In this document: one piece after another, positions 1 to 64,000 of the stretch
Layout: the number at the start of each line of letters is the position of its first letter
Numbering within the stretch: position 1 is the stretch's first letter
NCBI GenBank assembly: GCA_945877575.1
Contig: CAMDUE010000004.1
Span: 124,001-188,000, forward strand
Direction: 5' to 3'
DNA: 64,000 bases
Source: Chitinophaga pinensis
GTDB lineage: Bacteria > Bacteroidota > Bacteroidia > NS11-12g > UBA955
Translations under genes and position numbers: made by a program
Notes under the pieces: generated by a model
What the model saw: the letters and a program-made list of their open reading frames with translations, nothing else
What the model was told of the DNA's origin: nothing
Databases searched by the model: none

Positions 1-7
1 AATTAAA

Positions 8-343
8 ATGAAAAAAATAATATCGTTAGCAACATTTGTGATTCTATTCACAGCAGTATTTTTCTCTTGTGGAAAAGAGCAGAGTGTGCCTGATTGTCAA
101 AAGAATAATTACGGTATACTTGAAGTAAAAAACGACTTTACTGAATCTGTAGAATTAAGAATTGATGGTGTTTTAAAGGGAACATTAAAAGTTGGTGAGA
201 CAAAGAAATTTACTTTACAAGCGGGTTTAACCTACAGTATTTACGCAGAAGAAGAAGAGTATTTTTTGCTCCCTGACGATACTTGGAGTTTTAATATCAA
301 TGTGGTGCAGTGTCAAACAATTACTCGTCGATTGACGCCCTAG
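8..343 (+). CDS. small lipoprotein, PEGA-like
   Basis: A 111-residue protein with a typical lipoprotein signal: a charged MKK start, a hydrophobic core, and a lipobox ending FFSC at about residues 18-21. The mature part would therefore be anchored to a membrane through Cys21. The remainder (LEVKNDFTESVELRIDGVLKG, then a 'KVGETKKFTLQAG' turn) resembles a short beta-rich PEGA-like domain that decorates surface proteins, but this is a weak resemblance. The start has no strong ribosome binding site, as is usual in this phylum. No operon partner lies downstream; a gene-free stretch follows. Function unknown. Confidence 0.75.
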   Translation: MKKIISLATFVILFTAVFFSCGKEQSVPDCQKNNYGILEVKNDFTESVELRIDGVLKGTLKVGETKKFTLQAGLTYSIYAEEEEYFLLPDDTWSFNINVVQCQTITRRLTP

Positions 344-814
344 CGGTTGTTAATACTCGTTATAATATTCAAATTGTAACTACAACAATTCTCAAGGGTA
401 TAGTTTTAGGAATTGCTCCTATCAGAGTCTGAATTGGTTGGCTTGATAGTTAATAGGATTATTTTGTTTTTGAATTGAGTTAATTCAGAAATACGATCTA
501 CATTCAATTTTACTTCTAATGCAATATTATTTATTGCAGTATTCTATAATGAAATCAACTTCAACGAAGTTGATTTTGATTAAAGGCCTCATGATTACAA
601 TGGTCATAGTTTACCATTTTGCACTAGTTTCGTTTTCTTGCTTTATCTTTAGCTAATTTCTGAAGGCCAGTAAGTATTCCCGCTTTTGAAATTGGCCCAT
701 AATTTTTGTGAATGAAAATATTTGCTCTGAAAACTCGGAGGCAAGATTGAAAAGTCCCAATAAAATTGCTCGTTTCTAAATTACAGCAGCTAAACTAGAA
801 AACAATCTTTTTTG
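344..814. other. gene-free AT-rich stretch
   Basis: I see no convincing coding sequence in these roughly 470 bases on either strand. The only structured element is a perfect inverted repeat at 552-576 with 11-bp arms (AAATCAACTTC / GAAGTTGATTT) around a 3-nt loop. It has only a short T run after it, so it may be a weak terminator for the upstream lipoprotein gene. Confidence 0.5.
552..576. repeat. perfect 11-bp inverted repeat
   Basis: The arms AAATCAACTTC and GAAGTTGATTT flank the loop AAC. It is AT-rich and lies about 210 nt after the lipoprotein stop codon. It could act as a weak terminator or an RNA stabiliser; nothing nearby distinguishes the two. Confidence 0.5.
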
Positions 815-886
815 TGGTCCCGCCGCGAATCGAACGCGGATCTAAAGTTCCGGAGACTTTCGTAGTATCCATTCTACTACGGGACC
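815..886 (-). tRNA. tRNA-Arg (anticodon CCG)
   Basis: Read on the minus strand, this folds as a complete cloverleaf of 72 nt. The acceptor GGTCCCG pairs with CGGGACC, the D stem GTAG pairs with CTAC, the anticodon stem AAAGT/ACTTT encloses the loop CTCCGGA (anticodon CCG, reading CGG), and the T arm is CCGCG-TTCGATT-CGCGG. The discriminator base is A, and the 3' CCA is not encoded because CAA follows. I saw no duplicated 3' end nearby that would mark an integration site. Confidence 0.95.
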
Positions 887-1013
887 ATGAAAAACGTATG
901 AACGTCCCCCGATAAACGGGACGGCAAATATAGGGAATTAATTGGCGAAGTAGAGGTAAGAACTGGTTCTGGCCATGATTAAAAGTTAATGGCATTGGAG
1001 AATAAAATAGTGG

Positions 1014-1021
1014 TAAATTTG
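1014..1021 (+). promoter_or_regulatory. -7 box TAAATTTG
   Basis: This matches the Bacteroidota sigma-A -7 consensus TAnnTTTG exactly. A TTG at 995-997 could be the -33 element. The box lies 12 nt before the ATG at 1034 and inside any longer reading of that gene, so it argues for the downstream start. Confidence 0.6.
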
Positions 1022-1033
1022 TGGTATACAACC

Positions 1034-1876
1034 ATGTATTTCGCAGTAAAAAATACCTTTAAACATCTTCGAAGATTAGCTGTTGCTGGTCTTCTTTCCT
1101 TTGGATTTGTATGGCTCGCAGGGTGCGAACTTTATTCCCAATCTATGGAGAATTCTGCCGGTGATAATTATTTCTCAGATATGATTGTTACTCGTTTGGT
1201 TCATACTGTTCAAGACGCAATTGTGGCTCATGATAGTGGTATGAATATGGGACATGCAGCTGTAATGACCTTTTCGAGTGTACCTGGTGAAAAGAAGATG
1301 GAAATGAGGTATGGCGTAGATTATGTGACTGATTATGACGGATTTGAACGGAAGGGTACGGTTACAACCACTTGGGATAGAAGCTTTTTTATTCCAGGTT
1401 CAACCATGCATATTGTGATGGAAAATGAGCACGGTACCAACGGGTGGGCAACAAAAGGTTTTATTGATGTAACCAATTGGGGATTGAATGAATGGGATCA
1501 GCCCATGTACGAGGTTAGGTGCAGTTTAGAGTTGATTTCTCCTGCCTACAACTGGGAATGGACCAACGAATATATTAGGGTTAAGATTTCTCGTGATTCC
1601 ACCCCTCAATCAACGGATGATTTATGGAGTGTTACAGGTACTGCATACGCTAGAAATAGACAGGGTAGATATTACAACGCCTTAATCAAGGATTCATTGT
1701 ATTACAGTCCGAGGTGCAAATACGGATACACCCGGGGCAAGGTAGACATACAACATGTTGATGCTACTCAAAGGTTATTCGTAGTATACGGAGAAGGAAC
1801 GGATACGGCTTGTTCTCAATACATGACATTTGACCGCGGAAAACGCAAATTAACGGTAACAAAAAATCTCAAATAA
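1034..1876 (+). CDS. lipoprotein of unknown function
   Basis: The protein is about 280 residues. The N-terminus has basic residues (KNTFKHLRR), a hydrophobic stretch (LAVAGLLSFGFVWLAG) and a lipobox ending LAGC, so export and lipidation are expected. The mature domain is rich in beta-type sequence with many Trp, Tyr and Thr residues and has no family motif that I recognise. The frame is open 15 codons further upstream, but the TAAATTTG -7 box sits in that extension, so I place the start at this ATG. The next gene follows after 19 nt, suggesting co-transcription with the membrane protein at 1896. Confidence 0.7.
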   Translation: MYFAVKNTFKHLRRLAVAGLLSFGFVWLAGCELYSQSMENSAGDNYFSDMIVTRLVHTVQDAIVAHDSGMNMGHAAVMTFSSVPGEKKMEMRYGVDYVTDYDGFERKGTVTTTWDRSFFIPGSTMHIVMENEHGTNGWATKGFIDVTNWGLNEWDQPMYEVRCSLELISPAYNWEWTNEYIRVKISRDSTPQSTDDLWSVTGTAYARNRQGRYYNALIKDSLYYSPRCKYGYTRGKVDIQHVDATQRLFVVYGEGTDTACSQYMTFDRGKRKLTVTKNLK

Positions 1877-1895
1877 ATTTTTACATTCGAGGGCT

Positions 1896-2438
1896 ATGAA
1901 AAAAATCATTTTACCCTCGTTTGTCATTGCCCTAACCCTTTGGATGTGGCAATTTGTTTCGTTTGCTGCAGCCAATCTCCATTCCGGGGGACAGCAATAC
2001 ACGGAACATCAAGATACGATTACGGCATTTATCAATTCATTAAACCTGGCCGATGGCGAGTATTTGATTCCCCAAGTAGATCCAAAGAAACCAGACATGA
2101 AGATGGAAGATTGGAATCAGTATTACGGCAAGCCATGGATGTTTTTGAAATATTACAACAATCGTGAAGACGTCATGGGAATGAATATGATTCGCGGATT
2201 TTCAAGCAATTGGATAGCAGGATTCATCATCATTTATTTGTTAAACATGATGGGTTCAATGAGTCGGATAAAATCTATTTTGACCACTTTAGGAATGGGG
2301 CTGGTTGTATTTATTTATGTGCCCTACACCAATCATATTTGGTTCCCAGATTTCGATACAGTCATGACAATGCTTGATTGTTTAGTTCCATTTGCCTTGA
2401 TAGGAGTTTGGAACGGGTTGTTTTGGAATAAGGAATAA
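1896..2438 (+). CDS. integral membrane protein, unknown family
   Basis: A 180-residue protein with an N-terminal hydrophobic segment (IILPSFVIALTLWMWQFVSF) and three C-terminal membrane segments (about 108-118, 128-145, 158-175). A polar loop of about 80 residues separates the first segment from the others. I recognise no family. It follows the lipoprotein at 1034 by 19 nt and may be co-transcribed with it. The TAA stop is immediately followed by a heptanucleotide repeat array, which separates this gene from the convergent WG-repeat gene. Confidence 0.6.
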   Translation: MKKIILPSFVIALTLWMWQFVSFAAANLHSGGQQYTEHQDTITAFINSLNLADGEYLIPQVDPKKPDMKMEDWNQYYGKPWMFLKYYNNREDVMGMNMIRGFSSNWIAGFIIIYLLNMMGSMSRIKSILTTLGMGLVVFIYVPYTNHIWFPDFDTVMTMLDCLVPFALIGVWNGLFWNKE

Positions 2439-2634
2439 TCGGTAGTTGGTAGTTGGTAGTTGGTAGTTGGTAGTTGGTAGTCGGTAGTTGGTAGTCGGTA
2501 ATGAGCTACGGACAACGGACTCTGGACTAGAGACTAGGGCCGGGTGACGGGTGACAAGGGTCTGAAACCCGATACCCGATACCCTATACCCTATACCCGA
2601 TACCCGATACCCGATACCCAACTACCAACTATAC
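2439..2634. repeat. degenerate heptanucleotide array 1
   Basis: Twenty-eight consecutive 7-nt units run in perfect phase from the base after the upstream stop codon. Blocks change along the array: TTGGTAG/TCGGTAG, then CGGACAA, CGGACTC, TGGACTA, GAGACTA, then GTGACGG, then ATACCCG/ATACCCT, and finally ACTACCA. The last block is the reverse complement of the first, so the ends can pair into a long imperfect hairpin between two convergent genes. The array overlaps the final codons and the stop of the minus-strand gene at 2622. Because 7 is not a multiple of 3, all frames translate into heptapeptide repeats; those open frames are artefacts. Confidence 0.9.
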
Positions 2635-4967
2635 ACCTTGCCTTTTTGGTTCATCCAATAACTGCGATCTGGTTCTGAGATGAGAAGGTAATTTTGGAAC
2701 ATTTGATCTACAATTTCATTGAAATGATAATTGCTGATAATGGAGTTGCCTCCTTTTGTGACAAGTTCATAACCCCCTTCATCTTCGGAGTGGGGGGATT
2801 GAACTATCCAAATTCCTGGAAATTGGGAGGATTCAATTTGGAGGTAATCATCAGGTAGAATTGTGTTGCCTTTGAGGTCAATAAGTCCCATAAAACCATC
2901 AATGGAATTGGTCAGTAGATACTGCAAATTATCAGATCTTGAAATGCTAAAATGGGGGGTGGGGTGCACCAGTTTTTCAGTGATGATGTTCAACAAGTGC
3001 GTTCGTGAAACAGTGCTGTCTTTTTTGAGTTTAAAGGTTGTATCTGTGGTAAATCCAATTAGGCTATCGTTCAGGATGGCAATTGATTGGGCCGTTGCTT
3101 TGCTAAGTTCCCAATTGGAAGGATTAAGCCATTTTTGTCCCCAGGAAGCAGAATTTCCGCGTTTATTGTTGGACGTGTTGATTTTGACTGAAGTGGTAAA
3201 TATTTTATTATCTACCGTTTCAAATTGTATTTTTTTGTGAACTTTTATGGACTGAAAGTCTTTGTTGTAGATGGTTGTTTCGGCTTTATCATTGATGCAG
3301 AAATACACTTGACCGTTTGATTGGATCCAGAGTGGTTCTTTTTTCAATCCCACGGCTATGATGGAAAGTGCTGAATCGGTAAATTTGGCAATATTTTGTT
3401 TGTTTACCCAATAAAAACCGGGTACAAATTGAGTACAAGACTGAAAGGTGTCGGAAATAGTTTTAAAATTTGAATCAAGAAAAAAGTGGTTCGTGCCTTT
3501 TTGAACCAAGATTCGTGTTTTTGGGATATTCCAAAGATCAACGGGAGATTGCAAGCTGTATTCGTTGAGTTCAGAAATATCATCAAATTCAAATGGAGTG
3601 AGAATCTTGCCTTGTTTATTGTAGATGGCCCAATGTGTTCCATTGAATAGGGCTCCTAAATTAGATGAAGAATCAAAGTAAATTTTTGGGAATTTGCACG
3701 GTAAAAGTTCCTTTCCAGTGGAGTTTAATAGGCCATATCGTTCTGAATTAATAACAAATGCTAAGTTCTTTTGGATTTGCAAAGGAAGATCGCTGTATTT
3801 GTTGTTGGAGATAGGGGTTCCGTCTTTTTCTATGTAATAATATTCTGGGTTGTCGAACAAATCATATTTCATGACTAAGGCGCACTCGGGTATTAGGTGC
3901 GCACCATTAGAAAACCATTGGGTATGATATTTTTTCGCAAATGGAAAGGCGAAGTCGTATGTGGAATCAGTCCATTTCTCTAAAGTAATGGAATCTACAA
4001 AGGCAAATTTGCCGCGTTTATTGTAGTAGGGTACAGGGGTAATTTTGAGATACCTGAGCAAATAGGATGCTGTTTTTTTGTGTTTTCCGAAGGGATATTT
4101 ATTCAGGTAATTTGAATATGCTTGGGTAGAGTTTATTTGTTTGCTTTGGATAAAGGCTAGATTATCGGCTAGTGATAATGCTTGTTTCTGTTGGGGCGCT
4201 TTCGGATAATCATCAATGTATTTCAAATAAGCATCTTCGGTATTTTGATATTCTGCCTCATTGAATGCCATTTTGTACAAGGAGTCTGTTGCTTGATTGT
4301 ATAGGCTCAATAAATGTGTTGGATAAGCAGAACTATCGGGCATGGCTCTCCAAATCAAAGTATATTTTTGGAGATCTGAGATTTTATTGGTTGATAGCGC
4401 TGTTTTAAATGCAATGGTATCATTTAAAGACGACAAACAATAGATGATGTGGGGTAAGGAAATTTTTGTGTTAATGTTTCCATTTTTGGGGAAATGTTTT
4501 TCTAAAGTGGCTTGTTCGTTTTGGAAGAATTTCAGCAATTCGAGATTTTGATTGGGATCTGAATTGGAGCGCTCTAAGTTGTATTTGTCGTAGAGGAGTT
4601 TGCGGTAATACAGGTTTAAATAGGTTTCATCAAAATAATACCATTGAAGAAATTCTTGTTTTTTCTCAGGATTTATCAAATAAGTTGGAGCTGTTATAGA
4701 AGCATTTCTAGAGAAGAAAAGTGCCTGATCTAGCTGTTGGTGATGGGTGGATAATCTTGATAACGAGTGCCAATAAATTGGATTGGATGTGTCAGCCGTT
4801 TTAGATCGTTTAATCAGTTTTTTTTCGGCCTTTAAAAATTGACTATCAACTATGTTTCTATGAATTCGGTATTGAGAGTTTAGCCAAGGTTTAGGTGATT
4901 GCGCATTCAGAGCGCTAATATTAATCAAGCAGAGTAAAATAAGATGAAACCCAACTCTCAAATTCAT
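2622..4967 (-). CDS. large secreted WG-repeat protein
   Basis: About 780 residues with an N-terminal signal peptide (hydrophobic run ending LNAQ). The N-terminal third looks helical (TPR-like). From about residue 310 onward there are several WG/KWG-type repeats, for example 'GKFAFVDS', 'YGLLNSTGKELLP', 'WAIYNKQGKILTPFEFD' and 'MGLIDLKGNTILPDDY', which typically form beta-propeller-like modules. A TATATTTG -7 box at 4983-4990 overlaps the upstream in-frame ATG at 4985, so the start MNLRVGF is preferred. The last four codons (Tyr-Ser-Trp-stop) lie within the heptanucleotide array, so the C-terminus has been set by the repeat. Function unknown. Confidence 0.7.
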   Translation of the reverse strand: MNLRVGFHLILLCLINISALNAQSPKPWLNSQYRIHRNIVDSQFLKAEKKLIKRSKTADTSNPIYWHSLSRLSTHHQQLDQALFFSRNASITAPTYLINPEKKQEFLQWYYFDETYLNLYYRKLLYDKYNLERSNSDPNQNLELLKFFQNEQATLEKHFPKNGNINTKISLPHIIYCLSSLNDTIAFKTALSTNKISDLQKYTLIWRAMPDSSAYPTHLLSLYNQATDSLYKMAFNEAEYQNTEDAYLKYIDDYPKAPQQKQALSLADNLAFIQSKQINSTQAYSNYLNKYPFGKHKKTASYLLRYLKITPVPYYNKRGKFAFVDSITLEKWTDSTYDFAFPFAKKYHTQWFSNGAHLIPECALVMKYDLFDNPEYYYIEKDGTPISNNKYSDLPLQIQKNLAFVINSERYGLLNSTGKELLPCKFPKIYFDSSSNLGALFNGTHWAIYNKQGKILTPFEFDDISELNEYSLQSPVDLWNIPKTRILVQKGTNHFFLDSNFKTISDTFQSCTQFVPGFYWVNKQNIAKFTDSALSIIAVGLKKEPLWIQSNGQVYFCINDKAETTIYNKDFQSIKVHKKIQFETVDNKIFTTSVKINTSNNKRGNSASWGQKWLNPSNWELSKATAQSIAILNDSLIGFTTDTTFKLKKDSTVSRTHLLNIITEKLVHPTPHFSISRSDNLQYLLTNSIDGFMGLIDLKGNTILPDDYLQIESSQFPGIWIVQSPHSEDEGGYELVTKGGNSIISNYHFNEIVDQMFQNYLLISEPDRSYWMNQKGKVYSW

Positions 4968-4982
4968 AGGTGTATATAACTT

Positions 4983-4990
4983 CAAATATA
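4983..4990 (-). promoter_or_regulatory. -7 box TATATTTG
   Basis: An exact TAnnTTTG match on the minus strand, 15 nt upstream of the start codon at 4967 of the WG-repeat gene. It overlaps an alternative in-frame ATG, which is therefore unlikely to be used. Confidence 0.55.
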
Positions 4991-5053
4991 TATCAAATGG
5001 TATATGGGTTGTGATTTTTTCGTTAAGGAGTTGGATTTTAGGAATTAGGGCGT

Positions 5054-5061
5054 TATTTTTG
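5054..5061 (+). promoter_or_regulatory. -7 box TATTTTTG
   Basis: An exact TAnnTTTG match, 9 nt before the ATG of the small PID-CTERM-like protein. It sits inside the upstream extension of that frame and so supports the shorter start. Confidence 0.6.
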
Positions 5062-5070
5062 TTGCCTATT

Positions 5071-5253
5071 ATGAAAAAGCATATTTTATTTCTTGCTACA
5101 TTTTGTCTGATTGCTTTGGCTTTTTCTCAGGCAGGTTTTGATGACGACGTAGTTGACGTTCCCGTTGACGGTGGTATTATTTCTGTGGTAGGTAGTGCGT
5201 TAGCTTACGGAATCTATCGTAACAGAAAAGCAGCTAAAGCAAAGAAGGATTAA
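5071..5253 (+). CDS. small exported PID-CTERM-like protein
   Basis: Sixty residues: a signal peptide (MKKHILFLATFCLIALAFSQA), a short acidic linker, then 'DVPVDGG', a hydrophobic segment (IISVVGSALAYGIY) and a basic tail (RNRKAAKAKK). This order (P-[IV]-D-GG, a transmembrane stretch, basic residues) is the arrangement of the PID-CTERM putative sorting signal found on many very small Bacteroidota proteins. There is almost no mature domain between signal and tail. The gene is monocistronic, with a -7 box 9 nt upstream and a strong terminator downstream. Its role is not known. Confidence 0.7.
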   Translation: MKKHILFLATFCLIALAFSQAGFDDDVVDVPVDGGIISVVGSALAYGIYRNRKAAKAKKD

Positions 5254-5276
5254 GTTCCAAAAATCAGAATAAAAAA

Positions 5277-5303
5277 AAGCTACCCCTGAGGTAGCTTCTT
5301 TTT
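5277..5303. terminator. bidirectional intrinsic terminator
   Basis: The perfect stem AAGCTACC / GGTAGCTT has a 5-nt loop, with a T run on the plus side and an A run before it. It can therefore terminate both the PID-CTERM-like gene (+) and the aldo/keto reductase gene (-), which converge here. Confidence 0.85.
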
Positions 5304-5309
5304 TAATGG

Positions 5310-6293
5310 TTAATATTGCGGATGAATGGGTTTGTTTTGAAGAATTTCTTCAATCTTCAATAAGATTTCGTCTGTTAATAAGGGCAAAACGTCATTAGAT
5401 TGCAAAGTTTCTTTCAATTGTTCTTCTTTGGTAGCTCCTAAAATTACCGTAGATACATTTGGGTTTTTTAAACACCATGCAACGCCTAATTTCGGCAAAG
5501 AAGTGCCCAATTCGAGAGACAGATGGTGCAGAGTTTTTACCTTTTCCGCATTTTCTGGGGTCATCAATCTTTCTGCCAACCAACCCAACTCTTCGCGCTT
5601 AAGTCGAGAGTCTTCAGGAATACCATTGAGGTATTTTCCCGTCAATAATCCGCTCGCTAGTGGTGACCAAATGGTGGTTCCTAGACCTACGGTTTTGTAG
5701 ATTTGAGAATATTCAACTTCTACCTTGTCGCGCACCAACATGTTGTATTGCGGTTGCTCAACCACAGGTCCAATAAGGTGATTTTGCTTGGCAAACATGT
5801 GGGCTTCCATAATTTCCTGGGCGCTCCATTCGCTGGTACCCCAATAGAGAATTTTACCAGCCATGATCAATTGGTGCATGCTCCAAACGGTTTCTTCAAT
5901 AGGAGTTGCTTTATCTGGACGGTGGCAGAAGTAAAGATCTAAATATTCTACTTTTAGTCTTTCCAGCGCTTGATTGCAGGCTTCATAAATGTGCTTTCTA
6001 TGAAGACCTTTTTGCGTGGGAACCTTTGCTCCCGCTCCAAAAAAGACCTTGGATGAAACGATGTACGAATCTCGAGACCAGTTTCGGTTGCTGAGGATTT
6101 TACCCATCACTTTCTCTGATTCACCTGCAGCGTATACTTCGGCGTTGTCAAAGAAATTAACTCCTGCATCATAGGCAATATCCATGAGGCGTTCGCTGAT
6201 TTGGTTTTGAATTTGATTTCCGAAAGTAATCCATGAGCCAAAGCTCAATCTACTGATGGGTAGTCCGGTTTTTCCTAAATTGACGTATTCCAT
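5310..6293 (-). CDS. aldo/keto reductase (AKR6-like)
   Basis: A 327-residue NADPH-dependent oxidoreductase of the aldo/keto reductase superfamily. The catalytic tetrad is visible: Asp49 and Tyr54 in 'FFDNAEVYAAGESE', Lys82 in 'VSSKVFF' and His124 in 'YFCHRPD'. The sequences 'LSFGSWITFG' and 'ILYWGTSEWSAQEI' are typical of the branch containing potassium-channel beta subunits and YghZ-type bacterial enzymes. The length is normal. Its start overlaps the 3' end of the flippase gene by 44 nt, so it is the last gene of the minus-strand polysaccharide operon. The substrate is unknown; a role in making a sugar precursor is inferred only from position. Confidence 0.85.
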   Translation of the reverse strand: MEYVNLGKTGLPISRLSFGSWITFGNQIQNQISERLMDIAYDAGVNFFDNAEVYAAGESEKVMGKILSNRNWSRDSYIVSSKVFFGAGAKVPTQKGLHRKHIYEACNQALERLKVEYLDLYFCHRPDKATPIEETVWSMHQLIMAGKILYWGTSEWSAQEIMEAHMFAKQNHLIGPVVEQPQYNMLVRDKVEVEYSQIYKTVGLGTTIWSPLASGLLTGKYLNGIPEDSRLKREELGWLAERLMTPENAEKVKTLHHLSLELGTSLPKLGVAWCLKNPNVSTVILGATKEEQLKETLQSNDVLPLLTDEILLKIEEILQNKPIHPQY

Positions 6294-7764
6294 GTGCTGC
6301 TTTTTGTAGTTGTTCGTTGAATTCGGGTGATATTTTCCAATAATAAATGCAAGGTAACAAAATAGCCAACAACAATGGTGTTTTTAAAATTGAATCAATT
6401 ACAGGATTTTGAGCCAATTTCAAATATGTAGCCAAGGGTATAAAAATAACTAGAAGAAAAATGGTTTTTAGTTGGCTGCCCGTGAACGGATGAATTTTCA
6501 TTTTGATGTAAATCAGTAGCATTACAAATCCATATCCAAAGATAAAAGTGAGAACCGTGGCAATGGCGGCGCCGTCAATTCCAAGCAGGGGAATCAGCCA
6601 CAGATTGAGTCCTACAGCAGAAAAAATCATGATGAGCGATGTAATAAGACCCCATGCGTAGAACTTGGAATTTGACATGATTGGACTGGTAGTAATGCCC
6701 ACCATTTCGAAGAGTTTCCCTATGCCAATGTAGAAGACCACCATTTTTCCGGCTTTGTAATATTGGCCGTTGGGCATGATGTGAAAGGCGGTATCAACGT
6801 TGAGCCAAATGAGTAAAAACAAGATAGAGCCAATAAGCAATTGGTTGTTTGCCAGTTGTTTATACAGGGAGCTTATTTTGGGGACATTGAGATTTTTCAT
6901 GTGCTCTGCAAAAATGGGATTTGAGATTTGCATGATGGTTCTTTTGGGGATTTCAATGAGCACCGCGAGGTAAAATCCTATAGAATAAACCGCAGTATCA
7001 GCCAGTGATTTCGAGGCGGAAATCATGAGAAAGTCAATTTTATTTATTACAAGTCCAACGGCATTGACAATGAAGAACCATAGAGTAAACTTGATGGCAT
7101 CTGATTTGACTTCGGGGTGATCTGCAATAAATTTAAAATCGGGTTTGAGCGAGATGGGAGTCAAGCGACCTATATAAATGAATGAGGACAATGCACCAAC
7201 GAGGTAAGCGCCGGTGAGTAACCAACAGAAGAGAGAGAAGCTGATAAATCCGTTATAGAATAAGTAGGCAAAAAGGAGAATCAACAAGCGAACCACTACT
7301 TCTCGAATGAAATTTGGAATAGTGATTCTGCCGTGGTTGGCTGCAACAGATTCAAACAATGATTGTAACATCATGAAAAGCACCAAAACCACAATCATGG
7401 GTAAGATGGCCGAAATCATGGATGTGTCTTTATTGAATAACTTGATGAAATCGTCTTTGAGTATGACAATTCCAGAGGCACTTAAAAGGTATCCTAAAGC
7501 CGGAATCAAGAATATCCAAAAGAAAAAACCGTGGTGCAGGGGTGGATTTTTGAAATAGGGGAAGAATCGATTGACGGCGTAGGTGCTTCCTAGGAGGGAA
7601 AACCCTGAAACTACAGCGCCTATTTCGACGAGAAGTCTAGATGCTCCAAGTTGCTTTGGAGTGAAAAATAGGGGATAAAAATAGAGTAGGGTAGCAAAAC
7701 CAATTAAAACGCCTAAATAATTGGAGATTGAGGCTTTAATGCTTTGGCGTGCTACTATGCCCAT
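6250..7764 (-). CDS. polysaccharide flippase (Wzx/MOP family)
   Basis: A 504-residue, very hydrophobic protein with about 12-14 predicted membrane helices. It starts with 'MGIVARQSIKASISNYLGVLIG', the pattern of Wzx-type O-antigen/oligosaccharide flippases of the MOP superfamily. Such proteins move lipid-linked sugar units across the inner membrane. The gene lies 3 nt after the Gfo/Idh/MocA gene and overlaps the aldo/keto reductase gene, so translation is probably coupled. The neighbouring sugar-modifying and glycosyltransferase genes support the assignment. Confidence 0.85.
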   Translation of the reverse strand: MGIVARQSIKASISNYLGVLIGFATLLYFYPLFFTPKQLGASRLLVEIGAVVSGFSLLGSTYAVNRFFPYFKNPPLHHGFFFWIFLIPALGYLLSASGIVILKDDFIKLFNKDTSMISAILPMIVVLVLFMMLQSLFESVAANHGRITIPNFIREVVVRLLILLFAYLFYNGFISFSLFCWLLTGAYLVGALSSFIYIGRLTPISLKPDFKFIADHPEVKSDAIKFTLWFFIVNAVGLVINKIDFLMISASKSLADTAVYSIGFYLAVLIEIPKRTIMQISNPIFAEHMKNLNVPKISSLYKQLANNQLLIGSILFLLIWLNVDTAFHIMPNGQYYKAGKMVVFYIGIGKLFEMVGITTSPIMSNSKFYAWGLITSLIMIFSAVGLNLWLIPLLGIDGAAIATVLTFIFGYGFVMLLIYIKMKIHPFTGSQLKTIFLLVIFIPLATYLKLAQNPVIDSILKTPLLLAILLPCIYYWKISPEFNEQLQKAAHGIRQFRKNRTTHQ

Positions 7765-7767
7765 TGC

Positions 7768-8784
7768 TTAGACGTTGTCTGTTGCTTTGTAAATTCGTTC
7801 AATGATATCAACCGTTTTCATTCCTTCGAGGGCATTGGTTGAAATGGTATCTTCGCCTTTAATGGTTTTGACTACATTTTCAATCACGTAGTGGTGATTT
7901 GCCGCTGAACCTTTGTAAGGGCCGTAATCATTGGGAGGATTGGTTTCCTTCAGTTCAGGCATGGTGTAATCTTTGATATTACAGTGTTCAATCTTGTTCA
8001 TGTATTGACCACCAATTTTAATGGAGCCATTGCTGCCTATTACGGTTATTGAACTTTCTAAGTTTGAATCCCAAACCGAAGTGGAGTAATTGATGCTGCC
8101 TATTCCGCCGTTTTCAAATTGGAAGTTGACGAATCCAGAATCTTCAAATTCAGTGGTATCAGCATGATTGAAGTTGCTGCTCAATGATTTGATGTTTTTG
8201 ATATCGCCAAAAACCCAATACATGATGTCAACAAAGTGACTGAATTGGGTAAATAGGGTTCCTCCGTCTAGTTTTTTGGTTCCCTTCCAATTGCTTACTG
8301 AATAATATCTTTCGTCTCTGTTCCAATAGCAATTGGTTTGAACCATGTATATGTCACCAATGATTTTTTTATCGACTATTTCTTTGAGCCATAGTGATGG
8401 TGGGCTGTAGCGGTTTTGTTTTACGATGAAGATATGTCTTGAAACTCTCAAACCTGTCATGATGACCTCTTCGCATTCTTTTACGGTGAGTGCCATAGGT
8501 TTTTCGATGATGACGTGCGCTTTGTGATTCAGTGCGTTGATGGCAAGTTCAGCATGTAATCCATTGGGAGTGGCAATTACCACAACATCAGGACGAATTC
8601 CTGCGTTGAAAAGTTCATCAATGGTTCCAAAGAAAGGAATATGGCTGAAGTGGTCTAACCCTTTAACGGCATCGCTATTGGTGTCAACAAAACCAACGAG
8701 TTCGCAATTATCGTTTTGACTGACCAAGGTTGCATGGCGCTTTCCAATATGTCCAAGTCCAACAATGCCAAACTTTATCTTCAT
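7768..8784 (-). CDS. Gfo/Idh/MocA-family sugar dehydrogenase
   Basis: A 338-residue NAD(P)-dependent oxidoreductase. The Rossmann motif 'GIVGLGHIGKRH' is at the N-terminus, followed by the family signature 'EKPMALTVKECE' at about 94-105 and a C-terminal alpha/beta domain beginning near 'RYSPPS'. The closest functional resemblance is to WlbA/WbpB-type UDP-HexNAcA 3-dehydrogenases, which make amino-sugar acids for surface polysaccharides, but the substrate cannot be read from sequence. A TACCTTTG -7 box lies only 5 nt before the start, so a nearly leaderless transcript probably begins here and continues into the flippase and reductase genes. Confidence 0.85.
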   Translation of the reverse strand: MKIKFGIVGLGHIGKRHATLVSQNDNCELVGFVDTNSDAVKGLDHFSHIPFFGTIDELFNAGIRPDVVVIATPNGLHAELAINALNHKAHVIIEKPMALTVKECEEVIMTGLRVSRHIFIVKQNRYSPPSLWLKEIVDKKIIGDIYMVQTNCYWNRDERYYSVSNWKGTKKLDGGTLFTQFSHFVDIMYWVFGDIKNIKSLSSNFNHADTTEFEDSGFVNFQFENGGIGSINYSTSVWDSNLESSITVIGSNGSIKIGGQYMNKIEHCNIKDYTMPELKETNPPNDYGPYKGSAANHHYVIENVVKTIKGEDTISTNALEGMKTVDIIERIYKATDNV

Positions 8785-8789
8785 ATGTA

Positions 8790-8797
8790 CAAAGGTA
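8790..8797 (-). promoter_or_regulatory. -7 box TACCTTTG
   Basis: An exact TAnnTTTG match on the minus strand, 5 nt upstream of the dehydrogenase ATG at 8784. It implies an internal promoter in the polysaccharide cluster and a leaderless or nearly leaderless mRNA. Confidence 0.6.
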
Positions 8798-8801
8798 TAA
8801 T

Positions 8802-9992
8802 TTAATATTTGATGCTGAGATATAACTCTTTAAAGGAGTTTAATACGGTTTCAGGCCCGAATTTCTCTTGAACTTCATTTGAGATTTTTTGGGGATTGTA
8901 GAAATTCAGGTGATTCATGCATTCAATCGAGGCATTGGCAATGTTGGCTGGAGTTCTTTCGTCAAAAAACACCCCGTTTTTCTCATGAATGAATTCCTTC
9001 AACGGACCGATAGACGGGCAAACCACAGGTAAACCGCAAGCCAGCGCTTCGGCGGCTACCACACAGAACGTTTCAAATTCGCTGTTTAGGAGAAAAAGAT
9101 CTGAAGCTTTTAAAATGGGTACGAAATGTTCTCTATCGAGCCATCCACGCCAATGAATGTTATTTTCAACTCCGCATTCTTTGGCCAATGATTTTAATTC
9201 TTCAATTCTTGATGGATCTCCTCCGATAATGGAAAACTCCACAGAAAATCCTTTTTGTAGAACCAATGATAGCGCTCTGATTTGGTCTTCAACGCCTTTT
9301 ACAGGAGATAATGTAGAAATATGAACCCATTTGAAACTGTTTTCAGAATTGATATTCTCTTTACAGTCGTAGTTTCTAATATCGATTACGTTGGGAATGA
9401 CGTTGATATTTTTTGCCAATCCGCATTTTTCTATTTCTTGACCATGGTATTCGGTCAATCCTGAAATAGCAGAGGCGTTTTTGAATATGAGTTTATGCAA
9501 CCATTTTGAGTAAAATGGCAATTGTTGAAATCGATCGTAAATATAAATAGTGACTTGTTCCGAAAATACATAGGGGGTATTTTTAACGTATTTTAAGTAC
9601 AAGGCAAAAATACCCATGGGCACCGATGAATGCAGGTGGTGTATGTTTATTGGCCCTTCATCTTTGACAATTTCTTTATATGCTTTTATGCAACCTATAA
9701 AAAAATGATAAAAATTTAAAATAGATTTTAATATAGGTAATTTAGAGTAATTGGGGTTGTAAAAAACGGTGTATTGGGTAAAATTATCGACCGGATTTTT
9801 CTCAATTTGGTATCCAGATTTTAATTCTGTGTCTGCTTCAACCGTTAGAACGGTTAGATGGAAGTCGGTGGAGGCAACGTTGGCGAAATTCCTGATGAAT
9901 GGACCTTTGAACGGGAAAATCCGAGTGGGGAAGAAACTCGCCATAAACAAGAGATTTGGCTTGGTTTTGTAGGATGTTCCGTCTGATTGCAT
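8802..9992 (-). CDS. glycosyltransferase, GT4 family
   Basis: About 396 residues with the two-domain GT-B layout. The N-terminal acceptor domain includes 'FMASFFPTRIFPFKGPFIRN' and 'NIHHLHSSVPMGIFAL'. The C-terminal donor domain has 'STLSPVKGVEDQIRAL' and the GT4 signature 'LLNSEFETFCVVAAEALACGLPVV' region with its conserved ExxxE glutamates. Such enzymes add sugars from activated donors during lipid-linked glycan assembly. The frame stays open nine codons further, but that extension begins at a TTG inside a TAAATTTG -7 box (10017-10024), so the ATG at 9992 is chosen. It lies 17 nt upstream of the dehydrogenase ORF. Confidence 0.85.
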   Translation of the reverse strand: MQSDGTSYKTKPNLLFMASFFPTRIFPFKGPFIRNFANVASTDFHLTVLTVEADTELKSGYQIEKNPVDNFTQYTVFYNPNYSKLPILKSILNFYHFFIGCIKAYKEIVKDEGPINIHHLHSSVPMGIFALYLKYVKNTPYVFSEQVTIYIYDRFQQLPFYSKWLHKLIFKNASAISGLTEYHGQEIEKCGLAKNINVIPNVIDIRNYDCKENINSENSFKWVHISTLSPVKGVEDQIRALSLVLQKGFSVEFSIIGGDPSRIEELKSLAKECGVENNIHWRGWLDREHFVPILKASDLFLLNSEFETFCVVAAEALACGLPVVCPSIGPLKEFIHEKNGVFFDERTPANIANASIECMNHLNFYNPQKISNEVQEKFGPETVLNSFKELYLSIKY

Positions 9993-10016
9993 GATTGATT
10001 TATAGAAATACGCGGT

Positions 10017-10024
10017 CAAATTTA
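10017..10024 (-). promoter_or_regulatory. -7 box TAAATTTG
   Basis: An exact TAnnTTTG match on the minus strand, 24 nt upstream of the GT4 start. With the TAATTTTG box at 10077 on the plus strand it forms a divergent promoter pair in the middle of the polysaccharide locus. Confidence 0.55.
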
Positions 10025-10076
10025 ATTCATTGATAGTAATTACTCCTATTTTTCAAGGGTATTTCAGATAATCATG

Positions 10077-10084
10077 TAATTTTG
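10077..10084 (+). promoter_or_regulatory. -7 box TAATTTTG
   Basis: An exact TAnnTTTG match, 6 nt before the epimerase ATG at 10091. It overlaps an upstream in-frame TTG, ruling that start out, and implies an almost leaderless mRNA. Confidence 0.6.
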
Positions 10085-10090
10085 TTATTC

Positions 10091-11149
10091 ATGCCTAAAA
10101 AAGTAATTAGTGTAGTAGGTGCAAGGCCACAGTTCATCAAAGCCGCGCCTTTAGAGATGGTTTTTCGTGAGATTCCTGATTTTGAATTTATATCTATTCA
10201 TACGGGGCAGCACTACGATGAGAATATGAGCCAAGTCTTTTTTAATGACTTTGGTTTGGAACAACCCAAGTATCAATTGCATGTAGGCAGTGCGAGTCAT
10301 GGCAAACAGACTGGGTTGATGCTCGAAAAAATTGAAGAAATAATGCTTCAGGAGAATCCTGATTTGATGATTGTTTATGGTGATACCAATAGCACATTGG
10401 CCGCTGCTTTGGCTGCATCGAAATTGAATATTCCCATAGCGCACATTGAGGCTGGACTGCGCAGCTACAATAGAACCATGCCCGAAGAAATTAATCGCGT
10501 TTTAACCGATCACCTAAGTTCGCTTTTGTTGGTTCCGTCGGAAGTATCGGTGAATAATTTGAAGAAAGAGGGCATTACACAGGGCGTTGAAATTACGGGA
10601 GATATTATGATGGATATTCTTAGAATTTCCACAGAGAAAAACGTGGTTTCTAAGCCGGTAGATCACGCTTATTACTACGCCACCATTCACAGGCCCTACA
10701 ACACTGACCTCCCAGAGAGAATGTCGCAGATTCTCACAGAAATGAATTCATTGGATAAACCGGTTTACTTCGCTATTCATCCGAGAACTTCGTCACTTTT
10801 GGAAAAATACGGCATGAATTTCAGTGATTTCAACAACATAAAATTCATAGAACCACAGAGTTATATTGGAAATTTAGGCTACTTGCTGAACGCTGATCGC
10901 ATCATAACTGATTCAGGCGGATTGCAAAAAGAGGCATGGTTTGTGAAAAAGCCTTGCGTGACTTTGCGTCCTGAGACCGAGTGGGTTGAAACCTTAGATA
11001 ATCAATGGAATGTATTGGTTTTTGAAGATTTATCTCAGCTGAAGGAAGCTATTTCCACCACTCCGGGCGCTTATAATGATGGAGTTTTTGGTGACGGTCA
11101 TGCGGCCGAAAAAATTCGTGATTCTATTTTGGCTTTTTTAGGATGTTAA
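10091..11149 (+). CDS. wecB: UDP-N-acetylglucosamine 2-epimerase
   Basis: A 352-residue non-hydrolysing epimerase that interconverts UDP-GlcNAc and UDP-ManNAc, the precursor of ManNAc-derived sugars in surface glycans. Recognisable blocks in order: 'SVVGARPQFIKAAPL' at the N-terminus, 'HTGQHYDENMS', 'VYGDTNSTLA', 'HIEAGLRSYNRTMPEEINR' with its catalytic glutamates, 'ATIHRPYNTD' with the catalytic His, and 'ITDSGGLQKEAW' in the nucleotide-binding C-terminal domain. The length is normal. It opens the plus-strand arm of the polysaccharide locus and is followed 4 nt later by a glycosyltransferase gene. Confidence 0.92.
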   Translation: MPKKVISVVGARPQFIKAAPLEMVFREIPDFEFISIHTGQHYDENMSQVFFNDFGLEQPKYQLHVGSASHGKQTGLMLEKIEEIMLQENPDLMIVYGDTNSTLAAALAASKLNIPIAHIEAGLRSYNRTMPEEINRVLTDHLSSLLLVPSEVSVNNLKKEGITQGVEITGDIMMDILRISTEKNVVSKPVDHAYYYATIHRPYNTDLPERMSQILTEMNSLDKPVYFAIHPRTSSLLEKYGMNFSDFNNIKFIEPQSYIGNLGYLLNADRIITDSGGLQKEAWFVKKPCVTLRPETEWVETLDNQWNVLVFEDLSQLKEAISTTPGAYNDGVFGDGHAAEKIRDSILAFLGC

Positions 11150-11153
11150 CACC

Positions 11154-12338
11154 ATGAAAACCAAAATTGTGCACGTTGTCTATCAGTTTCATCCCGACAT
11201 GGGATACGATAGCAATTTGTTCGCTCGCTTTGCCCACCCTCAGTTGGAGGTTGTCATTTTGACCTCCGATAATTTGGATTTATGGAATGTAACTGCCAAA
11301 GACGTTCAAACAGCTGATTCCAGAATTGAAGAACAATACGGCGTGGAAATCATCCGATTGGGATCTTTTAAAACGGGCAAAAAGAAAGCCGGTGTGTTCA
11401 TGAAGGGTTTGAATCGTAAAATTGAAGAAATCAACCCCGAAATCGTTTTTTACCACGGTTTAGAGAGCCCCACTTACGCTTGGTCCATCATTCGACAAAT
11501 TGGAAAGCGATTCATAACTGCAGATACGCACACGCTGTTTTCACAGTTTAAAGATGTTACATTCATAGGTGGTATTTATTTGAATTTGATTTTCAAACCT
11601 TTGATTGTGAATAGGTTGAAAAAAATAAATGCTCCCATGTTTTATACGGCCTTGGAAAACAAGAAGGTTTTACAATGGTTTGGGTTTGAAGAAAATCAAA
11701 TTTTTGATAATGAAATTTGTACTGACGTTGAACTCTTTCGGAAGGAAGAAATTCAGTTCAAAGATTTTTTGCCACAAACCAATTTTCAAGGTAAAGTGCT
11801 GCTGTACACCGGTAAATTCGATCATTTCAAACAACCCGATATTATTTTGGATGCTATCAGCACCATTGAAGATCAAATAGACTTTCCATTGGATTTGGTT
11901 TTCGTGGGACCCAAAAACGAGGAATATCAAAACAGGCATTTCAAGAGAACATTTTCGAACGAATTGATTCAAATTCATTTGTTGGGACCCGCCAAAAATC
12001 ATGAGTTGTATCAATATTATTCTGCTGCAGACATCGCTGTTTTTCCCAAGCAAAATACCCTTAGTTCATTGGATGCGCAAGCTTGTGGCTTGCCCGTAAT
12101 TATGGAACGCGATGAAACCAACGAAGAGCGTCTCAAGGAAGGTGGATTGTGCTATGAGCCTGAGAATGTATCTGATTTAGGTGCACAAATACTAAAGCTG
12201 TTGAAAGATGAAACGTTGGTAAAAACTTTGTCCGAGAACGGACGAAATTACATGCACGAGCGTTATAACTACAAAAAGAAGATGACTGATATTCAAGAAA
12301 TGCTTCTTCAACAATATTTAGAAACTCAAAAAGCATGA
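11154..12338 (+). CDS. glycosyltransferase (GT-B fold)
   Basis: A 394-residue protein with the GT4-type architecture. The N-terminal half includes 'VVYQFHPDMGYDSNLFARF'. The C-terminal donor-binding half has 'VLLYTGKFDHFKQPDIILDA', 'VFVGPKNEEY', and 'AADIAVFPKQNTLSSLDAQACGLPVIME', in which the usual ExxxxxE donor site appears as 'SSLDAQACGLPV' with Asp in place of Glu. It probably adds one sugar of the locus-specific glycan at the cytoplasmic face. It follows the epimerase by 4 nt and overlaps the next gene by 4 nt (ATGA), so these are co-transcribed. Confidence 0.8.
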   Translation: MKTKIVHVVYQFHPDMGYDSNLFARFAHPQLEVVILTSDNLDLWNVTAKDVQTADSRIEEQYGVEIIRLGSFKTGKKKAGVFMKGLNRKIEEINPEIVFYHGLESPTYAWSIIRQIGKRFITADTHTLFSQFKDVTFIGGIYLNLIFKPLIVNRLKKINAPMFYTALENKKVLQWFGFEENQIFDNEICTDVELFRKEEIQFKDFLPQTNFQGKVLLYTGKFDHFKQPDIILDAISTIEDQIDFPLDLVFVGPKNEEYQNRHFKRTFSNELIQIHLLGPAKNHELYQYYSAADIAVFPKQNTLSSLDAQACGLPVIMERDETNEERLKEGGLCYEPENVSDLGAQILKLLKDETLVKTLSENGRNYMHERYNYKKKMTDIQEMLLQQYLETQKA

Positions 12339-12880
12339 AAACAATGCATAAAAAAATAGGTGTTTGTTTAGTGATTTTATGGTCTTTGTTGACGTTTAAC
12401 CTGTCATCAGCTCAAAGAATTGCCATGATTGACATGAAGGGCCACCCTGATACGTTGGCCTTTAGGTTGGTGAAGGAGAAAGGATTTACCACCATGCCCA
12501 ATCAAGGAGATGTCAGGGTTTTGAAGGGTAAGTTAAACGGTGAGCCCATTGAACTTAAAATTTACTCTTCGCCCATTGGCAAGAGGGTTTGGATGGCTAC
12601 CGCGTTTTATGTCCCTCATAAAAACTATAAAAAGGCCCTCATTGACTTTGAATTGAAAGTGCAAAATTTGGTGGAGCGCTATGGGAATTTTGAAAGTAAA
12701 AACATCCTCAAGAAGCAGAAAACAGCGAAAGCCGACTGGGGTTATATGCAATATTTTCAAAATTTGCAGCTCGTTGCAGAAATCGTGGAGGGAAATAGAG
12801 TGGCGGTTCATTTTATCTTGAGAGACGAAAGAATTAAGCATGATGAAGAGAAGAAACTCTCTGAAAATCAGCTCTTTTAA
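12335..12880 (+). CDS. secreted protein of unknown function
   Basis: A 181-residue protein with a signal peptide (hydrophobic 'IGVCLVILWSLLTFNLSSAQ', cleavage after AQ). The mature domain of about 150 residues begins 'RIAMIDMKGHPDTLAFRLVKEKG' and has a mixed alpha/beta pattern with Lys-rich helices. I recognise no family. The start overlaps the preceding glycosyltransferase stop by 4 nt, and the stop overlaps the next start (TAATG). It is thus tightly embedded in the polysaccharide/aminotransferase operon. Confidence 0.65.
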   Translation: MKTMHKKIGVCLVILWSLLTFNLSSAQRIAMIDMKGHPDTLAFRLVKEKGFTTMPNQGDVRVLKGKLNGEPIELKIYSSPIGKRVWMATAFYVPHKNYKKALIDFELKVQNLVERYGNFESKNILKKQKTAKADWGYMQYFQNLQLVAEIVEGNRVAVHFILRDERIKHDEEKKLSENQLF

Positions 12881-14166
12881 TGAATAGGAAACACTTCATA
12901 TACTCATTGGGATTGGGAGCTGTGGCGCCTTCGGCGTTGAAGGGTGGCGAGTGGTTAGAACGTGTTCCGAAGGGCAATCCTAAAGAGGAAAAGTTTTGGG
13001 AAGATTTGGCTCGGAGTTTCCCAAAGAATTATCAAAAAGGGGGGAAGCAATGGGAGACGAACATCGTTAATTTGGAGAACGGTTATTTCAGTCACATGCC
13101 GCCTGAAGTATTTTTAGCGCATGTGGCTCATCATAATCACATCAACGATGCCACGAGTTTGTTTATGCGACTGGAGCAGCAAGATGAGATTGAAAAGTCG
13201 AGGTTGACATTTGCACAATCGCAAAACTTAGACCCTGATGAATTGGCTTTTACTCGCAATACTACCGAGAGTTTGAATGCGGTAATTATGGGATTTCCGT
13301 GGAAGGCTGGCGACGAAGTGGTGATTGGCAACCAAGACTATGGAAGCATGGTTGAAGCCTTTGAGCAGGTTTCGAAGAGATACGGTGTGGTGGTTAATGT
13401 GGCAAATGTTCCGCTTTCGCCTGAAACCGATGAAGATGTGGTAGCGGCTTATTTGAAGGAAATGACTTTGAAGACGCGCATGGTTCACATCACCCATTTG
13501 ATCAATTTGAGTGGACAAATTTTACCTTTACAGAAAGTCTTGAATGCAGTAAAAGCTTTCAAGAGTGATGTTATGACGTTGGTTGATGCGGCGCATAGCT
13601 TGAATCACGTGGTCTTAAAGATGGGGGATTTAATACAAGCTGATGCTATTGGTGCTAGTTTGCACAAATGGACTTGCGCACCCATTGGAGTTGGGATGTT
13701 GGTGGTAAAGAAGGAATGGATTTCTCAGATATGGCCGTTGATGGGCGATTCTGGAGATCCCAACAATATCCGAAAATTTGAGCATCAGGGAACGCGTCCT
13801 ATAGACAGTTTAATGGCCTTGCGAAAAGCCATAGAATTCGGTGAAAAAATTGGGGGTGCTGTTCCAAAATGGAATCGGTTGGTGTTTCTGAGGAAGTTGA
13901 TTCTGGGCAGTAACGGCAATGGTTTTAACGTCAAGGAATCGGGATCCTATCATTTGGTTTGCAATGAAGACCGATTGGGGGCAATATGTTGCATTAAACA
14001 CAAAGATAAAACGGTTCAAGAGCTGCAAAATGATCTCATGAAAGAAGGGATTTTCACGGTAGGAATTGAACACAAAGTGGTTCAAGGAGTTCGTATAACA
14101 CCTCATTTAAGTACTTCAAAATCAGACGTATTGCGTTTGAATTCGGTGTTGGCTATATTGGCCTAG
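12880..14166 (+). CDS. class V aminotransferase, IPN-epimerase-like
   Basis: A 428-residue PLP enzyme of aminotransferase class V (fold type I), the group that includes isopenicillin-N epimerase-like and cysteine desulfurase-like proteins. The PLP signature is visible: 'LVDAAHSLNHV' carries the cofactor Asp and His, and 'GASLHKWTCAPIGVG' carries the Schiff-base Lys. 'FTRNTTESLNAVI' forms the phosphate-binding part. The N-terminus (MNRKHFIYSLGLGAVA) looks like a short hydrophobic export signal, as in other Bacteroidota members of this group, so the enzyme may act in the periplasm. The start overlaps the previous stop codon. The substrate is unknown. Confidence 0.8.
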   Translation: MNRKHFIYSLGLGAVAPSALKGGEWLERVPKGNPKEEKFWEDLARSFPKNYQKGGKQWETNIVNLENGYFSHMPPEVFLAHVAHHNHINDATSLFMRLEQQDEIEKSRLTFAQSQNLDPDELAFTRNTTESLNAVIMGFPWKAGDEVVIGNQDYGSMVEAFEQVSKRYGVVVNVANVPLSPETDEDVVAAYLKEMTLKTRMVHITHLINLSGQILPLQKVLNAVKAFKSDVMTLVDAAHSLNHVVLKMGDLIQADAIGASLHKWTCAPIGVGMLVVKKEWISQIWPLMGDSGDPNNIRKFEHQGTRPIDSLMALRKAIEFGEKIGGAVPKWNRLVFLRKLILGSNGNGFNVKESGSYHLVCNEDRLGAICCIKHKDKTVQELQNDLMKEGIFTVGIEHKVVQGVRITPHLSTSKSDVLRLNSVLAILA

Positions 14167-14247
14167 TTGCATTTTTCCGTAAAATTCATTTCTGTACTTG
14201 CAATTATCCGTAAGTGATTTATGGTGGTATGCTGTTGCTTTGTTCTT

Positions 14248-14823
14248 ATGAGGAAATTCATTACTCAAATTGGCATATTTGTTTTGTTATTGTTTCACTT
14301 TGGATGTTCCGGCGTTCAGGAAAGAACTGCCTTTGGGGGTGGTTTCACTGTTTCAAAACCTCAAAATTTGGATTTATTGGATTCTGGATACGTTGAAAAG
14401 CAAACGATTGACTTTAAAACTTTAGAGGTTCCTCAAAGTGTAGAAAAGGAAAACGAGCTGGCTTTTAGCCAGAAAGTGGAGCAGCACATGCATAAAAGGA
14501 ATCAAAAAGTTTGGTTTGAATCGGGAAGGTTACCTAAAAAAATTCAAAAATTAAAGCCGATTAAACAGTATAAAGATTTTTTGAAAACAGGACAAATACT
14601 TGCAAAAGAAGAAGGCAATAACAAAGGCACAACTTTGTTAATAATTGGTTTGGGGTTGGGATTGCTTGGATATTTAATGTTTGCAGCTGCTGACAATGGT
14701 TGGTTTGGACTGGGTTTGGGAGGGAGCAATTTTAACGGATGTTTAGTTATTTTATTGGGTTTGATTTTGCTCATTGCAGCTGCGGTTCTTCTTATCATTG
14801 GATTGATCATGACATTGTCTTAA
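14248..14823 (+). CDS. lipoprotein with two C-terminal TM segments
   Basis: About 191 residues beginning MRKF, with a hydrophobic stretch and a lipobox ending HFGC. A hydrophilic middle region (about 25-130) follows, then two Gly/Leu-rich hydrophobic segments (about 134-150 and 165-190) that probably span the membrane. The frame is open nine codons upstream, but the lipobox distance fits the ATG chosen here. The downstream ribbon-helix-helix gene starts 4 nt after the stop. No family recognised; the combination of lipid anchor and C-terminal membrane hairpin is typical of small uncharacterised Bacteroidota envelope proteins. Confidence 0.6.
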   Translation: MRKFITQIGIFVLLLFHFGCSGVQERTAFGGGFTVSKPQNLDLLDSGYVEKQTIDFKTLEVPQSVEKENELAFSQKVEQHMHKRNQKVWFESGRLPKKIQKLKPIKQYKDFLKTGQILAKEEGNNKGTTLLIIGLGLGLLGYLMFAAADNGWFGLGLGGSNFNGCLVILLGLILLIAAAVLLIIGLIMTLS

Positions 14824-14827
14824 CATT

Positions 14828-15106
14828 ATGAAAAAGCGCATCAATATTTCCATAGATACTGAAATCCACGAGCAAGCCCAACGGCATGCATTCAGGCGTG
14901 GAATTAGTTTGAGTAATTTCATTGAGACGGAACTGTGTCGTGCGATGAAAAATCCACAGGGAACAACGAATTTTGATTATCCTAATGCTTGGTCGCAATT
15001 GGATTTAGAACAGCGGCAACATTTGATTCAATATATGAATTTTCTGATAGAAAAGTCGGGAGCCGGTGATGTTCCATTTGCTGTAGAGGGGATAGGGAGG
15101 TTGTGA
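14828..15106 (+). CDS. ribbon-helix-helix protein (DUF6364-like)
   Basis: A 92-residue protein whose first 45 residues fit a ribbon-helix-helix DNA-binding fold: 'KKRINISIDTEIHEQAQRHA' supplies the beta strand and first helix, and 'RRGISLSNFIETEL' the turn and second helix. This resembles antitoxin-type DUF6364/ParD-like proteins. No PIN, RelE or other toxin gene follows; instead a heptanucleotide array begins within 7 nt of the stop. It is either an orphan antitoxin/regulator or has lost its partner. It is likely co-transcribed with the lipoprotein 4 nt upstream. Confidence 0.6.
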   Translation: MKKRINISIDTEIHEQAQRHAFRRGISLSNFIETELCRAMKNPQGTTNFDYPNAWSQLDLEQRQHLIQYMNFLIEKSGAGDVPFAVEGIGRL

Positions 15107-15112
15107 AGTTAG

Positions 15113-15322
15113 TCGATGGTCGATGGTACATGGTAGTTGGTCTGTGGTCGATGGTCGGTGGTCGGTGGTCGATGGTCGGTGGTCGATGGTCTGAAGTCGG
15201 TGGTCGGTGGTCCGAAGTCGATGGTCGGTGGTCGATGGTCCGAAGTCTGTGGTCTAACTCCCGAACCCCGAAACCCGGCACCATCTACCCTCTACCCTCT
15301 ACCAGCTACCAGCTACTAGTTG
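15113..15322. repeat. degenerate heptanucleotide array 2
   Basis: Thirty 7-nt units in uninterrupted phase. The left two thirds are TCGATGG, TCGGTGG, TCTGTGG and TCTGAAG/TCCGAAG variants; the right third changes to CCCGAAC, CCCGAAA, CCCTCTA and CCAGCTA. The right-end units are near reverse complements of TAG-NNGG units, so the array is again G-rich on the left and C-rich on the right. It lies between two co-directional genes and begins 7 nt after the stop of the ribbon-helix-helix gene. Long open frames through it on both strands encode only heptapeptide repeats. Confidence 0.9.
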
Positions 15323-15361
15323 TAATATTTTTGTTAAATTGTAACACTAAAAAAAATGATC

Positions 15362-15802
15362 ATGAATAAATTAAAATCGATGTGGGTTGTTTTGGGAATT
15401 CTCACCATTTCCATGTCTTCTTGTGAAAAAGACGAGGTAGAAAATAAGCCAAGCATCAATGGGAAATGGGAGCTGATTGAGTCAAGGTCAGAGTATTTAA
15501 TCAATTCAACGAATGTGATTGACGACATTGAGGTTGACGCATTTCTTCCAAACGAAGTAGTAATGGAAGTTTTGGGCGATGAGGTGGTTTTCTATGACGA
15601 AGGAATTGAATCAGATCGTTGCGGATTTAAATACCAGAACAATAAAATGATGTTTATTTATGATGAGGATCCAAACTATGATTACAATGATACATTTTTT
15701 GTGTCCGAGTTAACTTCTACGTCCCTCAAAGCAAGAATTACGGAAATAGAAACCATTGATGATTACAGAATTGAAACAACCTTGAGTTTTAAGCGGAAAT
15801 AA
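15362..15802 (+). CDS. lipocalin-like lipoprotein
   Basis: About 146 residues with a lipoprotein signal ending 'SMSSC' and a mature domain starting 'EKDEVENKPSINGKWELIES'. The 'GKWEL' motif near the N-terminus, followed by alternating beta strands and ending in 'TTLSFKRK', is the pattern of small lipocalin-like domains common in Bacteroidota surface lipoproteins. The ligand is unknown. An in-frame ATG two codons upstream is also possible. The next gene has its own promoter box, so this one is probably monocistronic. Confidence 0.65.
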   Translation: MNKLKSMWVVLGILTISMSSCEKDEVENKPSINGKWELIESRSEYLINSTNVIDDIEVDAFLPNEVVMEVLGDEVVFYDEGIESDRCGFKYQNNKMMFIYDEDPNYDYNDTFFVSELTSTSLKARITEIETIDDYRIETTLSFKRK

Positions 15803-15807
15803 AGAAC

Positions 15808-15815
15808 TACCTTTG
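15808..15815 (+). promoter_or_regulatory. -7 box TACCTTTG
   Basis: An exact TAnnTTTG match, 8 nt before the ATG of the gene at 15824 and just after the stop codon of the lipocalin-like gene. Confidence 0.6.
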
Positions 15816-15823
15816 GAGCCGTT

Positions 15824-17074
15824 ATGAAGAAATTCTCAATTGTTCTTTTGGCAGGAATGTTATTTAATACAATTTCTGCGCAAAACATTAAATCGGAAAA
15901 GGTTACCTACACCTATGTGAAGTTGCCTACAAATCCCGTAAAACCAAAACCAACATCTTATTATTCTCAAATTCAATCAGGATCTGAATCAATTAATGCA
16001 GAATTAAAAGCTAAGTACGAAGCTGATTTGGTTGCTGCAGAAAGCGAGTATCAAGACGCTACCAATAATTATCAGGCAAACTTGAAGGCAGCTGATGAGC
16101 AGTACTTGAAAGAGATGGAAGAATACAACAACAAATCGATGGCTAAGAAATTAGTTGAAAAGCAGTTGTTGAATGAGAATACCAAACCTGTAAAACGTTA
16201 TGTGCCAACACCAAGTAAAAAATACGTTCCTGAACCTAAGTATGTAACTGCTCATGATGTGAGTACATTAGCGGCAACTTATTTGAAATTAGATGGTTTT
16301 AATCGTGCTGAAGGCAGTGAACTAAATTATTTGGTAACTATGGAAACTTTTGAGTTTTCACAGCCAAAAGTAGTATCAGAAGTTAGAAAAGAGTCAACTG
16401 TTGCTAACGGAAAATCGACGAGCTATGATGTAACTTATTATCATTTAGAGTTTGAATATCGTTTACCAATGACTGTAAAAGTTACTCGCAACGGAAGTGA
16501 AGTTTACCTTGAAAATCCTGCCAAATTGCAGGAATTTGCTAAATACAAAGGCGCTGATGTGAAGAGTTATCCCTCAACAGACGTCACTGTATTGGTCAAG
16601 AATTTGGAACAACAGGTATTGAAGGAGAATTTAAATCACGTGAATCACCTGGTGAATGACCGTTTAGGTTTTGAAAACACTGAACGTAAAACATCTATTG
16701 ATTACGTAAAAGATAAAAAGGGTGAATATGCAGATTTGACGGAAGCTTATAATTTGTCAAATATGGCTTACAATATGTTAGGTAAAACAGATGATCAAGC
16801 AAAAGCGAAATTGGAACAAGCAGTGGCACTTTGGAGCAAGGCTTTGGGTGAATCAGATTTATTGGATAAAAAAGCTAGAATTGACAAAAAGGTGACTGCC
16901 TCATTGTGCTTTAATTTGTTGGAAGCGTATTTTATTTTGAGAAATGCTGATGAGGGAGAGAAAATTTTAAATATGATGAACAAAATGGATTTATCGCGCA
17001 GTGACGAAAAGTTGCGTGATAATTATGCTCAAGAGTTTATTGAGTTAAGAATGAGAATTATTGCAAACCAATAA
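15824..17074 (+). CDS. secreted TPR-like protein, unknown function
   Basis: A 416-residue protein with a signal peptide (MKKFSIVLLAGMLFNTISAQ). After it come a proline/lysine-rich section (KLPTNPVKPKP), a charged, probably coiled-coil segment at about 60-110, and a second proline-rich linker. A central domain (about 145-300) is followed by helical, TPR-like C-terminal repeats ('AYNLSNMAYNMLGKTDDQAKAK', then 'SLCFNLLEAYFILRNADEGEKIL'). It is monocistronic: a -7 box is 8 nt upstream and a strong terminator follows. I recognise no named family. Confidence 0.65.
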   Translation: MKKFSIVLLAGMLFNTISAQNIKSEKVTYTYVKLPTNPVKPKPTSYYSQIQSGSESINAELKAKYEADLVAAESEYQDATNNYQANLKAADEQYLKEMEEYNNKSMAKKLVEKQLLNENTKPVKRYVPTPSKKYVPEPKYVTAHDVSTLAATYLKLDGFNRAEGSELNYLVTMETFEFSQPKVVSEVRKESTVANGKSTSYDVTYYHLEFEYRLPMTVKVTRNGSEVYLENPAKLQEFAKYKGADVKSYPSTDVTVLVKNLEQQVLKENLNHVNHLVNDRLGFENTERKTSIDYVKDKKGEYADLTEAYNLSNMAYNMLGKTDDQAKAKLEQAVALWSKALGESDLLDKKARIDKKVTASLCFNLLEAYFILRNADEGEKILNMMNKMDLSRSDEKLRDNYAQEFIELRMRIIANQ

Positions 17075-17097
17075 TTTCACTTAGTATATTTTTGAAA

Positions 17098-17123
17098 GGC
17101 CATCCGTTAGGGTGGCCTTTTTT
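17098..17123 (+). terminator. intrinsic terminator
   Basis: The stem GGCCATCC / GGGTGGCC with a 4-nt loop (GTTA) is followed by a T6 run, 23 nt after the stop of the TPR-like gene. A standard Rho-independent terminator on the plus strand. Confidence 0.85.
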
Positions 17124-17211
17124 GTTGAACTTTTTGATTTATTTCTATATCGTGTAGTTAAAATGACATTTGTTTTTTGCTGTAAACTGTTTCCAATTGT
17201 TGTTTTGTTAT

Positions 17212-18777
17212 ATGAAAAAATTACGCCTTTTAGTATTTGTCTTATTTGTTACTTCAATAAACACGTCGTTTTCACAGTTCATCGATACTAGTTGGATAAC
17301 CTGTTATACCAATAAATTCGACCCTGCGTTTTCGTTTAAAACAAATAACATTGACACTTGCACAACATCTATAGATGTTAAGGTTACTTATAAAGGCAGA
17401 CCTTCTTATGTTTACTGGAGCGATGGGTATTCGACCATTGATAGAACTATTAACTATTCTGGTAAATATCAGCTGTATTTTTTCGATTCAGCAAATTGTG
17501 CTGATACATCTGTTACTTTGAATGTAACTCTGAAAGGTGGCTTAATCTACACTTACACAGGCAATGGTACCAATGAAGTGACTATTTGTCAAGGAAATAG
17601 TGCTTATTTATACGCTTATCACAGTGAGGAAATTGTTTGGAATACTGGTGAGACCAGTTCAAATATTTTGGTCAATAAAGCGGGAAAATATTTTGCGAAA
17701 TCTAAGGGGAATAAATCTTGTGTATCCGTTTCAGATACTATAACGGTGAATGTTGTTACACCAAAACAACTTTCAGTGAAGGTGACAGGTAAAACCGATT
17801 TTTGTTATGGGGATTCTTGTATTTTGGAAGTTAACACCACCGATTCCAACATCTATTGGACACCTTATTACAACTACGGTAAAAAAATTGTAGTGAAGCA
17901 ATCAGGAATTTATACCGTTTATTACAAAGATCCTACTTATGGTTGTGGTATATATTCGGATTCTGTAATAGTTAATGTGAATACACCTCAAGTATTTTCA
18001 ATTTGTATGGTGACAAACGACAGTGCCACCGGCAAAAACAAGATTGTTTGGAAGCCTCAAAGTTGGGTGACCAATTACCAAGTTTACAGAGAGACTAGTG
18101 TTTCTGGTGAATTTGAATTGATTGGTGAACTGAAAGGGGCTTCGAATGAGTTTTTCATCGATACCACTTCTAAACCTAGAACAAGGGCTTATACGTATTA
18201 TGTAAATGCTTTTGATTCCTGCGGAAATTCAGCCATCGAAAATCAATATTATAGACATACCACTTTGCATTTGACCGCTAGTTTGGGTGTAACCGGTGAG
18301 AATAACTTGAATTGGAGCGACTATTGGGGCATTTATCCCATCAACACTTACAATATTTACAGAAGCAATCAAGGCGGAGCTTTCAAAAAGATTGCCTCTG
18401 TAAGTGCGTCGGTTAAATCGTTTTCAGACTACGAAGCTCCTAATGGAACCAATAGATACAAAATAGGAATAGATGCTGTTACAGATTGTAATTCTACCAA
18501 AGAAGAATTGAATTCAAATATTGTTGCCTTCGGTATATTATCTTCAGATGAATTACAACGTCCTACAATTTCAATAAATCCTAACCCTACAAATGGTAAA
18601 TTCACCTTGAGTGGAATATCCATAGGTACAAAAGTTCAGGTTTATTCAATGACGGGTTTATTGATCGAGGAGTTAAACGCATCTGAATCTGGTTACTATT
18701 CTGTTGAGCATTTAGCCGCTGGTATTTACTTGATACAAACAGGCTCAAACTTTATGCAGAAATTAGTAAAAGAATAA
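17212..18777 (+). CDS. T9SS-exported Ig-like surface protein
   Basis: About 521 residues. The signal peptide starts MKKLRLLVFVLFVTSIN and ends near 'SFSQ'. The mature part holds repeated Ig-like beta domains ('GDSCILEVNTTDSNIYWTPYYN', 'NKIVWKPQSWVTNYQVYRET') resembling PKD/fibronectin III modules. The last 75 residues are a type A type IX secretion sorting domain: 'ISINPNPTNGKF', 'VQVYSMTGLLIEE', 'LAAGIYLIQ', ending in 'KLVKE'. It should be carried across the outer membrane by the gliding/Por system and either released or attached. The likely role is adhesion or surface display. An upstream in-frame start is less likely because the signal peptide fits this ATG. Confidence 0.8.
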   Translation: MKKLRLLVFVLFVTSINTSFSQFIDTSWITCYTNKFDPAFSFKTNNIDTCTTSIDVKVTYKGRPSYVYWSDGYSTIDRTINYSGKYQLYFFDSANCADTSVTLNVTLKGGLIYTYTGNGTNEVTICQGNSAYLYAYHSEEIVWNTGETSSNILVNKAGKYFAKSKGNKSCVSVSDTITVNVVTPKQLSVKVTGKTDFCYGDSCILEVNTTDSNIYWTPYYNYGKKIVVKQSGIYTVYYKDPTYGCGIYSDSVIVNVNTPQVFSICMVTNDSATGKNKIVWKPQSWVTNYQVYRETSVSGEFELIGELKGASNEFFIDTTSKPRTRAYTYYVNAFDSCGNSAIENQYYRHTTLHLTASLGVTGENNLNWSDYWGIYPINTYNIYRSNQGGAFKKIASVSASVKSFSDYEAPNGTNRYKIGIDAVTDCNSTKEELNSNIVAFGILSSDELQRPTISINPNPTNGKFTLSGISIGTKVQVYSMTGLLIEELNASESGYYSVEHLAAGIYLIQTGSNFMQKLVKE

Positions 18778-18802
18778 TTGTATATGTGGATCTTTGCCTT
18801 CG

Positions 18803-19459
18803 ATGGATGTCTTAGATTCTGTACTGATAGAAAATACCATTGCCTTTGTGCAGCAATCACTGAAACACGCCGAAGGCGGACACGATTGGTGGCACATTCA
18901 CCGGGTTTATTTCAATGCCAAGCGTATTTCGTCTTCTGAGGACGTAGATACGCTTGTAGTTGAGCTAGCCGCGTTATTGCACGATATTTCTGACTCTAAA
19001 TTCAATGGAGGGAACGAAACGCTGGGTGCTGAGATTGCTGCTGATTTTTTGAAAAGTCAGGGTTTAACTGCTGATCGCATAGAGCACGTGGTGCAAATCA
19101 TCAATCACATTTCCTTCAAAGGCGGAAAAGAGCAGCGCCAGTTTTACTCAAAAGAATTAGGCGTGGTTCAAGACGCCGACAGGCTAGACGCCGTCGGGGC
19201 CATTGGAATTGCGCGATGTTTCAATTACGGCGGATTCAAGGGAAGTGAGATTTACAATCCGTTAATTCCTCCCAATTTGAATATGTCGAAAGAGGAATAC
19301 AAAAAAGGCGGGCAACCGTCAATCAATCATTTCTATGAAAAGCTGTTGTTATTGAAATACTTGATGAATACAGAAACGGGCAGAGCTCTTGCAGAGCAGC
19401 GGCATGCTTTTATGGAGCAATACTTGCAGCAATTTTTTGAGGAGGTCAGCGGAAGTTAA
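18803..19459 (+). CDS. HD-domain phosphohydrolase (YedJ-like)
   Basis: About 218 residues of the HD superfamily of metal-dependent phosphohydrolases. Conserved residues visible in order: 'GGHDWWHIHRV' (first His), 'LAALLHDISDSKF' (the HD doublet), 'IINHISFKGGKEQR' and 'VQDADRLDAVGAIGIAR' (the C-terminal Asp). The last motif, with the 'FNYGG' that follows, is typical of YedJ-type proteins. Family members hydrolyse phosphomonoesters or nucleotides; the substrate is not known here. A TTG three codons upstream is possible but the ATG is preferred. The next gene converges from the other strand. Confidence 0.85.
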   Translation: MDVLDSVLIENTIAFVQQSLKHAEGGHDWWHIHRVYFNAKRISSSEDVDTLVVELAALLHDISDSKFNGGNETLGAEIAADFLKSQGLTADRIEHVVQIINHISFKGGKEQRQFYSKELGVVQDADRLDAVGAIGIARCFNYGGFKGSEIYNPLIPPNLNMSKEEYKKGGQPSINHFYEKLLLLKYLMNTETGRALAEQRHAFMEQYLQQFFEEVSGS

Positions 19460-19491
19460 TTTTATCAAATTAGAAAAATGGTCATTCTGGA

Positions 19492-21063
19492 TTATTGAAT
19501 ATTGCAGAGTTCACTTGTTTCTAATATTTGTCGGTTACGAAGATCAATTTTTCTCTTGATATATCGTCTTTTGATAGTTGTTGAGATTCCCAAAGCTCGA
19601 CAATAATGGGGGTCGAGTAACATAACCTTCTTTGCAGCAGTAATTTTATTGCCAGTCAATTGTCCATGCAAACCCATCAGCCTAGTTTTAGGTAACCATG
19701 ATCTCAGTTGCACATCACCTGCTAAATTCACGCTTTTTAATTTATCAGCTTGGTAATATTCTAAAGATACTTGCCAAACTCTTGTTTCCGGGGGATTGCC
19801 GAAGCTAGGATACACTGCAACTGGCCAACTATCGATATGAAAAAAGCCAAAAGATATGATAAGAGTGAGATATATTTTAGACCAATGGTATTTGGGGAGA
19901 ATCCATTCTTTTAAAGGGGTTTCTTTTGTTGAATTTAACCAACGATTGTAGGGTAAAAAAACACAATAAAAAATGGGTAGATGCCAAAAATTTATGTCCA
20001 TAATGAGATAAATTGACAAATGGAAAACCACGCCCATAATTAAAATATACATACGTGTTTTTTTGGCCAATACGAACCACCCCCAGGTCAATTCAAATAT
20101 TACTGTCACTAGCCCTAACAACTTTATTATCCAAGGATAGTGGTTATACCAATCGGTTGATGATTTACCTAATCTCAGAAATTGGGCTTCTAATTGCCAA
20201 CGAGCTGCATCGCCCCAAATCCAAGTAAATCCACCGCCTAACAACTTCCACCAACCTGCAAAAAAATACATAGTGAAGAAGCTGAGTAAAATAAGACCTA
20301 TGTAATAACGATGTAGATGTGGTTTGAATGTAATTTTTTTACGCCAAGAATCAATAGACCAAATTTCACTCACTGGGGCAAAAATTGCAATAGTGGCAAA
20401 CCAAAGAAGGTGGTGATAGTGGTTTATTTTGCCATAAAATTGTGGTATTCCGAGTAACCAAATGCCGATAATAACTGTAATAAATGCAGTGATTCGAGTT
20501 CTAAAACCAATTAGAGCTGCAAACGCTGTAACTAGATACACAATTATCAACCAATATGTAACTTTTGGATTAGGGTTGAATTTCATCAAGATTGCATGCC
20601 AACCTGGTGGCGCAATCAATAATTCATTTGGCAGTTCGCTCATTCTGACTATCACATCGTAATCAGGATAATACAATAGAGTGCCAAAACAAATTATTCT
20701 AAAAATTGCGAGTGAATGTGGGCTTACAGACTCACTCATGAAATTGTTCCACCTAGCAGCTAGAGATGTCCAACAAATCCACATCAGTGTTGAAGTTAGA
20801 AAGATCATAATACCAAATCTTAATAGAGTAGATTCTATCAAACTGGAGTAATACGATACATTTCTAATCTCCGGGTCGAGGCTTTGATGATAACTTAATA
20901 GATGAGTGATGTATTGGGGCCCATGACCCTTCAGTAAACTTATTAGTAAAGCTTCTCCCCAAATTTGCCAAATTGAAACTAACAAGAAAGTGCCGAGGAA
21001 TATGCAACATGTCAAATTAAACAACCATTTAGGTTTAGAATTTGATTGGATTTTAATATGCAT
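19492..21063 (-). CDS. HTTM-domain membrane protein
   Basis: A 523-residue multi-pass membrane protein of the HTTM (horizontally transferred transmembrane) family, related to vitamin-K-dependent gamma-carboxylase. Features seen: 'LAIFRIICFGTLLYYPDYD' in an early helix, 'AALIGFRTRITAF', 'INHYHHLLWF' with paired His, 'WWKLLGGGFTWIWGDAARWQLEAQF', and 'YLIMDINFWHLPIFYCVFLPYNRW'. About ten membrane segments span residues 15-400, followed by a soluble C-terminal tail. The catalytic role in bacteria is unknown. It has no close co-directional neighbour and appears monocistronic. Confidence 0.8.
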   Translation of the reverse strand: MHIKIQSNSKPKWLFNLTCCIFLGTFLLVSIWQIWGEALLISLLKGHGPQYITHLLSYHQSLDPEIRNVSYYSSLIESTLLRFGIMIFLTSTLMWICWTSLAARWNNFMSESVSPHSLAIFRIICFGTLLYYPDYDVIVRMSELPNELLIAPPGWHAILMKFNPNPKVTYWLIIVYLVTAFAALIGFRTRITAFITVIIGIWLLGIPQFYGKINHYHHLLWFATIAIFAPVSEIWSIDSWRKKITFKPHLHRYYIGLILLSFFTMYFFAGWWKLLGGGFTWIWGDAARWQLEAQFLRLGKSSTDWYNHYPWIIKLLGLVTVIFELTWGWFVLAKKTRMYILIMGVVFHLSIYLIMDINFWHLPIFYCVFLPYNRWLNSTKETPLKEWILPKYHWSKIYLTLIISFGFFHIDSWPVAVYPSFGNPPETRVWQVSLEYYQADKLKSVNLAGDVQLRSWLPKTRLMGLHGQLTGNKITAAKKVMLLDPHYCRALGISTTIKRRYIKRKIDLRNRQILETSELCNIQ

Positions 21064-21113
21064 ATTTAGTCTTTAAATGCTATTTAGAAAAAGGGCCAAG
21101 TGTTATTTACTGA

Positions 21114-21497
21114 TTATCCAGATTGCTTCTGATTGAGCATTGATTTTAGCATCTGAATTTCGGATTTTAGTTGTTCAATATATCGTTCGTATAGTTGTCT
21201 TTCGTTTTCCGGAATACCCTGAACGTGAATGATTGTAGCTGCTTGTCCGCCTTGCTGTTGGAAGTTTTGTTGGATGTAATGTTCTGTTTCACCAATTAAA
21301 CTTGTGACGGGAACGGATAATACTTCCGAAATTTGTTTCAAACGTTTGATGGATGAGTTTTCGGGATTTTTCTCAATATTCGAATAGGCCTGTTGCGTAA
21401 TCTCTAGCTTAGCTGCCACAAACTCTTGAGAGAATCCGTTACTTTCTCTGATAAGTCTAATGGCAGATGGGCGCTCGTATTTTTCGTTTGACTCCAT
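21114..21497 (-). CDS. XRE-family transcriptional regulator
   Basis: A 127-residue protein with an N-terminal helix-turn-helix of the Cro/C1 (XRE) type at about residues 10-65 ('IRLIRESNGFSQEFVAAKLE' then 'ITQQAYSNIEKNPENSSIKR'). A C-terminal segment ('ENERQLYERYIEQLKSEIQML') is strongly coiled-coil and probably dimerises it. Two perfect palindromes lie just upstream, in and behind the promoter, which is the usual layout for an autorepressor. The targets are not known; it stands at the left edge of the accessory region. Confidence 0.85.
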   Translation of the reverse strand: MESNEKYERPSAIRLIRESNGFSQEFVAAKLEITQQAYSNIEKNPENSSIKRLKQISEVLSVPVTSLIGETEHYIQQNFQQQGGQAATIIHVQGIPENERQLYERYIEQLKSEIQMLKSMLNQKQSG

Positions 21498-21519
21498 AAT
21501 TGTATAAAGTTAATGCAAT

Positions 21520-21537
21520 ATACACAACAATGTGTAT
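21520..21537. promoter_or_regulatory. palindromic operator, ATACACA / TGTGTAT
   Basis: A perfect inverted repeat with 7-bp arms and a 4-nt spacer (ACAA), 23 nt upstream of the XRE start codon. A TAACTTTA -7-like box lies between it and the start, so a bound protein would cover the upstream promoter element. It is inferred to be the autoregulatory operator. Confidence 0.55.
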
Positions 21538-21550
21538 GTTACAATTAATT

Positions 21551-21565
21551 ATTGTATGATACAAT
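21551..21565. promoter_or_regulatory. palindromic operator ATTGTATGATACAAT
   Basis: A perfect palindrome (ATTGTAT, central G, ATACAAT) 31 nt centre-to-centre from the first palindrome, about three helical turns. It lies between the XRE gene (-) and the small ORF at 21600 (+), so it could control both. Confidence 0.55.
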
Positions 21566-21599
21566 TACATGCCATGCTTTCTTGCGGGCTAATTTTTTT

Positions 21600-21707
21600 A
21601 TGCTTGACGTTATATTGTTTGTTGTTTTGCTTCTGTGTTTATTGGCCATAACATTTTACGTTGCTTTTGCCCTTGATAAGCCATCAAATAATGGTGAAAA
21701 GGATTAA
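21600..21707 (+). CDS. 35-residue single-pass membrane peptide (tentative)
   Basis: A short open frame starting ATG: MLDVILFVVLLLCLLAITFY followed by VAFALDKPSNNGEKD and TAA. It is one clean hydrophobic helix with a polar C-terminal tail, the usual form of small bacterial membrane proteins. It is divergent from the XRE regulator and directly downstream of the second palindrome, so it may be under that regulator. No homologue is known to me, and at this length chance cannot be excluded. Confidence 0.35.
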   Translation: MLDVILFVVLLLCLLAITFYVAFALDKPSNNGEKD

Positions 21708-21729
21708 AGACTCTCGCTTAACAGATGGT

Positions 21730-23079
21730 TTACGTATGCAGTTGACTGTAAAAGTACTCTAAATACTGTGGCAATTGGGTACCTAAGTAATAAGGTAAAT
21801 TCATTAGGGAATACGCTTTGCCTTGGGGAGTTGTGGTGTGTTCGATGTTGAAGTGACCTGCATAGAATCTTACAGCCATGGTGTGCTCAGATCTGTTGAT
21901 GAATTCATGAAGGGACCTTAGTGTACCGGTTTTCCCTGATTTAATTTCTATGGGAATTAGTAGATTTCTAAATGGGTAAACTAAATCTACTTCTGCATTG
22001 CTGTCTTTTGATTCTTTGACCCAAAAATGAGGCATTACCGCATATTCACTCTGGGTTAAGACTTCTTGATAGATTAAATGTTGTATGATTTTCCCCCTTT
22101 GGAAATCGCTCATGTCTTTCAGTCCAATCATCTCGCCTTGAATATTGAGTATGTGATTGAGTAATCCGGTATCTAAGAATTGCAATCTTGGACTTTTCTT
22201 CAAATCAGGCAATACGGGTAGATTTATATTTGTAGTGGGATAAACAAGTCGTATGATTTTTGCTAAATCTAGTGCATGTAATGCTTCTGAAACTTCTCTT
22301 GATCGGTAACTACTTCCGCCGAAATTGGCGAATTTTATCCGATCTAGTTCATAGGGAGATTTATCAATAACGTAACGGGTAACATTCTTGATGGTGGTAT
22401 TTCTGCCATAGCGTTCTACGTCGTCTTTATAGGTTTGCCAAATACTTAAATAATATTCTTTTAAATGGGCAACAGATCGGTTCGTTTTGTAATCTGCAAC
22501 TACTTCGGGCATACCACCAATAATGGCGTACTGATGGAAGATTTCTAATAAAGAGTCATGAAAGTGGGGTTGAATAGGAATTTCTTTTAATTTCTCTTCT
22601 GCCATTTTATTTCCTGTTCCAAGTAAAAACTCTCCAAAGTTTAGGGGATATAAATTTAGATACTCAACCCTTCCTACGGGAAAACTAGGCACTTCATTTA
22701 ATGCAAATTCAAGTAACGACCCGGCCGCGATTACATGTAAATCCTGTCTTTCTTCGTAGAAATATCTAAGTAATTGAATGGCTTTAGGGTTTTCTTGAAT
22801 TTCATCGATGAACAATAGGGTAGAATTTGCCACGTAATTTTTGCTCAGCATTAAAAGGGTAGCGTCTAGAATTTTGTTTACGTCGTCTAATAAGAAAAGT
22901 TTGTGATGACTTTCTTTTTCCAGATTCAATTCTAAAAAACACTCGAATTCCTGACTTAACTGCCTTACCAAAGTTGTTTTGCCAACCTGCCTAGCTCCTC
23001 TGAGAATGACGGGTTTGTGCTTGGGACTTTGCTTCCAGTGTAGAAGGCGTAGGTAAGCGATTCGAGTTAAATGATGCAT
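21730..23079 (-). CDS. AAA ATPase with DUF4143 domain
   Basis: A 449-residue protein of the archaeal-type ATPase group common in Bacteroidota. The N-terminal AAA domain shows Walker A in 'ILRGARQVGKTTLVRQL' and Walker B in 'STLLFIDEIQENPKAI', with the sensor motif 'VIAAGSLLEFAL'. The C-terminal DUF4143 domain includes 'HFWVKESKDSNAEVDLVY', 'LIPIEIKSGKTG' and 'SLHEFINR', a restriction-endonuclease-like (D..E-K) core that may bind or cut nucleic acid. A -7 box (TATATTTG) lies 25 nt upstream, with 33-bp repeats just behind it. The biological role of this family is not established. Confidence 0.85.
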   Translation of the reverse strand: MHHLTRIAYLRLLHWKQSPKHKPVILRGARQVGKTTLVRQLSQEFECFLELNLEKESHHKLFLLDDVNKILDATLLMLSKNYVANSTLLFIDEIQENPKAIQLLRYFYEERQDLHVIAAGSLLEFALNEVPSFPVGRVEYLNLYPLNFGEFLLGTGNKMAEEKLKEIPIQPHFHDSLLEIFHQYAIIGGMPEVVADYKTNRSVAHLKEYYLSIWQTYKDDVERYGRNTTIKNVTRYVIDKSPYELDRIKFANFGGSSYRSREVSEALHALDLAKIIRLVYPTTNINLPVLPDLKKSPRLQFLDTGLLNHILNIQGEMIGLKDMSDFQRGKIIQHLIYQEVLTQSEYAVMPHFWVKESKDSNAEVDLVYPFRNLLIPIEIKSGKTGTLRSLHEFINRSEHTMAVRFYAGHFNIEHTTTPQGKAYSLMNLPYYLGTQLPQYLEYFYSQLHT

Positions 23080-23104
23080 ATTGAAACAATATCAATGTTT
23101 TATA

Positions 23105-23112
23105 CAAATATA
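23105..23112 (-). promoter_or_regulatory. -7 box TATATTTG
   Basis: An exact TAnnTTTG match on the minus strand, 25 nt upstream of the DUF4143 ATPase start at 23079. The 33-bp repeats begin 8 nt further upstream and would overlap the -33 region. Confidence 0.55.
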
Positions 23113-23120
23113 TTAATATA

Positions 23121-23212
23121 ATTTGTAACAAAGCGAACCCAAATTTGGCAATTATTCGTAACAAAGCGAATCCAATTTTGGCAATAATTTGTAATAAAGC
23201 GAATGCAATCCT
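23121..23212. repeat. 33-bp tandem repeat, 2.8 copies
   Basis: Units begin at 23121, 23154 and 23187 (the last partial). Each has GTAACAAAGCGAA (third copy GTAATAAAGCGAA) followed in the first two by CCAAATTTGG or CCAATTTTGG. The first of these is a perfect 10-bp palindrome. The unit length is a multiple of 3, so a minus-strand frame reads as an 11-residue repeat (FALLQIIAKIG). Its place directly behind the ATPase promoter suggests a set of operator sites rather than coding sequence. Confidence 0.75.
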
Positions 23213-23299
23213 AGTTAAAAAGTGGTAACTCTTCCCCAAATTGTTCATGTTTTATGATGGTTTAACTTTAAATAAGTCAACTTAAAATGGCAAATTGGA

Positions 23300-24514
23300 T
23301 TAGTAGCTCTCGCTTAAGAGAAATTCGGGGACGGTTAAATGCTGAATGCCTTCAATTGATTCTTGCCAGCGTTCATCTAGGGTGACAACGTATTTCGGGT
23401 ATTGGTCGTTGATGGATAATAGATTTCCGAATTCTCGATTTACGGTTTCTTCGTTTTCTAATTTATAGGCCACTTGGACATAAATTTTTGCTCCGCGTTT
23501 TTCGGCAACAAAATCAATTTCAGAGCTACCCAATTTTCCTACAAAAACAGCATAACCTCTCCTTTTGAGTTCTAAAAAAACGATATTTTCTAAAATGCCT
23601 GAAATCATACGATCTCTATTTCCAAGGGTTGCATAAATTATGGATACATCACTGACATAAAATTTTTCTTGAGTTTTAAGGATTTCTTTACCCTTCAGAT
23701 CGTATCTGGGGACGCGATACAGAATGAAAGATCCTTCTAAGGCATGCAAATAGTTATAGATGGTATTGATGTCTAATTTTCGATTTTGACTTTTGAAGTA
23801 ATCGGCGATATTTTTTCCCGAAAAGGTATTTCCAACATTATCGAAAACATATTTTATCACTCTATCGAGTAATTCAATTTCTCTAATTTTGAAACGTTGA
23901 ATGGTGTCTCTTAGAATTACAGATGAATAGATATCATAGACCACTTTATAGGTAGATTCTTCCGAATAATCAACCGTGTGAATAATAGGGAAACCGCCCA
24001 TTCTAAGATAGTTTTCAAATGTGTTATTTATCTGTGTAGAATTGGTGAAATAGTGTTGTCTAAAATCCCTGAATTCTTTGTACGACAAGGTATATATGGG
24101 GAATTCTACGTATCGTCCGGCGAGGTAAGTGGCCAATTCAGACGAAAGTAAATGTGAATTTGATCCAGTCAGATAGATGTCCACGTTGAAGTCCACCAGA
24201 AAGGAGTTTATGGCTTTTTCCCAATTTTGGACTTCCTGGATTTCATCCAATAGCAGGTAAAATTTTTGTTCTTGGTTGATTTTATTGCGGATATATTCAT
24301 ATAGTTTGGAAGCTTCGGATATATTATCAAGTGCCAAACTATCGAAGTTAAGAGCAATAATTTGCTCAGATTTTATATTTAATTCTAGAAGTTCATTCTT
24401 GATTAGTTTCAAGACGGTTGATTTCCCTGAGCGTCTAATACCGGTTATGATTTTAATTTGGGATCTACCAATGAACGGTTTGATTGCATCAATATAACTG
24501 GGGCGTAAAATCAT
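23300..24514 (-). CDS. AAA ATPase with DUF4143 domain, second copy
   Basis: A 404-residue protein with the same architecture as its neighbour at 21730 but only distantly similar in sequence. Walker A is in 'KIITGIRRSGKSTVLKLI', Walker B in 'FYLLLDEIQEVQNWEKAIN', and 'DIYLTGSNSHLLSSELATYL' is the sensor region. The C-terminal nuclease-like part has 'KLGSSEIDFVAEKRGAKIYVQV'. Such genes often occur as dispersed, apparently mobile, families in Bacteroidota. A TATTTTTG -7 box lies 19 nt upstream. Function is not established; a role in DNA or toxin-antitoxin-like processes is speculation. Confidence 0.85.
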   Translation of the reverse strand: MILRPSYIDAIKPFIGRSQIKIITGIRRSGKSTVLKLIKNELLELNIKSEQIIALNFDSLALDNISEASKLYEYIRNKINQEQKFYLLLDEIQEVQNWEKAINSFLVDFNVDIYLTGSNSHLLSSELATYLAGRYVEFPIYTLSYKEFRDFRQHYFTNSTQINNTFENYLRMGGFPIIHTVDYSEESTYKVVYDIYSSVILRDTIQRFKIREIELLDRVIKYVFDNVGNTFSGKNIADYFKSQNRKLDINTIYNYLHALEGSFILYRVPRYDLKGKEILKTQEKFYVSDVSIIYATLGNRDRMISGILENIVFLELKRRGYAVFVGKLGSSEIDFVAEKRGAKIYVQVAYKLENEETVNREFGNLLSINDQYPKYVVTLDERWQESIEGIQHLTVPEFLLSESY

Positions 24515-24533
24515 TTTTTTATGGATATACCCA

Positions 24534-24541
24534 CAAAAATA
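24534..24541 (-). promoter_or_regulatory. -7 box TATTTTTG
   Basis: An exact TAnnTTTG match on the minus strand, 19 nt upstream of the second DUF4143 ATPase start. Confidence 0.55.
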
Positions 24542-24654
24542 CGATTTATTTTAAAGTTTTTATGGTTATGAGCACAAAAACTTTTGTGTTGTTGATTTAA
24601 AGTTAGTGGCGAATGTCTAGTTTAGGTACAGAACAAATAAATGGCATTCTATAA

Positions 24655-25074
24655 TCATTTATTAAATTCTTGGATACCTAATCGCTTATAGTTTTCAATT
24701 TCATCTTCTCGTGCAACAACTAATGCTATAAGACCACCACCTATTCCTACATCCAACCACCCCAGAGGGTTACCTGATACGGCTACTAACAATCCCGCAC
24801 CAACTTCATAACCGCCTAAAATACTCCAAACATAATTCCAACTGCGCATACGCTTAGCTTTTTTGAAAAAACTGTATGCTTGGGTTTTATTATTTGTTAA
24901 AGCAATGTCTTTAGCTAGACCCAATTTCAATTCCATGCCTTGATAGAAGATATCATCCCCAACGAGCATCATCTTTTTCATTGAAGAGTCCAAAGCTTCA
25001 GATTGCTGTGCATGGGAATAACCAGCAAACGAGCAAAAAAGAATCAAAATAAAAAATCGTTTCTTGATATTCAT
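24655..25074 (-). CDS. small exported/membrane protein, unknown
   Basis: About 139 residues beginning MNIKKRFFILILFC, with a signal peptide ending near 'SHAQ'. A helical region (about 20-75) ends in 'KRMRSWNYVW', followed by two Gly-rich hydrophobic segments ('ILGGYEVGAGLLVAVSGNPL' and 'GWLDVGIGGGLIALVV'). This tail arrangement is seen in several uncharacterised Bacteroidota proteins. An upstream in-frame ATG would add nine residues and spoil the signal peptide, so it is not used. No clear partner gene. Confidence 0.6.
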   Translation of the reverse strand: MNIKKRFFILILFCSFAGYSHAQQSEALDSSMKKMMLVGDDIFYQGMELKLGLAKDIALTNNKTQAYSFFKKAKRMRSWNYVWSILGGYEVGAGLLVAVSGNPLGWLDVGIGGGLIALVVAREDEIENYKRLGIQEFNK

Positions 25075-25288
25075 AGTATAAAATAGTACCATATAGTTCA
25101 ATTTGAAATAATCTCAATATTAATTATAGTTTCTTAAAAAAACCAATATGTAAAATACACCACAATAGTCAGATCATGATTTAAGCGAATTTAAGTTGCT
25201 AAATTTCAATTTGTAACGAATTCTTTTTGTGGTATTACACACAAAAAACTGTTCATAGTTTTAATATTATTTACTTATTCTTGTGAAA

Positions 25289-25456
25289 ATGTATAATCAT
25301 CTAAAAATGAATTACGCCATATCATTTCAAGAGAGAGCGAAGTTAGCCTTGGATCTATTATCCAAACAATCGCCGGTAACCTTAACGATGGCTCGCAATC
25401 AAGCTTTGAAATTGAAAAATCTAAGCAAAGTAGAGAAGAAGAAAAAGAGAGGTTAA
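25289..25456 (+). CDS. 55-residue basic ORF overlapping a pseudogene
   Basis: An open frame from ATG (alternative ATG at 25307) that encodes a lysine-rich peptide ('AISFQERAKLALDLLSKQSP' then 'VTLTMARNQALKLKNLSKVE', ending KKKKRG). It overlaps, in a different frame, the decayed polyvalent-kinase gene. It may be a real small gene that originally preceded the kinase, or simply a consequence of the kinase gene's codon use. I cannot decide between these from one sequence. Confidence 0.3.
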   Translation: MYNHLKMNYAISFQERAKLALDLLSKQSPVTLTMARNQALKLKNLSKVEKKKKRG

Positions 25457-25923
25457 TAAACTTCATTACACAAAATCATTTTTGGATTACCGGCCTAGAT
25501 TTTTCGCAATATGTGAGTGAGGGAGCTGAACAACGAGTTTATCTCAAGGGTTCAGAACATGTGCTTAAATTAAACGATTCTATTTATTACAGTAGTTGGA
25601 TAGATTATTTACATAATCTTCTTTTACATAATTTCTTTTTTCCTGATACTGCCTATGAACTCTTGGGTTTTACAGAAGAAAATCAAATGCTGTATGCAGT
25701 TGTAAAACAACCTTTTGTTTCAATTACCCAAGAAACTGACCTGAGCAAAGTAATAGAATTTCTGGAGGCGAATGGATTTATCAATAATTGAAATAATGAC
25801 TATGTCAATTATATCATTGGAGTAATTATTGAGGACTTACATGATGAGAATGTGCTTACGAAAATGGGTGTACATTATTTTATCGATACTGTTTTTTACT
25901 TTACCAAAGAATTTTGGACCTAG
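25297..25923 (+). pseudogene. putative polyvalent protein kinase, degraded
   Basis: One continuous frame carries recognisable parts of the putative polyvalent protein kinase family: 'YVSEGAEQRVYLKG' (nucleotide loop), 'HVLKLND', 'TAYELLGFTEENQMLYAVVK', then after an in-frame TGA at 25789-25791 'IIEDLHDENVLTKMG' (HDxN catalytic loop) and 'HYFIDTVFYFTKEFW' (metal-binding Asp). The frame lacks an ATG and is interrupted by that single stop, which separates the catalytic loop from the N-terminal half. A GTG at 25513 could give a truncated product, but it would have no active site. The best reading is a recently inactivated accessory gene. Confidence 0.7.
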
Positions 25924-25930
25924 AAGTGTT

Positions 25931-25970
25931 TTCAAAAACCCCGAAAACACTTGACTTACGGGGTTTTGAA
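25931..25970. terminator. hairpin beside the partial tmRNA copy
   Basis: Inverted arms TTCAAAAACCCCG and CGGGGTTTTGAA (one bulged A) flank a loop of about 15 nt. On the minus strand it lies just after the short tmRNA 3'-end copy at 25991-26008, the same order as the genuine tmRNA and its terminator. It may be the original ssrA terminator. Confidence 0.6.
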
Positions 25971-25990
25971 AGTGATAAGTTATTGATATC

Positions 25991-26008
25991 AGTGGAGTTG
26001 GGGGGAAT
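25991..26008. repeat. attL-like 18-bp copy of tmRNA 3' end
   Basis: AGTGGAGTTGGGGGGAAT is identical to 29735-29752, which covers the 3' acceptor end and part of the T arm of the intact tmRNA gene. The two copies are in direct orientation, 3.7 kb apart. The ssrA 3' end is a classic integration site for tyrosine-recombinase elements, so this is probably an attachment-site scar. Confidence 0.7.
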
Positions 26009-26025
26009 TAAACTATAAGTTTAAT
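26007..26025. repeat. perfect inverted repeat ATTAAACT/AGTTTAAT
   Basis: Eight-bp arms around ATA, touching the attL-like copy. It could be a recombinase or excisionase binding site, or an AT-rich hairpin; sequence alone does not decide. Confidence 0.5.
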
Positions 26026-26029
26026 GGTG

Positions 26030-26060
26030 TTTTAAGTAATTGATATTCAATTACTTAAAA
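26030..26060. repeat. perfect 14-bp inverted repeat
   Basis: The arms TTTTAAGTAATTGA and TCAATTACTTAAAA flank the 3-nt loop TAT. This long perfect AT-rich palindrome sits 22 nt inside the attL-like repeat. Possible roles are a recombination arm site or an RNA hairpin. Confidence 0.6.
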
Positions 26061-26118
26061 AGTACACTCAGATGTATTTTTGACTTATTTGGTCTATATG
26101 TGTAAACATTTGGGCAAC

Positions 26119-26242
26119 TGAAGTTTTACTTTTTGCGTCTTATCTTGCAATTAATTTTTAGCAGGATGATAAAAAACTTTTGAAGTTTTACTTTTTGCGT
26201 CTTATCTTACAATTAATTTTTAGCAGGATGATAAAAAACTTT
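26119..26242. repeat. 62-bp tandem duplication
   Basis: Two adjacent 62-bp copies (26119-26180 and 26181-26242) differ at a single base (TATCTTGC versus TATCTTAC). Each copy includes the presumed promoter region, the leader and the first codons ATG ATA AAA AAC of the SGNH protein gene. The upstream copy's ATG therefore starts a 5-codon frame that ends at TGA. It is a recent duplication, since it is almost perfect. Confidence 0.85.
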
Positions 26243-29200
26243 TTCAATCAAAACAGAAATTTCTCGTTGCTTTTGATGGGCCTTTTGCTCGTTTTTCCAG
26301 CCATTGCTCAGCCACCAGCGGGCGCCGTGGCGGCAAAACCCAATATCATTTATTATGCCGGCGGCAAGTGCGATTTTTATGATGCCAACAGCAATTTGTT
26401 GCTTTCTGTGGATGCCGCGGAAGCGGGATGGTCGGCTACCCCTGCGAAAGCTGCATGGGTAGTGGTAACCCCTACGAGTGGTGGATATTATGAATTTCCC
26501 AATTATTCGAGCAATGCATCAATTTGCAATACCCATCAATATTTACAGTCATTTTGGAATTCAGATACCATTTTCAATGAGTTGGTGCTTTTATCTGGGG
26601 TGAACAGCACGGCGAATTTGATGTTCAAAGCGAAACAAGTTCTGAAGGTGACCAATTATGATTTTTCGAAATCGTTTGTATTGAATACGGATTATTCGGT
26701 GAGTGGCAAGGTCATTACACAAAAATCAGCTGCAGTGTCTGCCACGTATGCCACCAAAGGAGGTGTTAAGGGCAATGGGCAATCGAATGGACTCATGAAT
26801 ACCAACCCCACTTCATGGACATGCGTTACCTATGTTCCGGATCGATCTGATTGGGGTGGTAATTCAATTTTTTCGTATAAGGGGGATAAGTTACCCAAGA
26901 CCATGTCTAAATTGAAGAACAAACAATCTTTGGTGATACAGGCATATGGCATGAGTATTACCGCGGGGTTGAATGTGAGTGGATTTGCAGGCGATGATAA
27001 GAATTTCAAGCCAACCAAGCCTTACATGCATAGCTATGTAGATTTATTGGGTGAAGGGTTGTTGGCTAAGTTCGGTGGAAACATCACGATGATCAATGGG
27101 TCATGTGGCGGAAAAACCGTTGCTTGGATTGATCAATATTGTAAAAGTATGGTCAACCCCAATAATCCCGATTTGGTGATTTTGGATATGGGTATGAACG
27201 ACATTTGGGGTACAACGGATGCGGCGTTTAAAACCAGTATGCAATCTTGTATCGATAAGATAAAAAAAGATTGCCCCAATGCGGAGTTTATACTGGTTGG
27301 TAATATGTTGCCCGATGTAAATTCTCAAGGTTCTCCCGCCAACGGAGACGTGCTGATGTATGGGTTTTTGTCGCAGTTAAAATCATTGGAATCAGCTGGG
27401 GTTGTTGTGATGGATATGACAACAATGAGTGATAGTATCTATCGTAGAAAGGGTGCCAAACACTGTACTTCGAATTCTTTGCATCCGAATGATTATTTGG
27501 CCAGGTGGTATGCTCAAGGTTTGTTGGAGGTGTTCAATGATGGTTCATCACCTAGCCCCAATTCGAGTAAGACCTATTATGTAAACAGCACAGGCAATAA
27601 CACCGATGGTTTGACATTGGCCACAGCATGGACGTCTCTTGCAAAAGTCAATGCACAGGTATTTCAACCCGGCGATAGAGTTTTGTTCGAAGGTGGCAAG
27701 ACATTTACGGGTAATATAGAATTGGATGCCTTGGATGGTAATATTGCCCTGAAGCCCATCGTGTTCTCTACTTATGGGTCTGGTAGAGCGACTATTAATA
27801 CCACGGTTACGAATAAATGTGGTTTCAAAGCCACCAATTTACAAGGAGTGCATATCAGCAATTTGGTGTTTAAGGGTCCTGGAAATGGCACGCAAAAGGA
27901 CATAGATGGGGTGTTGTTTTTTACGGATAAAACGGCTGGTTATTTATCGAATATCGACCTAACAAATGTGGAGGTTGCAGGGTTTGGCTACTGTGGAATA
28001 CGTTTTTATTCTAGTTGGTCTGCCACGGTGAAGGCAGGTTACCGCGGGGTGCGTATCGATAGTTGCTCGGTGCATGACTGTAGGGAAAATGGCATTGTTT
28101 CATTTGCTTATGATGATCAAACGACCAATTTTTATCACCACAGGGATTTTCAAATTCGCAATACCGAAGTATATAATATTACAGGCTATGCTGCTGCGAG
28201 TCACAAAGGCAGTGGTATTGTGCTTTCTCAAATTGATTATTCACTCATTGAGCGATGCGTTGCCTACAATACAGGTACACTGAATTCAGCTTGCGGTGGA
28301 CCGGGAGGCATTTGGGTTTGGTCTGCCGATAACATAACCATACAGTATTGCGAATCTCACCACAATTCCTCTGGGACATCAACTGGTTGCGATGGCTTGG
28401 GTTTTGATTTGGATGGTGGCGTAACCAATTCGGTTGTTCAATATTGTTACTCCCATGATAACGACGGCGCCGGCTATTTGTTGGGTAATTTCACAGGAGC
28501 TCGCGCTTGGGGTAGCAATACGGTGCGATACAATATTAGCATCAATGATGCCCGCACGAATAACAGTGCGGTGACTCTATTTACTGCCCCAAATACCACC
28601 TGGAACGGATTGAATTTTTACAACAATACGGTGTACCTGAGTGGTTCAACCAAGAACAAATACACTACATTCGGTGCATTTCAAATGACGGATTATGGAA
28701 CCAATATGTCGGGGGTGAAATGTTATAACAACATATTTCAGGTATCTGGATCAGGTAATGCCGGCCCGCTTTCATTGGTTCATATTCCTGCCACCTTTGT
28801 GTCGCAAAATCCCTTGCTAATGGGAAATTTGTATTGGAGTTCTGGTGGTGCCTTTAAAATTACCTATGGCAATGCATACAGTAGTTTGTCGGCATTTCGT
28901 TCTACCGGCAACGAAAACTTAAATGGGAATAATGTGGGTGTGGAAGCCGATCCCTTATTGACGGGCATTGCCAATGCGGCGTCATTGTTGTATCCCAAGG
29001 ACAACAATTCATTGAGTCAATTTCAATTGGTTTCGAGTTCTCCCGCAAAAGATGCTGGGCTTGATTTATCAAAGGAAATGGGCCTTTCCGCGGGTGCCCG
29101 CGATTTTTGGGGTGGTTCAATACCCACCGGTACTAAATATGATATTGGTGCGCACGAATATGGCGGCGTAGTTTTATCTGTGGCAGATGGTCTCAAGAAG

Positions 29201-29458
29201 ACGTACTTTCACATTCAATCCAACCCAATCACAAATGGTGTTTTGGAGGTAGAGATAGATCGTGCAAGTCAAAAAGGTAATCTATTCCTGTTGACGGACA
29301 TCACGGGAAAAACCGTCTACTTGGATCAAAAGTATGATCACACCAACGATACAAAAATATCTATGGATGTGTCGATTCTTCCCTCAGGCATGTATTGGTT
29401 GACGTTGGTCGGGGACAATCAGCGCTTGCAAATGGCCCAAGTGGTCATTTACCAATAA
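26228..29458 (+). CDS. T9SS-secreted SGNH hydrolase with beta-helix
   Basis: About 1076 residues. A signal peptide (MIKNFFNQ, hydrophobic core, ending 'AIAQ') is followed by an N-terminal beta domain. An SGNH/GDSL-type hydrolase domain lies at about 230-440: block I 'QAYGMSITAG' (Met where GDS has Asp), 'INGSCGGKT', block III 'ILDMGMNDIWG' and block V 'NSLHPNDY'. A right-handed parallel beta-helix (about 460-950, beginning 'KTYYVNSTGNNTDGLTLATA') contains many pectate-lyase-like turns. A T9SS type A sorting domain ends the protein ('SNPITNGVLEVEI', 'LLTDITGKTVY', 'LPSGMYWLTLV'). It probably deacylates and binds a polysaccharide outside the cell. The start is set by the duplicated leader. Confidence 0.8.
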   Translation: MIKNFFNQNRNFSLLLMGLLLVFPAIAQPPAGAVAAKPNIIYYAGGKCDFYDANSNLLLSVDAAEAGWSATPAKAAWVVVTPTSGGYYEFPNYSSNASICNTHQYLQSFWNSDTIFNELVLLSGVNSTANLMFKAKQVLKVTNYDFSKSFVLNTDYSVSGKVITQKSAAVSATYATKGGVKGNGQSNGLMNTNPTSWTCVTYVPDRSDWGGNSIFSYKGDKLPKTMSKLKNKQSLVIQAYGMSITAGLNVSGFAGDDKNFKPTKPYMHSYVDLLGEGLLAKFGGNITMINGSCGGKTVAWIDQYCKSMVNPNNPDLVILDMGMNDIWGTTDAAFKTSMQSCIDKIKKDCPNAEFILVGNMLPDVNSQGSPANGDVLMYGFLSQLKSLESAGVVVMDMTTMSDSIYRRKGAKHCTSNSLHPNDYLARWYAQGLLEVFNDGSSPSPNSSKTYYVNSTGNNTDGLTLATAWTSLAKVNAQVFQPGDRVLFEGGKTFTGNIELDALDGNIALKPIVFSTYGSGRATINTTVTNKCGFKATNLQGVHISNLVFKGPGNGTQKDIDGVLFFTDKTAGYLSNIDLTNVEVAGFGYCGIRFYSSWSATVKAGYRGVRIDSCSVHDCRENGIVSFAYDDQTTNFYHHRDFQIRNTEVYNITGYAAASHKGSGIVLSQIDYSLIERCVAYNTGTLNSACGGPGGIWVWSADNITIQYCESHHNSSGTSTGCDGLGFDLDGGVTNSVVQYCYSHDNDGAGYLLGNFTGARAWGSNTVRYNISINDARTNNSAVTLFTAPNTTWNGLNFYNNTVYLSGSTKNKYTTFGAFQMTDYGTNMSGVKCYNNIFQVSGSGNAGPLSLVHIPATFVSQNPLLMGNLYWSSGGAFKITYGNAYSSLSAFRSTGNENLNGNNVGVEADPLLTGIANAASLLYPKDNNSLSQFQLVSSSPAKDAGLDLSKEMGLSAGARDFWGGSIPTGTKYDIGAHEYGGVVLSVADGLKKTYFHIQSNPITNGVLEVEIDRASQKGNLFLLTDITGKTVYLDQKYDHTNDTKISMDVSILPSGMYWLTLVGDNQRLQMAQVVIYQ

Positions 29459-29461
29459 CGA

Positions 29462-29650
29462 TTACTCAGCTGCGTCGCGGAAGCTATCCATCAAATCGCT
29501 AGAGATTCCAGTGAAACTGAAACCACCATCATGGAATAGGTTCTGCATCGTTACCATGCGGGTGTAGTCGGAGAACAAGCTTACGCAATATTCAGCACAG
29601 GCTTCAGCGCTTCCCTTAGACAGAATCTCTATTATTGGGAACGTCCAAAA
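29462..29650 (-). pseudogene. 3' remnant of an SDR oxidoreductase gene
   Basis: A minus-strand frame of about 60 codons whose sequence ('KGSAEACAEYCVSLFSDYTR', then 'MVTMQNLFHDGGFSFTGIS') matches the C-terminal end of short-chain dehydrogenase/reductase proteins of Bacteroidota. The Rossmann domain and the catalytic Ser-Tyr-Lys region are entirely missing, because the frame runs out upstream into the repeat and terminator next to the tmRNA. It is therefore a truncated leftover, probably cut when DNA was inserted at the tmRNA locus. It ends 3 nt from the stop of the convergent SGNH gene. Confidence 0.6.
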
Positions 29651-29666
29651 TCGACCGTGATGATTT

Positions 29667-29680
29667 TGTGTAAACATTTG
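29667..29680. repeat. 14-bp direct repeat TGTGTAAACATTTG
   Basis: Identical to 26099-26112, in the same orientation. The two copies enclose the SGNH gene and the SDR remnant and lie inside the 18-bp tmRNA-end repeats. They may be arm-type binding sites or the edges of a nested insertion. Confidence 0.5.
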
Positions 29681-29694
29681 TGTAAACCAAAATT

Positions 29695-29720
29695 AAAAAA
29701 CCCCTGTATTTACAGGGGTT
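29695..29720 (-). terminator. tmRNA terminator
   Basis: The stem CCCCTGT / ACAGGGG is followed on the minus strand by six T residues, about 17 nt after the tmRNA 3' end. A strong intrinsic terminator. Confidence 0.85.
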
Positions 29721-29734
29721 TAGAGTGTTTTTGG

Positions 29735-29752
29735 AGTGGAGTTGGGGGGAAT
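29735..29752. repeat. attR-like 18 bp within tmRNA 3' end
   Basis: The second copy of AGTGGAGTTGGGGGGAAT. It belongs to the intact tmRNA and would be the functional side of an integration event, keeping the RNA gene complete. Confidence 0.65.
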
Positions 29753-30109
29753 CGAACCCCCGTCCGGAGATGCGAAAGCTGGCGCTTTCTACAGGTTTAG
29801 AACCGGATTGATTTTCGGGTTATCTTAGGCTCCGTTCTTGCCACAGGGTAACCTTAGCGAACTTTATAATGCTTAAGGCCATTCGCAATTCCTTGTGCAT
29901 ACCCGTGCAGGTCGATTGCCTCTGATGAACCTCGGCACGAGTCAAGAAGTTCGAGACAAATGGCAATGTGCTAATCGCTCGGATTAAGCAGCCATGGCGT
30001 AGTTATTTTCGCCTCTTAATGGTTTGAAAGTTCTGATTTCGGTGCAACACTTACAACGCACCACCTGCTTACACCGCGTTCAATCATCCCGTCAATTCCG
30101 ATCAACCCC
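29737..30109 (-). ncRNA. ssrA: transfer-messenger RNA (tmRNA)
   Basis: Read on the minus strand, the RNA is 373 nt. Its 5' end GGGGTTG pairs with the 3' end CAACTCC (one G-U), followed by discriminator A with no encoded CCA. The T arm is GGGGG-TTCGATT-CCCCC. The resume frame at 30013 down to 29984 reads GGC GAA AAT AAC TAC GCC ATG GCT GCT TAA, giving the tag GENNYAMAA, which ends in the AA degradation signal. tmRNA with SmpB rescues stalled ribosomes and marks the incomplete protein for proteolysis. A terminator follows. The 3' end is duplicated at 25991. Confidence 0.95.
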
Positions 30110-30156
30110 AAACGCAAATGCAAAGTTACGACAATAAATCCCGATTTTTGCTTTCA

Positions 30157-30915
30157 ATGAGTCTCAAGGCCATTTTTCTTCTTCTGATTGCTTCCTTTTC
30201 GATGAATGGGAGTTTTTTGACGGCTCAAACTCAGAACGGTGCTTTTAAGTTTTGGGAAAATTTGAATACACCGTTGGCTAAATTCCAGAGTACGTTTGAT
30301 TCGCTCAAGGGGGATTCGTTTCAAATATCTTTCGGCATAATGTCTAATACGCTTTTCGAGAAACACATAGGGGGTGAGGGTCATTCCCTGTATGGATTGA
30401 GATTGCAGCGTAAAAGCATCCCCCGAAAAGAAGAAAATTGGCTTCGGCCGCTGGCCATTTTTGATGTGGTGACTGCAAGTGGTACGTTATTGAATGTGGC
30501 TTTGGGTGTGCCTGAGGAAGACAGCGCCACGAAGTTTGGTGATTTTGCGTGGGGGGAAATGGCAGATCTGAGAAATGTGACGGCGTTTGATGATCATTTC
30601 GTGGCCGATCAGTACATTTTGCCGCTTCCTTGCAATCATTATCCTATTTATGTGGCTTATTGGGGACCGGGGGAGGCGACGCTTTCTTTGGATGATGATT
30701 TTGCAGATGGACTCGATTTAGGGCAGGTAATTCCGTTTTTGGAAGAGCAAAAAGGGCATCAGGAAGCCTATCATGGCGCGCATTGTATGGATATTTTTAA
30801 AGAGGTCATTTTTGATATTCAAACCCGACATGCCGACATTAGGGAAATCAATGATTTTGTGGAAAAGCTTACCGCTTTGGGGTTTCGCTTGAAGGTGATG
30901 TATCCGGTAGATTGA
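30157..30915 (+). CDS. secreted protein of unknown function
   Basis: About 252 residues. The start MSLKAIFLLLIASFSMNG gives a clean signal peptide ending near 'LTAQ'; an in-frame ATG 13 codons upstream would put a polar tail in front of it. A GATTTTTG element resembling a -7 box lies 6 nt before this ATG. The mature domain contains 'GLRLQRKSIPRKEENWLRPL', 'LLNVALGVPEEDSATKFGDF' and 'HGAHCMDIFKEVIFDIQTRH' without a recognised family. It is transcribed away from the tmRNA and ends 2 nt from the convergent YqgE/AlgH gene. Confidence 0.65.
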   Translation: MSLKAIFLLLIASFSMNGSFLTAQTQNGAFKFWENLNTPLAKFQSTFDSLKGDSFQISFGIMSNTLFEKHIGGEGHSLYGLRLQRKSIPRKEENWLRPLAIFDVVTASGTLLNVALGVPEEDSATKFGDFAWGEMADLRNVTAFDDHFVADQYILPLPCNHYPIYVAYWGPGEATLSLDDDFADGLDLGQVIPFLEEQKGHQEAYHGAHCMDIFKEVIFDIQTRHADIREINDFVEKLTALGFRLKVMYPVD

Positions 30916-30916
30916 T

Positions 30917-31480
30917 TTAATTCAACGAAGCATCATAGGGGGCGTGCGAAAGCCACTCGTAGGTTCCGCCGAGGTCTGTTAGAGCTTGCTTCCATGCGTC
31001 GTCGCTGTGTTTGGAAAGGTATTCGGGCTTGAATTTGGATGTGATCCAGGTTTGGGCCTTAAGTTCTTTTTGGAGTTGGCCGGGTGCCCATCCGCAGTAA
31101 CCAGAAATGGCATAGGTCTGATCTTTGTTGAGCAGCCCATTTTTGTAGTGCGTAAGGATTTCGTAGGTGTCGCCTCCCCAAAAGTATCCGCATCCAACAG
31201 AGACAGAACCCTCAATTTCAGGGTTTTTGTGTAAAATATTGATGGAATCTTTTTGATCAACAGGTCCGCCGAGACAAAGCGGCAGCTCTAAAGACGTACT
31301 TTTGTCTTCGTTCTCAATGCGCACAAAATAGGGAGAGACTTCGTTGACTACAACACCCAGAGTACCTTCTTGGTTGTGGTCAATGATGACAATGAGCCTC
31401 CTAAAGAAATGCTCATCGGTGATGAACGGTTCTGCGATAAGCAAGGTTCCGTTGGAGATTTGTGCGTTCAAGAACTGCAA
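30917..31480 (-). CDS. YqgE/AlgH family protein
   Basis: About 187 residues of the UPF0301 (YqgE/AlgH) family. Characteristic blocks: 'GTLLIAEPFITDEHFFRRLI', 'VIIDHNQEGTLGVVVNEV', 'PLCLGGPVDQ', and 'ISGYCGWAPGQLQKEL' with the family's GYAGW-type motif. The function of the family is uncertain; AlgH was linked to alginate regulation in Pseudomonas. Homologues start about 10 residues before 'GTLLIAEPF', so I choose the TTG at 31480. An in-frame ATG at 31555 would add 25 unusual residues. This start choice is uncertain. Confidence 0.75.
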   Translation of the reverse strand: MQFLNAQISNGTLLIAEPFITDEHFFRRLIVIIDHNQEGTLGVVVNEVSPYFVRIENEDKSTSLELPLCLGGPVDQKDSINILHKNPEIEGSVSVGCGYFWGGDTYEILTHYKNGLLNKDQTYAISGYCGWAPGQLQKELKAQTWITSKFKPEYLSKHSDDAWKQALTDLGGTYEWLSHAPYDASLN

Positions 31481-31562
31481 TGTTATAAAAAAAGTTGAAC
31501 AATTGGAAAGCCGATTTGGAATAATCGAAAACTTTACATATTGTTGAAAAAACAATAAGACT

Positions 31563-34463
31563 ATGGATATATCTTACCATAAGTGTACCAAATTACTAAC
31601 CGCTGCTCTATGTCTACTGGCAGTCAATTCGGCATCGGCGCAGGTTGCCAAAGACACCGCCGAGAAGATTGACGAAGTGGTGGTTGTGGGTTATGGTACC
31701 GCAAAAGCGAAGGAATTTACAGGGGCAAATGCCACTTTGAAAGGAGAGAAGTTGGAGAAGATGAATGTTTCTCGAATGGATCAAGCCTTGCAAGGTCAGT
31801 TGGCCGGCGTTACCGTGAGCACTAATTCAGGTTCACCAGGTGGTGGATCGAGCATCAGAATCAGAGGACTATCTACCTTCGGGGATAATGATCCTTTGAT
31901 TGTAGTTGATGGGGTTATTTATGATTCTGAGGGATTGAACGCTTTGAATCCGTCAGATATTGCATCCATCAACGTGTTAAAAGATGCTACAGCGGGTATT
32001 TATGGTGTGAGAGCGGCCAATGGGGTTATTTTGATTGAAACCAAAAAGGGTAGATTGAATGCGGCTCCGCAGTTTGAAGTTTCTGGATTTCAGGGCTTCC
32101 AACAGACCGCAAAGAAATTAGATATGCTCAATGCAAATGAGTATGCCATTTTGAAAAACGAAATGTTTGCCAACGGAAACCGCCCCATGCCCTTCAAGAA
32201 TACGGCTTTGGGTGTTGGAACTAACTGGCAAGATTCGGTGTTTGCAACGGCACCTATCACGCAGTTGAACATCAGTGCAACGGGTGGAACTGCAACCAGC
32301 AGATATTCAATTGGTGGTTCGTATTTTGATCAGCAAGGAATTGTGGGTTTGGATAAAGCGAGCTTCAAGCGTTTGAATGCTAGGGTGAATTTTGATACAA
32401 AAATGTCAGATAAACTGCAATTGAGCAGCGTTTTCTTGTTTACTAATGAAAATAGATCAGGATTGCCTGAAAATGGCATAGGTTCAGTGTTGTATAACAC
32501 CATCAATGCTTATCCAACAGAACCCGTAAGAGATGAATTTGGAAATTACACCTACTTGAAAGAGGTAAACGACATCATCAATCCGTTGGCTCAGATGCAA
32601 AATTCTTACAACTGGGCAGTGGTAAACAAGTTCGTGGGTAAAGAGGAGCTTGAATGGAAAGTAACCAAGGATTTAACTCTCACCAATCGTTTGAACTACA
32701 ACTACGCTTTGGTAGACAATAAGGTATTCTCGCCTTTGGTGTGGTATGGTCCCGGTAAGGCACAAAACACCGCCATCAACGCAAATTTGGATCCTAGCCA
32801 GGTGGAAATTGCTCCAGGAACTTTGATTGATCGCGGAGCAAGTGTTTACGAAGGAAGAAATACCTACGGTGATTTGAACTTTGAGAGTTTTGTGAATCAC
32901 GTTAAACAGTTGACCTCAAATTCAACCTTGAAGAGCACCTTGGGTGTCTCTGTGTTCAAGCGCGATGGTTTGGGATTGGGCGGTACAGCTTTCAATATAC
33001 CCAACAACAGTTTAGATTATGCAGACATTTCTGCGAATTTGGCTCCCGGTGGATTCTTGAACAACGTATATTCTTTCCAATTTCAGGAGCGTTTGTTGTC
33101 AACCTTCTTTAGAACGGAATACAACCGCGCCGGAAAGTATATTTTATCGGGCATTTTGCGCAGAGATGGATCTTCGAAATTCGGTCCAAACTCCCGTTAT
33201 GGATTGTTCCCGACCGTTTCAGGTGCTTGGGTGATTTCGGATGAGTCTTTTTGGACATTTAAAAAGGTAAGAAGCTTGAAATTGAGAACCAGTTATGGTG
33301 TTAGCGGAAACGACCAGATTGATAATTTCGCTTACCGCGGAATGTTGAACGGCGAAGGGGTGTATGTGTTCAACGATATCATCACTCAGGGTGTTGCCAT
33401 TGGAAGAGCTTCTAATCCTGATTTGAAATGGGAAACCACTCATCAATTCAATTTGGGTATTGACGCCGAGTTGGGCGAGTCGTTCACGGCAGCCTTCAAC
33501 TTCTTTGTTAAAAACACACGCGACTTATTGTTCCAGCCCGATGTTTCTGCTTTGATGGGAACGGCTGGTCCTGGAAGTTATCCTCCCATCATCAACGCCG
33601 GAAACGTTCACAACAGAGGTTTGGAATTGGAATTGGGATATAGCAAGCAGTTTAGAAAATACAGCAGTTTGCAGGTAAATTTCAATACCGCATGGTTGAG
33701 AAACAAAGTAACAGCAACTCCTGAAGGGGTAGACTTTATTCCCGGTGCGCCCTTTGGTGTGGGTGGAAACATCGCTACTCGTTTCCAAACTGGGTTCCCT
33801 ATTGGTTATTTCTTCGGATACGAGGTGGCTGGGGTTTACCAAACTCAAGCCGAAATTGATGCGTCTCCAGTAAAACAGGCAGGTGCAAAACCGGGTGACT
33901 TGAAATTTATCGATCAAAACGGTGATGGAGTGATCAATTTCAGCAACGATTCTGACAAGAAAATGATTGGCTCTCCCATTCCTGACTTCACGTTTGGTTT
34001 GGCCTTGAACTTCCGATACAAGAGCTTTGATGTTTCCGCGAATTTATATGCTGCTGTTGGACAAGAAATCGTGAGAAACTACGAGCGTCAGCAACCTTAT
34101 GCTAATCAGTTGAACTATACAATCAATCGTTGGACAGGTGCTGGTAGCACCGATGAAAATCCTCGTTTAACCACTGATTTGAACCGCAACACGGTTTTCT
34201 CTGATTACTATGTTGAAGATGGATCTTTCTTGAGATTGAGAAACTTGCAAATTGGTTATTCGTTCAGCAACAGAATGTTGAAGAAAATGAGATTCACTAC
34301 GGCTCGTTTCTATTTGGCATCGAATAACCTGATTACCTTGACAAGATACATGGGTTTTGACCCAGATATTGGATCTATAGGTGGACCATTGGGTTCAGGA
34401 ATTGATTACGGATTTTATCCGCAGGCTAGAACTGTTTCTTTGGGATTCCAGTTTAAATTTTAA
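31563..34463 (+). CDS. SusC/RagA-type TonB-linked outer membrane transporter
   Basis: A 966-residue SusC-like glycan importer. After a signal peptide ending 'SASAQ' the TonB box appears in 'KIDEVVVVGYGTAKAK'. The plug domain follows ('MDQALQGQLAGVTVSTNSG', 'IRIRGLSTFGDNDPLIVVDG') and then a beta barrel ending in 'VSLGFQFKF' with the C-terminal Phe. The usual N-terminal carboxypeptidase-regulatory-like domain is absent, so this is a short-form SusC. It works with the SusD partner, whose start overlaps its stop (TAATG), and with the PKD lipoprotein and GH16 enzyme downstream. The expected substrate is a beta-glucan oligosaccharide, inferred from the GH16. Confidence 0.93.
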   Translation: MDISYHKCTKLLTAALCLLAVNSASAQVAKDTAEKIDEVVVVGYGTAKAKEFTGANATLKGEKLEKMNVSRMDQALQGQLAGVTVSTNSGSPGGGSSIRIRGLSTFGDNDPLIVVDGVIYDSEGLNALNPSDIASINVLKDATAGIYGVRAANGVILIETKKGRLNAAPQFEVSGFQGFQQTAKKLDMLNANEYAILKNEMFANGNRPMPFKNTALGVGTNWQDSVFATAPITQLNISATGGTATSRYSIGGSYFDQQGIVGLDKASFKRLNARVNFDTKMSDKLQLSSVFLFTNENRSGLPENGIGSVLYNTINAYPTEPVRDEFGNYTYLKEVNDIINPLAQMQNSYNWAVVNKFVGKEELEWKVTKDLTLTNRLNYNYALVDNKVFSPLVWYGPGKAQNTAINANLDPSQVEIAPGTLIDRGASVYEGRNTYGDLNFESFVNHVKQLTSNSTLKSTLGVSVFKRDGLGLGGTAFNIPNNSLDYADISANLAPGGFLNNVYSFQFQERLLSTFFRTEYNRAGKYILSGILRRDGSSKFGPNSRYGLFPTVSGAWVISDESFWTFKKVRSLKLRTSYGVSGNDQIDNFAYRGMLNGEGVYVFNDIITQGVAIGRASNPDLKWETTHQFNLGIDAELGESFTAAFNFFVKNTRDLLFQPDVSALMGTAGPGSYPPIINAGNVHNRGLELELGYSKQFRKYSSLQVNFNTAWLRNKVTATPEGVDFIPGAPFGVGGNIATRFQTGFPIGYFFGYEVAGVYQTQAEIDASPVKQAGAKPGDLKFIDQNGDGVINFSNDSDKKMIGSPIPDFTFGLALNFRYKSFDVSANLYAAVGQEIVRNYERQQPYANQLNYTINRWTGAGSTDENPRLTTDLNRNTVFSDYYVEDGSFLRLRNLQIGYSFSNRMLKKMRFTTARFYLASNNLITLTRYMGFDPDIGSIGGPLGSGIDYGFYPQARTVSLGFQFKF

Positions 34464-35956
34464 TGATGAAGAACATGAAAAAAGGAAAATTATTGGGATT
34501 GTTGACCGTTGGAATATTATCTCTGTTTCATTCAGGGTGTAAGAAATTTTTGGATATCAATCCGTTATACACACAAGACGCAGAAAATTATTTTGAAACT
34601 GCGGTTGATTACGAGCGAGCATTAACCGGAGCTTATGATTTGCTTCAAGGCACATTCATAGACATTTGGATTGGCGAGATTGCTTCTGACAATTCTATTG
34701 CTGGTGGAGAGAGTGTTACAGATTCTGAAGGTCTGCACGAGATGGACGACATGAAGCACGATGCGGTGAATCAGGAATTGCGCAACGTTTTCAGATGGAA
34801 TTATGCGGGTATTGCTCGCGCCAACTACATTTTGGAGCACAAGAATAAGATTGATTTTGTCGGTAAGGACAAGATTCTGGCTGAGGCTACCTTTTTGAGG
34901 GCATTTTATTACTCTCAATTGGTGAAGTATTTTGGTGATGTTCCGTTGATCATAGATAAGCGATTGGGAGCCGATGAGGTTACCAAAACAAGCAGAACGC
35001 CAAAGTCTGAAGTTTATGCTCGCATAGAACAAGATTTACAGTATGCGGCAGGAATTTTAGATTGGAATTCTCCTCAAAAGGGCAGAGTTAACAAAGGTGT
35101 TTGCTTGGCTTTATTGGGTAAAGTGTATTTGTACCAGAACAAGTTTGATCAAGCAGCTGCAACTTTCCAGCAAGTGATTGACGACGGAAACTACAGTTTG
35201 ATTTCAGACGTAACAAAGATGTTTGCCGTTGCAAATGAAGGTCATTCTGAAACGGTATTCGATGTAGAATATACCGGTGCCGAGGGTGGAAGTTACGGAT
35301 GTTTGATTTGTTTGGAAGGAAATGCTGCTCCTGGTTTCCATGGAATCCGTCAATACGATGGTCCAGTTTACGGAGATGGAAACAGCTATAATCTGCCCAC
35401 CAAAGACCTTTTTGATGCCTATGAAGCAGGCGATGTGAGAAGAGATGCAACCGTTTTAGATTTAGATGCGTTTATCAAAAAGCAACCTCGTCCGGGAGAC
35501 ATAAAATTTGCCCCAGGTGGAGGCGGACATACCGGCTATTACAATAATAAATACATCAAAAAGCAAGGCGAAGTAGGTTTACCTGATAATGATTTGACCA
35601 GTCCGGTGAATTACAAATTAATCAGATATGCCGATGTTTTATTGATGGCCGCTGAGGCAAATGCCCGTGCAAACGCAGCCAATGAAGGTCGTGCGTTGCA
35701 ATACTTAAACTTGGTAAGAACCCGTGCAAAGGTTCAGCCTGTTACGGCCTCTGGAAGCGCTTTGGTTGAAGCTATCTGGAATGAGCGCAGATTGGAAATG
35801 GCTTGCGAAGGACATAGATTCTTTGATTTGGTTAGAACGGGTAAAGCATCTCAAGTGATCAAGGATTTCGTTCCAGGAAAGCATGAGTTGTTCCCCATTC
35901 CTCAAGTTGAAATTGATTTATCTGGTGGAAATTGGTCACAGAACCCGAATTATTGA
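34463..35956 (+). CDS. SusD/RagB-type nutrient-binding lipoprotein
   Basis: A 497-residue surface lipoprotein with a lipobox ending 'HSGC' and the typical SusD N-terminus 'KKFLDINPLYTQDAENYFET'. TPR-like helices support a glycan-binding surface ('KILAEATFLRAFYYSQLVKY' and 'FGDVPLI' are hallmark sequences). The C-terminal SusD motif is present as 'LIRYADVLLMAAEANARANA' and 'IWNERRLEMACEGHRFFDLV'. It forms the lid of the SusC barrel and captures glycans. Its start codon overlaps the SusC stop, indicating translational coupling. Confidence 0.93.
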   Translation: MMKNMKKGKLLGLLTVGILSLFHSGCKKFLDINPLYTQDAENYFETAVDYERALTGAYDLLQGTFIDIWIGEIASDNSIAGGESVTDSEGLHEMDDMKHDAVNQELRNVFRWNYAGIARANYILEHKNKIDFVGKDKILAEATFLRAFYYSQLVKYFGDVPLIIDKRLGADEVTKTSRTPKSEVYARIEQDLQYAAGILDWNSPQKGRVNKGVCLALLGKVYLYQNKFDQAAATFQQVIDDGNYSLISDVTKMFAVANEGHSETVFDVEYTGAEGGSYGCLICLEGNAAPGFHGIRQYDGPVYGDGNSYNLPTKDLFDAYEAGDVRRDATVLDLDAFIKKQPRPGDIKFAPGGGGHTGYYNNKYIKKQGEVGLPDNDLTSPVNYKLIRYADVLLMAAEANARANAANEGRALQYLNLVRTRAKVQPVTASGSALVEAIWNERRLEMACEGHRFFDLVRTGKASQVIKDFVPGKHELFPIPQVEIDLSGGNWSQNPNY

Positions 35957-35976
35957 TTAAATTTAAAATTAGAAAT

Positions 35977-37332
35977 ATGAGAAAATTATTTTTGTTATCT
36001 ATTCTTACCGCAGGAATGTTGGGTTTGAATAGCTGTAAAGAAGATGAGCCCAAGTTGGGCGAAGCTCCAACTCAAGCTGATGCTTTATTTACTTATGAGC
36101 CATCTGCTACCAATCCAAATATTATAAAGTTTGAAGCAAAGAACAAAACTTTGACTGCAAAGTGGGATTTTGGAAATGGAACGAACGGTGAAGGTTCTTT
36201 GGCAGAGTCTAGTTATCCAAACAAGGGTACTTACACGGTTACTTTGACCGTTTTTAACTCAGGTGGAAGCGCGAGTTCATCTCAAACCATTACCATTGAT
36301 CAAGATGATCCAACCTTGTTGAGTGACCCTTTGTATACTCTATTGACTGGAGGTGCTGCTTCAGGAAAAGGTTATAAAACCTGGGTGATTGATTCAACCC
36401 GTGATGTGCATTTTGGTGTGGGTCCAAATCCTTCATCAGCAACAGCAGGAAATTACCCAGAGTGGTATTCTGCTAAGCGTTTAGAAAAAGCTGGAGCAGG
36501 TTTGTATAACGATCAGTATGTATTCAGATTGCAAGGTTTTGGTTTTGACATGAAAACGGGTGGAGATGTTTATTTGAATACCAAACAAGCTTCAAATTTT
36601 GCAGGCGCTACTCAAACCACTGTAGGCGATTACCGTGCACCTTATGATGATCAGTTGAACGAAAAATGGACCTTGACCATGGGCGCAACTGATACTACAT
36701 TGACCGTTTCAGGAAAATCATACATTGGTTACATCACAGGTGTTCAAACCTATAAGATTGTTCGAATTTCTGAAAATGAATTGTTCTTGCGCTACGAAGA
36801 TGCTGCTGATCCTGCATTGGCTTGGTACATTAGATTGGTTCCAGATGATTATCCCATCAACAGCGGTGGAGGCGGTGGAACAGATCCAACGTTTGCGTTG
36901 CCATTGGATTTTGAAGGAACTGAGCCTGAGTTCAATGTTTTCGGGGGAAGTTCTTACTCTTTTGTAACTAACCCTTCTAAGACAGGCATCAACACTTCTA
37001 ATAAAGTGTTGGAAACTGTGCATGGCAATGAGACATGGGCAGGTATTTATGTGAATTTATCGAGCAAGTTAAACTTTGCTACTAAGAAGACCATCACATT
37101 GAAGGTTTGGGCTCCAGCGACAGGCGATTTTAGAGTAAAATTGGAAAATAGTGCATTAACCACTCAGTTATTTGAGAAGGATGTAACTATCACAAAGGCC
37201 AATGAGTGGGTTGAAATCAGTGTTGATTTTAGCGACGCAACCGCAGATGTTTTTGATCGTTTGGTGTTGTTCCCAGGATGGGGAGTTGCCAATGCTGGTA
37301 CATACTATATTGACGATATTTCACAACAATAA
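35977..37332 (+). CDS. PKD-domain surface lipoprotein (SusE/F position)
   Basis: About 451 residues with a lipoprotein signal ending 'LNSC'. A PKD domain at about 45-110 includes 'LTAKWDFGNGTNGEGS' and 'NKGTYTVTLTVFNSGG'. A middle region follows, and a C-terminal beta-sandwich of the carbohydrate-binding type ('LDFEGTEPEFNVFGGSSYSF', then 'GTYYIDDISQ') ends the protein. It occupies the place of SusE/SusF in the locus and probably binds the same glycan on the cell surface. The frame is open upstream into the susD gene, but the lipobox fits this ATG. Its stop overlaps the GH16 start (TAATG). Confidence 0.8.
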   Translation: MRKLFLLSILTAGMLGLNSCKEDEPKLGEAPTQADALFTYEPSATNPNIIKFEAKNKTLTAKWDFGNGTNGEGSLAESSYPNKGTYTVTLTVFNSGGSASSSQTITIDQDDPTLLSDPLYTLLTGGAASGKGYKTWVIDSTRDVHFGVGPNPSSATAGNYPEWYSAKRLEKAGAGLYNDQYVFRLQGFGFDMKTGGDVYLNTKQASNFAGATQTTVGDYRAPYDDQLNEKWTLTMGATDTTLTVSGKSYIGYITGVQTYKIVRISENELFLRYEDAADPALAWYIRLVPDDYPINSGGGGGTDPTFALPLDFEGTEPEFNVFGGSSYSFVTNPSKTGINTSNKVLETVHGNETWAGIYVNLSSKLNFATKKTITLKVWAPATGDFRVKLENSALTTQLFEKDVTITKANEWVEISVDFSDATADVFDRLVLFPGWGVANAGTYYIDDISQQ

Positions 37333-38432
37333 TGCGCAGAGTGGGATTTAATTTTTTGGCAGTAATTGGAGTTTTTGCCGCTAGCTGCACCGGTACTGAG
37401 GTGGAGCCGGAGGCTCAATTGCCTGAAAATTTGACGGTCGACATTACCTTGGCTAGCAATGTCAGAGGTAAGGTAGATGTCAAAGCGAATGCCCAAAAAG
37501 TAAACTATTACAGCGTTTTATTTGGCTCAGGTACGACTGGTGTTTTGGTGGAAACATCTACTGGAAATGCCAGTCATACCTTTGATAAACCCGGCAAATA
37601 CCCTATCAGAGTACGTGCACATTCCACGGCGACAAAGTTTATTGAAAAAATTGATAGCGTGTTGATTGACGAAGCCGGACTTCAAGATGGATACAATACA
37701 CCTAATTCGTATTCTGGGTATAACTTAGTATGGGCCGATGAATTCAACGGTTCAGAATTAGACATGGGAAGTTGGTCGTATAACGTTGGTCGTGGAAACG
37801 GCGGTTGGGGCAACAATGAGTCCCAATATTATACCGAAGGCACGAACAATTGTGTAGTTAAAGATGGTAGATTGATCATTACGGCTAAAAAGGAGAATGT
37901 TGCTAATGCTGAATATTCTTCAGCGCGTATTGTAACTCAAGGTAAAAAGGAATTCCAATACGGTAGAATTGATATGAGAGCTAAACTTCCGAAGGGACAA
38001 GGTATTTGGCCTGCTCTCTGGATGTTAGGATCTAACATTACCTCTGCTGGATGGCCTGCATGTGGTGAGATTGATATTATGGAGTTGGTGGGTCACATTC
38101 CCAATACCGTGTATGGAACCGCTCATTGGGGAAGTAGTTTTCCGTCAACTTACCTTACCGGACAAATTAGCTTGCCCGCTGGTGAGTTTGATGATCAGTA
38201 CCATGTATTTACCATCATTTGGGAGCAAAACCAAATCAAGTGGTACATGGATGACAAAGCATTTCATACTATTACTCCCTCAAATACCGGAAGCATTTAT
38301 CCGTTCAACAATAAGTTCTTCTTCATTTTTAACGTTGCAGTTGGTGGAAATTGGCCTGGTTACCCTGATGGTACAACGGTTTTCCCCCAAACTATGGAAG
38401 TTGATTTTGTAAGAGTATTTCAAAAGAACTAG
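37332..38432 (+). CDS. GH16 endo-beta-1,3-glucanase-like lipoprotein
   Basis: A 366-residue glycoside hydrolase family 16 enzyme. The lipid anchor site is Cys19 ('FAASC'). A beta-sandwich N-terminal domain (about 30-115) precedes the catalytic jelly roll (about 128-366). The active-site signature ExDxxE is clear in 'CGEIDIMELVGH': nucleophile Glu246, helper Asp248 and acid/base Glu251. Other family blocks are 'LVWADEFNGSELD', 'QYGRIDMRAKLPKGQGIWPA' and 'FFFIFNVAVGGNWPG'. The pattern is that of laminarinases. It should cut beta-1,3- or mixed-linkage glucan at the surface for import by the SusCD pair. A terminator follows. Confidence 0.9.
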   Translation: MRRVGFNFLAVIGVFAASCTGTEVEPEAQLPENLTVDITLASNVRGKVDVKANAQKVNYYSVLFGSGTTGVLVETSTGNASHTFDKPGKYPIRVRAHSTATKFIEKIDSVLIDEAGLQDGYNTPNSYSGYNLVWADEFNGSELDMGSWSYNVGRGNGGWGNNESQYYTEGTNNCVVKDGRLIITAKKENVANAEYSSARIVTQGKKEFQYGRIDMRAKLPKGQGIWPALWMLGSNITSAGWPACGEIDIMELVGHIPNTVYGTAHWGSSFPSTYLTGQISLPAGEFDDQYHVFTIIWEQNQIKWYMDDKAFHTITPSNTGSIYPFNNKFFFIFNVAVGGNWPGYPDGTTVFPQTMEVDFVRVFQKN

Positions 38433-38462
38433 GTTTCTGAATTTGTGAGAATAAATTGTGTA

Positions 38463-38492
38463 AGGGGTGCTGTGAGAGGCACCCCTTTTTTT
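38463..38492 (+). terminator. intrinsic terminator of the SusCD-GH16 operon
   Basis: The perfect stem AAGGGGTGC / GCACCCCTT with an 8-nt loop is followed by T residues, 30 nt after the GH16 stop. It marks the end of the four-gene polysaccharide utilisation operon and separates it from the GH13 gene. Confidence 0.88.
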
Positions 38493-38573
38493 ATGCGTCA
38501 TTTTTCAGCGAGGAAAGTCCTAACTTTGGATATTATTTGTTAGTTTGCGTCAATTTGACACTTATTTGTATAT

Positions 38574-41381
38574 ATGAAATATTTTAGCCCCTTCATTTTA
38601 TTTGTTTCTTTCCTATCCGTTGGATTAAGTGCTCAAGTGGTTTCAACAGAGCCGGTTTTCCCCAAAGAAACTGACACCGTTACCATCATTTACGATGCCA
38701 CCAAGGGTAATGGAGCGTTAAAGGGAGCCACACAAGTCTATGCACATGCAGGAGTAATTACAAGTCAAAGTACTTCTGGAGCTGACTGGAAATACGTCAT
38801 TGGAAATTGGGGAACCGCCGATAATCGAGTTAAAATGACCTCTTTGGGAAACGATAAGTGGCAAATGCGTTACCACATGAAGTCGTTTTATCAGCAAGCG
38901 GGAACATTCAAAGCAGGAGAGTTCATTAAGCAAATGTCGTTTGTTTTTAGGGATGCTTCTGGAAATACCGTGGGCAGAGCCACCAATGGAGGAGATATTT
39001 TTGTTGATGTTTATTCAGCGTCTTCAACTTTGTTGGCTAGAATAGTATCCCCCGAAACAGAAACCGTTTTGGGAAATAATTCCACTCAATTTAAACTCAA
39101 AGGATATACCTCCAAAAGTTGCAATATTGACGTTTATTTAGACGGTTCAATATTTAGATCAGTCACGTTGAAAGACAGTGTTCACGCTGAATTTCAAGGC
39201 ATAGGAGTGGGTAACCACCAGGTGATCATGAAGGCCACTTCTGGCAGCCAGACAGCAGCTGATACCCTAACCATTGTGGTGAATCCATCAGTGGTGAATG
39301 CAGCCATTCCTTCGGGATTGGAGCAGGGAATCAATTGTATAGATGATTCAACGGTATATCTAGTTTTGTATGCACCGTTCAAAAACTACGTTTATTTATT
39401 GGGCGATTTTAACGATTGGAAGCCCAATGTGAACTATTTCATGAATTATGACGCCAACAAATTCTTGTATTGGATTAAACTGAGCGGTTTAACCCCAGCT
39501 AAAGAAGTGGTTTATCAATACCTAGTGAATGGCGACACGAGAGTTGCAGATCCCTTCAGTCCGAAGATGTTGAATGAATGGGATGATAGTTACATTCCGG
39601 CGAGCAGATATCCGGGATTGAAGTCATATCCCAAGAATAAAACCAACGGTTGGGTGACAGTGATGGAGCCTGGAGCGCCCAAATATGAATGGAAGGTTAA
39701 AGATTTCAAGCGTCCATTAAAGTCACAATTGGTCATTTACGAATGTTTGATTCGCGATTTCACAGCGGCTCAAACGTATAAAAGCGTGATGGATACGCTG
39801 CCCTATTTGAAGCGATTGGGAATTACTGCACTTCAATTAATGCCCATCACCGAATTTGAGGGCAACATCAGCTGGGGATACAATCCGGCTTCACACATGG
39901 CTTTAGACAAGTATTACGGCACACGTGAGGCGTTTAAAGCTTTGGTAGACGCATGTCACTCATTGGGTATTGCGGTGATACTTGACGTGGTCTATAACCA
40001 TGCTTTCAGCTCTGCGCCCATTTGTCAACTCTATTGGGATGCAGCGAATTTTCGTCCCACGGCAAACTCACCATACGCTTATCAAACGGCTAAGCATCCA
40101 TTCAATGTGGGCTATGATTTGAATCACAGCACTACACAAACCCAATACTATACTAAGCGCACTTTGAAGTATCTCTTGGAAGAATACAACATTGACGGTT
40201 TCAGATTTGACCTCAGCAAAGGCATTACCCAAACCGATTACGGCACTGATGTTGCTGCTTGGGGACGTTATGACGCTTGGAGAATCAATCGTTTAGACGA
40301 TTATCACAAGCACATTCAGTCAATTTCACCGGGTGCGTTTACCATTTTGGAGCACTTTGCTGATGTTGATGAAGAAAAAGAATTGGGTAACCGCGGAATG
40401 ATGATGTGGGGAAATGCGGTGCATCAAGCCACAGAAGCGGCCATGGGATTTGTGAATACTTCGGATTTTGGCTGGGGCGTAGATTACATCAAACGCGGAA
40501 TGCCCGCTAATTCTGTCATTGCTTACGCAAGTTCGCACGATGAAGAACGTATGGGTTATAAGTGTAAGATGTTTGGAAATGCCTTTGGCGGTTACAACAC
40601 CAAATTGGAAGATACCTATTTACAAAGAAATGCTTTGACATATGCCTTTGTTCAATTGGTTCCAGGGCCTAAAATGATTTGGCAGTTTGACGAGTTGGGA
40701 TTTGATTACAGCATCAATTGGTGTAAAGACGGAACCATTAGCGATGCATGTAGATTGGTAGAAAAGCCTGCAAGATGGGACTATTGGACCGGCATATCGG
40801 GTCGTCCGGACTTGTATTATCAGCATGCCATGTTCAATCAATTGAAGATTCAAAATGAGTCGGTTTACGCACCAACTGCCCATTATTTTACGAGCAATGG
40901 ATCATTCAAAAGACTGCAACTGAACGGTCAAGATTTCACCACTTTGGTGTTGGGTAATTTTGATGTGGTGAACGCAAGTAAAAGTCCTTCATTTACGCAA
41001 TCAGGATGGTGGTATGATTACCTTACAGGAGATTCTATCAACGTGACAGATGTAAATATGTCAATGAACTTCACGGCAGGGGCTTATAAAATTTACACCA
41101 ATAAAAAGGTAGAGAACACCATTTTGCGCGATTTGAATAGGGTTTCGGTGCAGGGCTTCGGCAGTGGTTTTGAAGGTATTAAATTATATCCGGTTCCTGC
41201 TAATGAACGTTTGTTTGTTGAAGGATTAGCTGGGGTTAGGTATACGGTGTTTAACTCATTGGGACAGTCAATTTTGGGTGAAGAGTATCATGATTTTATT
41301 GATGTTTCTAATTTAAACAACGGTATTTACTATTTGAAATCTGAAAACGGATTCTCTTCAGCATTTTTGATTCAGCGCTAA
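38574..41381 (+). CDS. GH13 amylase-family enzyme with T9SS domain
   Basis: A 935-residue secreted enzyme. After the signal peptide come two beta-rich N-terminal domains (about 20-240) and a CBM48-like domain ('YVYLLGDFNDWKPNVNYFMN'). The GH13 barrel has all four conserved regions: 'VILDVVYNHAF' (I), 'GFRFDLSKG' with the nucleophile Asp (II), 'TILEHFAD' with the acid/base Glu (III) and 'YASSHDEERM' (IV). A T9SS type A domain ends it ('IKLYPVPANERLFVEG', 'LNNGIYYL'). It is likely to hydrolyse alpha-glucan outside the cell. It stands alone after the terminator of the beta-glucan operon. Confidence 0.9.
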   Translation: MKYFSPFILFVSFLSVGLSAQVVSTEPVFPKETDTVTIIYDATKGNGALKGATQVYAHAGVITSQSTSGADWKYVIGNWGTADNRVKMTSLGNDKWQMRYHMKSFYQQAGTFKAGEFIKQMSFVFRDASGNTVGRATNGGDIFVDVYSASSTLLARIVSPETETVLGNNSTQFKLKGYTSKSCNIDVYLDGSIFRSVTLKDSVHAEFQGIGVGNHQVIMKATSGSQTAADTLTIVVNPSVVNAAIPSGLEQGINCIDDSTVYLVLYAPFKNYVYLLGDFNDWKPNVNYFMNYDANKFLYWIKLSGLTPAKEVVYQYLVNGDTRVADPFSPKMLNEWDDSYIPASRYPGLKSYPKNKTNGWVTVMEPGAPKYEWKVKDFKRPLKSQLVIYECLIRDFTAAQTYKSVMDTLPYLKRLGITALQLMPITEFEGNISWGYNPASHMALDKYYGTREAFKALVDACHSLGIAVILDVVYNHAFSSAPICQLYWDAANFRPTANSPYAYQTAKHPFNVGYDLNHSTTQTQYYTKRTLKYLLEEYNIDGFRFDLSKGITQTDYGTDVAAWGRYDAWRINRLDDYHKHIQSISPGAFTILEHFADVDEEKELGNRGMMMWGNAVHQATEAAMGFVNTSDFGWGVDYIKRGMPANSVIAYASSHDEERMGYKCKMFGNAFGGYNTKLEDTYLQRNALTYAFVQLVPGPKMIWQFDELGFDYSINWCKDGTISDACRLVEKPARWDYWTGISGRPDLYYQHAMFNQLKIQNESVYAPTAHYFTSNGSFKRLQLNGQDFTTLVLGNFDVVNASKSPSFTQSGWWYDYLTGDSINVTDVNMSMNFTAGAYKIYTNKKVENTILRDLNRVSVQGFGSGFEGIKLYPVPANERLFVEGLAGVRYTVFNSLGQSILGEEYHDFIDVSNLNNGIYYLKSENGFSSAFLIQR

Positions 41382-41386
41382 TCAAT

Positions 41387-41394
41387 TATCTTTG
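41387..41394 (+). promoter_or_regulatory. -7 box TATCTTTG
   Basis: An exact TAnnTTTG match, 4 nt before the GTG start of the MBOAT gene. Transcription would begin at about the start codon, so the mRNA should be leaderless. It also supports GTG as the true start. Confidence 0.6.
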
Positions 41395-41398
41395 ACGC

Positions 41399-42817
41399 GT
41401 GCTGTTCAACTCCCTTGAGTTTTGGATTTTTCTACCCATTGTATGGTTGGTGTATTTTGCCATGCCACAGAAGGTGCGTTGGGTATGGATGTTGGCTGCT
41501 AGTTATTTCTTTTATGGCTTCTGGAAGATTGAATTTGCGGCATTGATGTTATTTACCAGTCTTTTAGATTGGTTTTCAGCCCGGAAACTGCATCAAAGTT
41601 CCGTAAAGTCGGTTCGATTGTTTTGGATGTGGTTTGCCATTTCGATCGATCTTTCTTTATTATTTCTATTTAAATATTTTGATTTTGCCTTGGGTAAATC
41701 TTGGTTAGCAGAGTCTATGTATGACCATTCTTCAACGGCTTGGATCATTGAATTGGGTAAATACACCATTCCGGCGGGTATATCTTTCTATACGTTTCAG
41801 AGTATCAGTTACGTAGTAGATGTTTATAGGGGCGATGAAATACCTGAAAATAACCCCATTAAATTCATGCTGTTTGTTTCGTTTTTTCCGCAGTTGGTGG
41901 CTGGTCCTATTGAGCGATTCGGGAAATTACATACTCAATTATTTGCCAGATACTCCCCGAAATTGGAAGATCTTAAAAACGGGGGCAGATTGTTACTTTA
42001 CGGTTTATTCTTAAAAGTGGCGGTTGCAGATAACCTCGCCGGTGTGGTAGATCAATTCTACCAAAATCACGGAAATTATACGTTGGCGTCTTCATGGCTA
42101 GCGACATTCATGTTTACCTTTCAGGTTTATTATGATTTCTTTGGATATTCATTGATGGCGCAAGGTGCAGGTCTGCTTTTCGGCATTGATTTAATGGATA
42201 ACTTTAACAAACCCTTTTTAGCCGGAAGTGTTCCTGAGTTTTGGCATCGTTGGCATATTAGCTTGAGCACCTGGTTTAGAGATTATATTTTCATTCCGGT
42301 TGGAGGAAATAGGAGTGGAAAACTGATACTTTCTTTCTCAGTTCTTTTGGTTTTTTTCACTAGCGGATTATGGCATGGCGCAAATTCCACCATGATTTAC
42401 TTCGGATTGAGTCAGGGTATATTATATCTATTTGATCGGTTTGTTGTTGGCCGGCGTGGGTCTGAAAATCCGTATGGATTATTTTTAAGAAGATTGAAAA
42501 CAGGGTTCTTTTTTATGATGACTTTGGTGTTTTTCCGGGGTCAATCTTTGGATCAGAGTTTTGATGTTTATAGCATGCTCATTGGCAACTACGACTACAC
42601 CCAAAAGTCGTTGATGCATTTAACCGCAGAAGGACAGGTTTGGTTATTCTTATTTGTAGGCTTCGTATTTGATCATTTCATTATGAAAAAACGAGCTGAT
42701 CAGTGGTTTGGAGATCAGTCTTTATTTTTACGTTGGATTGTTTATTTGTTCATGCTCACCGCTGTGCTATTGTTTGGCGGTGCAGTAAATCACCCTTTTG
42801 TTTATTTCCAATTCTAA
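41399..42817 (+). CDS. MBOAT-family membrane O-acyltransferase
   Basis: A 472-residue multi-pass protein (about 10-11 helices) of the MBOAT family, AlgI/DltB-like. Conserved parts: 'FVSFFPQLVAGPIERF', 'YYDFFGYSLMAQGAGLLFGI', 'PEFWHRWHISLSTWFRDYIF' and 'TSGLWHGANSTM', where the His of 'LWHGA' is the catalytic residue. Such proteins transfer acyl groups, usually acetyl, across the inner membrane to extracellular glycans. It starts at GTG, only 4 nt after a TATCTTTG box. The next gene begins 4 nt after the stop and probably encodes the periplasmic partner. Confidence 0.9.
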   Translation: MLFNSLEFWIFLPIVWLVYFAMPQKVRWVWMLAASYFFYGFWKIEFAALMLFTSLLDWFSARKLHQSSVKSVRLFWMWFAISIDLSLLFLFKYFDFALGKSWLAESMYDHSSTAWIIELGKYTIPAGISFYTFQSISYVVDVYRGDEIPENNPIKFMLFVSFFPQLVAGPIERFGKLHTQLFARYSPKLEDLKNGGRLLLYGLFLKVAVADNLAGVVDQFYQNHGNYTLASSWLATFMFTFQVYYDFFGYSLMAQGAGLLFGIDLMDNFNKPFLAGSVPEFWHRWHISLSTWFRDYIFIPVGGNRSGKLILSFSVLLVFFTSGLWHGANSTMIYFGLSQGILYLFDRFVVGRRGSENPYGLFLRRLKTGFFFMMTLVFFRGQSLDQSFDVYSMLIGNYDYTQKSLMHLTAEGQVWLFLFVGFVFDHFIMKKRADQWFGDQSLFLRWIVYLFMLTAVLLFGGAVNHPFVYFQF

Positions 42818-42820
42818 TCC

Positions 42821-44008
42821 ATGAAGCTTTCAGAGAAAAGAAATATTGTTGTTTGGTTCTGGAGTAGGCTATTGATAGTGTTACTGTTTTTGCTAGGACT
42901 TAATGAGGTATATAAGCAAACTTTATGGTCATCAGACGTTCAGAAATATTCCCGTGTCAGGAATCGCATAGACTCTGCATTTTCAGCCGGTGACGTCATT
43001 TATTTAGGAGAGAGTAGCAATACCAGTTTTAATCCTTGGACAGATACATTAAATCAGAGTATCGGAGATTTTTTACAGTTGTATTTAGGACAAAATAAAA
43101 AGGTAGAGCAAATCACCCACGAAGGGTATCACCCCGGATTGTTCTTGGAAATGCTAAATTTAACGCCTGATTTAAATAGTGTTTCTGGCAGTAAAAAAAC
43201 CATTGTTTTGGGGGTTAATATGCGTACCTGTGGCCCCACAGCCATATTTTCAGGTAACGAAGCTAGTAATCAAAGAGAAGCTTTGTTTTACAGCAATAGA
43301 CCTCCCTTGCTCACTCGAATTTATATGGGACTGCACTTTTACGACAATCGAAACGAGTTGGAGCGTGAGCGATTGAAAGTTCAATGGTGGAGAACAAGAG
43401 AACTTCCCGTAAAAGAAAAAACGGTTAAACTTTGGAACGACAAGTTGGCTCGAAATTTTGATTCGTCGATGCATCCTGATGTCATGCATATGGCAGGAGC
43501 TTATATCAAAGAATTTGGATTCATTATAAATGATCAGAATCAGAGATTGCTCGACCTAGAAAAAATTGCACTCGTGTGTAAGCAAAAGAATTGGAATTTG
43601 GTCTTTCACATCTTGCCTCCCAATAGATATCATGCTGAGAGACTCTTCGGAGATAAACTTCTATCTATCATGGATGCCAATTATGAGTTTTTGAAATCAA
43701 AATTCAAACTGTGGGGAGTGACCGTTGTAGATAATTATTACTTGCCCGAAGCCAATCAGTTGAATGCCGAAAATAAAGGTACGTTTTATACCGATCAGTG
43801 GTATCCAACCGAGCATTACAACTCAGTAATTCGCAGGGCCATTGCCGAAAATATAGCAAAAACCATGTTGAACGAATCGCCTAGAAGTCCAAATTGGCAG
43901 GCAATTCAAAGTAGGGTATCAGGTGCACTACAGCAAAACAATTACCCCAATTGGAGCATTGTGATGCCGTTGAGCGATTCTTTGATTAAAACTGGTATCC
44001 AACGCTGA
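42821..44008 (+). CDS. periplasmic SGNH-like partner of the MBOAT protein
   Basis: A 395-residue protein with one N-terminal membrane segment (about 10-30) and a periplasmic domain. 'VIYLGESSNTSFNPW' near residue 60 looks like a GxS nucleophile block, and 'YTDQWYPTEHYN' near residue 325 could supply the Asp/His of block V. This resembles the DltD/AlgJ/AlgX-type partners that complete acyl transfer to a glycan. The order MBOAT then SGNH-like protein, 4 nt apart, supports this, but the identification is by context. Its last 23 nt overlap the convergent TonB receptor gene. Confidence 0.65.
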   Translation: MKLSEKRNIVVWFWSRLLIVLLFLLGLNEVYKQTLWSSDVQKYSRVRNRIDSAFSAGDVIYLGESSNTSFNPWTDTLNQSIGDFLQLYLGQNKKVEQITHEGYHPGLFLEMLNLTPDLNSVSGSKKTIVLGVNMRTCGPTAIFSGNEASNQREALFYSNRPPLLTRIYMGLHFYDNRNELERERLKVQWWRTRELPVKEKTVKLWNDKLARNFDSSMHPDVMHMAGAYIKEFGFIINDQNQRLLDLEKIALVCKQKNWNLVFHILPPNRYHAERLFGDKLLSIMDANYEFLKSKFKLWGVTVVDNYYLPEANQLNAENKGTFYTDQWYPTEHYNSVIRRAIAENIAKTMLNESPRSPNWQAIQSRVSGALQQNNYPNWSIVMPLSDSLIKTGIQR

Positions 44009-46307
44009 AAGTGGCATTTCGAATAGCAGTAGGAAACACAAAGACCTCCTGAATTACATCTCTACTTCCGTACATATATCCCCAAGTATAACCGTTATTG
44101 GCGAAATAGTTGTTCAGTGCGTTTGATACCTGCAATTTGAAATTCAGGACATCTCCGTTTTTGAAAGTGTGGCTGTAATTGGCGTACATCTCAGTAAACG
44201 TGTAGGCATCCAGACTTCGGTTGATTTCGCTGGTGTTGTCAAGGAATTGACGTCCCACTAATTTTTGCAGGATTTGAAAGCTGAAATTTTCTTTAAAACT
44301 GTATTGAATGCCCACAGCTGCTACCCGGTTGGGTGAATAGGCAATGTCTGTATTAAAGAATTGTGAATCAACGGCTTCGTATGTGGCATAGTCGAGCCAT
44401 GAGGCCGTGAACTGTTTGATTTTATTTTGACTCACAGCCATGTTTGCGTTGAAATTAAGGGCATGCAGATCGGACTTCCAAAGCAGCTGGTTCCATGTAA
44501 TTTCTATGCCTCGGCGGAAACTACGATCCACATTTTTACGAAGTGAAGTTCCGACATCGTTCACCGCACCGGTTAGTACCAATTGATTGTAATAATCCAT
44601 GTAGTAGAAGTTGGTGATCAACTGTGTATTCTTATTTACGAATGCATGTTGAAATTCATAGTCAATCAGTCTTTCTGATTTGGGGATTTCTTGGGACTTG
44701 TTATCGGTGAAATCACTTCTAGCGGGCTCTCGATTTGACACAGCGGCAGACAATGTAAATTCGTGATTTTTTAGTTTGTAATTCACCCCTCCTTTGGGAT
44801 TGAAAAAGTGAAACGTTTGATCAAAGTTGATGGAGAGTAAATCGTTATCGTTGCCTTTTCCTATGTGTTTAACATAGCGATATTGAAGGTCAGCGAAGGC
44901 TGAAAATTGTTTGGACAGGTTCTTTTTTGCCTTAACAAAAGCACTGATATCGGTTTTCTTTCCTGATGAACGATAGTATTCTTTGGGAAGCTCGTTGTTC
45001 AGTTGATTTTGGTCATCCATGACATCGGTTACCCGTCCGAAGTGTTGACCTAGATATTGACTTCCCCCGAGACCAAAATGCAATTCGGTTTTCAACACCT
45101 CGGTAAACAGGTTTAATTGAGTTCCAATCAAGTGATTCTGCAGCCACCTTTGACGAACCAGCGGCGAAGATGTCATTGTTTGGGTGTCTTTCTTGAAATT
45201 GGGAAGTCCATAGTAAGAAAGTTCGTCATTCAATCGATATTGTTCGAAATAACCTGATCCGAAGGTGTAATAGGTGGTGGCTATGAACTTGGTGCCGTTG
45301 CTGAAATTTTTATCGGCGTATAAATGGAAGTGTTGTTGCTGATAGTTATCAGTTTCACCGGGATAGGTGTAGTAATTGTATTTGTTGGATGCCGATTGAA
45401 ACAGATTTAAGGAATCTTGGGCATTTCTATAGGTGTAAGGCACGTTTCGGTAATAGTGGTCAATAAGGGGTTGCTCACTGGTTTCTGTGTTCTTGGGATT
45501 GCCTTGATTGAATTTCACAATGGGTATTCCCCACCAAGCTTGGTAGGTTCTTTCTTTTCCCCCGAAAGCCAATAATTTTAAACGCCAACGGTACAAGTTT
45601 TTATGGTACAATTGGGCAGAGAAAAGATATCCTGACATCGAAGTGCTCGCTCGGTCAATGAATCCGTCAGAGGCAATGTTAGATACTCGAGCATTTATTT
45701 TGAGTCGGCGATTTTGGTTGAGGGCTATGTTTTTGGAATTCCATTTAGCGGTTATTTTACGGGTGTTGAAACTGCCATAACTGAGATCAAAGCTTGTACG
45801 TTGCTTATGGGTTGGGGCATCGGTTTGAATGTAAACGCCTCCACCAAATGCGCCGGCGCCAAACACCGAACTCCCCACTCCGCGTTGGATAGAAATACTG
45901 CTGCTGGAACTCACCAAATCGGGCATATTAACCCAGAAAGTACCTTGACTTTCAGCATCGTTGATGGGTACACCGTTTATATTAACCTGTGTTCTAGTAG
46001 CGTCGATTCCCCGCACCCTAATTCCTGTATAACCAATGCCGTTACCTGCATCGCTGGTAGATATCACTCCAGTTTGGTGCTGCAATATCATCGGAATATC
46101 TTGTCCTAGGTTCTTCTGTTGAAGTGTTTGAGATTGGATTAAATCGGTGGCACCCAACGAAATGTTGTACAATTTAAAATTCACATTGAGAATCACATTC
46201 TCAATGGTCTCGAATTGGGTACTGTCAAATGTTTGTGCTTGAGTTTGTTGTGCGCAAAAGGCAACAAAAAATCCTAGAACAGCGGTTAAAAATTGATTTT
46301 TTTTCAT
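43986..46307 (-). CDS. TonB-dependent receptor, probable thiamine uptake
   Basis: About 773 residues: a signal peptide (MKKNQFLTAVLGFFVAFCAQ, cleavage near 'TQAQ'), a plug domain with 'DIPMILQHQTGVISTSDAGN' and 'YTGIRVRGIDATRTQVNING', and a beta barrel ending 'ATFSVGYQF' with the C-terminal Phe. It has no N-terminal carboxypeptidase-like domain. A TPP riboswitch lies directly upstream on the same strand and is the only gene-regulatory element in front of it. Outer-membrane receptors under TPP control in Bacteroidota are taken to import thiamine or its precursors, so that is the inferred substrate. Confidence 0.85.
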   Translation of the reverse strand: MKKNQFLTAVLGFFVAFCAQQTQAQTFDSTQFETIENVILNVNFKLYNISLGATDLIQSQTLQQKNLGQDIPMILQHQTGVISTSDAGNGIGYTGIRVRGIDATRTQVNINGVPINDAESQGTFWVNMPDLVSSSSSISIQRGVGSSVFGAGAFGGGVYIQTDAPTHKQRTSFDLSYGSFNTRKITAKWNSKNIALNQNRRLKINARVSNIASDGFIDRASTSMSGYLFSAQLYHKNLYRWRLKLLAFGGKERTYQAWWGIPIVKFNQGNPKNTETSEQPLIDHYYRNVPYTYRNAQDSLNLFQSASNKYNYYTYPGETDNYQQQHFHLYADKNFSNGTKFIATTYYTFGSGYFEQYRLNDELSYYGLPNFKKDTQTMTSSPLVRQRWLQNHLIGTQLNLFTEVLKTELHFGLGGSQYLGQHFGRVTDVMDDQNQLNNELPKEYYRSSGKKTDISAFVKAKKNLSKQFSAFADLQYRYVKHIGKGNDNDLLSINFDQTFHFFNPKGGVNYKLKNHEFTLSAAVSNREPARSDFTDNKSQEIPKSERLIDYEFQHAFVNKNTQLITNFYYMDYYNQLVLTGAVNDVGTSLRKNVDRSFRRGIEITWNQLLWKSDLHALNFNANMAVSQNKIKQFTASWLDYATYEAVDSQFFNTDIAYSPNRVAAVGIQYSFKENFSFQILQKLVGRQFLDNTSEINRSLDAYTFTEMYANYSHTFKNGDVLNFKLQVSNALNNYFANNGYTWGYMYGSRDVIQEVFVFPTAIRNATFSVGYQF

Positions 46308-46352
46308 ATCTCGGTATTTTAGCACTCGAGATGTCACAGACAACTGTGGTCA

Positions 46353-46424
46353 TTTCCCTTCGCAGGCATTATCCTGAGCAGGTTAGCGGGTATAATCTCA
46401 GCGCTCCATAGAGGCACCCCGAAT
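46353..46424 (-). promoter_or_regulatory. TPP (thi-box) riboswitch
   Basis: On the minus strand the conserved TPP-aptamer blocks occur in order: CGGGGTGCC, a short variable stem, GCTGAGA, TATACCCG, ACCTG, GGATAATGCC and TGCGAAGGGAA. This is the full thi-box pattern with P1 to P5 pairing. It lies between a TATATTCG -7-like box and the TonB receptor start (46307), leaving about 45 nt of expression platform. With TPP bound it should reduce receptor synthesis. Confidence 0.93.
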
Positions 46425-46430
46425 GCTCTG

Positions 46431-46438
46431 CGAATATA
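46431..46438 (-). promoter_or_regulatory. -7-like box TATATTCG for the TPP leader
   Basis: One mismatch to TAnnTTTG on the minus strand, 6 nt before the aptamer starts. It lies one base from the plus-strand box at 46440, so the two divergent promoters are almost back to back. Confidence 0.5.
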
Positions 46439-46439
46439 G

Positions 46440-46447
46440 TATTTTTG
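46440..46447 (+). promoter_or_regulatory. -7 box TATTTTTG
   Basis: An exact TAnnTTTG match, 4 nt before the ATG of the PLP-enzyme gene; a leaderless mRNA is expected. Its -33 region would fall within the divergent riboswitch leader. Confidence 0.6.
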
Positions 46448-46451
46448 TATT

Positions 46452-47477
46452 ATGTTTAATCTTAGAAATTCGAAGCAATTTTATTCCGGCTCATGGGAGT
46501 GGGCTGAGGTTTCTTTTCGGGGGATAAAATATCGGTTTAGAATCCAAAGAGACGACCTGATTGACCCGATTGTTACAGGAAATAAACTTCGGAAACTTTG
46601 GGGTTATGATCAAAAAAGTGGTTGGATCAGACATAACGGTATTTTAACTGTTGGTGGCGCTTACAGCAACCATTTGGTGGCTGTAGCAGCGTTCTATTCA
46701 GATCCACGCAGACGTGTTGTGGGTATTGTAAGAGGTGAACCCAACAGTGACAGCAAACATTTACAAATGTGCCGCGATTACGGCATGGAATTGCATTTCA
46801 TTAGCAGAGCTGATTACAAGCTCAAATACAAATACATTTACGAAAACTTCGTCACCGAAGAGTTTTATCCCATGGTCATTCCCGAAGGCGGTAGAGGTGC
46901 TTTTGGCATGTTGGGTTTTGATTATGCCGTTGCTGGATGGGGTGATTTCGTTCCTGAAACAGTAGTACATGCATCTGCAACGGGCACAACGGCGGCGGGT
47001 TTATTCAAATATGTTCGTGAGCGTGGTTTGAAAGACACCCGAATTGAGGCAATAGCCGTTTTGAAAAACGACTTGGAACAAAAGCGTAACATTCAAAAAA
47101 TCATGCGTGGCGACGACCCTTATGATCCAAAGGGAAATATGTACTGGGAACAGGAAAATTTAGAAAAAGAGCGCCTTGAAAGGGAGAAATACGGAGATGA
47201 GTTTTACGAGGAGAGAAAAAAGTGGGATGAGGAATATGATTCTAAATTTTTTGCAGACCGTTACAATATTGAAATTAACTCCCATTATATCTTCGGAGGG
47301 TATGCCAAATCCACTCCAGAATTGCGTGATTTTGTAACTTCCGCCAAAGCCGAAACCGGAATACACTTTGACTCTATCTACACCGGAAAGGCCCTTTATG
47401 CTATGTTGGAAGGCTTTGAATCGGGCCGTTTAAACCCTGATACCACGTTGTTTTATCATACGGGGGGTATTGGGTAG
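46452..47477 (+). CDS. PLP enzyme, ACC deaminase/D-cysteine desulfhydrase-like
   Basis: A 341-residue fold-type II PLP protein. The family's 'QRDDLIDPIVTGNKLRKLWG' carries the cofactor Lys, and 'LTVGGAYSNHLVAVAA' follows, with 'VIPEGGRGAFGMLGF' and 'HASATGTTAAGL' as further blocks. Members deaminate ACC or release sulfide from D-cysteine. Between about residues 205 and 270 there is a very charged insertion ('YWEQENLEKERLEREKYG', 'DEFYEERKKWDEEYDSKFF') absent from typical enzymes of about 300-330 residues. The stop codon TAG is formed by the first unit of heptanucleotide array 3. Confidence 0.82.
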   Translation: MFNLRNSKQFYSGSWEWAEVSFRGIKYRFRIQRDDLIDPIVTGNKLRKLWGYDQKSGWIRHNGILTVGGAYSNHLVAVAAFYSDPRRRVVGIVRGEPNSDSKHLQMCRDYGMELHFISRADYKLKYKYIYENFVTEEFYPMVIPEGGRGAFGMLGFDYAVAGWGDFVPETVVHASATGTTAAGLFKYVRERGLKDTRIEAIAVLKNDLEQKRNIQKIMRGDDPYDPKGNMYWEQENLEKERLEREKYGDEFYEERKKWDEEYDSKFFADRYNIEINSHYIFGGYAKSTPELRDFVTSAKAETGIHFDSIYTGKALYAMLEGFESGRLNPDTTLFYHTGGIG

Positions 47478-47653
47478 TTGGTAGTTGGTAAAGGGTAGTT
47501 GGTAGTTGGTAGTTGGTATAGGGTAGTTGGTAGGGGGTCGGGGGTCGGGGGTCGGGGGTCGCGAGCCGCAGATTAAAGACTACAGACTACGGACTACGGA
47601 CTACGGACCACGGAACATAGACCACAGACCTCAGACTACAGACTACGGACTAT
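47472..47653. repeat. degenerate heptanucleotide array 3
   Basis: Twenty-six 7-nt units in uninterrupted phase. The order is GGGTAGT/TGGTAGT, then GGGTCGG repeated, then AGACTAC/GGACTAC, ending GGACTAT. The left block has TAG in every frame of the plus strand, and the right block has TAG in every frame of the minus strand (TAGTCC). It lies between two convergent genes and provides the stop codons of both: TAG at 47475-47477 (+) and TAG read from 47652 to 47650 (-). Confidence 0.9.
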
Positions 47654-48162
47654 TTCATCATCGCATCAACGTTACCCGTCAAAATGAGGTGATAGCCGTT
47701 GGGGTTTTTGTCAAAGTAGACGTCAATGTGCTTACGAAATCGGCCAAAGGTGTTGGATGTTTTATAATCGGCGGTAACCCAACCGGTGTCTTTTGGTGAA
47801 ACCGGGGTTTTGGTGAAATCAGTAGCAGTGCAACTACAACCAGGGTGAAGCGCGGTAATGGTGATGGGCTTCATTGATTGGTTAACGAAAAAGAACTTTG
47901 TGGTTGCCGGCGGACCTGAAGGAACATCTTTGAAGTCGTGAATGAGTTCATTCCAAATGATGGAATCAGGAGCTGAAATGGAGTTTTGGAGGCTTGTAAG
48001 AGGATTGGGAGCTGGGTTTCCATTTTGTATAATGGCAGTATTGGTTGTCGTTGTGATTGTGGTGTTGCTCGTAGATGAGGAAGTCTCTTTATTGGAATAA
48101 GACAATTGGGTGTTGCAAGCAGATATTATCACTAAAGCTATGATCAAATACGAATATTTCAT
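47650..48162 (-). CDS. DUF1573 lipoprotein
   Basis: A 170-residue protein with a lipobox ending 'ISAC', a Ser/Thr-rich linker (about 25-45) and a DUF1573 domain. The domain's hallmark cysteine motif is present in 'TALHPGCSCTATDF', followed by 'GRFRKHIDVYFDKNPNGYHL' and 'LTGNVDA'. DUF1573 domains are Ig-like (ASH-type) and their role is unknown. Its start overlaps the upstream gene's stop by 4 nt. The final stop codon is contributed by heptanucleotide array 3. Confidence 0.82.
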   Translation of the reverse strand: MKYSYLIIALVIISACNTQLSYSNKETSSSTSNTTITTTTNTAIIQNGNPAPNPLTSLQNSISAPDSIIWNELIHDFKDVPSGPPATTKFFFVNQSMKPITITALHPGCSCTATDFTKTPVSPKDTGWVTADYKTSNTFGRFRKHIDVYFDKNPNGYHLILTGNVDAMMK

Positions 48163-48620
48163 TGATTGACTTTTCTGATTTGGGTGGGTTGATAGATTAA
48201 AGGTTTTTCACCTTGTTTGTATTTGGGACGGATAACCGTAAGGTCGCCTTCCAATTGAAGTTCAAATGAACCTTCAGTGTAATCTACAAATGCACGTTTA
48301 AAGAAGGGACCAGGAGGAACATTTTTTGATTGGAGAAAAAGAGTGATACTGTCAGTTGCGCCTGCTTCGATTCCTTTTTCGGGGAAGGCAAATTGCGTGC
48401 ATACGCAATCGGGTGCGACTTGTGCGATGTATTGCGTTTCAGTGGAGTTATTTCTGATGTGAAATACGGCTTCGAAAATATCACCAGAGTTTAATTTTGC
48501 CGATAATTTATTGGGCCCCACCACCTGAAGTGGACCTTCAGATGTTGAGCTCAACTGGGCTTTTGTCTGATTTAGAATCAGAAAGAAAACAACAAATAAC
48601 AAGATTTTTAATGGTCGCAT
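48159..48620 (-). CDS. DUF1573-related secreted protein
   Basis: About 153 residues, with start MRPLKILLFVVFFLILNQ giving a signal peptide that ends near 'TKAQ'. The mature domain is an Ig-like beta-sandwich with 'AVFHIRNNSTETQYIAQVAP' and 'DCVCTQFAF', a variant of the DUF1573 Cys-x-Cys-[TS] motif. An in-frame ATG five codons upstream overlaps the SIMPL gene's stop region and is less suitable. It is translationally coupled to the next gene through a 4-nt overlap. Confidence 0.7.
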   Translation of the reverse strand: MRPLKILLFVVFFLILNQTKAQLSSTSEGPLQVVGPNKLSAKLNSGDIFEAVFHIRNNSTETQYIAQVAPDCVCTQFAFPEKGIEAGATDSITLFLQSKNVPPGPFFKRAFVDYTEGSFELQLEGDLTVIRPKYKQGEKPLIYQPTQIRKVNQ

Positions 48621-48621
48621 T

Positions 48622-49374
48622 TTATCTGATTCCAAATTGGAGTTTCACTGTGATACTGGCTTTTTTATGGATATCAGTAGTATTGTAAACGCCTCCCCAA
48701 GAGAATTCTTCCGATGAGTTTTTTCCTGTTATCTGGAATACTCCCATGCTAGCCTGTCTCAGAGCGCCGAGATCGCAGTTGCTTTTGTCAGCAATATTTT
48801 TAGCCCTGTTGGTAGCATTGGATGTAGCGTCTGCAATCAAAGCAATTTTTAAATCTTCGAGCTTTGAATAGAAGTAAGATGGGGTAGAAGAGTTAATTTC
48901 AATTTCTTCATTGATTAACTCTGTAATTTCTCTCGAGGTTTGTTCTACCAGTTCAATGTTTGAAGTTTCAATGTCAATGGATTGACTTAAGTTATAACCA
49001 TCGAAAATTTGCGTATAACTGAAATTTCCATACTTGTTTTCTTCTCTTTTTTCTAAGTATGATTTGTCAGCCTCTATAGATGAAAAGATGAGTTCATTTG
49101 ATTTAAATCCTTTTGAAATTAAATATTCTTTAACACGTTGAGCATCTTTTTTTAGCTGTGTAAAACCTTCAGTTCTCGACATTGCCTTTCTTTTAAATGA
49201 TACACTCCAATTGGCTAGATCTGAACGAAACTCCTTTTCCGCTAGTCCAGTGGTTGCTATGTTTTCTTGGGATGTAAATTTGTATTTATATCCATCGGAA
49301 AGAATAGCCGAGGAGATTATGACAGCAAGGGAAATCAATCCCACGGCTACGATGTTTAATGTTCTTCGATTCAT
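48622..49374 (-). CDS. SIMPL-domain (DUF541) protein
   Basis: A 250-residue protein with one N-terminal membrane anchor ('LNIVAVGLISLAVIISSAIL') and a SIMPL/DUF541 domain. 'ATTGLAEKEFRSDLANWSVS' begins the domain, 'YNLSQSIDIETSNIE' is in the middle, and 'ATSNATNRAKNIADKSN' near the end is the family's conserved 'A...A...A' helix. Members are periplasmic and oligomeric; their role is not established. The stop lies next to the following DUF1573-like start, so the three genes from here to 47650 form an operon. Confidence 0.85.
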   Translation of the reverse strand: MNRRTLNIVAVGLISLAVIISSAILSDGYKYKFTSQENIATTGLAEKEFRSDLANWSVSFKRKAMSRTEGFTQLKKDAQRVKEYLISKGFKSNELIFSSIEADKSYLEKREENKYGNFSYTQIFDGYNLSQSIDIETSNIELVEQTSREITELINEEIEINSSTPSYFYSKLEDLKIALIADATSNATNRAKNIADKSNCDLGALRQASMGVFQITGKNSSEEFSWGGVYNTTDIHKKASITVKLQFGIR

Positions 49375-49411
49375 AGTGATTTAAACGAATATAGGAAGGA
49401 ATTATTTTAAT

Positions 49412-49443
49412 AAAAAAAGGCTGCTTTGTGGCAGCCCTTTTTT
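49412..49443. terminator. intrinsic terminator
   Basis: The stem GGCTGC / GCAGCC with a 6-nt loop is flanked by an A run and a T run, so it works on both strands. It ends the minus-strand transcript from the gene at 49445. Confidence 0.85.
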
Positions 49444-49444
49444 A

Positions 49445-49876
49445 TTACTTAATAATAATTGGAGAAATGGGCTTTTCAGGTTCTTTAATCACATTTCCAG
49501 AAATGGTTAAGGTTGATTGACCTGCATTGCTGGTTACAAAAATGTTCTTGCTGAACGTACCGGGTCTTCCGCTGGAATTATATTCTGCTCTAACAACAGA
49601 AGTTTGTCCTGGCTGAATCAATTCACGAGGCCATTTTGGAGTGGTACATCCGCAGCTAGCACGCACATTTGTAAGTTCTAGCGGTTCAGTACCGGTGTTC
49701 GTGAATTTGAATTCGTAGGTGGCAATTTGTCCTTCGATGATATTCCCAAAGCTGTGGCTCGTGGTTTCAAATGCTAAATTTGCATTGCTGGTTTTTACAG
49801 CGGCTTCATCTTGTGTCTGAGCAAAAGCTCCAACTGCAAGGAGGAAGGTTGACAATGATAAAAGGAACTTTTTCAT
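49445..49876 (-). CDS. DUF1573 secreted protein
   Basis: A 143-residue protein with a signal peptide ending 'GAFAQ'. A complete DUF1573 domain follows: 'TSHSFGNIIEGQIATYEFKF', 'TNTGTEPLELTNVRASCGCT' with the CGCT motif, 'PGQTSVVRAEYNSSGRPGTF' and 'SKNIFVTSNAG'. It is closely related to the protein encoded 6 nt upstream (49883), pointing to a tandem gene duplication. The terminator begins 2 nt past its stop. Biochemical function is unknown. Confidence 0.88.
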   Translation of the reverse strand: MKKFLLSLSTFLLAVGAFAQTQDEAAVKTSNANLAFETTSHSFGNIIEGQIATYEFKFTNTGTEPLELTNVRASCGCTTPKWPRELIQPGQTSVVRAEYNSSGRPGTFSKNIFVTSNAGQSTLTISGNVIKEPEKPISPIIIK

Positions 49877-49882
49877 GAGTTC

Positions 49883-50302
49883 TTATTTGATGTCACTTTT
49901 CTTAGTCTCAGGTTCTGTTGTTACAGTTCCACTGATGGTAAGATCGGTGGTATTTCCATTATCAAATTCTACTTTAACCGATTTTTGGAAATATCCTGGG
50001 CGGCCATCTGTGCCATAACTAGCCTTTACTTCACCAGTTTCACCTGGCATAATGGGAGTTTTTGTCCATGATGGAGTAGTGCATCCACAAGAAGCCTGGG
50101 CATTTTTAATTACAACAGGAGCGTTTGAAGTATTGGTGAATTTGAAAACGATATCAGCTGGAGGACCCATTTTAATGTTTCCAAAATCGTGAGATTTGTG
50201 TTCCCATTTGATAGCGGGTTCAGGTTGAACAGCTGTTTTTTGAGCGAACGCTGAGGTCACCATTGTGAGAGCTACAGCCAAGAATGATAATGCCTTTTTC
50301 AT
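49883..50302 (-). CDS. DUF1573 secreted protein, tandem paralogue
   Basis: About 139 residues; start MKKALSFLAVALTMVTSAFA with cleavage near 'FAQ'. It has the same domain order as its neighbour at 49445: 'KSHDFGNIKMGPPADIVFKF', 'NAQASCGCTTPSW' and 'GEVKASYGTDGRPGYFQKSV'. An upstream in-frame ATG adds ten polar residues ahead of the signal peptide and is unlikely. It is first in a two-gene operon that ends at the terminator near 49430. Confidence 0.88.
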   Translation of the reverse strand: MKKALSFLAVALTMVTSAFAQKTAVQPEPAIKWEHKSHDFGNIKMGPPADIVFKFTNTSNAPVVIKNAQASCGCTTPSWTKTPIMPGETGEVKASYGTDGRPGYFQKSVKVEFDNGNTTDLTISGTVTTEPETKKSDIK

Positions 50303-50408
50303 ATTCTGTTGTTTTTTATTTTCGATGTGCAAGTTTTATACCAAAGTAGACGATTTCTGTGGGATTTTCGTTGCAGTGTCGTTAAAAATTATTTTTTTTC
50401 AGACGAAA

Positions 50409-53213
50409 TTACAATTTACGTTTTACTTCTTCTTCTACGAATACCTCTAGGTAATCTCCTTCTTCAATGTCGTTGAAGTTTGAAATTTGCAATCCACACT
50501 CGTATCCTTTGGTTACTTCTTTAACGTCGTCTTTGAAACGTTTCAAAGAGGCCAAACTACCTTCATGTTTTACAACACCATTTCTAATGACGCGTATTTT
50601 ACTTCCGCGTTCCACTTTACCATCGGTAACATAAGAACCCGCGATGGTTCCCACTTTCGTGATTTTGAATACTTCGCGAATTTCCACGTGTCCAATAACT
50701 TTCTCAACGATTTCAGGAGACAACATACCTTCCATAGCCGATTTAATTTCTTCAATAGCTTGGTAAATGATGCTGTAAGTTCTGATATCAATTTGTTCGT
50801 TTTCAGCAATCAATCGAGCTTTTGCCGAAGGTCTTACTTGGAAACCAACAATGATTGCGTCAGACGCCGAAGCCAATAAAACATCACTTTCAGTGATTTG
50901 GCCAACGCCGCTGTGAATCACGTTAACGGCAATTTCGTCACTTGTCAACTTCATTAAGGCATCTGTCAATGCTTCAGAAGAACCATCAACATCTGCTTTA
51001 ACTATCACTTTCAATTCTTTGAAGTTACCAATAGCCAAACGGCGACCAATTTCGTCAAGAGTAATGTGTCGTTTGGTTCTAATTCCTTGTTCACGCACCA
51101 ATTGTTGTCTCTTGTTAGCAAGGGTTTTGGCTTCATCTTCATTTGCCATGATGGCGAAAATGTCACCAGAAGTTGGGGCATCTGAGAATCCTAATATTTT
51201 AACAGGAGTTGATGGCGGAGCTTCCTCAATGCGTTGTCCACGTTCGTTGAACAATGCACGAACCTTAGCGTATTGAGCTCCAGCGACCATATGGTCACCC
51301 ACTCTTAGAGTACCGGTTTGAATCAATAATGTACAAACGATACCTCTACCTTTTTCCTGGGTTGCTTCAATAACAGTACCTTTAGCTCTTCTATCAGGAT
51401 TAGCCGTAAGCTGCATCATTTCTGCTTCTAAAAGTACTTTTTCTAAAAGTACATCTATGTTCAGTCCTTTTTTAGCACTGATTTCTTGAGCTTGGAATTT
51501 ACCACCCCAATCTTCAACCAATATATTCATGGATGCCAATTGTTCGCGAATTTTATCTGCGTTGGCACCATCTTTATCAATTTTATTGAAAGCGAAAATC
51601 ATAGGAACTCCTGCTGCTTGAGCGTGAGCAATAGCCTCTCTTGTTTGCGGCATGACACTGTCGTCTGCTGCAATAACAATGATGGCCATATCGGTAACCT
51701 TCGCACCACGAGCACGCATTGCTGTAAATGCTTCGTGACCTGGAGTGTCGAGGAAAGTGATTTTCTTACCATCTTTCAATGTTACTTCGTAAGCGCCTAT
51801 GTGTTGGGTTATACCACCTGCTTCGCCGGCAATTACGTTCTCTTGACGGATATAATCGAGCAACGATGTTTTACCGTGGTCAACGTGTCCCATAACAGTT
51901 ACGATTGGAGCCCTTGGTTTTAGATCAGCTGGATTATCAATTTCTTCATCAACGGCTTCAACCTGAGATTCAGCATCTACAAATTGAACTTCAAAGTTGA
52001 AGTCATCTGCAACCAATTGAATGGTTTCAGCGTCAAGACGTTGGTTGATGGAAACCATCATACCTAAGGCAAAACATTTAGAAATAACTTGAGTAACAGG
52101 AACGCTCATCATGGTTGCCAATTCGTTGGCTGTCAAGAATTCTGTTACTTTAAGAACTTTGCTTTCCTCGTCTTTTCTGCGTCTTTCAGCTTCGAAACGA
52201 CGGTTACGTTCTACTTTGTTGTCTGTTTTTTTTCTATCGCGACCGTTTTTCTTACTCCCCATTCTATTGAAGGTTGAACGCACATTGGTATTTACCTGTG
52301 TGGTAGTAACTTCAGGTTTGGGAGAAGTAACAGGTTTATGAGTTTTATTGTGCTGATGTTCACGTTGAACCGTTTCTTGAACGGCCACTTTAACTTCAAC
52401 ACCTTTTTCTTTGCGTTTGCGTTTTTTGCGGATCTCTTGCATGTCCTTTCGGGCTTCTTGTGCAAGGGATGAGTTTCCGCTTTTCTCAACTGGAAGTTGA
52501 ATTTTTCCTAAAACTTTTGGTCCAGAAAGTACTTCTCTTCTGGTTTCGTGTCTTTCGGGTTCATCAGAAACAGGTTCTTCAACTACGGGCTCTTTAACTT
52601 CTTCAACAATTGGAGCTTCTTCCTTGATCTCTACTGGAGTAGGAATGGGTGGTTCTTCTTTTACCACCACTGGCTCCGGCTCTACTGGAGTAGGAGTTTC
52701 AATTGGAGTTATTACTTCAACTGGCGCAGGTGTTTCAACTTTAACCTCTTCAACTATTTTCTTAGTTTTTGGAGTAAGGTCAATTTTACCAACAACTTTA
52801 ATTCTTGAAATTGGTTGTTCTTCAACAACTTCTTTTGCAGGAACTTCAATAGCTTCAGGCGTACTTTCAACAACAACGGTTTCAACAACTTTTGCTGTTT
52901 CAACAGGAACTTCTACTGCGGGTTCTGGAGCTGAAACTGCAATAGTTTCAGGTGCGGTGATTGTATCTACCGTTTCTACCTTCTCGCGAGTAAGAATTGG
53001 GCGAGCGGGTTGATTCGCTTTTAGTTTGTCAGCTTCTTCTTTTGCAGCTCTGTCTGCTGAAAACTCTTTCAGACAAGCTTGATACATATCCTCAGTTATT
53101 TTGGTTGTAGGACGTGCATCAACACTAAAGCCTTTCGAATTTAAAAAATCGGCTATAGCAGTGGCACTGCGATTGATGTCTTTGGCAACTTTTGCTAAAC
53201 GGTATTCCGCCAT
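50409..53213 (-). CDS. infB: translation initiation factor IF-2
   Basis: About 934 residues. An N-terminal IF2 helix domain ('[20 protein letters not shown]') is followed by a long Pro/Glu/Val-rich linker (about 90-240) and a basic segment. The GTPase domain begins near residue 440: G1 '[16 protein letters not shown]', G3 'DTPGHEAF', G4 'FNKIDK'. Domains II-IV run to the C-terminus. IF-2 brings initiator tRNA to the 30S subunit. The start MAEYRL is preferred over an ATG four codons upstream because a TAAATTTG box lies 9 nt before it. It is the third gene of rimP-nusA-infB. Confidence 0.95.
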
Positions 53214-53222
53214 AATTTCATT

Positions 53223-53230
53223 CAAATTTA
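53223..53230 (-). promoter_or_regulatory. -7 box TAAATTTG before infB
   Basis: An exact TAnnTTTG match on the minus strand, 9 nt upstream of the infB ATG. It suggests a promoter of its own for infB, within the nusA-infB gap. Confidence 0.5.
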
Positions 53231-53260
53231 ATGGTATCCTTTATAACTCCCAAGGATTTA

Positions 53261-53290
53261 TCGGGGAAACTACAAATGGAATTTCCCCGA
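53261..53290. other. hairpin between nusA and infB
   Basis: Perfect 9-bp arms TCGGGGAAA / TTTCCCCGA with a 12-nt loop and no T run. It is not a standard terminator. It could be an RNA processing or stability element separating the nusA and infB parts of the message. Confidence 0.55.
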
Positions 53291-53325
53291 TCGGCTCCAA
53301 AGGAAGGCCGTTTTTATAAAATGTC

Positions 53326-54579
53326 TTATTCTTCGTCGAATTCTTCGCGTAGAATTTTCTGTACTTGAAGAATGGTTTCTTCTTCAAGGTCAGTACGTTG
53401 GAGAAGATCTTGAACGGAAGTTCTCAATACATCTTTTGCAGAGTCTAAGCCAATCTTCTTGAATTCTTCAATAATCCAAGTATCAATTTCATCTAAGAAT
53501 TCATCCAAATCCACGTCGTCTTCGGAATCAGCATTGACACGATAAACTTCAATTTGGTATCCAGTCAATTTAGAAGCTAACTTGATGTTATGTCCGCCAC
53601 GTCCAATAGCCAAAGAAACTTGATCACTTTCAAGGTACACATTGGCAGTGCCGTCTTGGATGTCCATTTTGCTGATAGCAGCGGGTTGGAGAGCACGTTG
53701 TATGAAGAGGGTTTCGTTGGTGGTGAAGTTAATTACGTCAATATTTTCATTTCGTAATTCTCTCACAATACCATGAATACGAGCACCTTTAACACCTACG
53801 CAAGCACCTACTGGATCAATGCGGTCATCGTAGCTTTCAACGGCTACTTTAGCTCTTTCACCAGGTTCACGAACAATTTTCTTAATGGTAATCAAACCGT
53901 CTAAAATCTCAGGGACTTCCAATTCAAACAATCGCTCTAAGAACTCGGGAGAGGTACGAGAAAGAATGATTTTTGGACTGCCTTTATCCATTTCAACGTC
54001 TTTGATGACTGCACGAATGGCATCACCTTTCTTGTACATATCGCGCGGAATCATTTGATCTTTAGGAAGAGTTAACTCGTTACCTTCATCATCAAGAACC
54101 ATGATTTCACGTTTCCAAACATTATAAACCTCACCAGTGATGATTTCACCACGGCGATCTCCGTATTTGCGGAATAATTCGTCTTTTTCTAGTTCAATGA
54201 TTCTAGACATCAAAGCTTGACGGGCATTCAACACGTTTCTACGTCCGAAGTCTTCCAAGCTAATTTGTTGAATACAATCTTCCCCAACTTGGTAATCGGC
54301 CTCTAATTGTTGAGCTTCAGTCAGTGAAATATGAAGGTTTTCATCTTCCACTTCACCTTCTTCAACAATCAGTCGGAGGTGGTACATTTCAATATCACCG
54401 GTTTCGGTGTTGATAATGATGTCAAAATTAGCTTCTTGACCGTACTTCTTTTTAAGGATGTTTCTAAATACATCTTCAAGCACGCGCATCATGGTGGCGC
54501 GGTCGATGTTCTTGAATTCTTTGAATTCTGAGAAACTTTCCACCAGGTTTATACCTAGCTCTTTGGACTTTGCTTTCAT
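53326..54579 (-). CDS. nusA: transcription termination/antitermination factor NusA
   Basis: A 417-residue protein. The N-terminal domain binds RNA polymerase ('LGINLVESFSEFKEFKNIDR'), the S1 domain starts near 'GEIITGEVYNVWKREIMVLD', and two KH domains contain 'VGACVGVKGARIHGIVRELR' and 'SLAIGRGGHNIKLASKLTGY'. A short acidic C-terminus replaces the AR repeats of E. coli NusA, as is usual in this phylum. It modulates pausing and termination. It follows rimP by 1 nt and precedes infB, the widely conserved order. Confidence 0.95.
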   Translation of the reverse strand: MKAKSKELGINLVESFSEFKEFKNIDRATMMRVLEDVFRNILKKKYGQEANFDIIINTETGDIEMYHLRLIVEEGEVEDENLHISLTEAQQLEADYQVGEDCIQQISLEDFGRRNVLNARQALMSRIIELEKDELFRKYGDRRGEIITGEVYNVWKREIMVLDDEGNELTLPKDQMIPRDMYKKGDAIRAVIKDVEMDKGSPKIILSRTSPEFLERLFELEVPEILDGLITIKKIVREPGERAKVAVESYDDRIDPVGACVGVKGARIHGIVRELRNENIDVINFTTNETLFIQRALQPAAISKMDIQDGTANVYLESDQVSLAIGRGGHNIKLASKLTGYQIEVYRVNADSEDDVDLDEFLDEIDTWIIEEFKKIGLDSAKDVLRTSVQDLLQRTDLEEETILQVQKILREEFDEE

Positions 54580-54580
54580 A

Positions 54581-55051
54581 CTATTTAAAACTTATGATAA
54601 TTTTTGCTTCTTTTATGTCAGAAAAGGGAACATCAACAGGTTGAATTTCTATTTTTTTCTTTCCTTTTTCTTTGTATTCGTTCAATATTTTGAGGACATC
54701 TCCATCAATTGCCTCAAGTTTTCCTGTGTAGGAATTTTCCTGAGTATGAATTTCGAAAGATCGGCCCACGTGTTTTTGAAATTGTCTAAAGTCCCTCAGA
54801 GGAGCATCAGCGCCAGGCGATGAAATTTCGAAGGTAAAGGGGTGGTCTCCAAAATCGTTTTCATCAATCAAGTTGGAAACATGTTTGGTGAAATCGGCCA
54901 AAGATTTCATTGACAAGGGTTCTTGAGAGTCAACATAAAAGCGGAACAAACCGGTAGGACTTACCGTGTAATGAACTACAAAGAGATCAAAAGCTTGAGC
55001 TTCTTGATCAACGAGTGCTTTTAATTTTTCTCCTAACTTTTTCATATCCAA
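54581..55051 (-). CDS. rimP: ribosome maturation factor RimP
   Basis: A 156-residue protein needed for 30S subunit maturation. Family blocks are visible: 'DLFVVHYTVSPTGLFRFYVD', 'LADFTKHVSNLIDENDFGDH', 'PFTFEISSPGADAPLRDFRQ' and 'VGRSFEIHTQE'. A possible alternative start is the Met two codons downstream. It heads the rimP-nusA-infB operon; a TATATTTG box and a G/C-rich hairpin with a T run lie in its 5' region. Confidence 0.92.
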   Translation of the reverse strand: MDMKKLGEKLKALVDQEAQAFDLFVVHYTVSPTGLFRFYVDSQEPLSMKSLADFTKHVSNLIDENDFGDHPFTFEISSPGADAPLRDFRQFQKHVGRSFEIHTQENSYTGKLEAIDGDVLKILNEYKEKGKKKIEIQPVDVPFSDIKEAKIIISFK

Positions 55052-55054
55052 TAA

Positions 55055-55085
55055 AAAAGGGGACTGCTTTTCGCCTGCCCCCTTC
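55055..55085 (-). terminator. hairpin plus T6 just upstream of rimP
   Basis: On the minus strand, GGGG and CCCC arms (with imperfect inner pairing) are followed by TTTTTT, ending 4 nt before the rimP start codon. It lies downstream of the TATATTTG box at 55113, so it could be an attenuator of the rimP-nusA-infB operon, or merely terminate the preceding gene. Confidence 0.55.
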
Positions 55086-55112
55086 CTAACTTTTAACTTT
55101 GGAAAAGTCCTG

Positions 55113-55120
55113 CAAATATA
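55113..55120 (-). promoter_or_regulatory. -7 box TATATTTG before rimP
   Basis: An exact TAnnTTTG match on the minus strand, about 60 nt upstream of rimP. This is the longest leader seen among the boxes in this window, and it contains a hairpin with a T run. Confidence 0.55.
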
Positions 55121-55166
55121 GCAATAATTCGTAAATTTTCACCACAATTGCGCTTGATATCTAGAA

Positions 55167-55529
55167 TTATTCGTCAAATACGATAATCTCTTCTTGTTCA
55201 AAGTACTCTATGATGTGTTGTCTGAGCAAATTTTCTTGTTCCAACAAGGTTAAATTTGGAATGGGCTGATCTTTTTCCCAAACTGGCCAACCGTTTTGAT
55301 CCTGACCAATGAGTTTGTAATACCCAGAAAAGCTGAGTACCCTGCAATTGGCAATATGCATGAGATGAGTTTTCTCTTCTTTCGTGAAAGGCTTCTCGTT
55401 TATCTGCCCGAGTTCTCTTATACCAATCAAAAATAACACCGCGTTCAAATCGGGTTTCTTTTCGAAGTTCTTTTCTATAAACTCCACTATTTGGAGCCAT
55501 TTTGTTTTTATTTCTTTATGTAAGGACAT
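55167..55529 (-). CDS. conserved hypothetical protein
   Basis: A 120-residue soluble, mostly helical protein beginning MSLHKEIKTKWLQIVEFIEK with 'PDLNAVLFLIGIRELGQ' and 'LSFSGYYKLIGQDQNGWPVW' as its most distinctive stretches. I think it is a small family of unknown function found in Bacteroidota. The frame stays open 22 codons further upstream, but that part is heptanucleotide array 4 (reading 'PTTRDQQPPKPETRNPKK') and is probably not translated. It sits next to the rimP operon without a clear link. Confidence 0.65.
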   Translation of the reverse strand: MSLHKEIKTKWLQIVEFIEKNFEKKPDLNAVLFLIGIRELGQINEKPFTKEEKTHLMHIANCRVLSFSGYYKLIGQDQNGWPVWEKDQPIPNLTLLEQENLLRQHIIEYFEQEEIIVFDE

Positions 55530-55648
55530 TTTTTTCGGGTTTCGGGTTTCGGGTTTCGGGGGTTGCTGGTCTCTAGTCGTTGGTCGTTGGTCCACGGACT
55601 ATGGACTATAGACTATGGACCATGGACCATGGACTACAGACCATGGAC
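55530..55648. repeat. degenerate heptanucleotide array 4
   Basis: Seventeen 7-nt units in uninterrupted phase: GGGTTTC repeated, then GTTGGTC, then CACGGAC, TATGGAC, TATAGAC, CATGGAC and TACAGAC. Unlike the other arrays it lies between divergent genes, directly abutting the start codon of the hypothetical gene (-) and ending 34 nt before the -7 box of murQ (+). In this position it would form part of the upstream promoter or leader regions rather than 3' ends. Confidence 0.88.
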
Positions 55649-55682
55649 TACAAATTTACGCAGAAGATTTAGTGAAGAAATG

Positions 55683-55690
55683 TAAATTTG
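55683..55690 (+). promoter_or_regulatory. -7 box TAAATTTG
   Basis: An exact TAnnTTTG match, 6 nt before the murQ ATG at 55697. It overlaps an in-frame TTG three codons upstream, which is therefore not the start. Confidence 0.6.
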
Positions 55691-55696
55691 TCAAAA

Positions 55697-56506
55697 ATGA
55701 ATACCGAAAGTACTTCTCGACACAATGATTTGGAATTAATGGGCACTGAGGAATTGCTTCGGGGCATCAATCAGGAAGATCAAACCGTTGCCGTTGCAGT
55801 GGAATTGGCCATTTCTCAAATAACGTGTTTGGTTGATGCAGTCTATGATAAAATGAAAGTTGGAGGACGGTTATTTTATTTGGGTGCTGGTACTTCGGGA
55901 AGGTTGGGTATAGTAGATGCTTCTGAATGTCCGCCAACGTTTGGGGTAGATTTTGACCGGGTTATTGGATTGATTGCAGGCGGAGATAGGGCTATCAGGA
56001 GAGCGGTTGAAAATGCAGAAGATGATGAAAATCAAGGATTTGAAGATCTAAAAGCTTGGAACGTGAATGCAAACGATTTTGTCATTGGTATCGCGGCATC
56101 GGGAAGAACGCCTTATGTGGCTGGAGCCTTGCAAGCATGCAATGAGTTGGGTGCAGGCACTGGGTGTGTGGTGTGTAATTCAGATTCTAAGGTGGCGAAG
56201 ATTTCAATTTATCCGGTGGAGATTATTACTGGCCCTGAGTTTGTGACGGGCTCTACAAGGATGAAGGCGGGAACAGCTACCAAAATGGCATTGAACATGA
56301 TAACCACATCGGTGATGATTAAATTGGGACATGTAAAAGGCAATAAGATGGTAGATATGCAGTTGACCAATCAAAAATTGGTTGAACGCGGTACAAAGAT
56401 GATCGTGGAAGAAACGGGTCTAAAAGAAGAAAATGCTCGCAAGTTACTTTTGGAAACAGGAAGCGTGCGCAAGGCCGTTGATGTCCACCGAAAAGGTGGC
56501 AACTAA
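55697..56506 (+). CDS. murQ: N-acetylmuramic acid 6-phosphate etherase
   Basis: A 269-residue enzyme that cleaves the lactyl ether of MurNAc-6-phosphate to give GlcNAc-6-phosphate in cell-wall recycling. The SIS fold shows 'GRLFYLGAGTSGRLGIVDAS' with 'ECPPTFGVDF' immediately after (the Glu is the likely catalytic base), 'VIGLIAGGDRAIRRAVENAE', 'GIAASGRTPYVAGAL' and 'TGPEFVTGSTRMKAGTATKM'. The C-terminus is slightly shorter than in E. coli MurQ (about 298 residues). No other recycling gene is adjacent. The start is set by the -7 box. Confidence 0.92.
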   Translation: MNTESTSRHNDLELMGTEELLRGINQEDQTVAVAVELAISQITCLVDAVYDKMKVGGRLFYLGAGTSGRLGIVDASECPPTFGVDFDRVIGLIAGGDRAIRRAVENAEDDENQGFEDLKAWNVNANDFVIGIAASGRTPYVAGALQACNELGAGTGCVVCNSDSKVAKISIYPVEIITGPEFVTGSTRMKAGTATKMALNMITTSVMIKLGHVKGNKMVDMQLTNQKLVERGTKMIVEETGLKEENARKLLLETGSVRKAVDVHRKGGN

Positions 56507-56550
56507 AAATATCCCTCGAAAAAATATCCCCAGAGAAAATATCCCCAGAG
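56505..56550. repeat. 15-bp tandem repeat in convergent gap
   Basis: AAAATATCCCCAGAG occurs twice in tandem (56521-56535, 56536-56550), preceded by a degenerate copy with ATATCCCTCGA. It fills the gap after murQ, before the convergent DUF2452 gene. No function is evident. Confidence 0.55.
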
Positions 56551-56573
56551 AAAAAGCTAAGCGATAAAAAAAG

Positions 56574-57038
56574 TTAAGCGAGAATTTCCCAAGTTTTGTC
56601 GGGAAGCAGTCGAACGGTATTTAGGAACTGCTCGAAAGGCATGGTTTTACCCCATTCGTAGGGAGCGATCATGGTGAGCACTTGGCTTCCGTCGGATTTT
56701 TGGTAGAGGTGATAGATGCCGTGAATGATGGGCTCGAAGTTGATTTCGGCCTGGTAGATGGAGTGGGAGAGGGCGAGTCGGTCTTCGATGGCTTTTGCCT
56801 GTTTGATGAGCAATTCGGCCTGTTTTTTGAGCATCTGAATTTGCTGTTCGGCCTGATGCTGCATGGCTTCATGGGCATTGGCCTTTAACAAGCGTTTATC
56901 AATGGGTTCAATTTTGGGTGAACTGACCGTCAACGCATAGGGAGCCGAATGGAGCTCGCCTTGATAAATGGCGTCTTTCAGGAAAAGCGGACGTTTGTCT
57001 TCGTTGGGGTCAAATTGAACTAGGTTGTCTTCAGACAT
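56574..57038 (-). CDS. DUF2452 protein
   Basis: A 154-residue cytoplasmic protein. The pattern 'QAELLIKQAKAIEDRLALSH', 'SIYQAEINFEPIIHGIYHLY', 'MIAPYEWG' and 'FEQFLNTVRLLPDKTWEIL' is that of DUF2452. The middle (about 50-95) is a Gln/Lys-rich helix that may form a coiled coil. Function is unknown. It lies 14 nt downstream of asd on the same strand and may be co-transcribed. Confidence 0.75.
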   Translation of the reverse strand: MSEDNLVQFDPNEDKRPLFLKDAIYQGELHSAPYALTVSSPKIEPIDKRLLKANAHEAMQHQAEQQIQMLKKQAELLIKQAKAIEDRLALSHSIYQAEINFEPIIHGIYHLYQKSDGSQVLTMIAPYEWGKTMPFEQFLNTVRLLPDKTWEILA

Positions 57039-57052
57039 GCTTAACTAACCAT

Positions 57053-58039
57053 TCAAACTCTGTTTTGGTTTTTTAAAAGTTCTGCAATTTGCACCGCGTT
57101 GGTTGCGGCCCCCTTTCTCAGGTTATCAGACACTACCCAAAGGTTCAATGTGTTTGGTTGCGATTCATCGATTCGAATTCTTCCCACGAAAACTTCGTCG
57201 CGATCATGCGCGGTGAGCGGCATGGGGTATGACAGGTTTTGGGGGTCGTCTTGAAGAATTATTCCCGGAAAATCGCTGAGTAGACGGCGTGTTTCTGCTA
57301 ATTCTGGTTGATGTTCAAACTCGGCGTTAATGCTCTCGGAATGTCCGCCCATAGTGGGGATTCGCACGGTGGTTGCAGTAATTTTCAAGTCAGGAAGCGA
57401 CATGATTTTTCGGGTTTCGAGAATCATTTTCATTTCCTCTTTGGTGTAACCGTTATCTTGAAATACGTCAATGTGCGGAAGAACATTGAGGTCAATGGTA
57501 TACGGGTAAACTTTAGGAGCCTCAACACCGGCTCTCTCGTTCATGAGCTGTTCCACGGCTTTTTGTCCGGTACCGGTTACTGACTGGTATGTGCTGACAA
57601 TCACTCTTTTGAGCGCGTATTTTTGGTGTAGTGGTTGTAAGGCTACCACCATTTGGATGGTGCTGCAGTTGGGATTTGCAATGATTTTTGAGTCGTTGAG
57701 AGCATCTGGATTGACTTCGGGCACAACCAAAGGAACGGCAGGATCCATGCGCCAAGCGCTGGAGTTATCAATGACATAGCACCCAATTTCGGCAAATTTG
57801 GGGGCCCATTCCAAAGAGGTACTCCCACCTGCTGAAAACAGAGCTATTTGAGGTTTTAAGGAAAGAGCCTGCATCATTGATACCACCGAATAGGATTTTC
57901 CGTTGAATTGAATTTGTTTACCAACGCTGCTTTGCGAAGCTACAGGAATCAATTCAGTAACAGGAAAATTACGTTCTTGCAGAACTTGCAACATTTTCGT
58001 TCCAACCAGTCCGGTGGCACCAACTACGGCTATTTTCAT
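57053..58039 (-). CDS. asd: aspartate-semialdehyde dehydrogenase
   Basis: A 328-residue enzyme that reduces aspartyl-4-phosphate to the semialdehyde, the branch point to lysine/diaminopimelate, threonine and methionine. The NADP motif 'VGATGLVGTKML' starts the protein; the nucleophile is Cys125 in 'IANPNCSTIQM', and the downstream catalytic His is in 'MGGHSES'. 'VIDNSSAWRMDPAVPLVVPE' and 'VSTYQSVTGTGQKAVEQL' are further signatures. The length is normal. Its start overlaps the small lipoprotein's stop by 1 nt. Confidence 0.95.
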   Translation of the reverse strand: MKIAVVGATGLVGTKMLQVLQERNFPVTELIPVASQSSVGKQIQFNGKSYSVVSMMQALSLKPQIALFSAGGSTSLEWAPKFAEIGCYVIDNSSAWRMDPAVPLVVPEVNPDALNDSKIIANPNCSTIQMVVALQPLHQKYALKRVIVSTYQSVTGTGQKAVEQLMNERAGVEAPKVYPYTIDLNVLPHIDVFQDNGYTKEEMKMILETRKIMSLPDLKITATTVRIPTMGGHSESINAEFEHQPELAETRRLLSDFPGIILQDDPQNLSYPMPLTAHDRDEVFVGRIRIDESQPNTLNLWVVSDNLRKGAATNAVQIAELLKNQNRV

Positions 58040-58236
58040 TATTTTACTTCTGGAGTGTTGTTTGTGTCGCTGCTGCTGGTATCGTTCATCAATTCATCAA
58101 ACGCAGCGTCTTGAGTGGCTTGATCTGTGCTGTCTTGTGTGGTTTTTTGCTCTTCGGTGAAAGCGCCTTCGTTGCTTGTGCATGCGGCAAAAGTCAATGA
58201 TATTGCGGCGATGGCTGGGATAATGATTTTTTTCAT
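58039..58236 (-). CDS. small lipoprotein
   Basis: About 65 residues: MKKIIIPAIAAISLTFAAC is a complete lipoprotein signal, followed by a polar tail rich in Thr, Gln, Asp and Ser ('EEQKTTQDSTDQATQDAAFD') with no folded domain apparent. An in-frame ATG four codons upstream overlaps the preceding TrpF-like gene. It is squeezed between that gene and asd with 1-nt and short overlaps, indicating a single operon. Function unknown. Confidence 0.7.
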   Translation of the reverse strand: MKKIIIPAIAAISLTFAACTSNEGAFTEEQKTTQDSTDQATQDAAFDELMNDTSSSDTNNTPEVK

Positions 58237-58240
58237 GGTA

Positions 58241-58726
58241 TTATTCATTTATGATATCAAAAAAGTCGTTCCAATTTCCGTAGTCTTTTTTTCCGAGGGA
58301 CGTTTCTTTCTGGCAGTTTATGTGTATTCCAAAAACAGGATTGCCATTCAACAATTGTAGCGCCGATTCTTCCGAGGGATCAATAGCTATTAATGTTTGG
58401 TCTTGGAAAACTAGAGTTCCGTCATTTGACAAAGTGAACCAATCTGTAATTTCTGGGAGAAGTGGTTTTAGCGTCTGCAATTGATCTTCAAGGCATTGAA
58501 TTCCATCTACTGGAATTACGTTCATCCAAGCATTGATTTTGTCAATATTGGGTTCAGTGACTTCTAGAATGATTTTTGGCCCAGAGCACCAACCTATAAT
58601 TTCTTGTACTTGTTGCACGGGTAATGACGTTTCACCGTCAATGGCAAATCCCATCCATTCTGCCATAGCAGCAGCGGCGTAGCGTGCATCGCCAAGATCT
58701 TGAATGCTATTGAATTTTATTTTCAC
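58241..58726 (-). CDS. TrpF-like TIM-barrel protein, degenerate
   Basis: A 161-residue protein beginning at GTG. 'MKIKFNSIQDLGDARYAAAA' with 'MAEWMGFAID' after it recalls the N-terminus of phosphoribosylanthranilate isomerase (K-I-C-G ... DARYAA ... D-x-[LM]-G-F). However, the catalytic Cys of the KICG motif is replaced (KFNS), and the chain is about 40 residues shorter than TrpF. It is probably a diverged relative with another role rather than a tryptophan-pathway enzyme; no other trp gene is nearby. It heads the small operon ending in asd. Confidence 0.55.
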   Translation of the reverse strand: MKIKFNSIQDLGDARYAAAAMAEWMGFAIDGETSLPVQQVQEIIGWCSGPKIILEVTEPNIDKINAWMNVIPVDGIQCLEDQLQTLKPLLPEITDWFTLSNDGTLVFQDQTLIAIDPSEESALQLLNGNPVFGIHINCQKETSLGKKDYGNWNDFFDIINE

Positions 58727-58740
58727 TTTATATGATTCAT

Positions 58741-58770
58741 AAAAAAGGCCACCTTTTGGCAGCCTTTTAT
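58741..58770 (-). terminator. intrinsic terminator after E2 gene
   Basis: On the minus strand, GGCTGCC pairs with GGTGGCC (two G-U pairs) around a short A-rich loop, followed by TTTTTT. It lies 6 nt after the stop of the pyruvate dehydrogenase E2 gene. Confidence 0.75.
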
Positions 58771-58775
58771 TTTGT

Positions 58776-60014
58776 TTATACTAACAATTTTACAGGCTCT
58801 TCTAGGTAGTCTTTGAGGGTTTGTAGGAAAGCGGCTCCCATTGCACCATCAACCACTCTGTGGTCACAACTTAGGGTGACCTTCATGGTTTTCACTGGTT
58901 TTATTTCACCGTTAACTACACCTACAGAATCTTTAACCGTTCCAACCGCTAAGATGCAGGCATCAGGAGGATTGATGATGGCAGTGAATTCGTCAATGCC
59001 AAACATTCCTAGATTGCTGATGGTAAATGTATTACCCGCCCAATCTTGTGGTTGAAGTTTTTTCTCTTTGGCTTTTGCACCGTAAGTTTTAACTTCTGTA
59101 GAAATTTGACTCAACGATTTATGATCTGCAAAACGCACAACGGGTACCAATAATCCGTCTTCAACGGCCATAGCTACACCAATGTGAATGTGGTTGTTGT
59201 ATCTGATTTTTGTGCCTAACCAACTAGAATTGATGTTTGGGTGTTTTCTCAAAGCTGAAGCTGCAGCTTTCACCACAATATCGTTCATAGAAATTTTTAC
59301 CGAGCTGATGGCGTTCATCTGTTCACGCGCTTTCACCGCATTATCCATGTTAATTTCAATGGTTAAATAGAAGTGTGGAGCGGTAAACTTTGACTCACCC
59401 AAACGAGCAGCGATGGTTTTGCGCATCTGAGAAACAGGAACTTCGGTATAGCTTTCCTCTCCCATGACAGCTGTACTGGTTACTGATGAAGTAGCAGCGC
59501 TTGCTGGGGTTTGGATGTTTTCTAAGTCTCTTTTAACAATGCGACCGTTTTCGCCGCTACCTGCCACTGCCTTGAGGTCAATTCCTTTATCTTCAGCTAT
59601 CTTGCGAGCTAATGGACTTGCTTTCAAGCGTGAATCGTCAATAGATGTATTGTTTGTGGTTGAAGCTGGAGCGCTCGATGAAGAACTTTCAGCCACTGGA
59701 GTTGCGGTAGTTTCTGGAGCAGCGCTTGCTGTTTTAGGTGCTGAACCTCCACTCAAAAGAGCTTGGAAATCTTCACCAGCAGCACCCACTATTGCAACAG
59801 GGGCATCAATAGCAGCGGCTTCGCCTTCTTGCACCATGATGTGCAAAATGGTGCCCTTGGAGTAAACCTCCATATCCATGGTTGCCTTGTCTGTTTCAAC
59901 TTCAGCGATGATGTCGCCACTTTTAACCGTATCTCCCACTTTTACTGTCCAACGAACAATAACCCCTTCGGTCATTGTGTCGCTCATTTTGGGCATGGTA
60001 ATCAGTTCAGCCAT
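58776..60014 (-). CDS. pdhC: pyruvate dehydrogenase E2 (dihydrolipoamide acetyltransferase)
   Basis: A 412-residue E2 subunit with a single lipoyl domain. The lipoylated residue is Lys43 in 'AEVETDKATMDMEV'. An Ala/Ser/Thr-rich linker follows, then the E1/E3-binding domain ('ASPLARKIAEDKGIDLKAVA', 'GSGENGRIVKRDLE') and the catalytic core, with the active-site His in 'SCDHRVVDGAMGAAF'. It transfers acetyl groups to CoA in the pyruvate dehydrogenase complex. Acetyl specificity rather than 2-oxoglutarate is inferred from overall similarity. E1 and E3 genes are not in this window. Confidence 0.9.
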   Translation of the reverse strand: MAELITMPKMSDTMTEGVIVRWTVKVGDTVKSGDIIAEVETDKATMDMEVYSKGTILHIMVQEGEAAAIDAPVAIVGAAGEDFQALLSGGSAPKTASAAPETTATPVAESSSSSAPASTTNNTSIDDSRLKASPLARKIAEDKGIDLKAVAGSGENGRIVKRDLENIQTPASAATSSVTSTAVMGEESYTEVPVSQMRKTIAARLGESKFTAPHFYLTIEINMDNAVKAREQMNAISSVKISMNDIVVKAAASALRKHPNINSSWLGTKIRYNNHIHIGVAMAVEDGLLVPVVRFADHKSLSQISTEVKTYGAKAKEKKLQPQDWAGNTFTISNLGMFGIDEFTAIINPPDACILAVGTVKDSVGVVNGEIKPVKTMKVTLSCDHRVVDGAMGAAFLQTLKDYLEEPVKLLV

Positions 60015-60035
60015 ATTCTATCTTATAAGAGACGG

Positions 60036-60043
60036 CAAAAATA
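60036..60043 (-). promoter_or_regulatory. -7 box TATTTTTG before the E2 gene
   Basis: An exact TAnnTTTG match on the minus strand, 21 nt upstream of the E2 start. With the TAAATTTG box at 60088 (+) it forms a divergent promoter region shared with thyA. Confidence 0.55.
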
Positions 60044-60087
60044 GTAATTTTTTGGGCTTAACAACCCGCATACCAGTAGGGAATTCG

Positions 60088-60095
60088 TAAATTTG
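60088..60095 (+). promoter_or_regulatory. -7 box TAAATTTG before thyA
   Basis: An exact TAnnTTTG match, 19 nt before the thyA ATG at 60115. An in-frame TTG at 60097 lies too close to the box to be a likely start. Confidence 0.55.
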
Positions 60096-60114
60096 TTTGA
60101 AATTGCATCTTAAA

Positions 60115-60912
60115 ATGTATAATCAGTACGAAACTTTCCTCAAACATGTGCTCGAAAACGGCGCAAAAAAAACCGATCGCACGGGTACGGGTACTTTAAG
60201 TATATTCGGCGGTCAAATCAGATTTGATTTATCGGAAGGTTTCCCCTTGATCACTACAAAAAAGGTACATTTAAAGAGCATCCTTCACGAACTACTTTGG
60301 TTCATCAAAGGAGAAACCAACATTGCTTATTTAAAAGAAAATGGCGTCAGTATTTGGGACGAATGGGCAGATGAAAACGGCGAATTGGGTCCAGTTTATG
60401 GCAAACAGTGGCGCTCTTGGGAAGCCAAAGACGGCCGAGTGATTGATCAAATTTCAGAGGCCATTAATATGATCAAAAACAATCCTGATTCTCGCCGTAT
60501 TTTGGTGAATGCCTGGAACGTGGGTGAAATAGATCAAATGGCCCTAATGCCTTGTCATACCATGTTTCAGTTTTATGTGGCCAATGGAAAACTCAGCTGT
60601 CAACTTTACCAAAGAAGTGCCGATTTATTCTTAGGTGTTCCGTTCAATATTGCGAGTTATGCATTGCTAACTTTGATGATGGCCCAAGTTTGCAACCTAG
60701 AGCCTGGTGATTTTGTGCACACATTTGGAGACGCTCACATTTATTCAAATCATATTGAACAGGTCAACCTGCAATTATCTAGAGACCCCCGACCGTATCC
60801 AACCATGAAATTAAATCCTTCAGTAAAAAATCTGTTTGATTTTGTGTATTCCGATTTTCAAGTTGAAGGCTACGATCCTCACCCCGCTATAAAAGGTGCC
60901 GTAGCTGTGTAA
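60115..60912 (+). CDS. thyA: thymidylate synthase
   Basis: A 265-residue ThyA-type enzyme converting dUMP to dTMP with methylene-tetrahydrofolate. '[20 protein letters not shown]' binds substrate, the nucleophile is Cys147 in '[13 protein letters not shown]', and '[19 protein letters not shown]' and '[13 protein letters not shown]' are conserved. Length is as expected. It has its own promoter, divergent from the E2 gene; dihydrofolate reductase is not adjacent. Confidence 0.96.
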
Positions 60913-60968
60913 CTTTTTGGGGGATAGGCTTAGTTTAAGTGTTACATTCAACGTTGTCATTCATTTTT

Positions 60969-63392
60969 ATGAGATTAAAAAATACTTTACAGCGTTTGCT
61001 GTTGTTTTTCTTAGGATGTTTTTTAGTAGAATCTACTCAAGCCCAAACTAAGTTCACCATTTCGGGATTTGTACGCGATGCTTCATCAGGAGAGCGATTT
61101 GGTGGCATCAGCATATCGGCAGTTTCTATTGCAGATGCGTTTCCGAAACCCGTTCAAACTACAACCAATTCCTACGGTTTTTATTCTTTGACCGTAGATG
61201 GAGGTAAAATACAAACCATTTTGGTGAATATGCCCGGTTATGATTCTAAGGCATTTAATTGGTCAGGGACAAAAGATACTACTGCGAATTTAGAGATTGT
61301 GCCGCTGGAAGTTTTAGATAAAATTGAAGAAGTTAACATTGTCAGCAAGAAAAATACGGTAGCTGATAAAGTTGAAATGAGCAAAGTAGATATTCCGGTC
61401 AATCAAATCAAAGATATTCCCGCCTTATTGGGAGAAAAAGATGTACTTAAGGTCATTCAATTAATGCCTGGGGTACAAAAAGGGGGCGAAGGACAAAGCG
61501 GTATTTATGTCCGCGGAGGCGGCCCAGATCAAAACCTGTTAATATTAGATGAAGCTATAGTATACAATGCAACTCACCTATTTGGCTTCTTTTCCGTGTT
61601 CAATGGCGATGCGTTGAAATCGGTAGAGTTGGTGAAAGGTGGTTTTCCCTCAAGATATGGTGGTAGATTATCGAGTGTAATTGACCTAACCATGAAAGAG
61701 GGTAACAACCAAAAATATTCTGGTGAAGTAGGTATTGGAATGATTGGTTCGAGGTTCACTTTCGAAGGTCCCATAAAGAAAGGGAAAAGTTCGTTCATGA
61801 TTTCAGGCAGGAGAACCTACTTAGATGTATTGATGCAACCGTTCATCATGTTGGCTAGCAACGGTGGAAATTTGGGTTATTACTTTTACGATTTCAATGC
61901 CAAAGCCAATTACGAATTATCAGATAAAGACAAATTGTATGTGAGCGGATATTTTGGACAAGATAAATTTTATGCCACCATCAAAGACGGTGATTACAAA
62001 TTGATTTCAGATTTTGGATGGGGAAATAGAACCTTAACTACCCGTTGGAATCACGTTTTTAATCCGCGGTTGTTCTCTAATGCTTCACTGATTTACAGTC
62101 ACTATAAATTAGGCATTAGTGTAGAAGATAGAAGTCCCTTCGATACTTTCAGTTTGAAATATCAAAGCTTGATCAATGATATTGGCATAAAATACGATTT
62201 TGATTGGCGACCTGCACCAGATCACCAAGTGAGATTTGGTATTAGCAGCATCAGACATCAATTTTCTCCAGGTGCCGTAGTGGTTAAGGGTGGGTTTGAC
62301 TTTAACATTAATCGAGCCATAAAAAACATCATCACGGTTGAGTCGGGCATATATATAGAAGACCAATGGAAATTGGGTAAGCTTCAATTGTATCCTGGGT
62401 TCAGATTGAGCCATTATCAGGTTGATAAAACACAGTATGTTTTTCCTGAGCCCCGTTTATCAGTAGCTTACAATTTAAATCGAACTTTGAGTTTGAAGGG
62501 GTCTTATGCACGCATGAATCAATACATAAATTTATTGAGCAATTCGGGTATTTCGTTGCCTACAGATTTATGGGTTCCCGCAACTGCTAATATTGCTCCT
62601 ATGAGCAGTGAGCAAACCGCAGTAGGTGTTGCGAAAGATTTAAAAGGCGGATACAGCATTACTTTGGAAGGATATTACAAGCACATGAATAATGTGATTC
62701 AATATAAAGAGGGTGCTTCTTTCTTATTGGGATCAGACGATTTGTTTGATATGCAAGCTCCCACTGATTCTAGGAATTGGGAGAATGCTATCACTGCAGG
62801 ACAGGGTTGGAGCTATGGTACAGAGTTATTTTTACAGAAGAAAATTGGAAAATTGTCGGGTTGGGTTGGGTATACTTTAAGTTGGACGCAACTAAAATTC
62901 CCAGAGTTGAATCAAGGCAAGGTATTTTGGGCCAAATATGATCGCAGACACGATATATCGATTGTGGGAATTTATAAAGCTTCGAAGCGATTGACATTTT
63001 CTGCGACTTGGGTTTACGGCACTGGAAATGCCATCACGGCCCCTCAAGGCATGATTCCTGGTAACGGGCATAGCATGAGTAAGTTCCCCATTATTTGGAG
63101 TCCACAATTTCAAAATCAAGGCAATTGGCTTACGGATTACGGTTCCCGAAATTCATTCCGAATGGAGGCATATCACCGCTTAGACGTGGGAATGCAATTT
63201 CATCGAGAGAAACGCCGTGGGCGTGAAACTTGGGAGTTGAGTTTCTACAATGCATACAATCGTTTTAATCCGTTTTTCTATTACGGTAGTACTAGCTATA
63301 ATTGGCAAACGGGAGAAGAATATTGGGGCTTGAAAAAAGTAACTTTATTTCCCATCATTCCTTCACTTTCATGGTCCTTTAAATTTAGATAA
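60969..63392 (+). CDS. TonB-dependent receptor with CarboxypepD_reg domain
   Basis: About 807 residues. After a signal peptide ending 'TQAQ' comes an N-terminal carboxypeptidase-regulatory-like domain ('FTISGFVRDASSGERFGGIS', 'SYGFYSLTVDGG'). The plug follows ('VIQLMPGVQKGGEGQSGIYV', 'RGGGPDQNLLILDEAIVYNA') and then the barrel, ending 'SLSWSFKFR'. The final Arg after Phe is slightly atypical. The next gene encodes a DUF4249 lipoprotein 8 nt later, a common partner of this receptor type. The substrate is unknown. The ATG chosen fits the signal peptide better than one ten codons upstream. Confidence 0.87.
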   Translation: MRLKNTLQRLLLFFLGCFLVESTQAQTKFTISGFVRDASSGERFGGISISAVSIADAFPKPVQTTTNSYGFYSLTVDGGKIQTILVNMPGYDSKAFNWSGTKDTTANLEIVPLEVLDKIEEVNIVSKKNTVADKVEMSKVDIPVNQIKDIPALLGEKDVLKVIQLMPGVQKGGEGQSGIYVRGGGPDQNLLILDEAIVYNATHLFGFFSVFNGDALKSVELVKGGFPSRYGGRLSSVIDLTMKEGNNQKYSGEVGIGMIGSRFTFEGPIKKGKSSFMISGRRTYLDVLMQPFIMLASNGGNLGYYFYDFNAKANYELSDKDKLYVSGYFGQDKFYATIKDGDYKLISDFGWGNRTLTTRWNHVFNPRLFSNASLIYSHYKLGISVEDRSPFDTFSLKYQSLINDIGIKYDFDWRPAPDHQVRFGISSIRHQFSPGAVVVKGGFDFNINRAIKNIITVESGIYIEDQWKLGKLQLYPGFRLSHYQVDKTQYVFPEPRLSVAYNLNRTLSLKGSYARMNQYINLLSNSGISLPTDLWVPATANIAPMSSEQTAVGVAKDLKGGYSITLEGYYKHMNNVIQYKEGASFLLGSDDLFDMQAPTDSRNWENAITAGQGWSYGTELFLQKKIGKLSGWVGYTLSWTQLKFPELNQGKVFWAKYDRRHDISIVGIYKASKRLTFSATWVYGTGNAITAPQGMIPGNGHSMSKFPIIWSPQFQNQGNWLTDYGSRNSFRMEAYHRLDVGMQFHREKRRGRETWELSFYNAYNRFNPFFYYGSTSYNWQTGEEYWGLKKVTLFPIIPSLSWSFKFR

Positions 63393-63400
63393 TCAACATT

Positions 63401-64000
63401 ATGAAGACTTTAAGAGCTGTCGTATTTTTATGGGTTTTTGTCGGATTGTTAACTTCTTGCGAAAGAGATGCTGAGGTTGAGCCGCCCAAGTTTGAGCGTA
63501 AACCAGTCATTATGTGTTTAATGACACCTCAAATGCCATACGCCGAAGTACAAGTTACTTACACCAAGCCGTATTATGGTAAACGCAAATGGGACGATAC
63601 TGCAGAAACCGTTAATGGATGTATCATTGTGATGACAGATTTATCAAGCAAGGTATCAGATACATTTTTCTCAACAGGGTCTGGAACATACCAATTAAAC
63701 TTTGGGAAGATAAATTTAACATCAAAGAATAGTTACGAATTATCTGTTAAGTTACCTGACGGAAAGATATTCAAGGCTCAATCTACAGTACCTCCAAGGG
63801 CTGATTTTACAAAGGCAAGAATATCGTATTTTGAAATGCGAGAGCCGGAAGACCAAGGCGGAATGGGTTGGGAATACACCACCATTCCCTACACCATGGA
63901 GTTTGAATACAAAGGCCTCGATGACCGATTTTATGTTTCTCCTCAGTTGGAAGGGAGTTTTTTAGATTCAGCAAAGAATTACTTTCCCGTTGAGATGTAT
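63401..64000 (+). CDS. DUF4249-type lipoprotein, 3' end outside window
   Basis: The open frame starts at ATG and runs off the window with at least 200 codons. MKTLRAVVFLWVFVGLLTSC is a full lipoprotein signal. The mature region starts with an acidic linker and 'KPVIMCLMTPQMPYAEVQVT' and 'YTKPYYG', the N-terminal pattern of DUF4249, followed by 'YELSVKLPDGKIFKAQSTVP'. These lipoproteins accompany TonB receptors of the preceding type and may form the lid or a binding component. It is 8 nt downstream of that receptor and surely co-transcribed. Confidence 0.75.
   Translation, partial: MKTLRAVVFLWVFVGLLTSCERDAEVEPPKFERKPVIMCLMTPQMPYAEVQVTYTKPYYGKRKWDDTAETVNGCIIVMTDLSSKVSDTFFSTGSGTYQLNFGKINLTSKNSYELSVKLPDGKIFKAQSTVPPRADFTKARISYFEMREPEDQGGMGWEYTTIPYTMEFEYKGLDDRFYVSPQLEGSFLDSAKNYFPVEMY

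What the first reader, a model, noticed from the sequence alone, without database searches (positions are those of the whole stretch)
2439..2634. Array 1 ends mirror each other: long hairpin between convergent genes
The first units (TTGGTAG, TCGGTAG) and the last units (ATACCCA, ACTACCA) are reverse complementary, and the middle changes gradually. The RNA from either strand could fold back over up to about 190 nt. Arrays 2 and 3 also go from G-rich left units to C-rich or TAG-complement right units. A two-way terminator, an RNase-resistant 3' end, or a protein-bound cruciform are possible.
Basis: partly seen in the sequence, partly recalled or inferred. Interest (0 to 1): 0.6.

Follow-up and report, generated by a model that had tools for sequence, protein, structure and literature searches.

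The report
Dispersed seven-base repeat arrays, not terminators
The mirrored "hairpin" is one of many scattered seven-letter DNA repeat arrays in this bacterium that sit mostly at gene ends, change their wording between related species and even supply the stop signals of neighbouring genes; the hairpin itself looks like a by-product.

Summary
It is not a one-off. In 864 kb sampled of this 2.5-Mb genome I found 37 such arrays. Where both arms exist the order is G-first, C-last in 22 of 23, and in 17 of 17 in the nearest relative. An array's arms do not pair better with each other than with other arrays' arms, no U-tract follows, and arrays also lie in frame inside genes and between divergent genes. 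Five of 5 readable relatives lack the array at this site. So a selected hairpin terminator is not supported. Best reading: dispersed, fast-evolving satellite arrays. Four of seven sites compared with G054 carry arrays in both species but with different words, and adjacent genes take their stop codon from the local word (TAG 58% versus 11%; TGA 56% versus 19% in G054). Known kind (heptad intergenic repeats), new variant.

The parts
2439..2632 (.). Array 1, the finding: heptad array, G-rich left arm to about 2561, C-rich right arm from about 2562
1896..2438 (+). Left convergent gene, 180 aa, ends TAA immediately before the array
2622..4985 (-). Right convergent gene, 787 aa WG-repeat protein; TAG stop (2622-2624) and the last three residues YSW are encoded by array sequence
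15108..15321 (.). Array 2: long GGTCGAT/GGTCGGT arm, then CTACCCT/ACCAGCT arm; begins just after the TGA of a short + strand ORF and ends about 35 nt before the next + strand gene
47463..47654 (.). Array 3, convergent genes; both flanking genes end on TAG codons inside the array (47475-47477 on +, 47650-47652 on -)
55531..55637 (.). Array 4, between divergent genes upstream of murQ; the same site in relative G054 holds an array of different words
55697..56506 (+). murQ-like gene (SIS/GKRP-type domains) used to compare the array-4 site across relatives

Best explanation
Array 1 is one member of a genome-wide family of dispersed, fast-evolving satellite arrays with a 7-nt period. Shown: arrays of shared vocabulary (core NNN-RGT-N, reverse complement on the other arm) sit mainly at gene 3' ends, some inside genes in frame; where two arms exist the G-rich one comes first on either strand; sites can be shared between species while the words differ; the words supply the neighbours' stop codons. 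Inferred: each arm grows directionally, by 7-nt slippage synthesis at the 3' end of the G-rich strand, away from a coding boundary. Two such arms meeting in a gap give the mirror. Copying between arrays (gene conversion or template switching) keeps a common vocabulary and unit length in a genome. Purifying selection leaves arrays mostly where no promoter or codon is harmed. The hairpin is a by-product of using one vocabulary in two orientations.
For: Period 7 dominates in the window plus 260 kb of contig 2 (27 arrays; 0 at periods 4, 5 and 8). Polarity G-first 22:1 here and 17:0 in G054; outside convergent gaps 16:1 (my count). Sense strand G-rich after 32 of 33 and 25 of 27 adjacent stop codons. 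Empty sites: the array-1 gene pair lies 4 nt apart in G045 and 5 of 5 relatives lack array 1; 10 of 10 relatives other than G054 lack array 4; a 46-aa in-frame insertion in ComB is absent from 6 of 6 orthologs. Four of 7 sites with both flanks mapped in G054 hold arrays with other words. Stop codons follow the dialect. Own arms do not pair preferentially. GG-heptad arrays in 114 of 247 Bacteroidota genomes.
Against: Directional growth and inter-array copying are inferred; no intermediate state or within-population variation was seen. Enrichment at convergent gene ends (p 4e-8 against array-free intergenic bases) is also what a terminator would show. In about half the arrays tested (11 of 23 on +, 10 of 23 on -) the unit order folds better than shuffled orders (z below -2). 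Shared sites with different words could also be independent hits at hot spots. Some genomes hold both 7- and 8-nt arrays, so one unit length per genome is a tendency only. In 21 other genomes the stop-side polarity is weaker (9:3).
Confidence: 0.6

Rival explanations
1. One reading: the array is a selected two-way transcription terminator or 3'-end stabiliser, working through the long RNA hairpin made on either strand.
For: Array 1 folds with z -6.1 and -4.6. Arrays are enriched between convergent genes, 16 of 30 here and 11 of 25 in G054, and abut stop codons.
Against: Own-arm pairing is no better than swapped arms. No T-run follows the stem. Arrays lie in ORFs, between divergent genes, and 11-35 nt before start codons in several tandem pairs. 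Some are single-armed. Absent at the array-1 site in 5 of 5 relatives and at the array-4 site in 10 of 11.
Confidence: 0.15
2. Selected translation-stop insulators: G-rich heptads carry TAG or TGA, and because 7 is not a multiple of 3 a run of them stops all three frames from either side, protecting convergent neighbours.
For: Adjacent genes use TAG 58% versus 11% here and TGA 56% versus 19% in G054. Inward-reading G strands carry 6.8 and 7.3 stops per 100 nt against 2.9 and 3.3 on the complement; all three frames are stopped in 33 of 52 and 27 of 34 arms.
Against: Several dialects in other genomes hold no stop triplet (for example GGTTGTT, GGTGCTT, GGAAATC). 19 of 52 arms here do not stop all frames. 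Lengths of 100-340 nt exceed what stopping needs. Arrays occur inside genes.
Confidence: 0.12
3. A MITE-like or Rickettsia-palindromic-element-like mobile element with heptad inverted ends, inserted by a transposase.
For: Clean insertions, one in frame in ComB, inverted-repeat layout, dispersal through the genome.
Against: No conserved element sequence; tight lengths run from 42 to 340 nt. The genome (99.9% complete) has no Y1_Tnp match. Words at shared sites differ. Other transposase families were not searched.
Confidence: 0.1

Closest known systems
GGGAATC / GGGGA(C/T)T heptad repeats of Xanthomonas and Nostoc (PMC4692102; abstract and sections 13, 14 and 16 read)
   Same: 7-nt unit, G-rich, dispersed, mainly intergenic, few between divergent genes, G-rich strand is the coding strand just after stop codons, single or inverted pairs, mostly the same gene context in a related species with varied length and sequence; function unknown there too.
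   Different: There one consensus unit with a preference for four copies; here many words per array, median about 18 units, words that differ between species at the same site, stop codons switching with the words, whole arrays in frame inside genes.
TAACTGA heptad repeats of Beggiatoaceae, Cyanobacteria and a few Bacteroidetes (PMC4679880; abstract and passages read)
   Same: Tandem heptads, largely intergenic, reported in Bacteroidetes too.
   Different: [quoted passage not shown] here many words, long arrays, at gene 3' ends.
Rickettsia palindromic elements (PMC3767692; passages read)
   Same: Palindromic sequences of 100-150 bp found inside ORFs without destroying the frame.
   Different: RPEs are sequence families; these arrays are tandem heptads with no conserved sequence.
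REP/BIME/REPIN elements (search listings only, PMC3733652, PMC3116915; details recalled)
   Same: Dispersed extragenic palindromes near gene 3' ends.
   Different: No fixed short palindrome, tandem heptads, and no Y1_Tnp transposase in the genome.

Membership tests
G-rich heptad intergenic repeats (Rehm et al. 2015 type) | 7-nt unit in tandem, dispersed over the genome | tested here: met
   27 arrays at period 7 and none at periods 4, 5 and 8 in 324 kb; 37 in 864 kb
G-rich heptad intergenic repeats (Rehm et al. 2015 type) | G-rich strand is the sense strand next to stop codons | tested here: met
   32 of 33 here, 25 of 27 in G054
G-rich heptad intergenic repeats (Rehm et al. 2015 type) | One consensus unit, preference for four copies | tested here: not met
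   Many words per array; median tight length 128 nt, about 18 units
G-rich heptad intergenic repeats (Rehm et al. 2015 type) | G-quadruplex formation | not tested
   No CD data and no quadruplex scoring done
Intrinsic (rho-independent) terminator | G+C-rich hairpin | tested here: met
   z -6.1 on + and -4.6 on -
Intrinsic (rho-independent) terminator | U-tract right after the stem | tested here: not met
   No terminator-like site in the array; the only hit in 1800-3200 is at 3158
Intrinsic (rho-independent) terminator | Arms kept complementary to each other | tested here: not met
   Own pairs not better than swapped pairs, 20 arrays here and 12 in G054
Intrinsic (rho-independent) terminator | Ends transcripts | not testable with these tools
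   No RNA data
REP/BIME with RAYT transposase | Y1_Tnp (PF01797) transposase in the genome | tested here: not met
   0 in the own genome; 1 of 14 genus genomes (G045) has it, and that one had no hit with either array pattern
Telomerase-like or retro-generated repeats | Reverse transcriptase (PF00078) | tested here: not met
   0 in the own genome; 1 of 14 in the genus, G054
Rickettsia palindromic elements | Conserved element sequence family | tested here: not met
   Array sequences differ in word order from locus to locus
Rickettsia palindromic elements | In-frame insertion in ORFs | tested here: met
   ComB insertion of 46 aa, absent in 6 of 6 orthologs

The most novel reading that the evidence does not exclude
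A trans-acting, genome-specific process writes these arrays: it sets the unit length (7 in some Bacteroidota, 8 in others) and the words for each genome, extends the 3' end of the G-rich strand inward from both sides of a gap much as two telomere ends would be joined, and rewrites existing arrays as the words change, thereby switching the stop codons of neighbouring genes. It would do so without reverse transcriptase, Ku or Y1 transposase, none of which was found in this genome.
Probability: 0.1. Interest if true: 0.9.

Novelty: new variant of a known kind. Interest (0 to 1): 0.55.

Why it matters
Why heptad repeats are so common in bacteria, and why they are strand-polar near gene ends, is open; the Xanthomonas/Nostoc paper left function and origin unresolved. 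Here two related genomes hold arrays at the same sites with different words, and the neighbours' stop codons change with the words. That makes the turnover measurable: strains can be compared, slippage and conversion rates estimated, and directional growth tested. It also warns against reading such mirrored arrays as terminators.

Tried and rejected
Terminator: no T-run, no preferential own-arm pairing. Simple foldback copying of one arm from the other: not supported, because arms of one array pair worse than swapped arms. Telomerase-like reverse transcription, Ku end joining, RAYT mobilisation: no PF00078, PF02735 or PF01797 match in the own genome. A known structured RNA: Rfam finds only tmRNA, a tRNA and a TPP riboswitch in the window. 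Polarity as a mere result of gene direction: rejected in part, since it holds outside convergent gaps (16:1, my count). Stop-codon supply as the general cause of polarity: rejected in part, since some dialects in other genomes hold no stop.

Corrections made on the way. A first look at relatives' array-4 and array-1 sites printed the wrong side for loci in reverse orientation; it was redone. A notebook entry written before that says 11 other relatives lack array 4; the checked number is 10 of 10 besides G054. A first count of G-strand orientation in the phylum loci was wrong because those loci are in contig orientation; it was redone. Two rows of the period-7 list are runs of N and are dropped; the same runs inflate the other periods of that call. 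Sampling limits: 864 kb of 2.51 Mb of the own genome, of which L044-L050 were chosen because a GGTAGT pattern hit there; 700 kb of about 2.0 Mb of G054. Gene calls are from my own hexamer-scored ORF finder. Rows below 42% G+C were dropped from the array lists of both genomes.

Full report
What was reported.

Is it there? Yes. The array occupies 2439-2632. It is 7-nt-phased on the left (GGTAGTT, 8.6 copies) and right (ACCCGAT, 7.6 copies, then CAACTACCAACTA), with a more degenerate middle. The inverted arms and the folds are significant: 14-nt perfect and 21-nt 86% arms; RNA MFE -88.1 and -79.7 kcal/mol, z -6.11 and -4.61 against dinucleotide shuffles. With the order of heptads shuffled instead, z is -4.79 and -4.38 (stretch 2417-2646). 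The structure is branched and broken by internal loops. The left gene stops directly before the array. The right gene's last residues, YSW, and its TAG stop are array sequence.

It is one of many. A period-7 detector found 27 arrays in the window plus 260 kb of contig 2, against 0 at periods 4, 5 and 8, 3 at period 6, and up to 18 at period 12 (period 14 is a harmonic). In 864 kb of this genome there are 37. They are uneven: 18 in 260 kb of contig 2, none between 105 and 365 kb of contig 1. Units share a core, NNN-RGT-N on the left and its reverse complement on the right; this is read by eye from the list. The detector asks for 62% identity between bases 7 nt apart over 42 nt and at least 42% G+C.

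Polarity. Two-armed arrays are G-first in 22 and C-first in 1 among 37 arrays here; 17 and 0 among 27 in G054. The remaining arrays are single-armed by the skew criterion. Leaving out convergent gaps, the count is 16 to 1 (my count). Beside stop codons the sense strand is G-rich in 32 of 33 and 25 of 27 cases. In 21 loci from other Bacteroidota genomes the same comparison gives 9 to 3.

Is the hairpin selected? For 20 two-armed arrays here and 12 in G054 I compared the folding energy of each left arm with its own and with every other right arm. Own pairs average -13.5 and swapped pairs -19.3 kcal/mol (inner 56 nt); 98% of random pairings were at least as strong. The outer parts, the other strand and G054 agree in direction. 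So complementarity is generic: one vocabulary used in two orientations. Weaker own pairing may reflect loss of long perfect palindromes, an inference. Against this, 11 of 23 arrays on + and 10 of 23 on - fold better than their own unit-order shuffles by more than 2 sd. The G-first order by itself may give this, but it would also suit a functional stem.

Where they sit. 16 of 30 intergenic arrays are between convergent genes, which make up 112 of 708 pairs and 12% of array-free intergenic bases (p 4e-8); in G054 11 of 25 against 82 of 568 pairs. Nine lie in tandem gaps, mostly against the upstream stop codon, some 11-35 nt before the next start codon; five are between divergent genes; seven lie within genes. 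The genes include an M16 peptidase, an FtsX-type permease, ComB, an ATP-dependent DNA ligase and an M1 peptidase; AroQ ends in an array. In ComB a whole two-armed array adds 46 residues in frame, absent from 6 of 6 orthologs of the genus.

Relatives. At array 1, the same convergent pair in G045 has 4 nt between the stop codons. None of 5 relatives with readable sequence past the left gene has an array there; a sixth locus ends too early. Upstream of murQ, G054 has an array and 10 of 10 other relatives do not, one of them with only 215 nt to look at. Of 37 own arrays, 7 had both flanks mapped in the 700 kb of G054: 4 sites hold arrays in both with different words, 2 are plain short gaps in G054, and 1 is rearranged. 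G054 uses GGTGATC, GGCTGTC and GACCAAA words, with a few arrays in this genome's words. G054's contig 4 has the length, 197,779, of JAMNXP010000003.1, a Bacteroidia MAG with the same 84% murQ match, so it is probably that genome.

Stop codons follow the words. Genes that end at an array use TAG in 19 of 33 cases against 73 of 683 other genes (p 4e-10). In G054, with TGA-bearing words, it is TGA in 15 of 27 against 104 of 545 (p 5e-5). At one shared site the gene ends ...GAATTAG here and ...GAATTGA in G054.

Wider spread. A GG-every-7 pattern (eight times) hits 114 of 247 Bacteroidota genomes, 66 of 122 genera, with varied vocabularies. The control GG-every-8 hits 50 of 247. Many genomes are nearly exclusive: this one 753 against 0, G275 627 against 1, G274 0 against 70, G276 10 against 199. 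Others, such as G223, G263 and G291, hold both. These are pattern positions, not arrays. In the 80 murQ loci I count 8 period-7 arrays (one of them G054's), after dropping two runs of N.

How it probably works. Shown: dispersal, polarity, word sharing within a genome, different words at shared sites, stop-codon capture, insertion in genes, no preference of own arms. Inferred: slippage synthesis with a 7-nt step extending the 3' end of the G strand inward, copying between arrays, and selection that spares coding and promoter sequence. Enzymes looked for and not found in this genome: reverse transcriptase, Ku, Y1 transposase.

Compared with what is known. Heptads are described as the most abundant class of such repeats in most genomes studied, with a polymerase-slippage proposal (as told in PMC4679880 and PMC4692102; the original paper was not read). 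Xanthomonas and Nostoc G-rich heptads show the same stop-side polarity and same-site variation (PMC4692102 sections 13, 14, 16). A satellite survey mentions heptamer-derived families; the word start Bacteroid does not occur in its text (PMC6749651). My searches for heptad repeats in Bacteroidetes listed only the TAACTGA paper and the Xanthomonas/Nostoc paper as close. That covers only the open-licence library, so novelty in print is not established.

Verdict. Observation confirmed; hairpin-as-device not supported; a new variant of a known kind, with word turnover and stop-codon switching as the interesting part.

Noticed in passing
other Bacteroidota genomes, e.g. G274, G220, G276: Some genomes carry octad (8-nt) arrays of mixed words and few or no heptads, while this genome has no octad hit; unit length looks genome-specific, with exceptions.
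   Followed up: partly
L070 (G054 contig 3:45001-65000) 10059-11154 and L072 (G054 contig 1:1-20000) 8451-8642: A few arrays of G054 use this genome's vocabulary (GGTACCT, GGTAGAT, GACTACG) beside its own dialect.
   Followed up: no
L049 12056-12223 and 15136-15291: Two arrays 3 kb apart are near-identical including flanks, apparently a local duplication, the only clear copy pair seen.
   Followed up: no
L078-L090 (G000 contig 1, 105-365 kb): No arrays in 260 kb, while contig 2 has 18 in the same length; the uneven spread is unexplained.
   Followed up: no
26119-26243: Two tandem copies of a 62-bp unit, 98% alike.
   Followed up: no
23118-23209: 33-bp unit, 2.8 tandem copies, between two - strand ORFs.
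   Followed up: no
29734-30109, 46338-46431, 815-886: tmRNA, TPP riboswitch and a tRNA, all on the - strand.
   Followed up: no

Follow-up and report, generated by a model that had tools for sequence, protein, structure and literature searches.

Tandem, degenerate heptamers occur in the intergenic DNA of Cyanobacteria, the STRR heptamers of Calothrix and Anabaena being of this kind, and the REP/BIME elements of enterobacteria are built on a unique 35-40 nt palindrome that is moved by RAYT transposases and has no heptamer period. As described in the sections of Rehm et al. (2015; PMC4692102) drawn on here, the GGGAATC / GGGGA(C/T)T heptamer repeats of Xanthomonas and Nostoc form inverted convergent pairs, with 70-75 cases in Xanthomonas, and directly behind genes their G strand lies on the coding strand, not more than 50 bp from the stop codon or overlapping it; Calothrix is also mentioned there. 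Direct repeats of TAACTGA in Beggiatoaceae, Cyanobacteria and some Bacteroidetes give stops in three frames when the repeats are forward, the heptamers overlap stop codons, and relatives with the same gene neighbourhood are without repeats (MacGregor, 2015; PMC4679880, in the sections drawn on here). Since heptamers that overlap stops and the remark on all frames appear in these sections of the two papers, the kind of feature considered below, and that remark on it, are already published. Literature searches for heptamer repeats in Bacteroidota gave no closer precedent.

Array 3 and the ends of its two genes

The window, by which we mean the whole 64,000-nucleotide stretch analysed, contains arrays that Tandem Repeats Finder reports with a period of 7. 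When lags of 4-12 were tested on the window and on the closest relative, a sister species (G011), period 7 alone gave tracts. Nearly all units can be written as GTNNNNN on one strand, and the commonest in this genome (G000) are GTAGTTG, GTACCGG and GTCCATA. Array 3 has a left arm (47466-47564, + strand) that reads GGTATTG GGTAGTT GGTAGTT GGTAAAG and later passes into GGTCGGG units, with its GT strand on the + strand in the sense of a PLP-dependent enzyme gene (46452-47477, + strand; ACC-deaminase/desulfhydrase-like). The right arm (47574-47652, - strand) is inverted relative to the left, with TAGTCCG/TAGTCTG units on the - strand and its GT strand in the sense of the convergent DUF1573 gene (47650-48162, - strand).

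The first-pass annotation had proposed that arrays supply the stop codons of flanking genes, and at array 3 they do so on both sides. The PLP gene ends TTG TTT TAT CAT ACG GGG GGT ATT GGG TAG, in which the stop (47475-47477) is the TAG of the first GGTAGTT unit, and the in-phase heptamer just before it, GGTATTG (47466), codes the final two residues of a protein that ends HTGGIG. The DUF1573 gene ends GAT GCG ATG ATG AAA TAG, its stop (CTA at 47650-47652 on the + strand) falling within the last unit of the right arm. In G011 the two genes stand tail to tail without an array and their stop codons overlap. The PLP C-terminus is HTGGQMGVETLNPSN there and HTGGIG here, 11 residues having been replaced by 2, and DUF1573 ends DAMMKP there and DAMMK here, a loss of 1 residue. 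The convergent pair is kept in G011 and in nine other congeners; in the nine the PLP and DUF1573 matches end roughly 47-186 bp apart, a distance that includes the PLP tail, and this tail runs for about 10-18 residues after HTGG in most of them and for 4-5 in two. No array was seen behind the PLP stop in the congener sequences inspected. The conserved domains finish ahead of the arrays, with a weak PALP match to residue 338 of 341 in the PLP protein, the DUF1573 match ending at 165 of 170, and that of a DUF2130 protein beside another array at 387 of 397.

These comparisons of sequence support the reading that array 3 replaced real gene ends, the direction of change being set by parsimony within the genus. 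As in G011, the PLP and DUF1573 stops probably overlapped in the ancestor; the incoming array would then have taken the place of about 35 bp of tail common to the two genes, removed a net nine residues from PLP and one from DUF1573, and supplied both stops. Loss of residues at the array border, which the first-pass annotation had named as the sign to look for in three proteins, is thus seen in these two. As a separate observation, the PLP protein is 52% identical to its G011 orthologue and the neighbouring DUF1573 protein 78%, so that the PLP gene evolves fast.

The remaining arrays of the window divide the proposal further. Array 1 (2441-2625) consists of [GGTAGTT]8, ACGGACT-type units, and then [ACCCGAT]n and AACTACC, and it gives a WG-repeat protein gene (2622-4985, - strand) its last two codons and its TAG (2622-2624); the gene ends GTG TAT AGT TGG TAG, of which TAT AGT TGG TAG had been correctly assigned to the array. 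A 180-aa protein gene on the other side (1896-2438, + strand) stops at its own TAA (2436-2438), 3 bp before the array. The gene upstream of array 2 (15112-15316; [GTCGATG-type]21 followed by an inverted right arm) likewise has its own TGA (gene 14828-15106, stop 15104-15106), 5 bp before the array, and array 4 (55533-55650; TTTCGGG/GGTCGTT followed by GGACTAT-type units) lies between divergent genes and has no stop to supply.

Truncation of the WG-repeat protein was considered and rejected by alignment. Its array-free homologues mostly end within a few columns on their own stops (KGNLFAE/FAD in homologues, KGKVYSW here), and the C-terminal length equals that of most of them, so this protein lost nothing at the border. 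The outcome that the first-pass annotation had named as refuting its idea was thus obtained for the WG-repeat protein, and also for 7 of 14 in-array stops with G011 orthologues, where the two proteins end at the same residue.

Two observations on the window concern other matters. Naive calls produce false ORFs or N-terminal extensions on the AC strand of the arrays, which is largely open, at 47527-47799 (+), 14982-15284 (-) and 55530-55595 (-); this is a warning for annotation. A near-perfect 62-bp duplication near a gene start (26119-26243) and a 33-bp tandem repeat (23118-23209) have no relation to the heptamer arrays.

Placement of the arrays and identity of in-array stops

We assembled 63 arrays from the window and 40 further stretches of the genome, an incomplete set picked by a match to array 3 or by the GT pattern and not by position, and took gene ends from a simple codon-usage ORF caller. 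The boundary rule was conservative; the WG stop, inside array 1 by eye, was scored as 4 bp outside. The arrays lie between convergent genes in 32 cases, tandem genes in 19 and divergent genes in 8, and 4 are at contig edges. Gene 3′ ends that face an array stop inside it in 43/82 cases and inside or within 13 bp in 67/82. On the GT side the latter count is 64/72 (41 of the 72 inside the array), compared with 3/10 on the AC side (p = 1.5e-4) and with 8/25 for GT-side 5′ ends (p = 1e-7), and 5′ ends mostly lie away from arrays. TAG accounts for 37/43 in-array stops and for 20/164 stops of other genes (Fisher p = 3e-20). Several contigs of the assembly begin in or beside an array (C5:172-255, C7:1-168 and C23:1-114), which suggests that arrays break assembly and that others may be lost from it.

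The spacing of convergent genes bears directly on how these stops came to lie in arrays. In this genome the median convergent gap is 4.5 bp without an array (n = 26) and 178 bp with one (n = 29), and at gaps of about 4.5 bp any sequence lodged between the genes must touch both of them and break at least one stop.

The sister species, at 74% completeness and with about 1.09 Mb read, gives small orthologue counts but the same layout with different units, GTGATCG being the commonest. Its GT-facing 3′ ends lie inside or within 13 bp of an array in 30/36 cases, and 17/31 of its arrays lie between convergent genes, compared with 131/864 of its gene pairs. In-array stops there are TGA in 9/16 cases, against 163/790 elsewhere. 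The type of in-array stop thus follows the unit vocabulary of the species, TAG here and TGA there, which argues for capture and not for adaptation to end translation. At each of the 3 convergent array sites of G000 where G011 has no array, the stop codons overlap in G011. Of the 14 in-array stops with G011 orthologues, those that do not share the end residue differ by -20, -9, -2, -1, -1, +2 and +2 residues. The largest change is in the DUF2130 protein (L130), which ends KEKFGL here and RQKFEDLNGGKGLDSGKKDDFSDDED in G011, 22 residues having been replaced by 2; of three array-free congeners whose ends were read, one stops at KAKFDELNS, a little longer than here, and the other two carry longer tails.

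In the light of the observed placement, orientation and stop identity of the arrays, of the array-free site in G011 and of the altered C-termini, the best reading overall is that the stops were probably captured as a by-product of arrays lodging between near-touching convergent genes. On this proposal the arrays would be heptamer repeats scattered through intergenic DNA, built as [GTNNNNN]n -> <- [GTNNNNN]m so that the GT strand runs inward from both sides. They would settle chiefly at the 3′ junctions of genes, most of all where a convergent pair would otherwise touch. With no spare junction sequence, the array border would come to sit on the stop codons, selection on the C-terminus would limit how far inward it can shift, and a stop trinucleotide of the outermost unit would become the stop of the gene, TAG with GTAGTTG/GTCCGTA here and mostly TGA with GTGATCG in the sister species. 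We infer that placement at 3′ ends reflects tolerance, with purifying selection acting elsewhere, and not a selected function, and new arrays may arise, through copying and slippage, from units that already belong to the vocabulary of the genome.

Two results pull against capture as a by-product of tolerance. A period-7 tract, with different units, is present in G011 too at 14/21 of the facing ends tested, and such sharing of sites could mean that arrays act there. The inward orientation and the folding of the arrays, described below, are also not explained by tolerance alone. One shared site differs from the others seen: the array at L168:3025-3122 has an orthologue at G011:C1:8485-8626 with G000-like units, and the adjoining gene is 98.8% identical; a recent transfer is possible.

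Orientation, folding and frame closure of the arms

In every two-armed array the GT strand runs inward (+ on the left, - on the right), in 39/39 arrays of this genome and 14/14 of G011, and this orientation holds in divergent gaps as well, which makes it intrinsic to the array. Arrays 3 and 1 fold better than their dinucleotide shuffles (z = -4.0 and -5.1, respectively). Such structure could mean that the arrays have a function as 3′ elements, forming long imperfect hairpins that shield the 3′ ends of mRNAs or terminate transcription arriving from either side between convergent genes, with stop capture incidental. The enrichment between convergent genes and the sites shared with G011 despite different units fit that account, and in Xanthomonas, according to the sections of PMC4692102 drawn on here, transcript starts or stops are more frequent at heptamer repeats that form G4 than at control repeats. 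We nevertheless consider it unlikely. A search for compensatory change between arms found the opposite, since among 38 two-armed arrays of this genome the arms of one array pair worse than arms drawn from different arrays (-35.8 versus -42.8 kcal/mol), and a fraction of 0.9992 of permutations pairs at least as well. Sites resembling intrinsic terminators, with a GC-rich stem and a U tract, are rare whether or not an array is present, with no terminator-like site in array 3, only 1/51 at array-facing convergent ends and 4/56 at convergent ends without an array, and no T-tract after arrays. Arrays are also absent from most congeners. The weak pairing within arrays looks, as an observation in its own right, as if near-perfect palindromes had been removed.

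Frame closure offers another explanation, namely that the unit is selected, or spreads, because TAG recurring every 7 bp leaves no frame open and lets an array insert at gene ends and terminate translation cleanly. Its premise holds for the perfect unit: on the GT strand GGTAGTT repeats put TAG in all three frames, as 7 and 3 are coprime. Across the 98 arms of this genome the claim made in the first-pass annotation weakens, with 61/98 closing three frames within 63 nt and 5/98 closing none, and the mean number of frames closed is 2.41 in the arms, 1.06 on the opposite strand and 2.18, barely lower, in dinucleotide shuffles. The stops inside arrays at GT-facing 3′ ends and the two clear gene-tail replacements, PLP and DUF2130, are in keeping with the idea. 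So are perfect GGTAGTT arrays, which occur in many phyla; among 100 of them a gene stop lies in or at the GT side in 36 and the AC side in 6, although part of this difference is trivial because the AC strand is without stops. When only stops 0-50 bp outside single-arm GGTAGTT arrays are counted, 19 are on the GT side and 9 on the AC side.

Against frame closure, arms without stops sit in the same places. Stop-free arms meet gene ends inside or within 13 bp in 8/11 cases and all-frame-closing arms in 32/34. Each of the four GT-facing 3′ ends in G011 whose arm interior is stop-free falls somewhere from 1 bp inside to 14 bp outside its array. Stop supply therefore does not explain placement. Half of the in-array stops, moreover, fall at the last residue of the orthologue, and the inward orientation is found in divergent gaps too. 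As the cause of placement, frame closure is largely refuted, and we regard it as very improbable that the unit was selected or spreads on this account. The notion that an array always terminates translation cleanly describes, in view of the intrinsic orientation and the gaps of about 4.5 bp, a by-product and not an explanation.

Distribution and comparison with known systems

GT-pattern arrays are present in 45/108 genomes of the order, with the most in this genome, and most congeners are without arrays. Each array-bearing species has its own heptamer vocabulary, GTAGTTG/GTCCGTA in G000, GTTTCTG in G002, GTTTAGA in G003, GTTAGTTGTCAATT in G004 and GTGATCG/GTCTTTG/GTCAGCC in G011. It is conceivable, if doubtful, that the GTNNNNN vocabulary of each species is rapidly replaced, and that an active process seeds inverted arrays into touching convergent tails and homogenises units genome-wide. 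The case for copying between loci would rest on the shared vocabulary, and a search for multi-unit blocks copied between loci yielded little, no more than 7 complex segments of 24 nt or longer being common to different arrays. The arrays repeatedly become coding sequence at gene ends, and which stop codon is used there depends on the vocabulary of the repeats. Array 3 is a clean case of repeat-driven C-terminus replacement, its site being empty in a sister species, and the change of units at shared sites across the genus is a tractable system for the copying and homogenisation of dispersed short repeats.

By description, the arrays resemble the STRR heptamers in being tandem, degenerate and intergenic. 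They share with REP/BIME elements a dispersed, inverted arrangement at gene 3′ ends, and differ in having a heptamer period. Judged as MITEs or transposons, they have inverted arms but lack a constant body. The flanking DNA was replaced at the single empty site that was compared, and inspection showed no target-site duplication there.

In the sections of PMC4692102 and PMC4679880 drawn on here, which also underlie the comparisons that follow, three results have no counterpart: the comparison of C-termini, the change of in-array stop from one sister species to the other, and the overlapping stops at empty sites. The TAACTGA repeats are alike in being heptamers with stops in three frames and repeat-free relatives, and unlike in having one fixed unit, repeated two to six times and mostly placed directly before start codons, and no inverted two-arm architecture (PMC4679880); the units here are different ones, and 5′ ends stand mostly away from the arrays. 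The Xanthomonas and Nostoc repeats share with ours the 7-nt period, degenerate units, a mostly intergenic position, convergent inverted pairs and a place close to or over the stop codon with the G-bearing strand in the sense of the gene, as well as neighbouring genes that stay constant while the repeats change among related species (PMC4692102). Their units contain a run of three or four G, which is quadruplex-forming, and lie mostly between aligned genes (PMC4692102), whereas here GT alone is fixed, a G tract of at least 3 occurs in only some stretches (GGTCGGG), each species has units of its own, and the arrays lie mostly between convergent genes.
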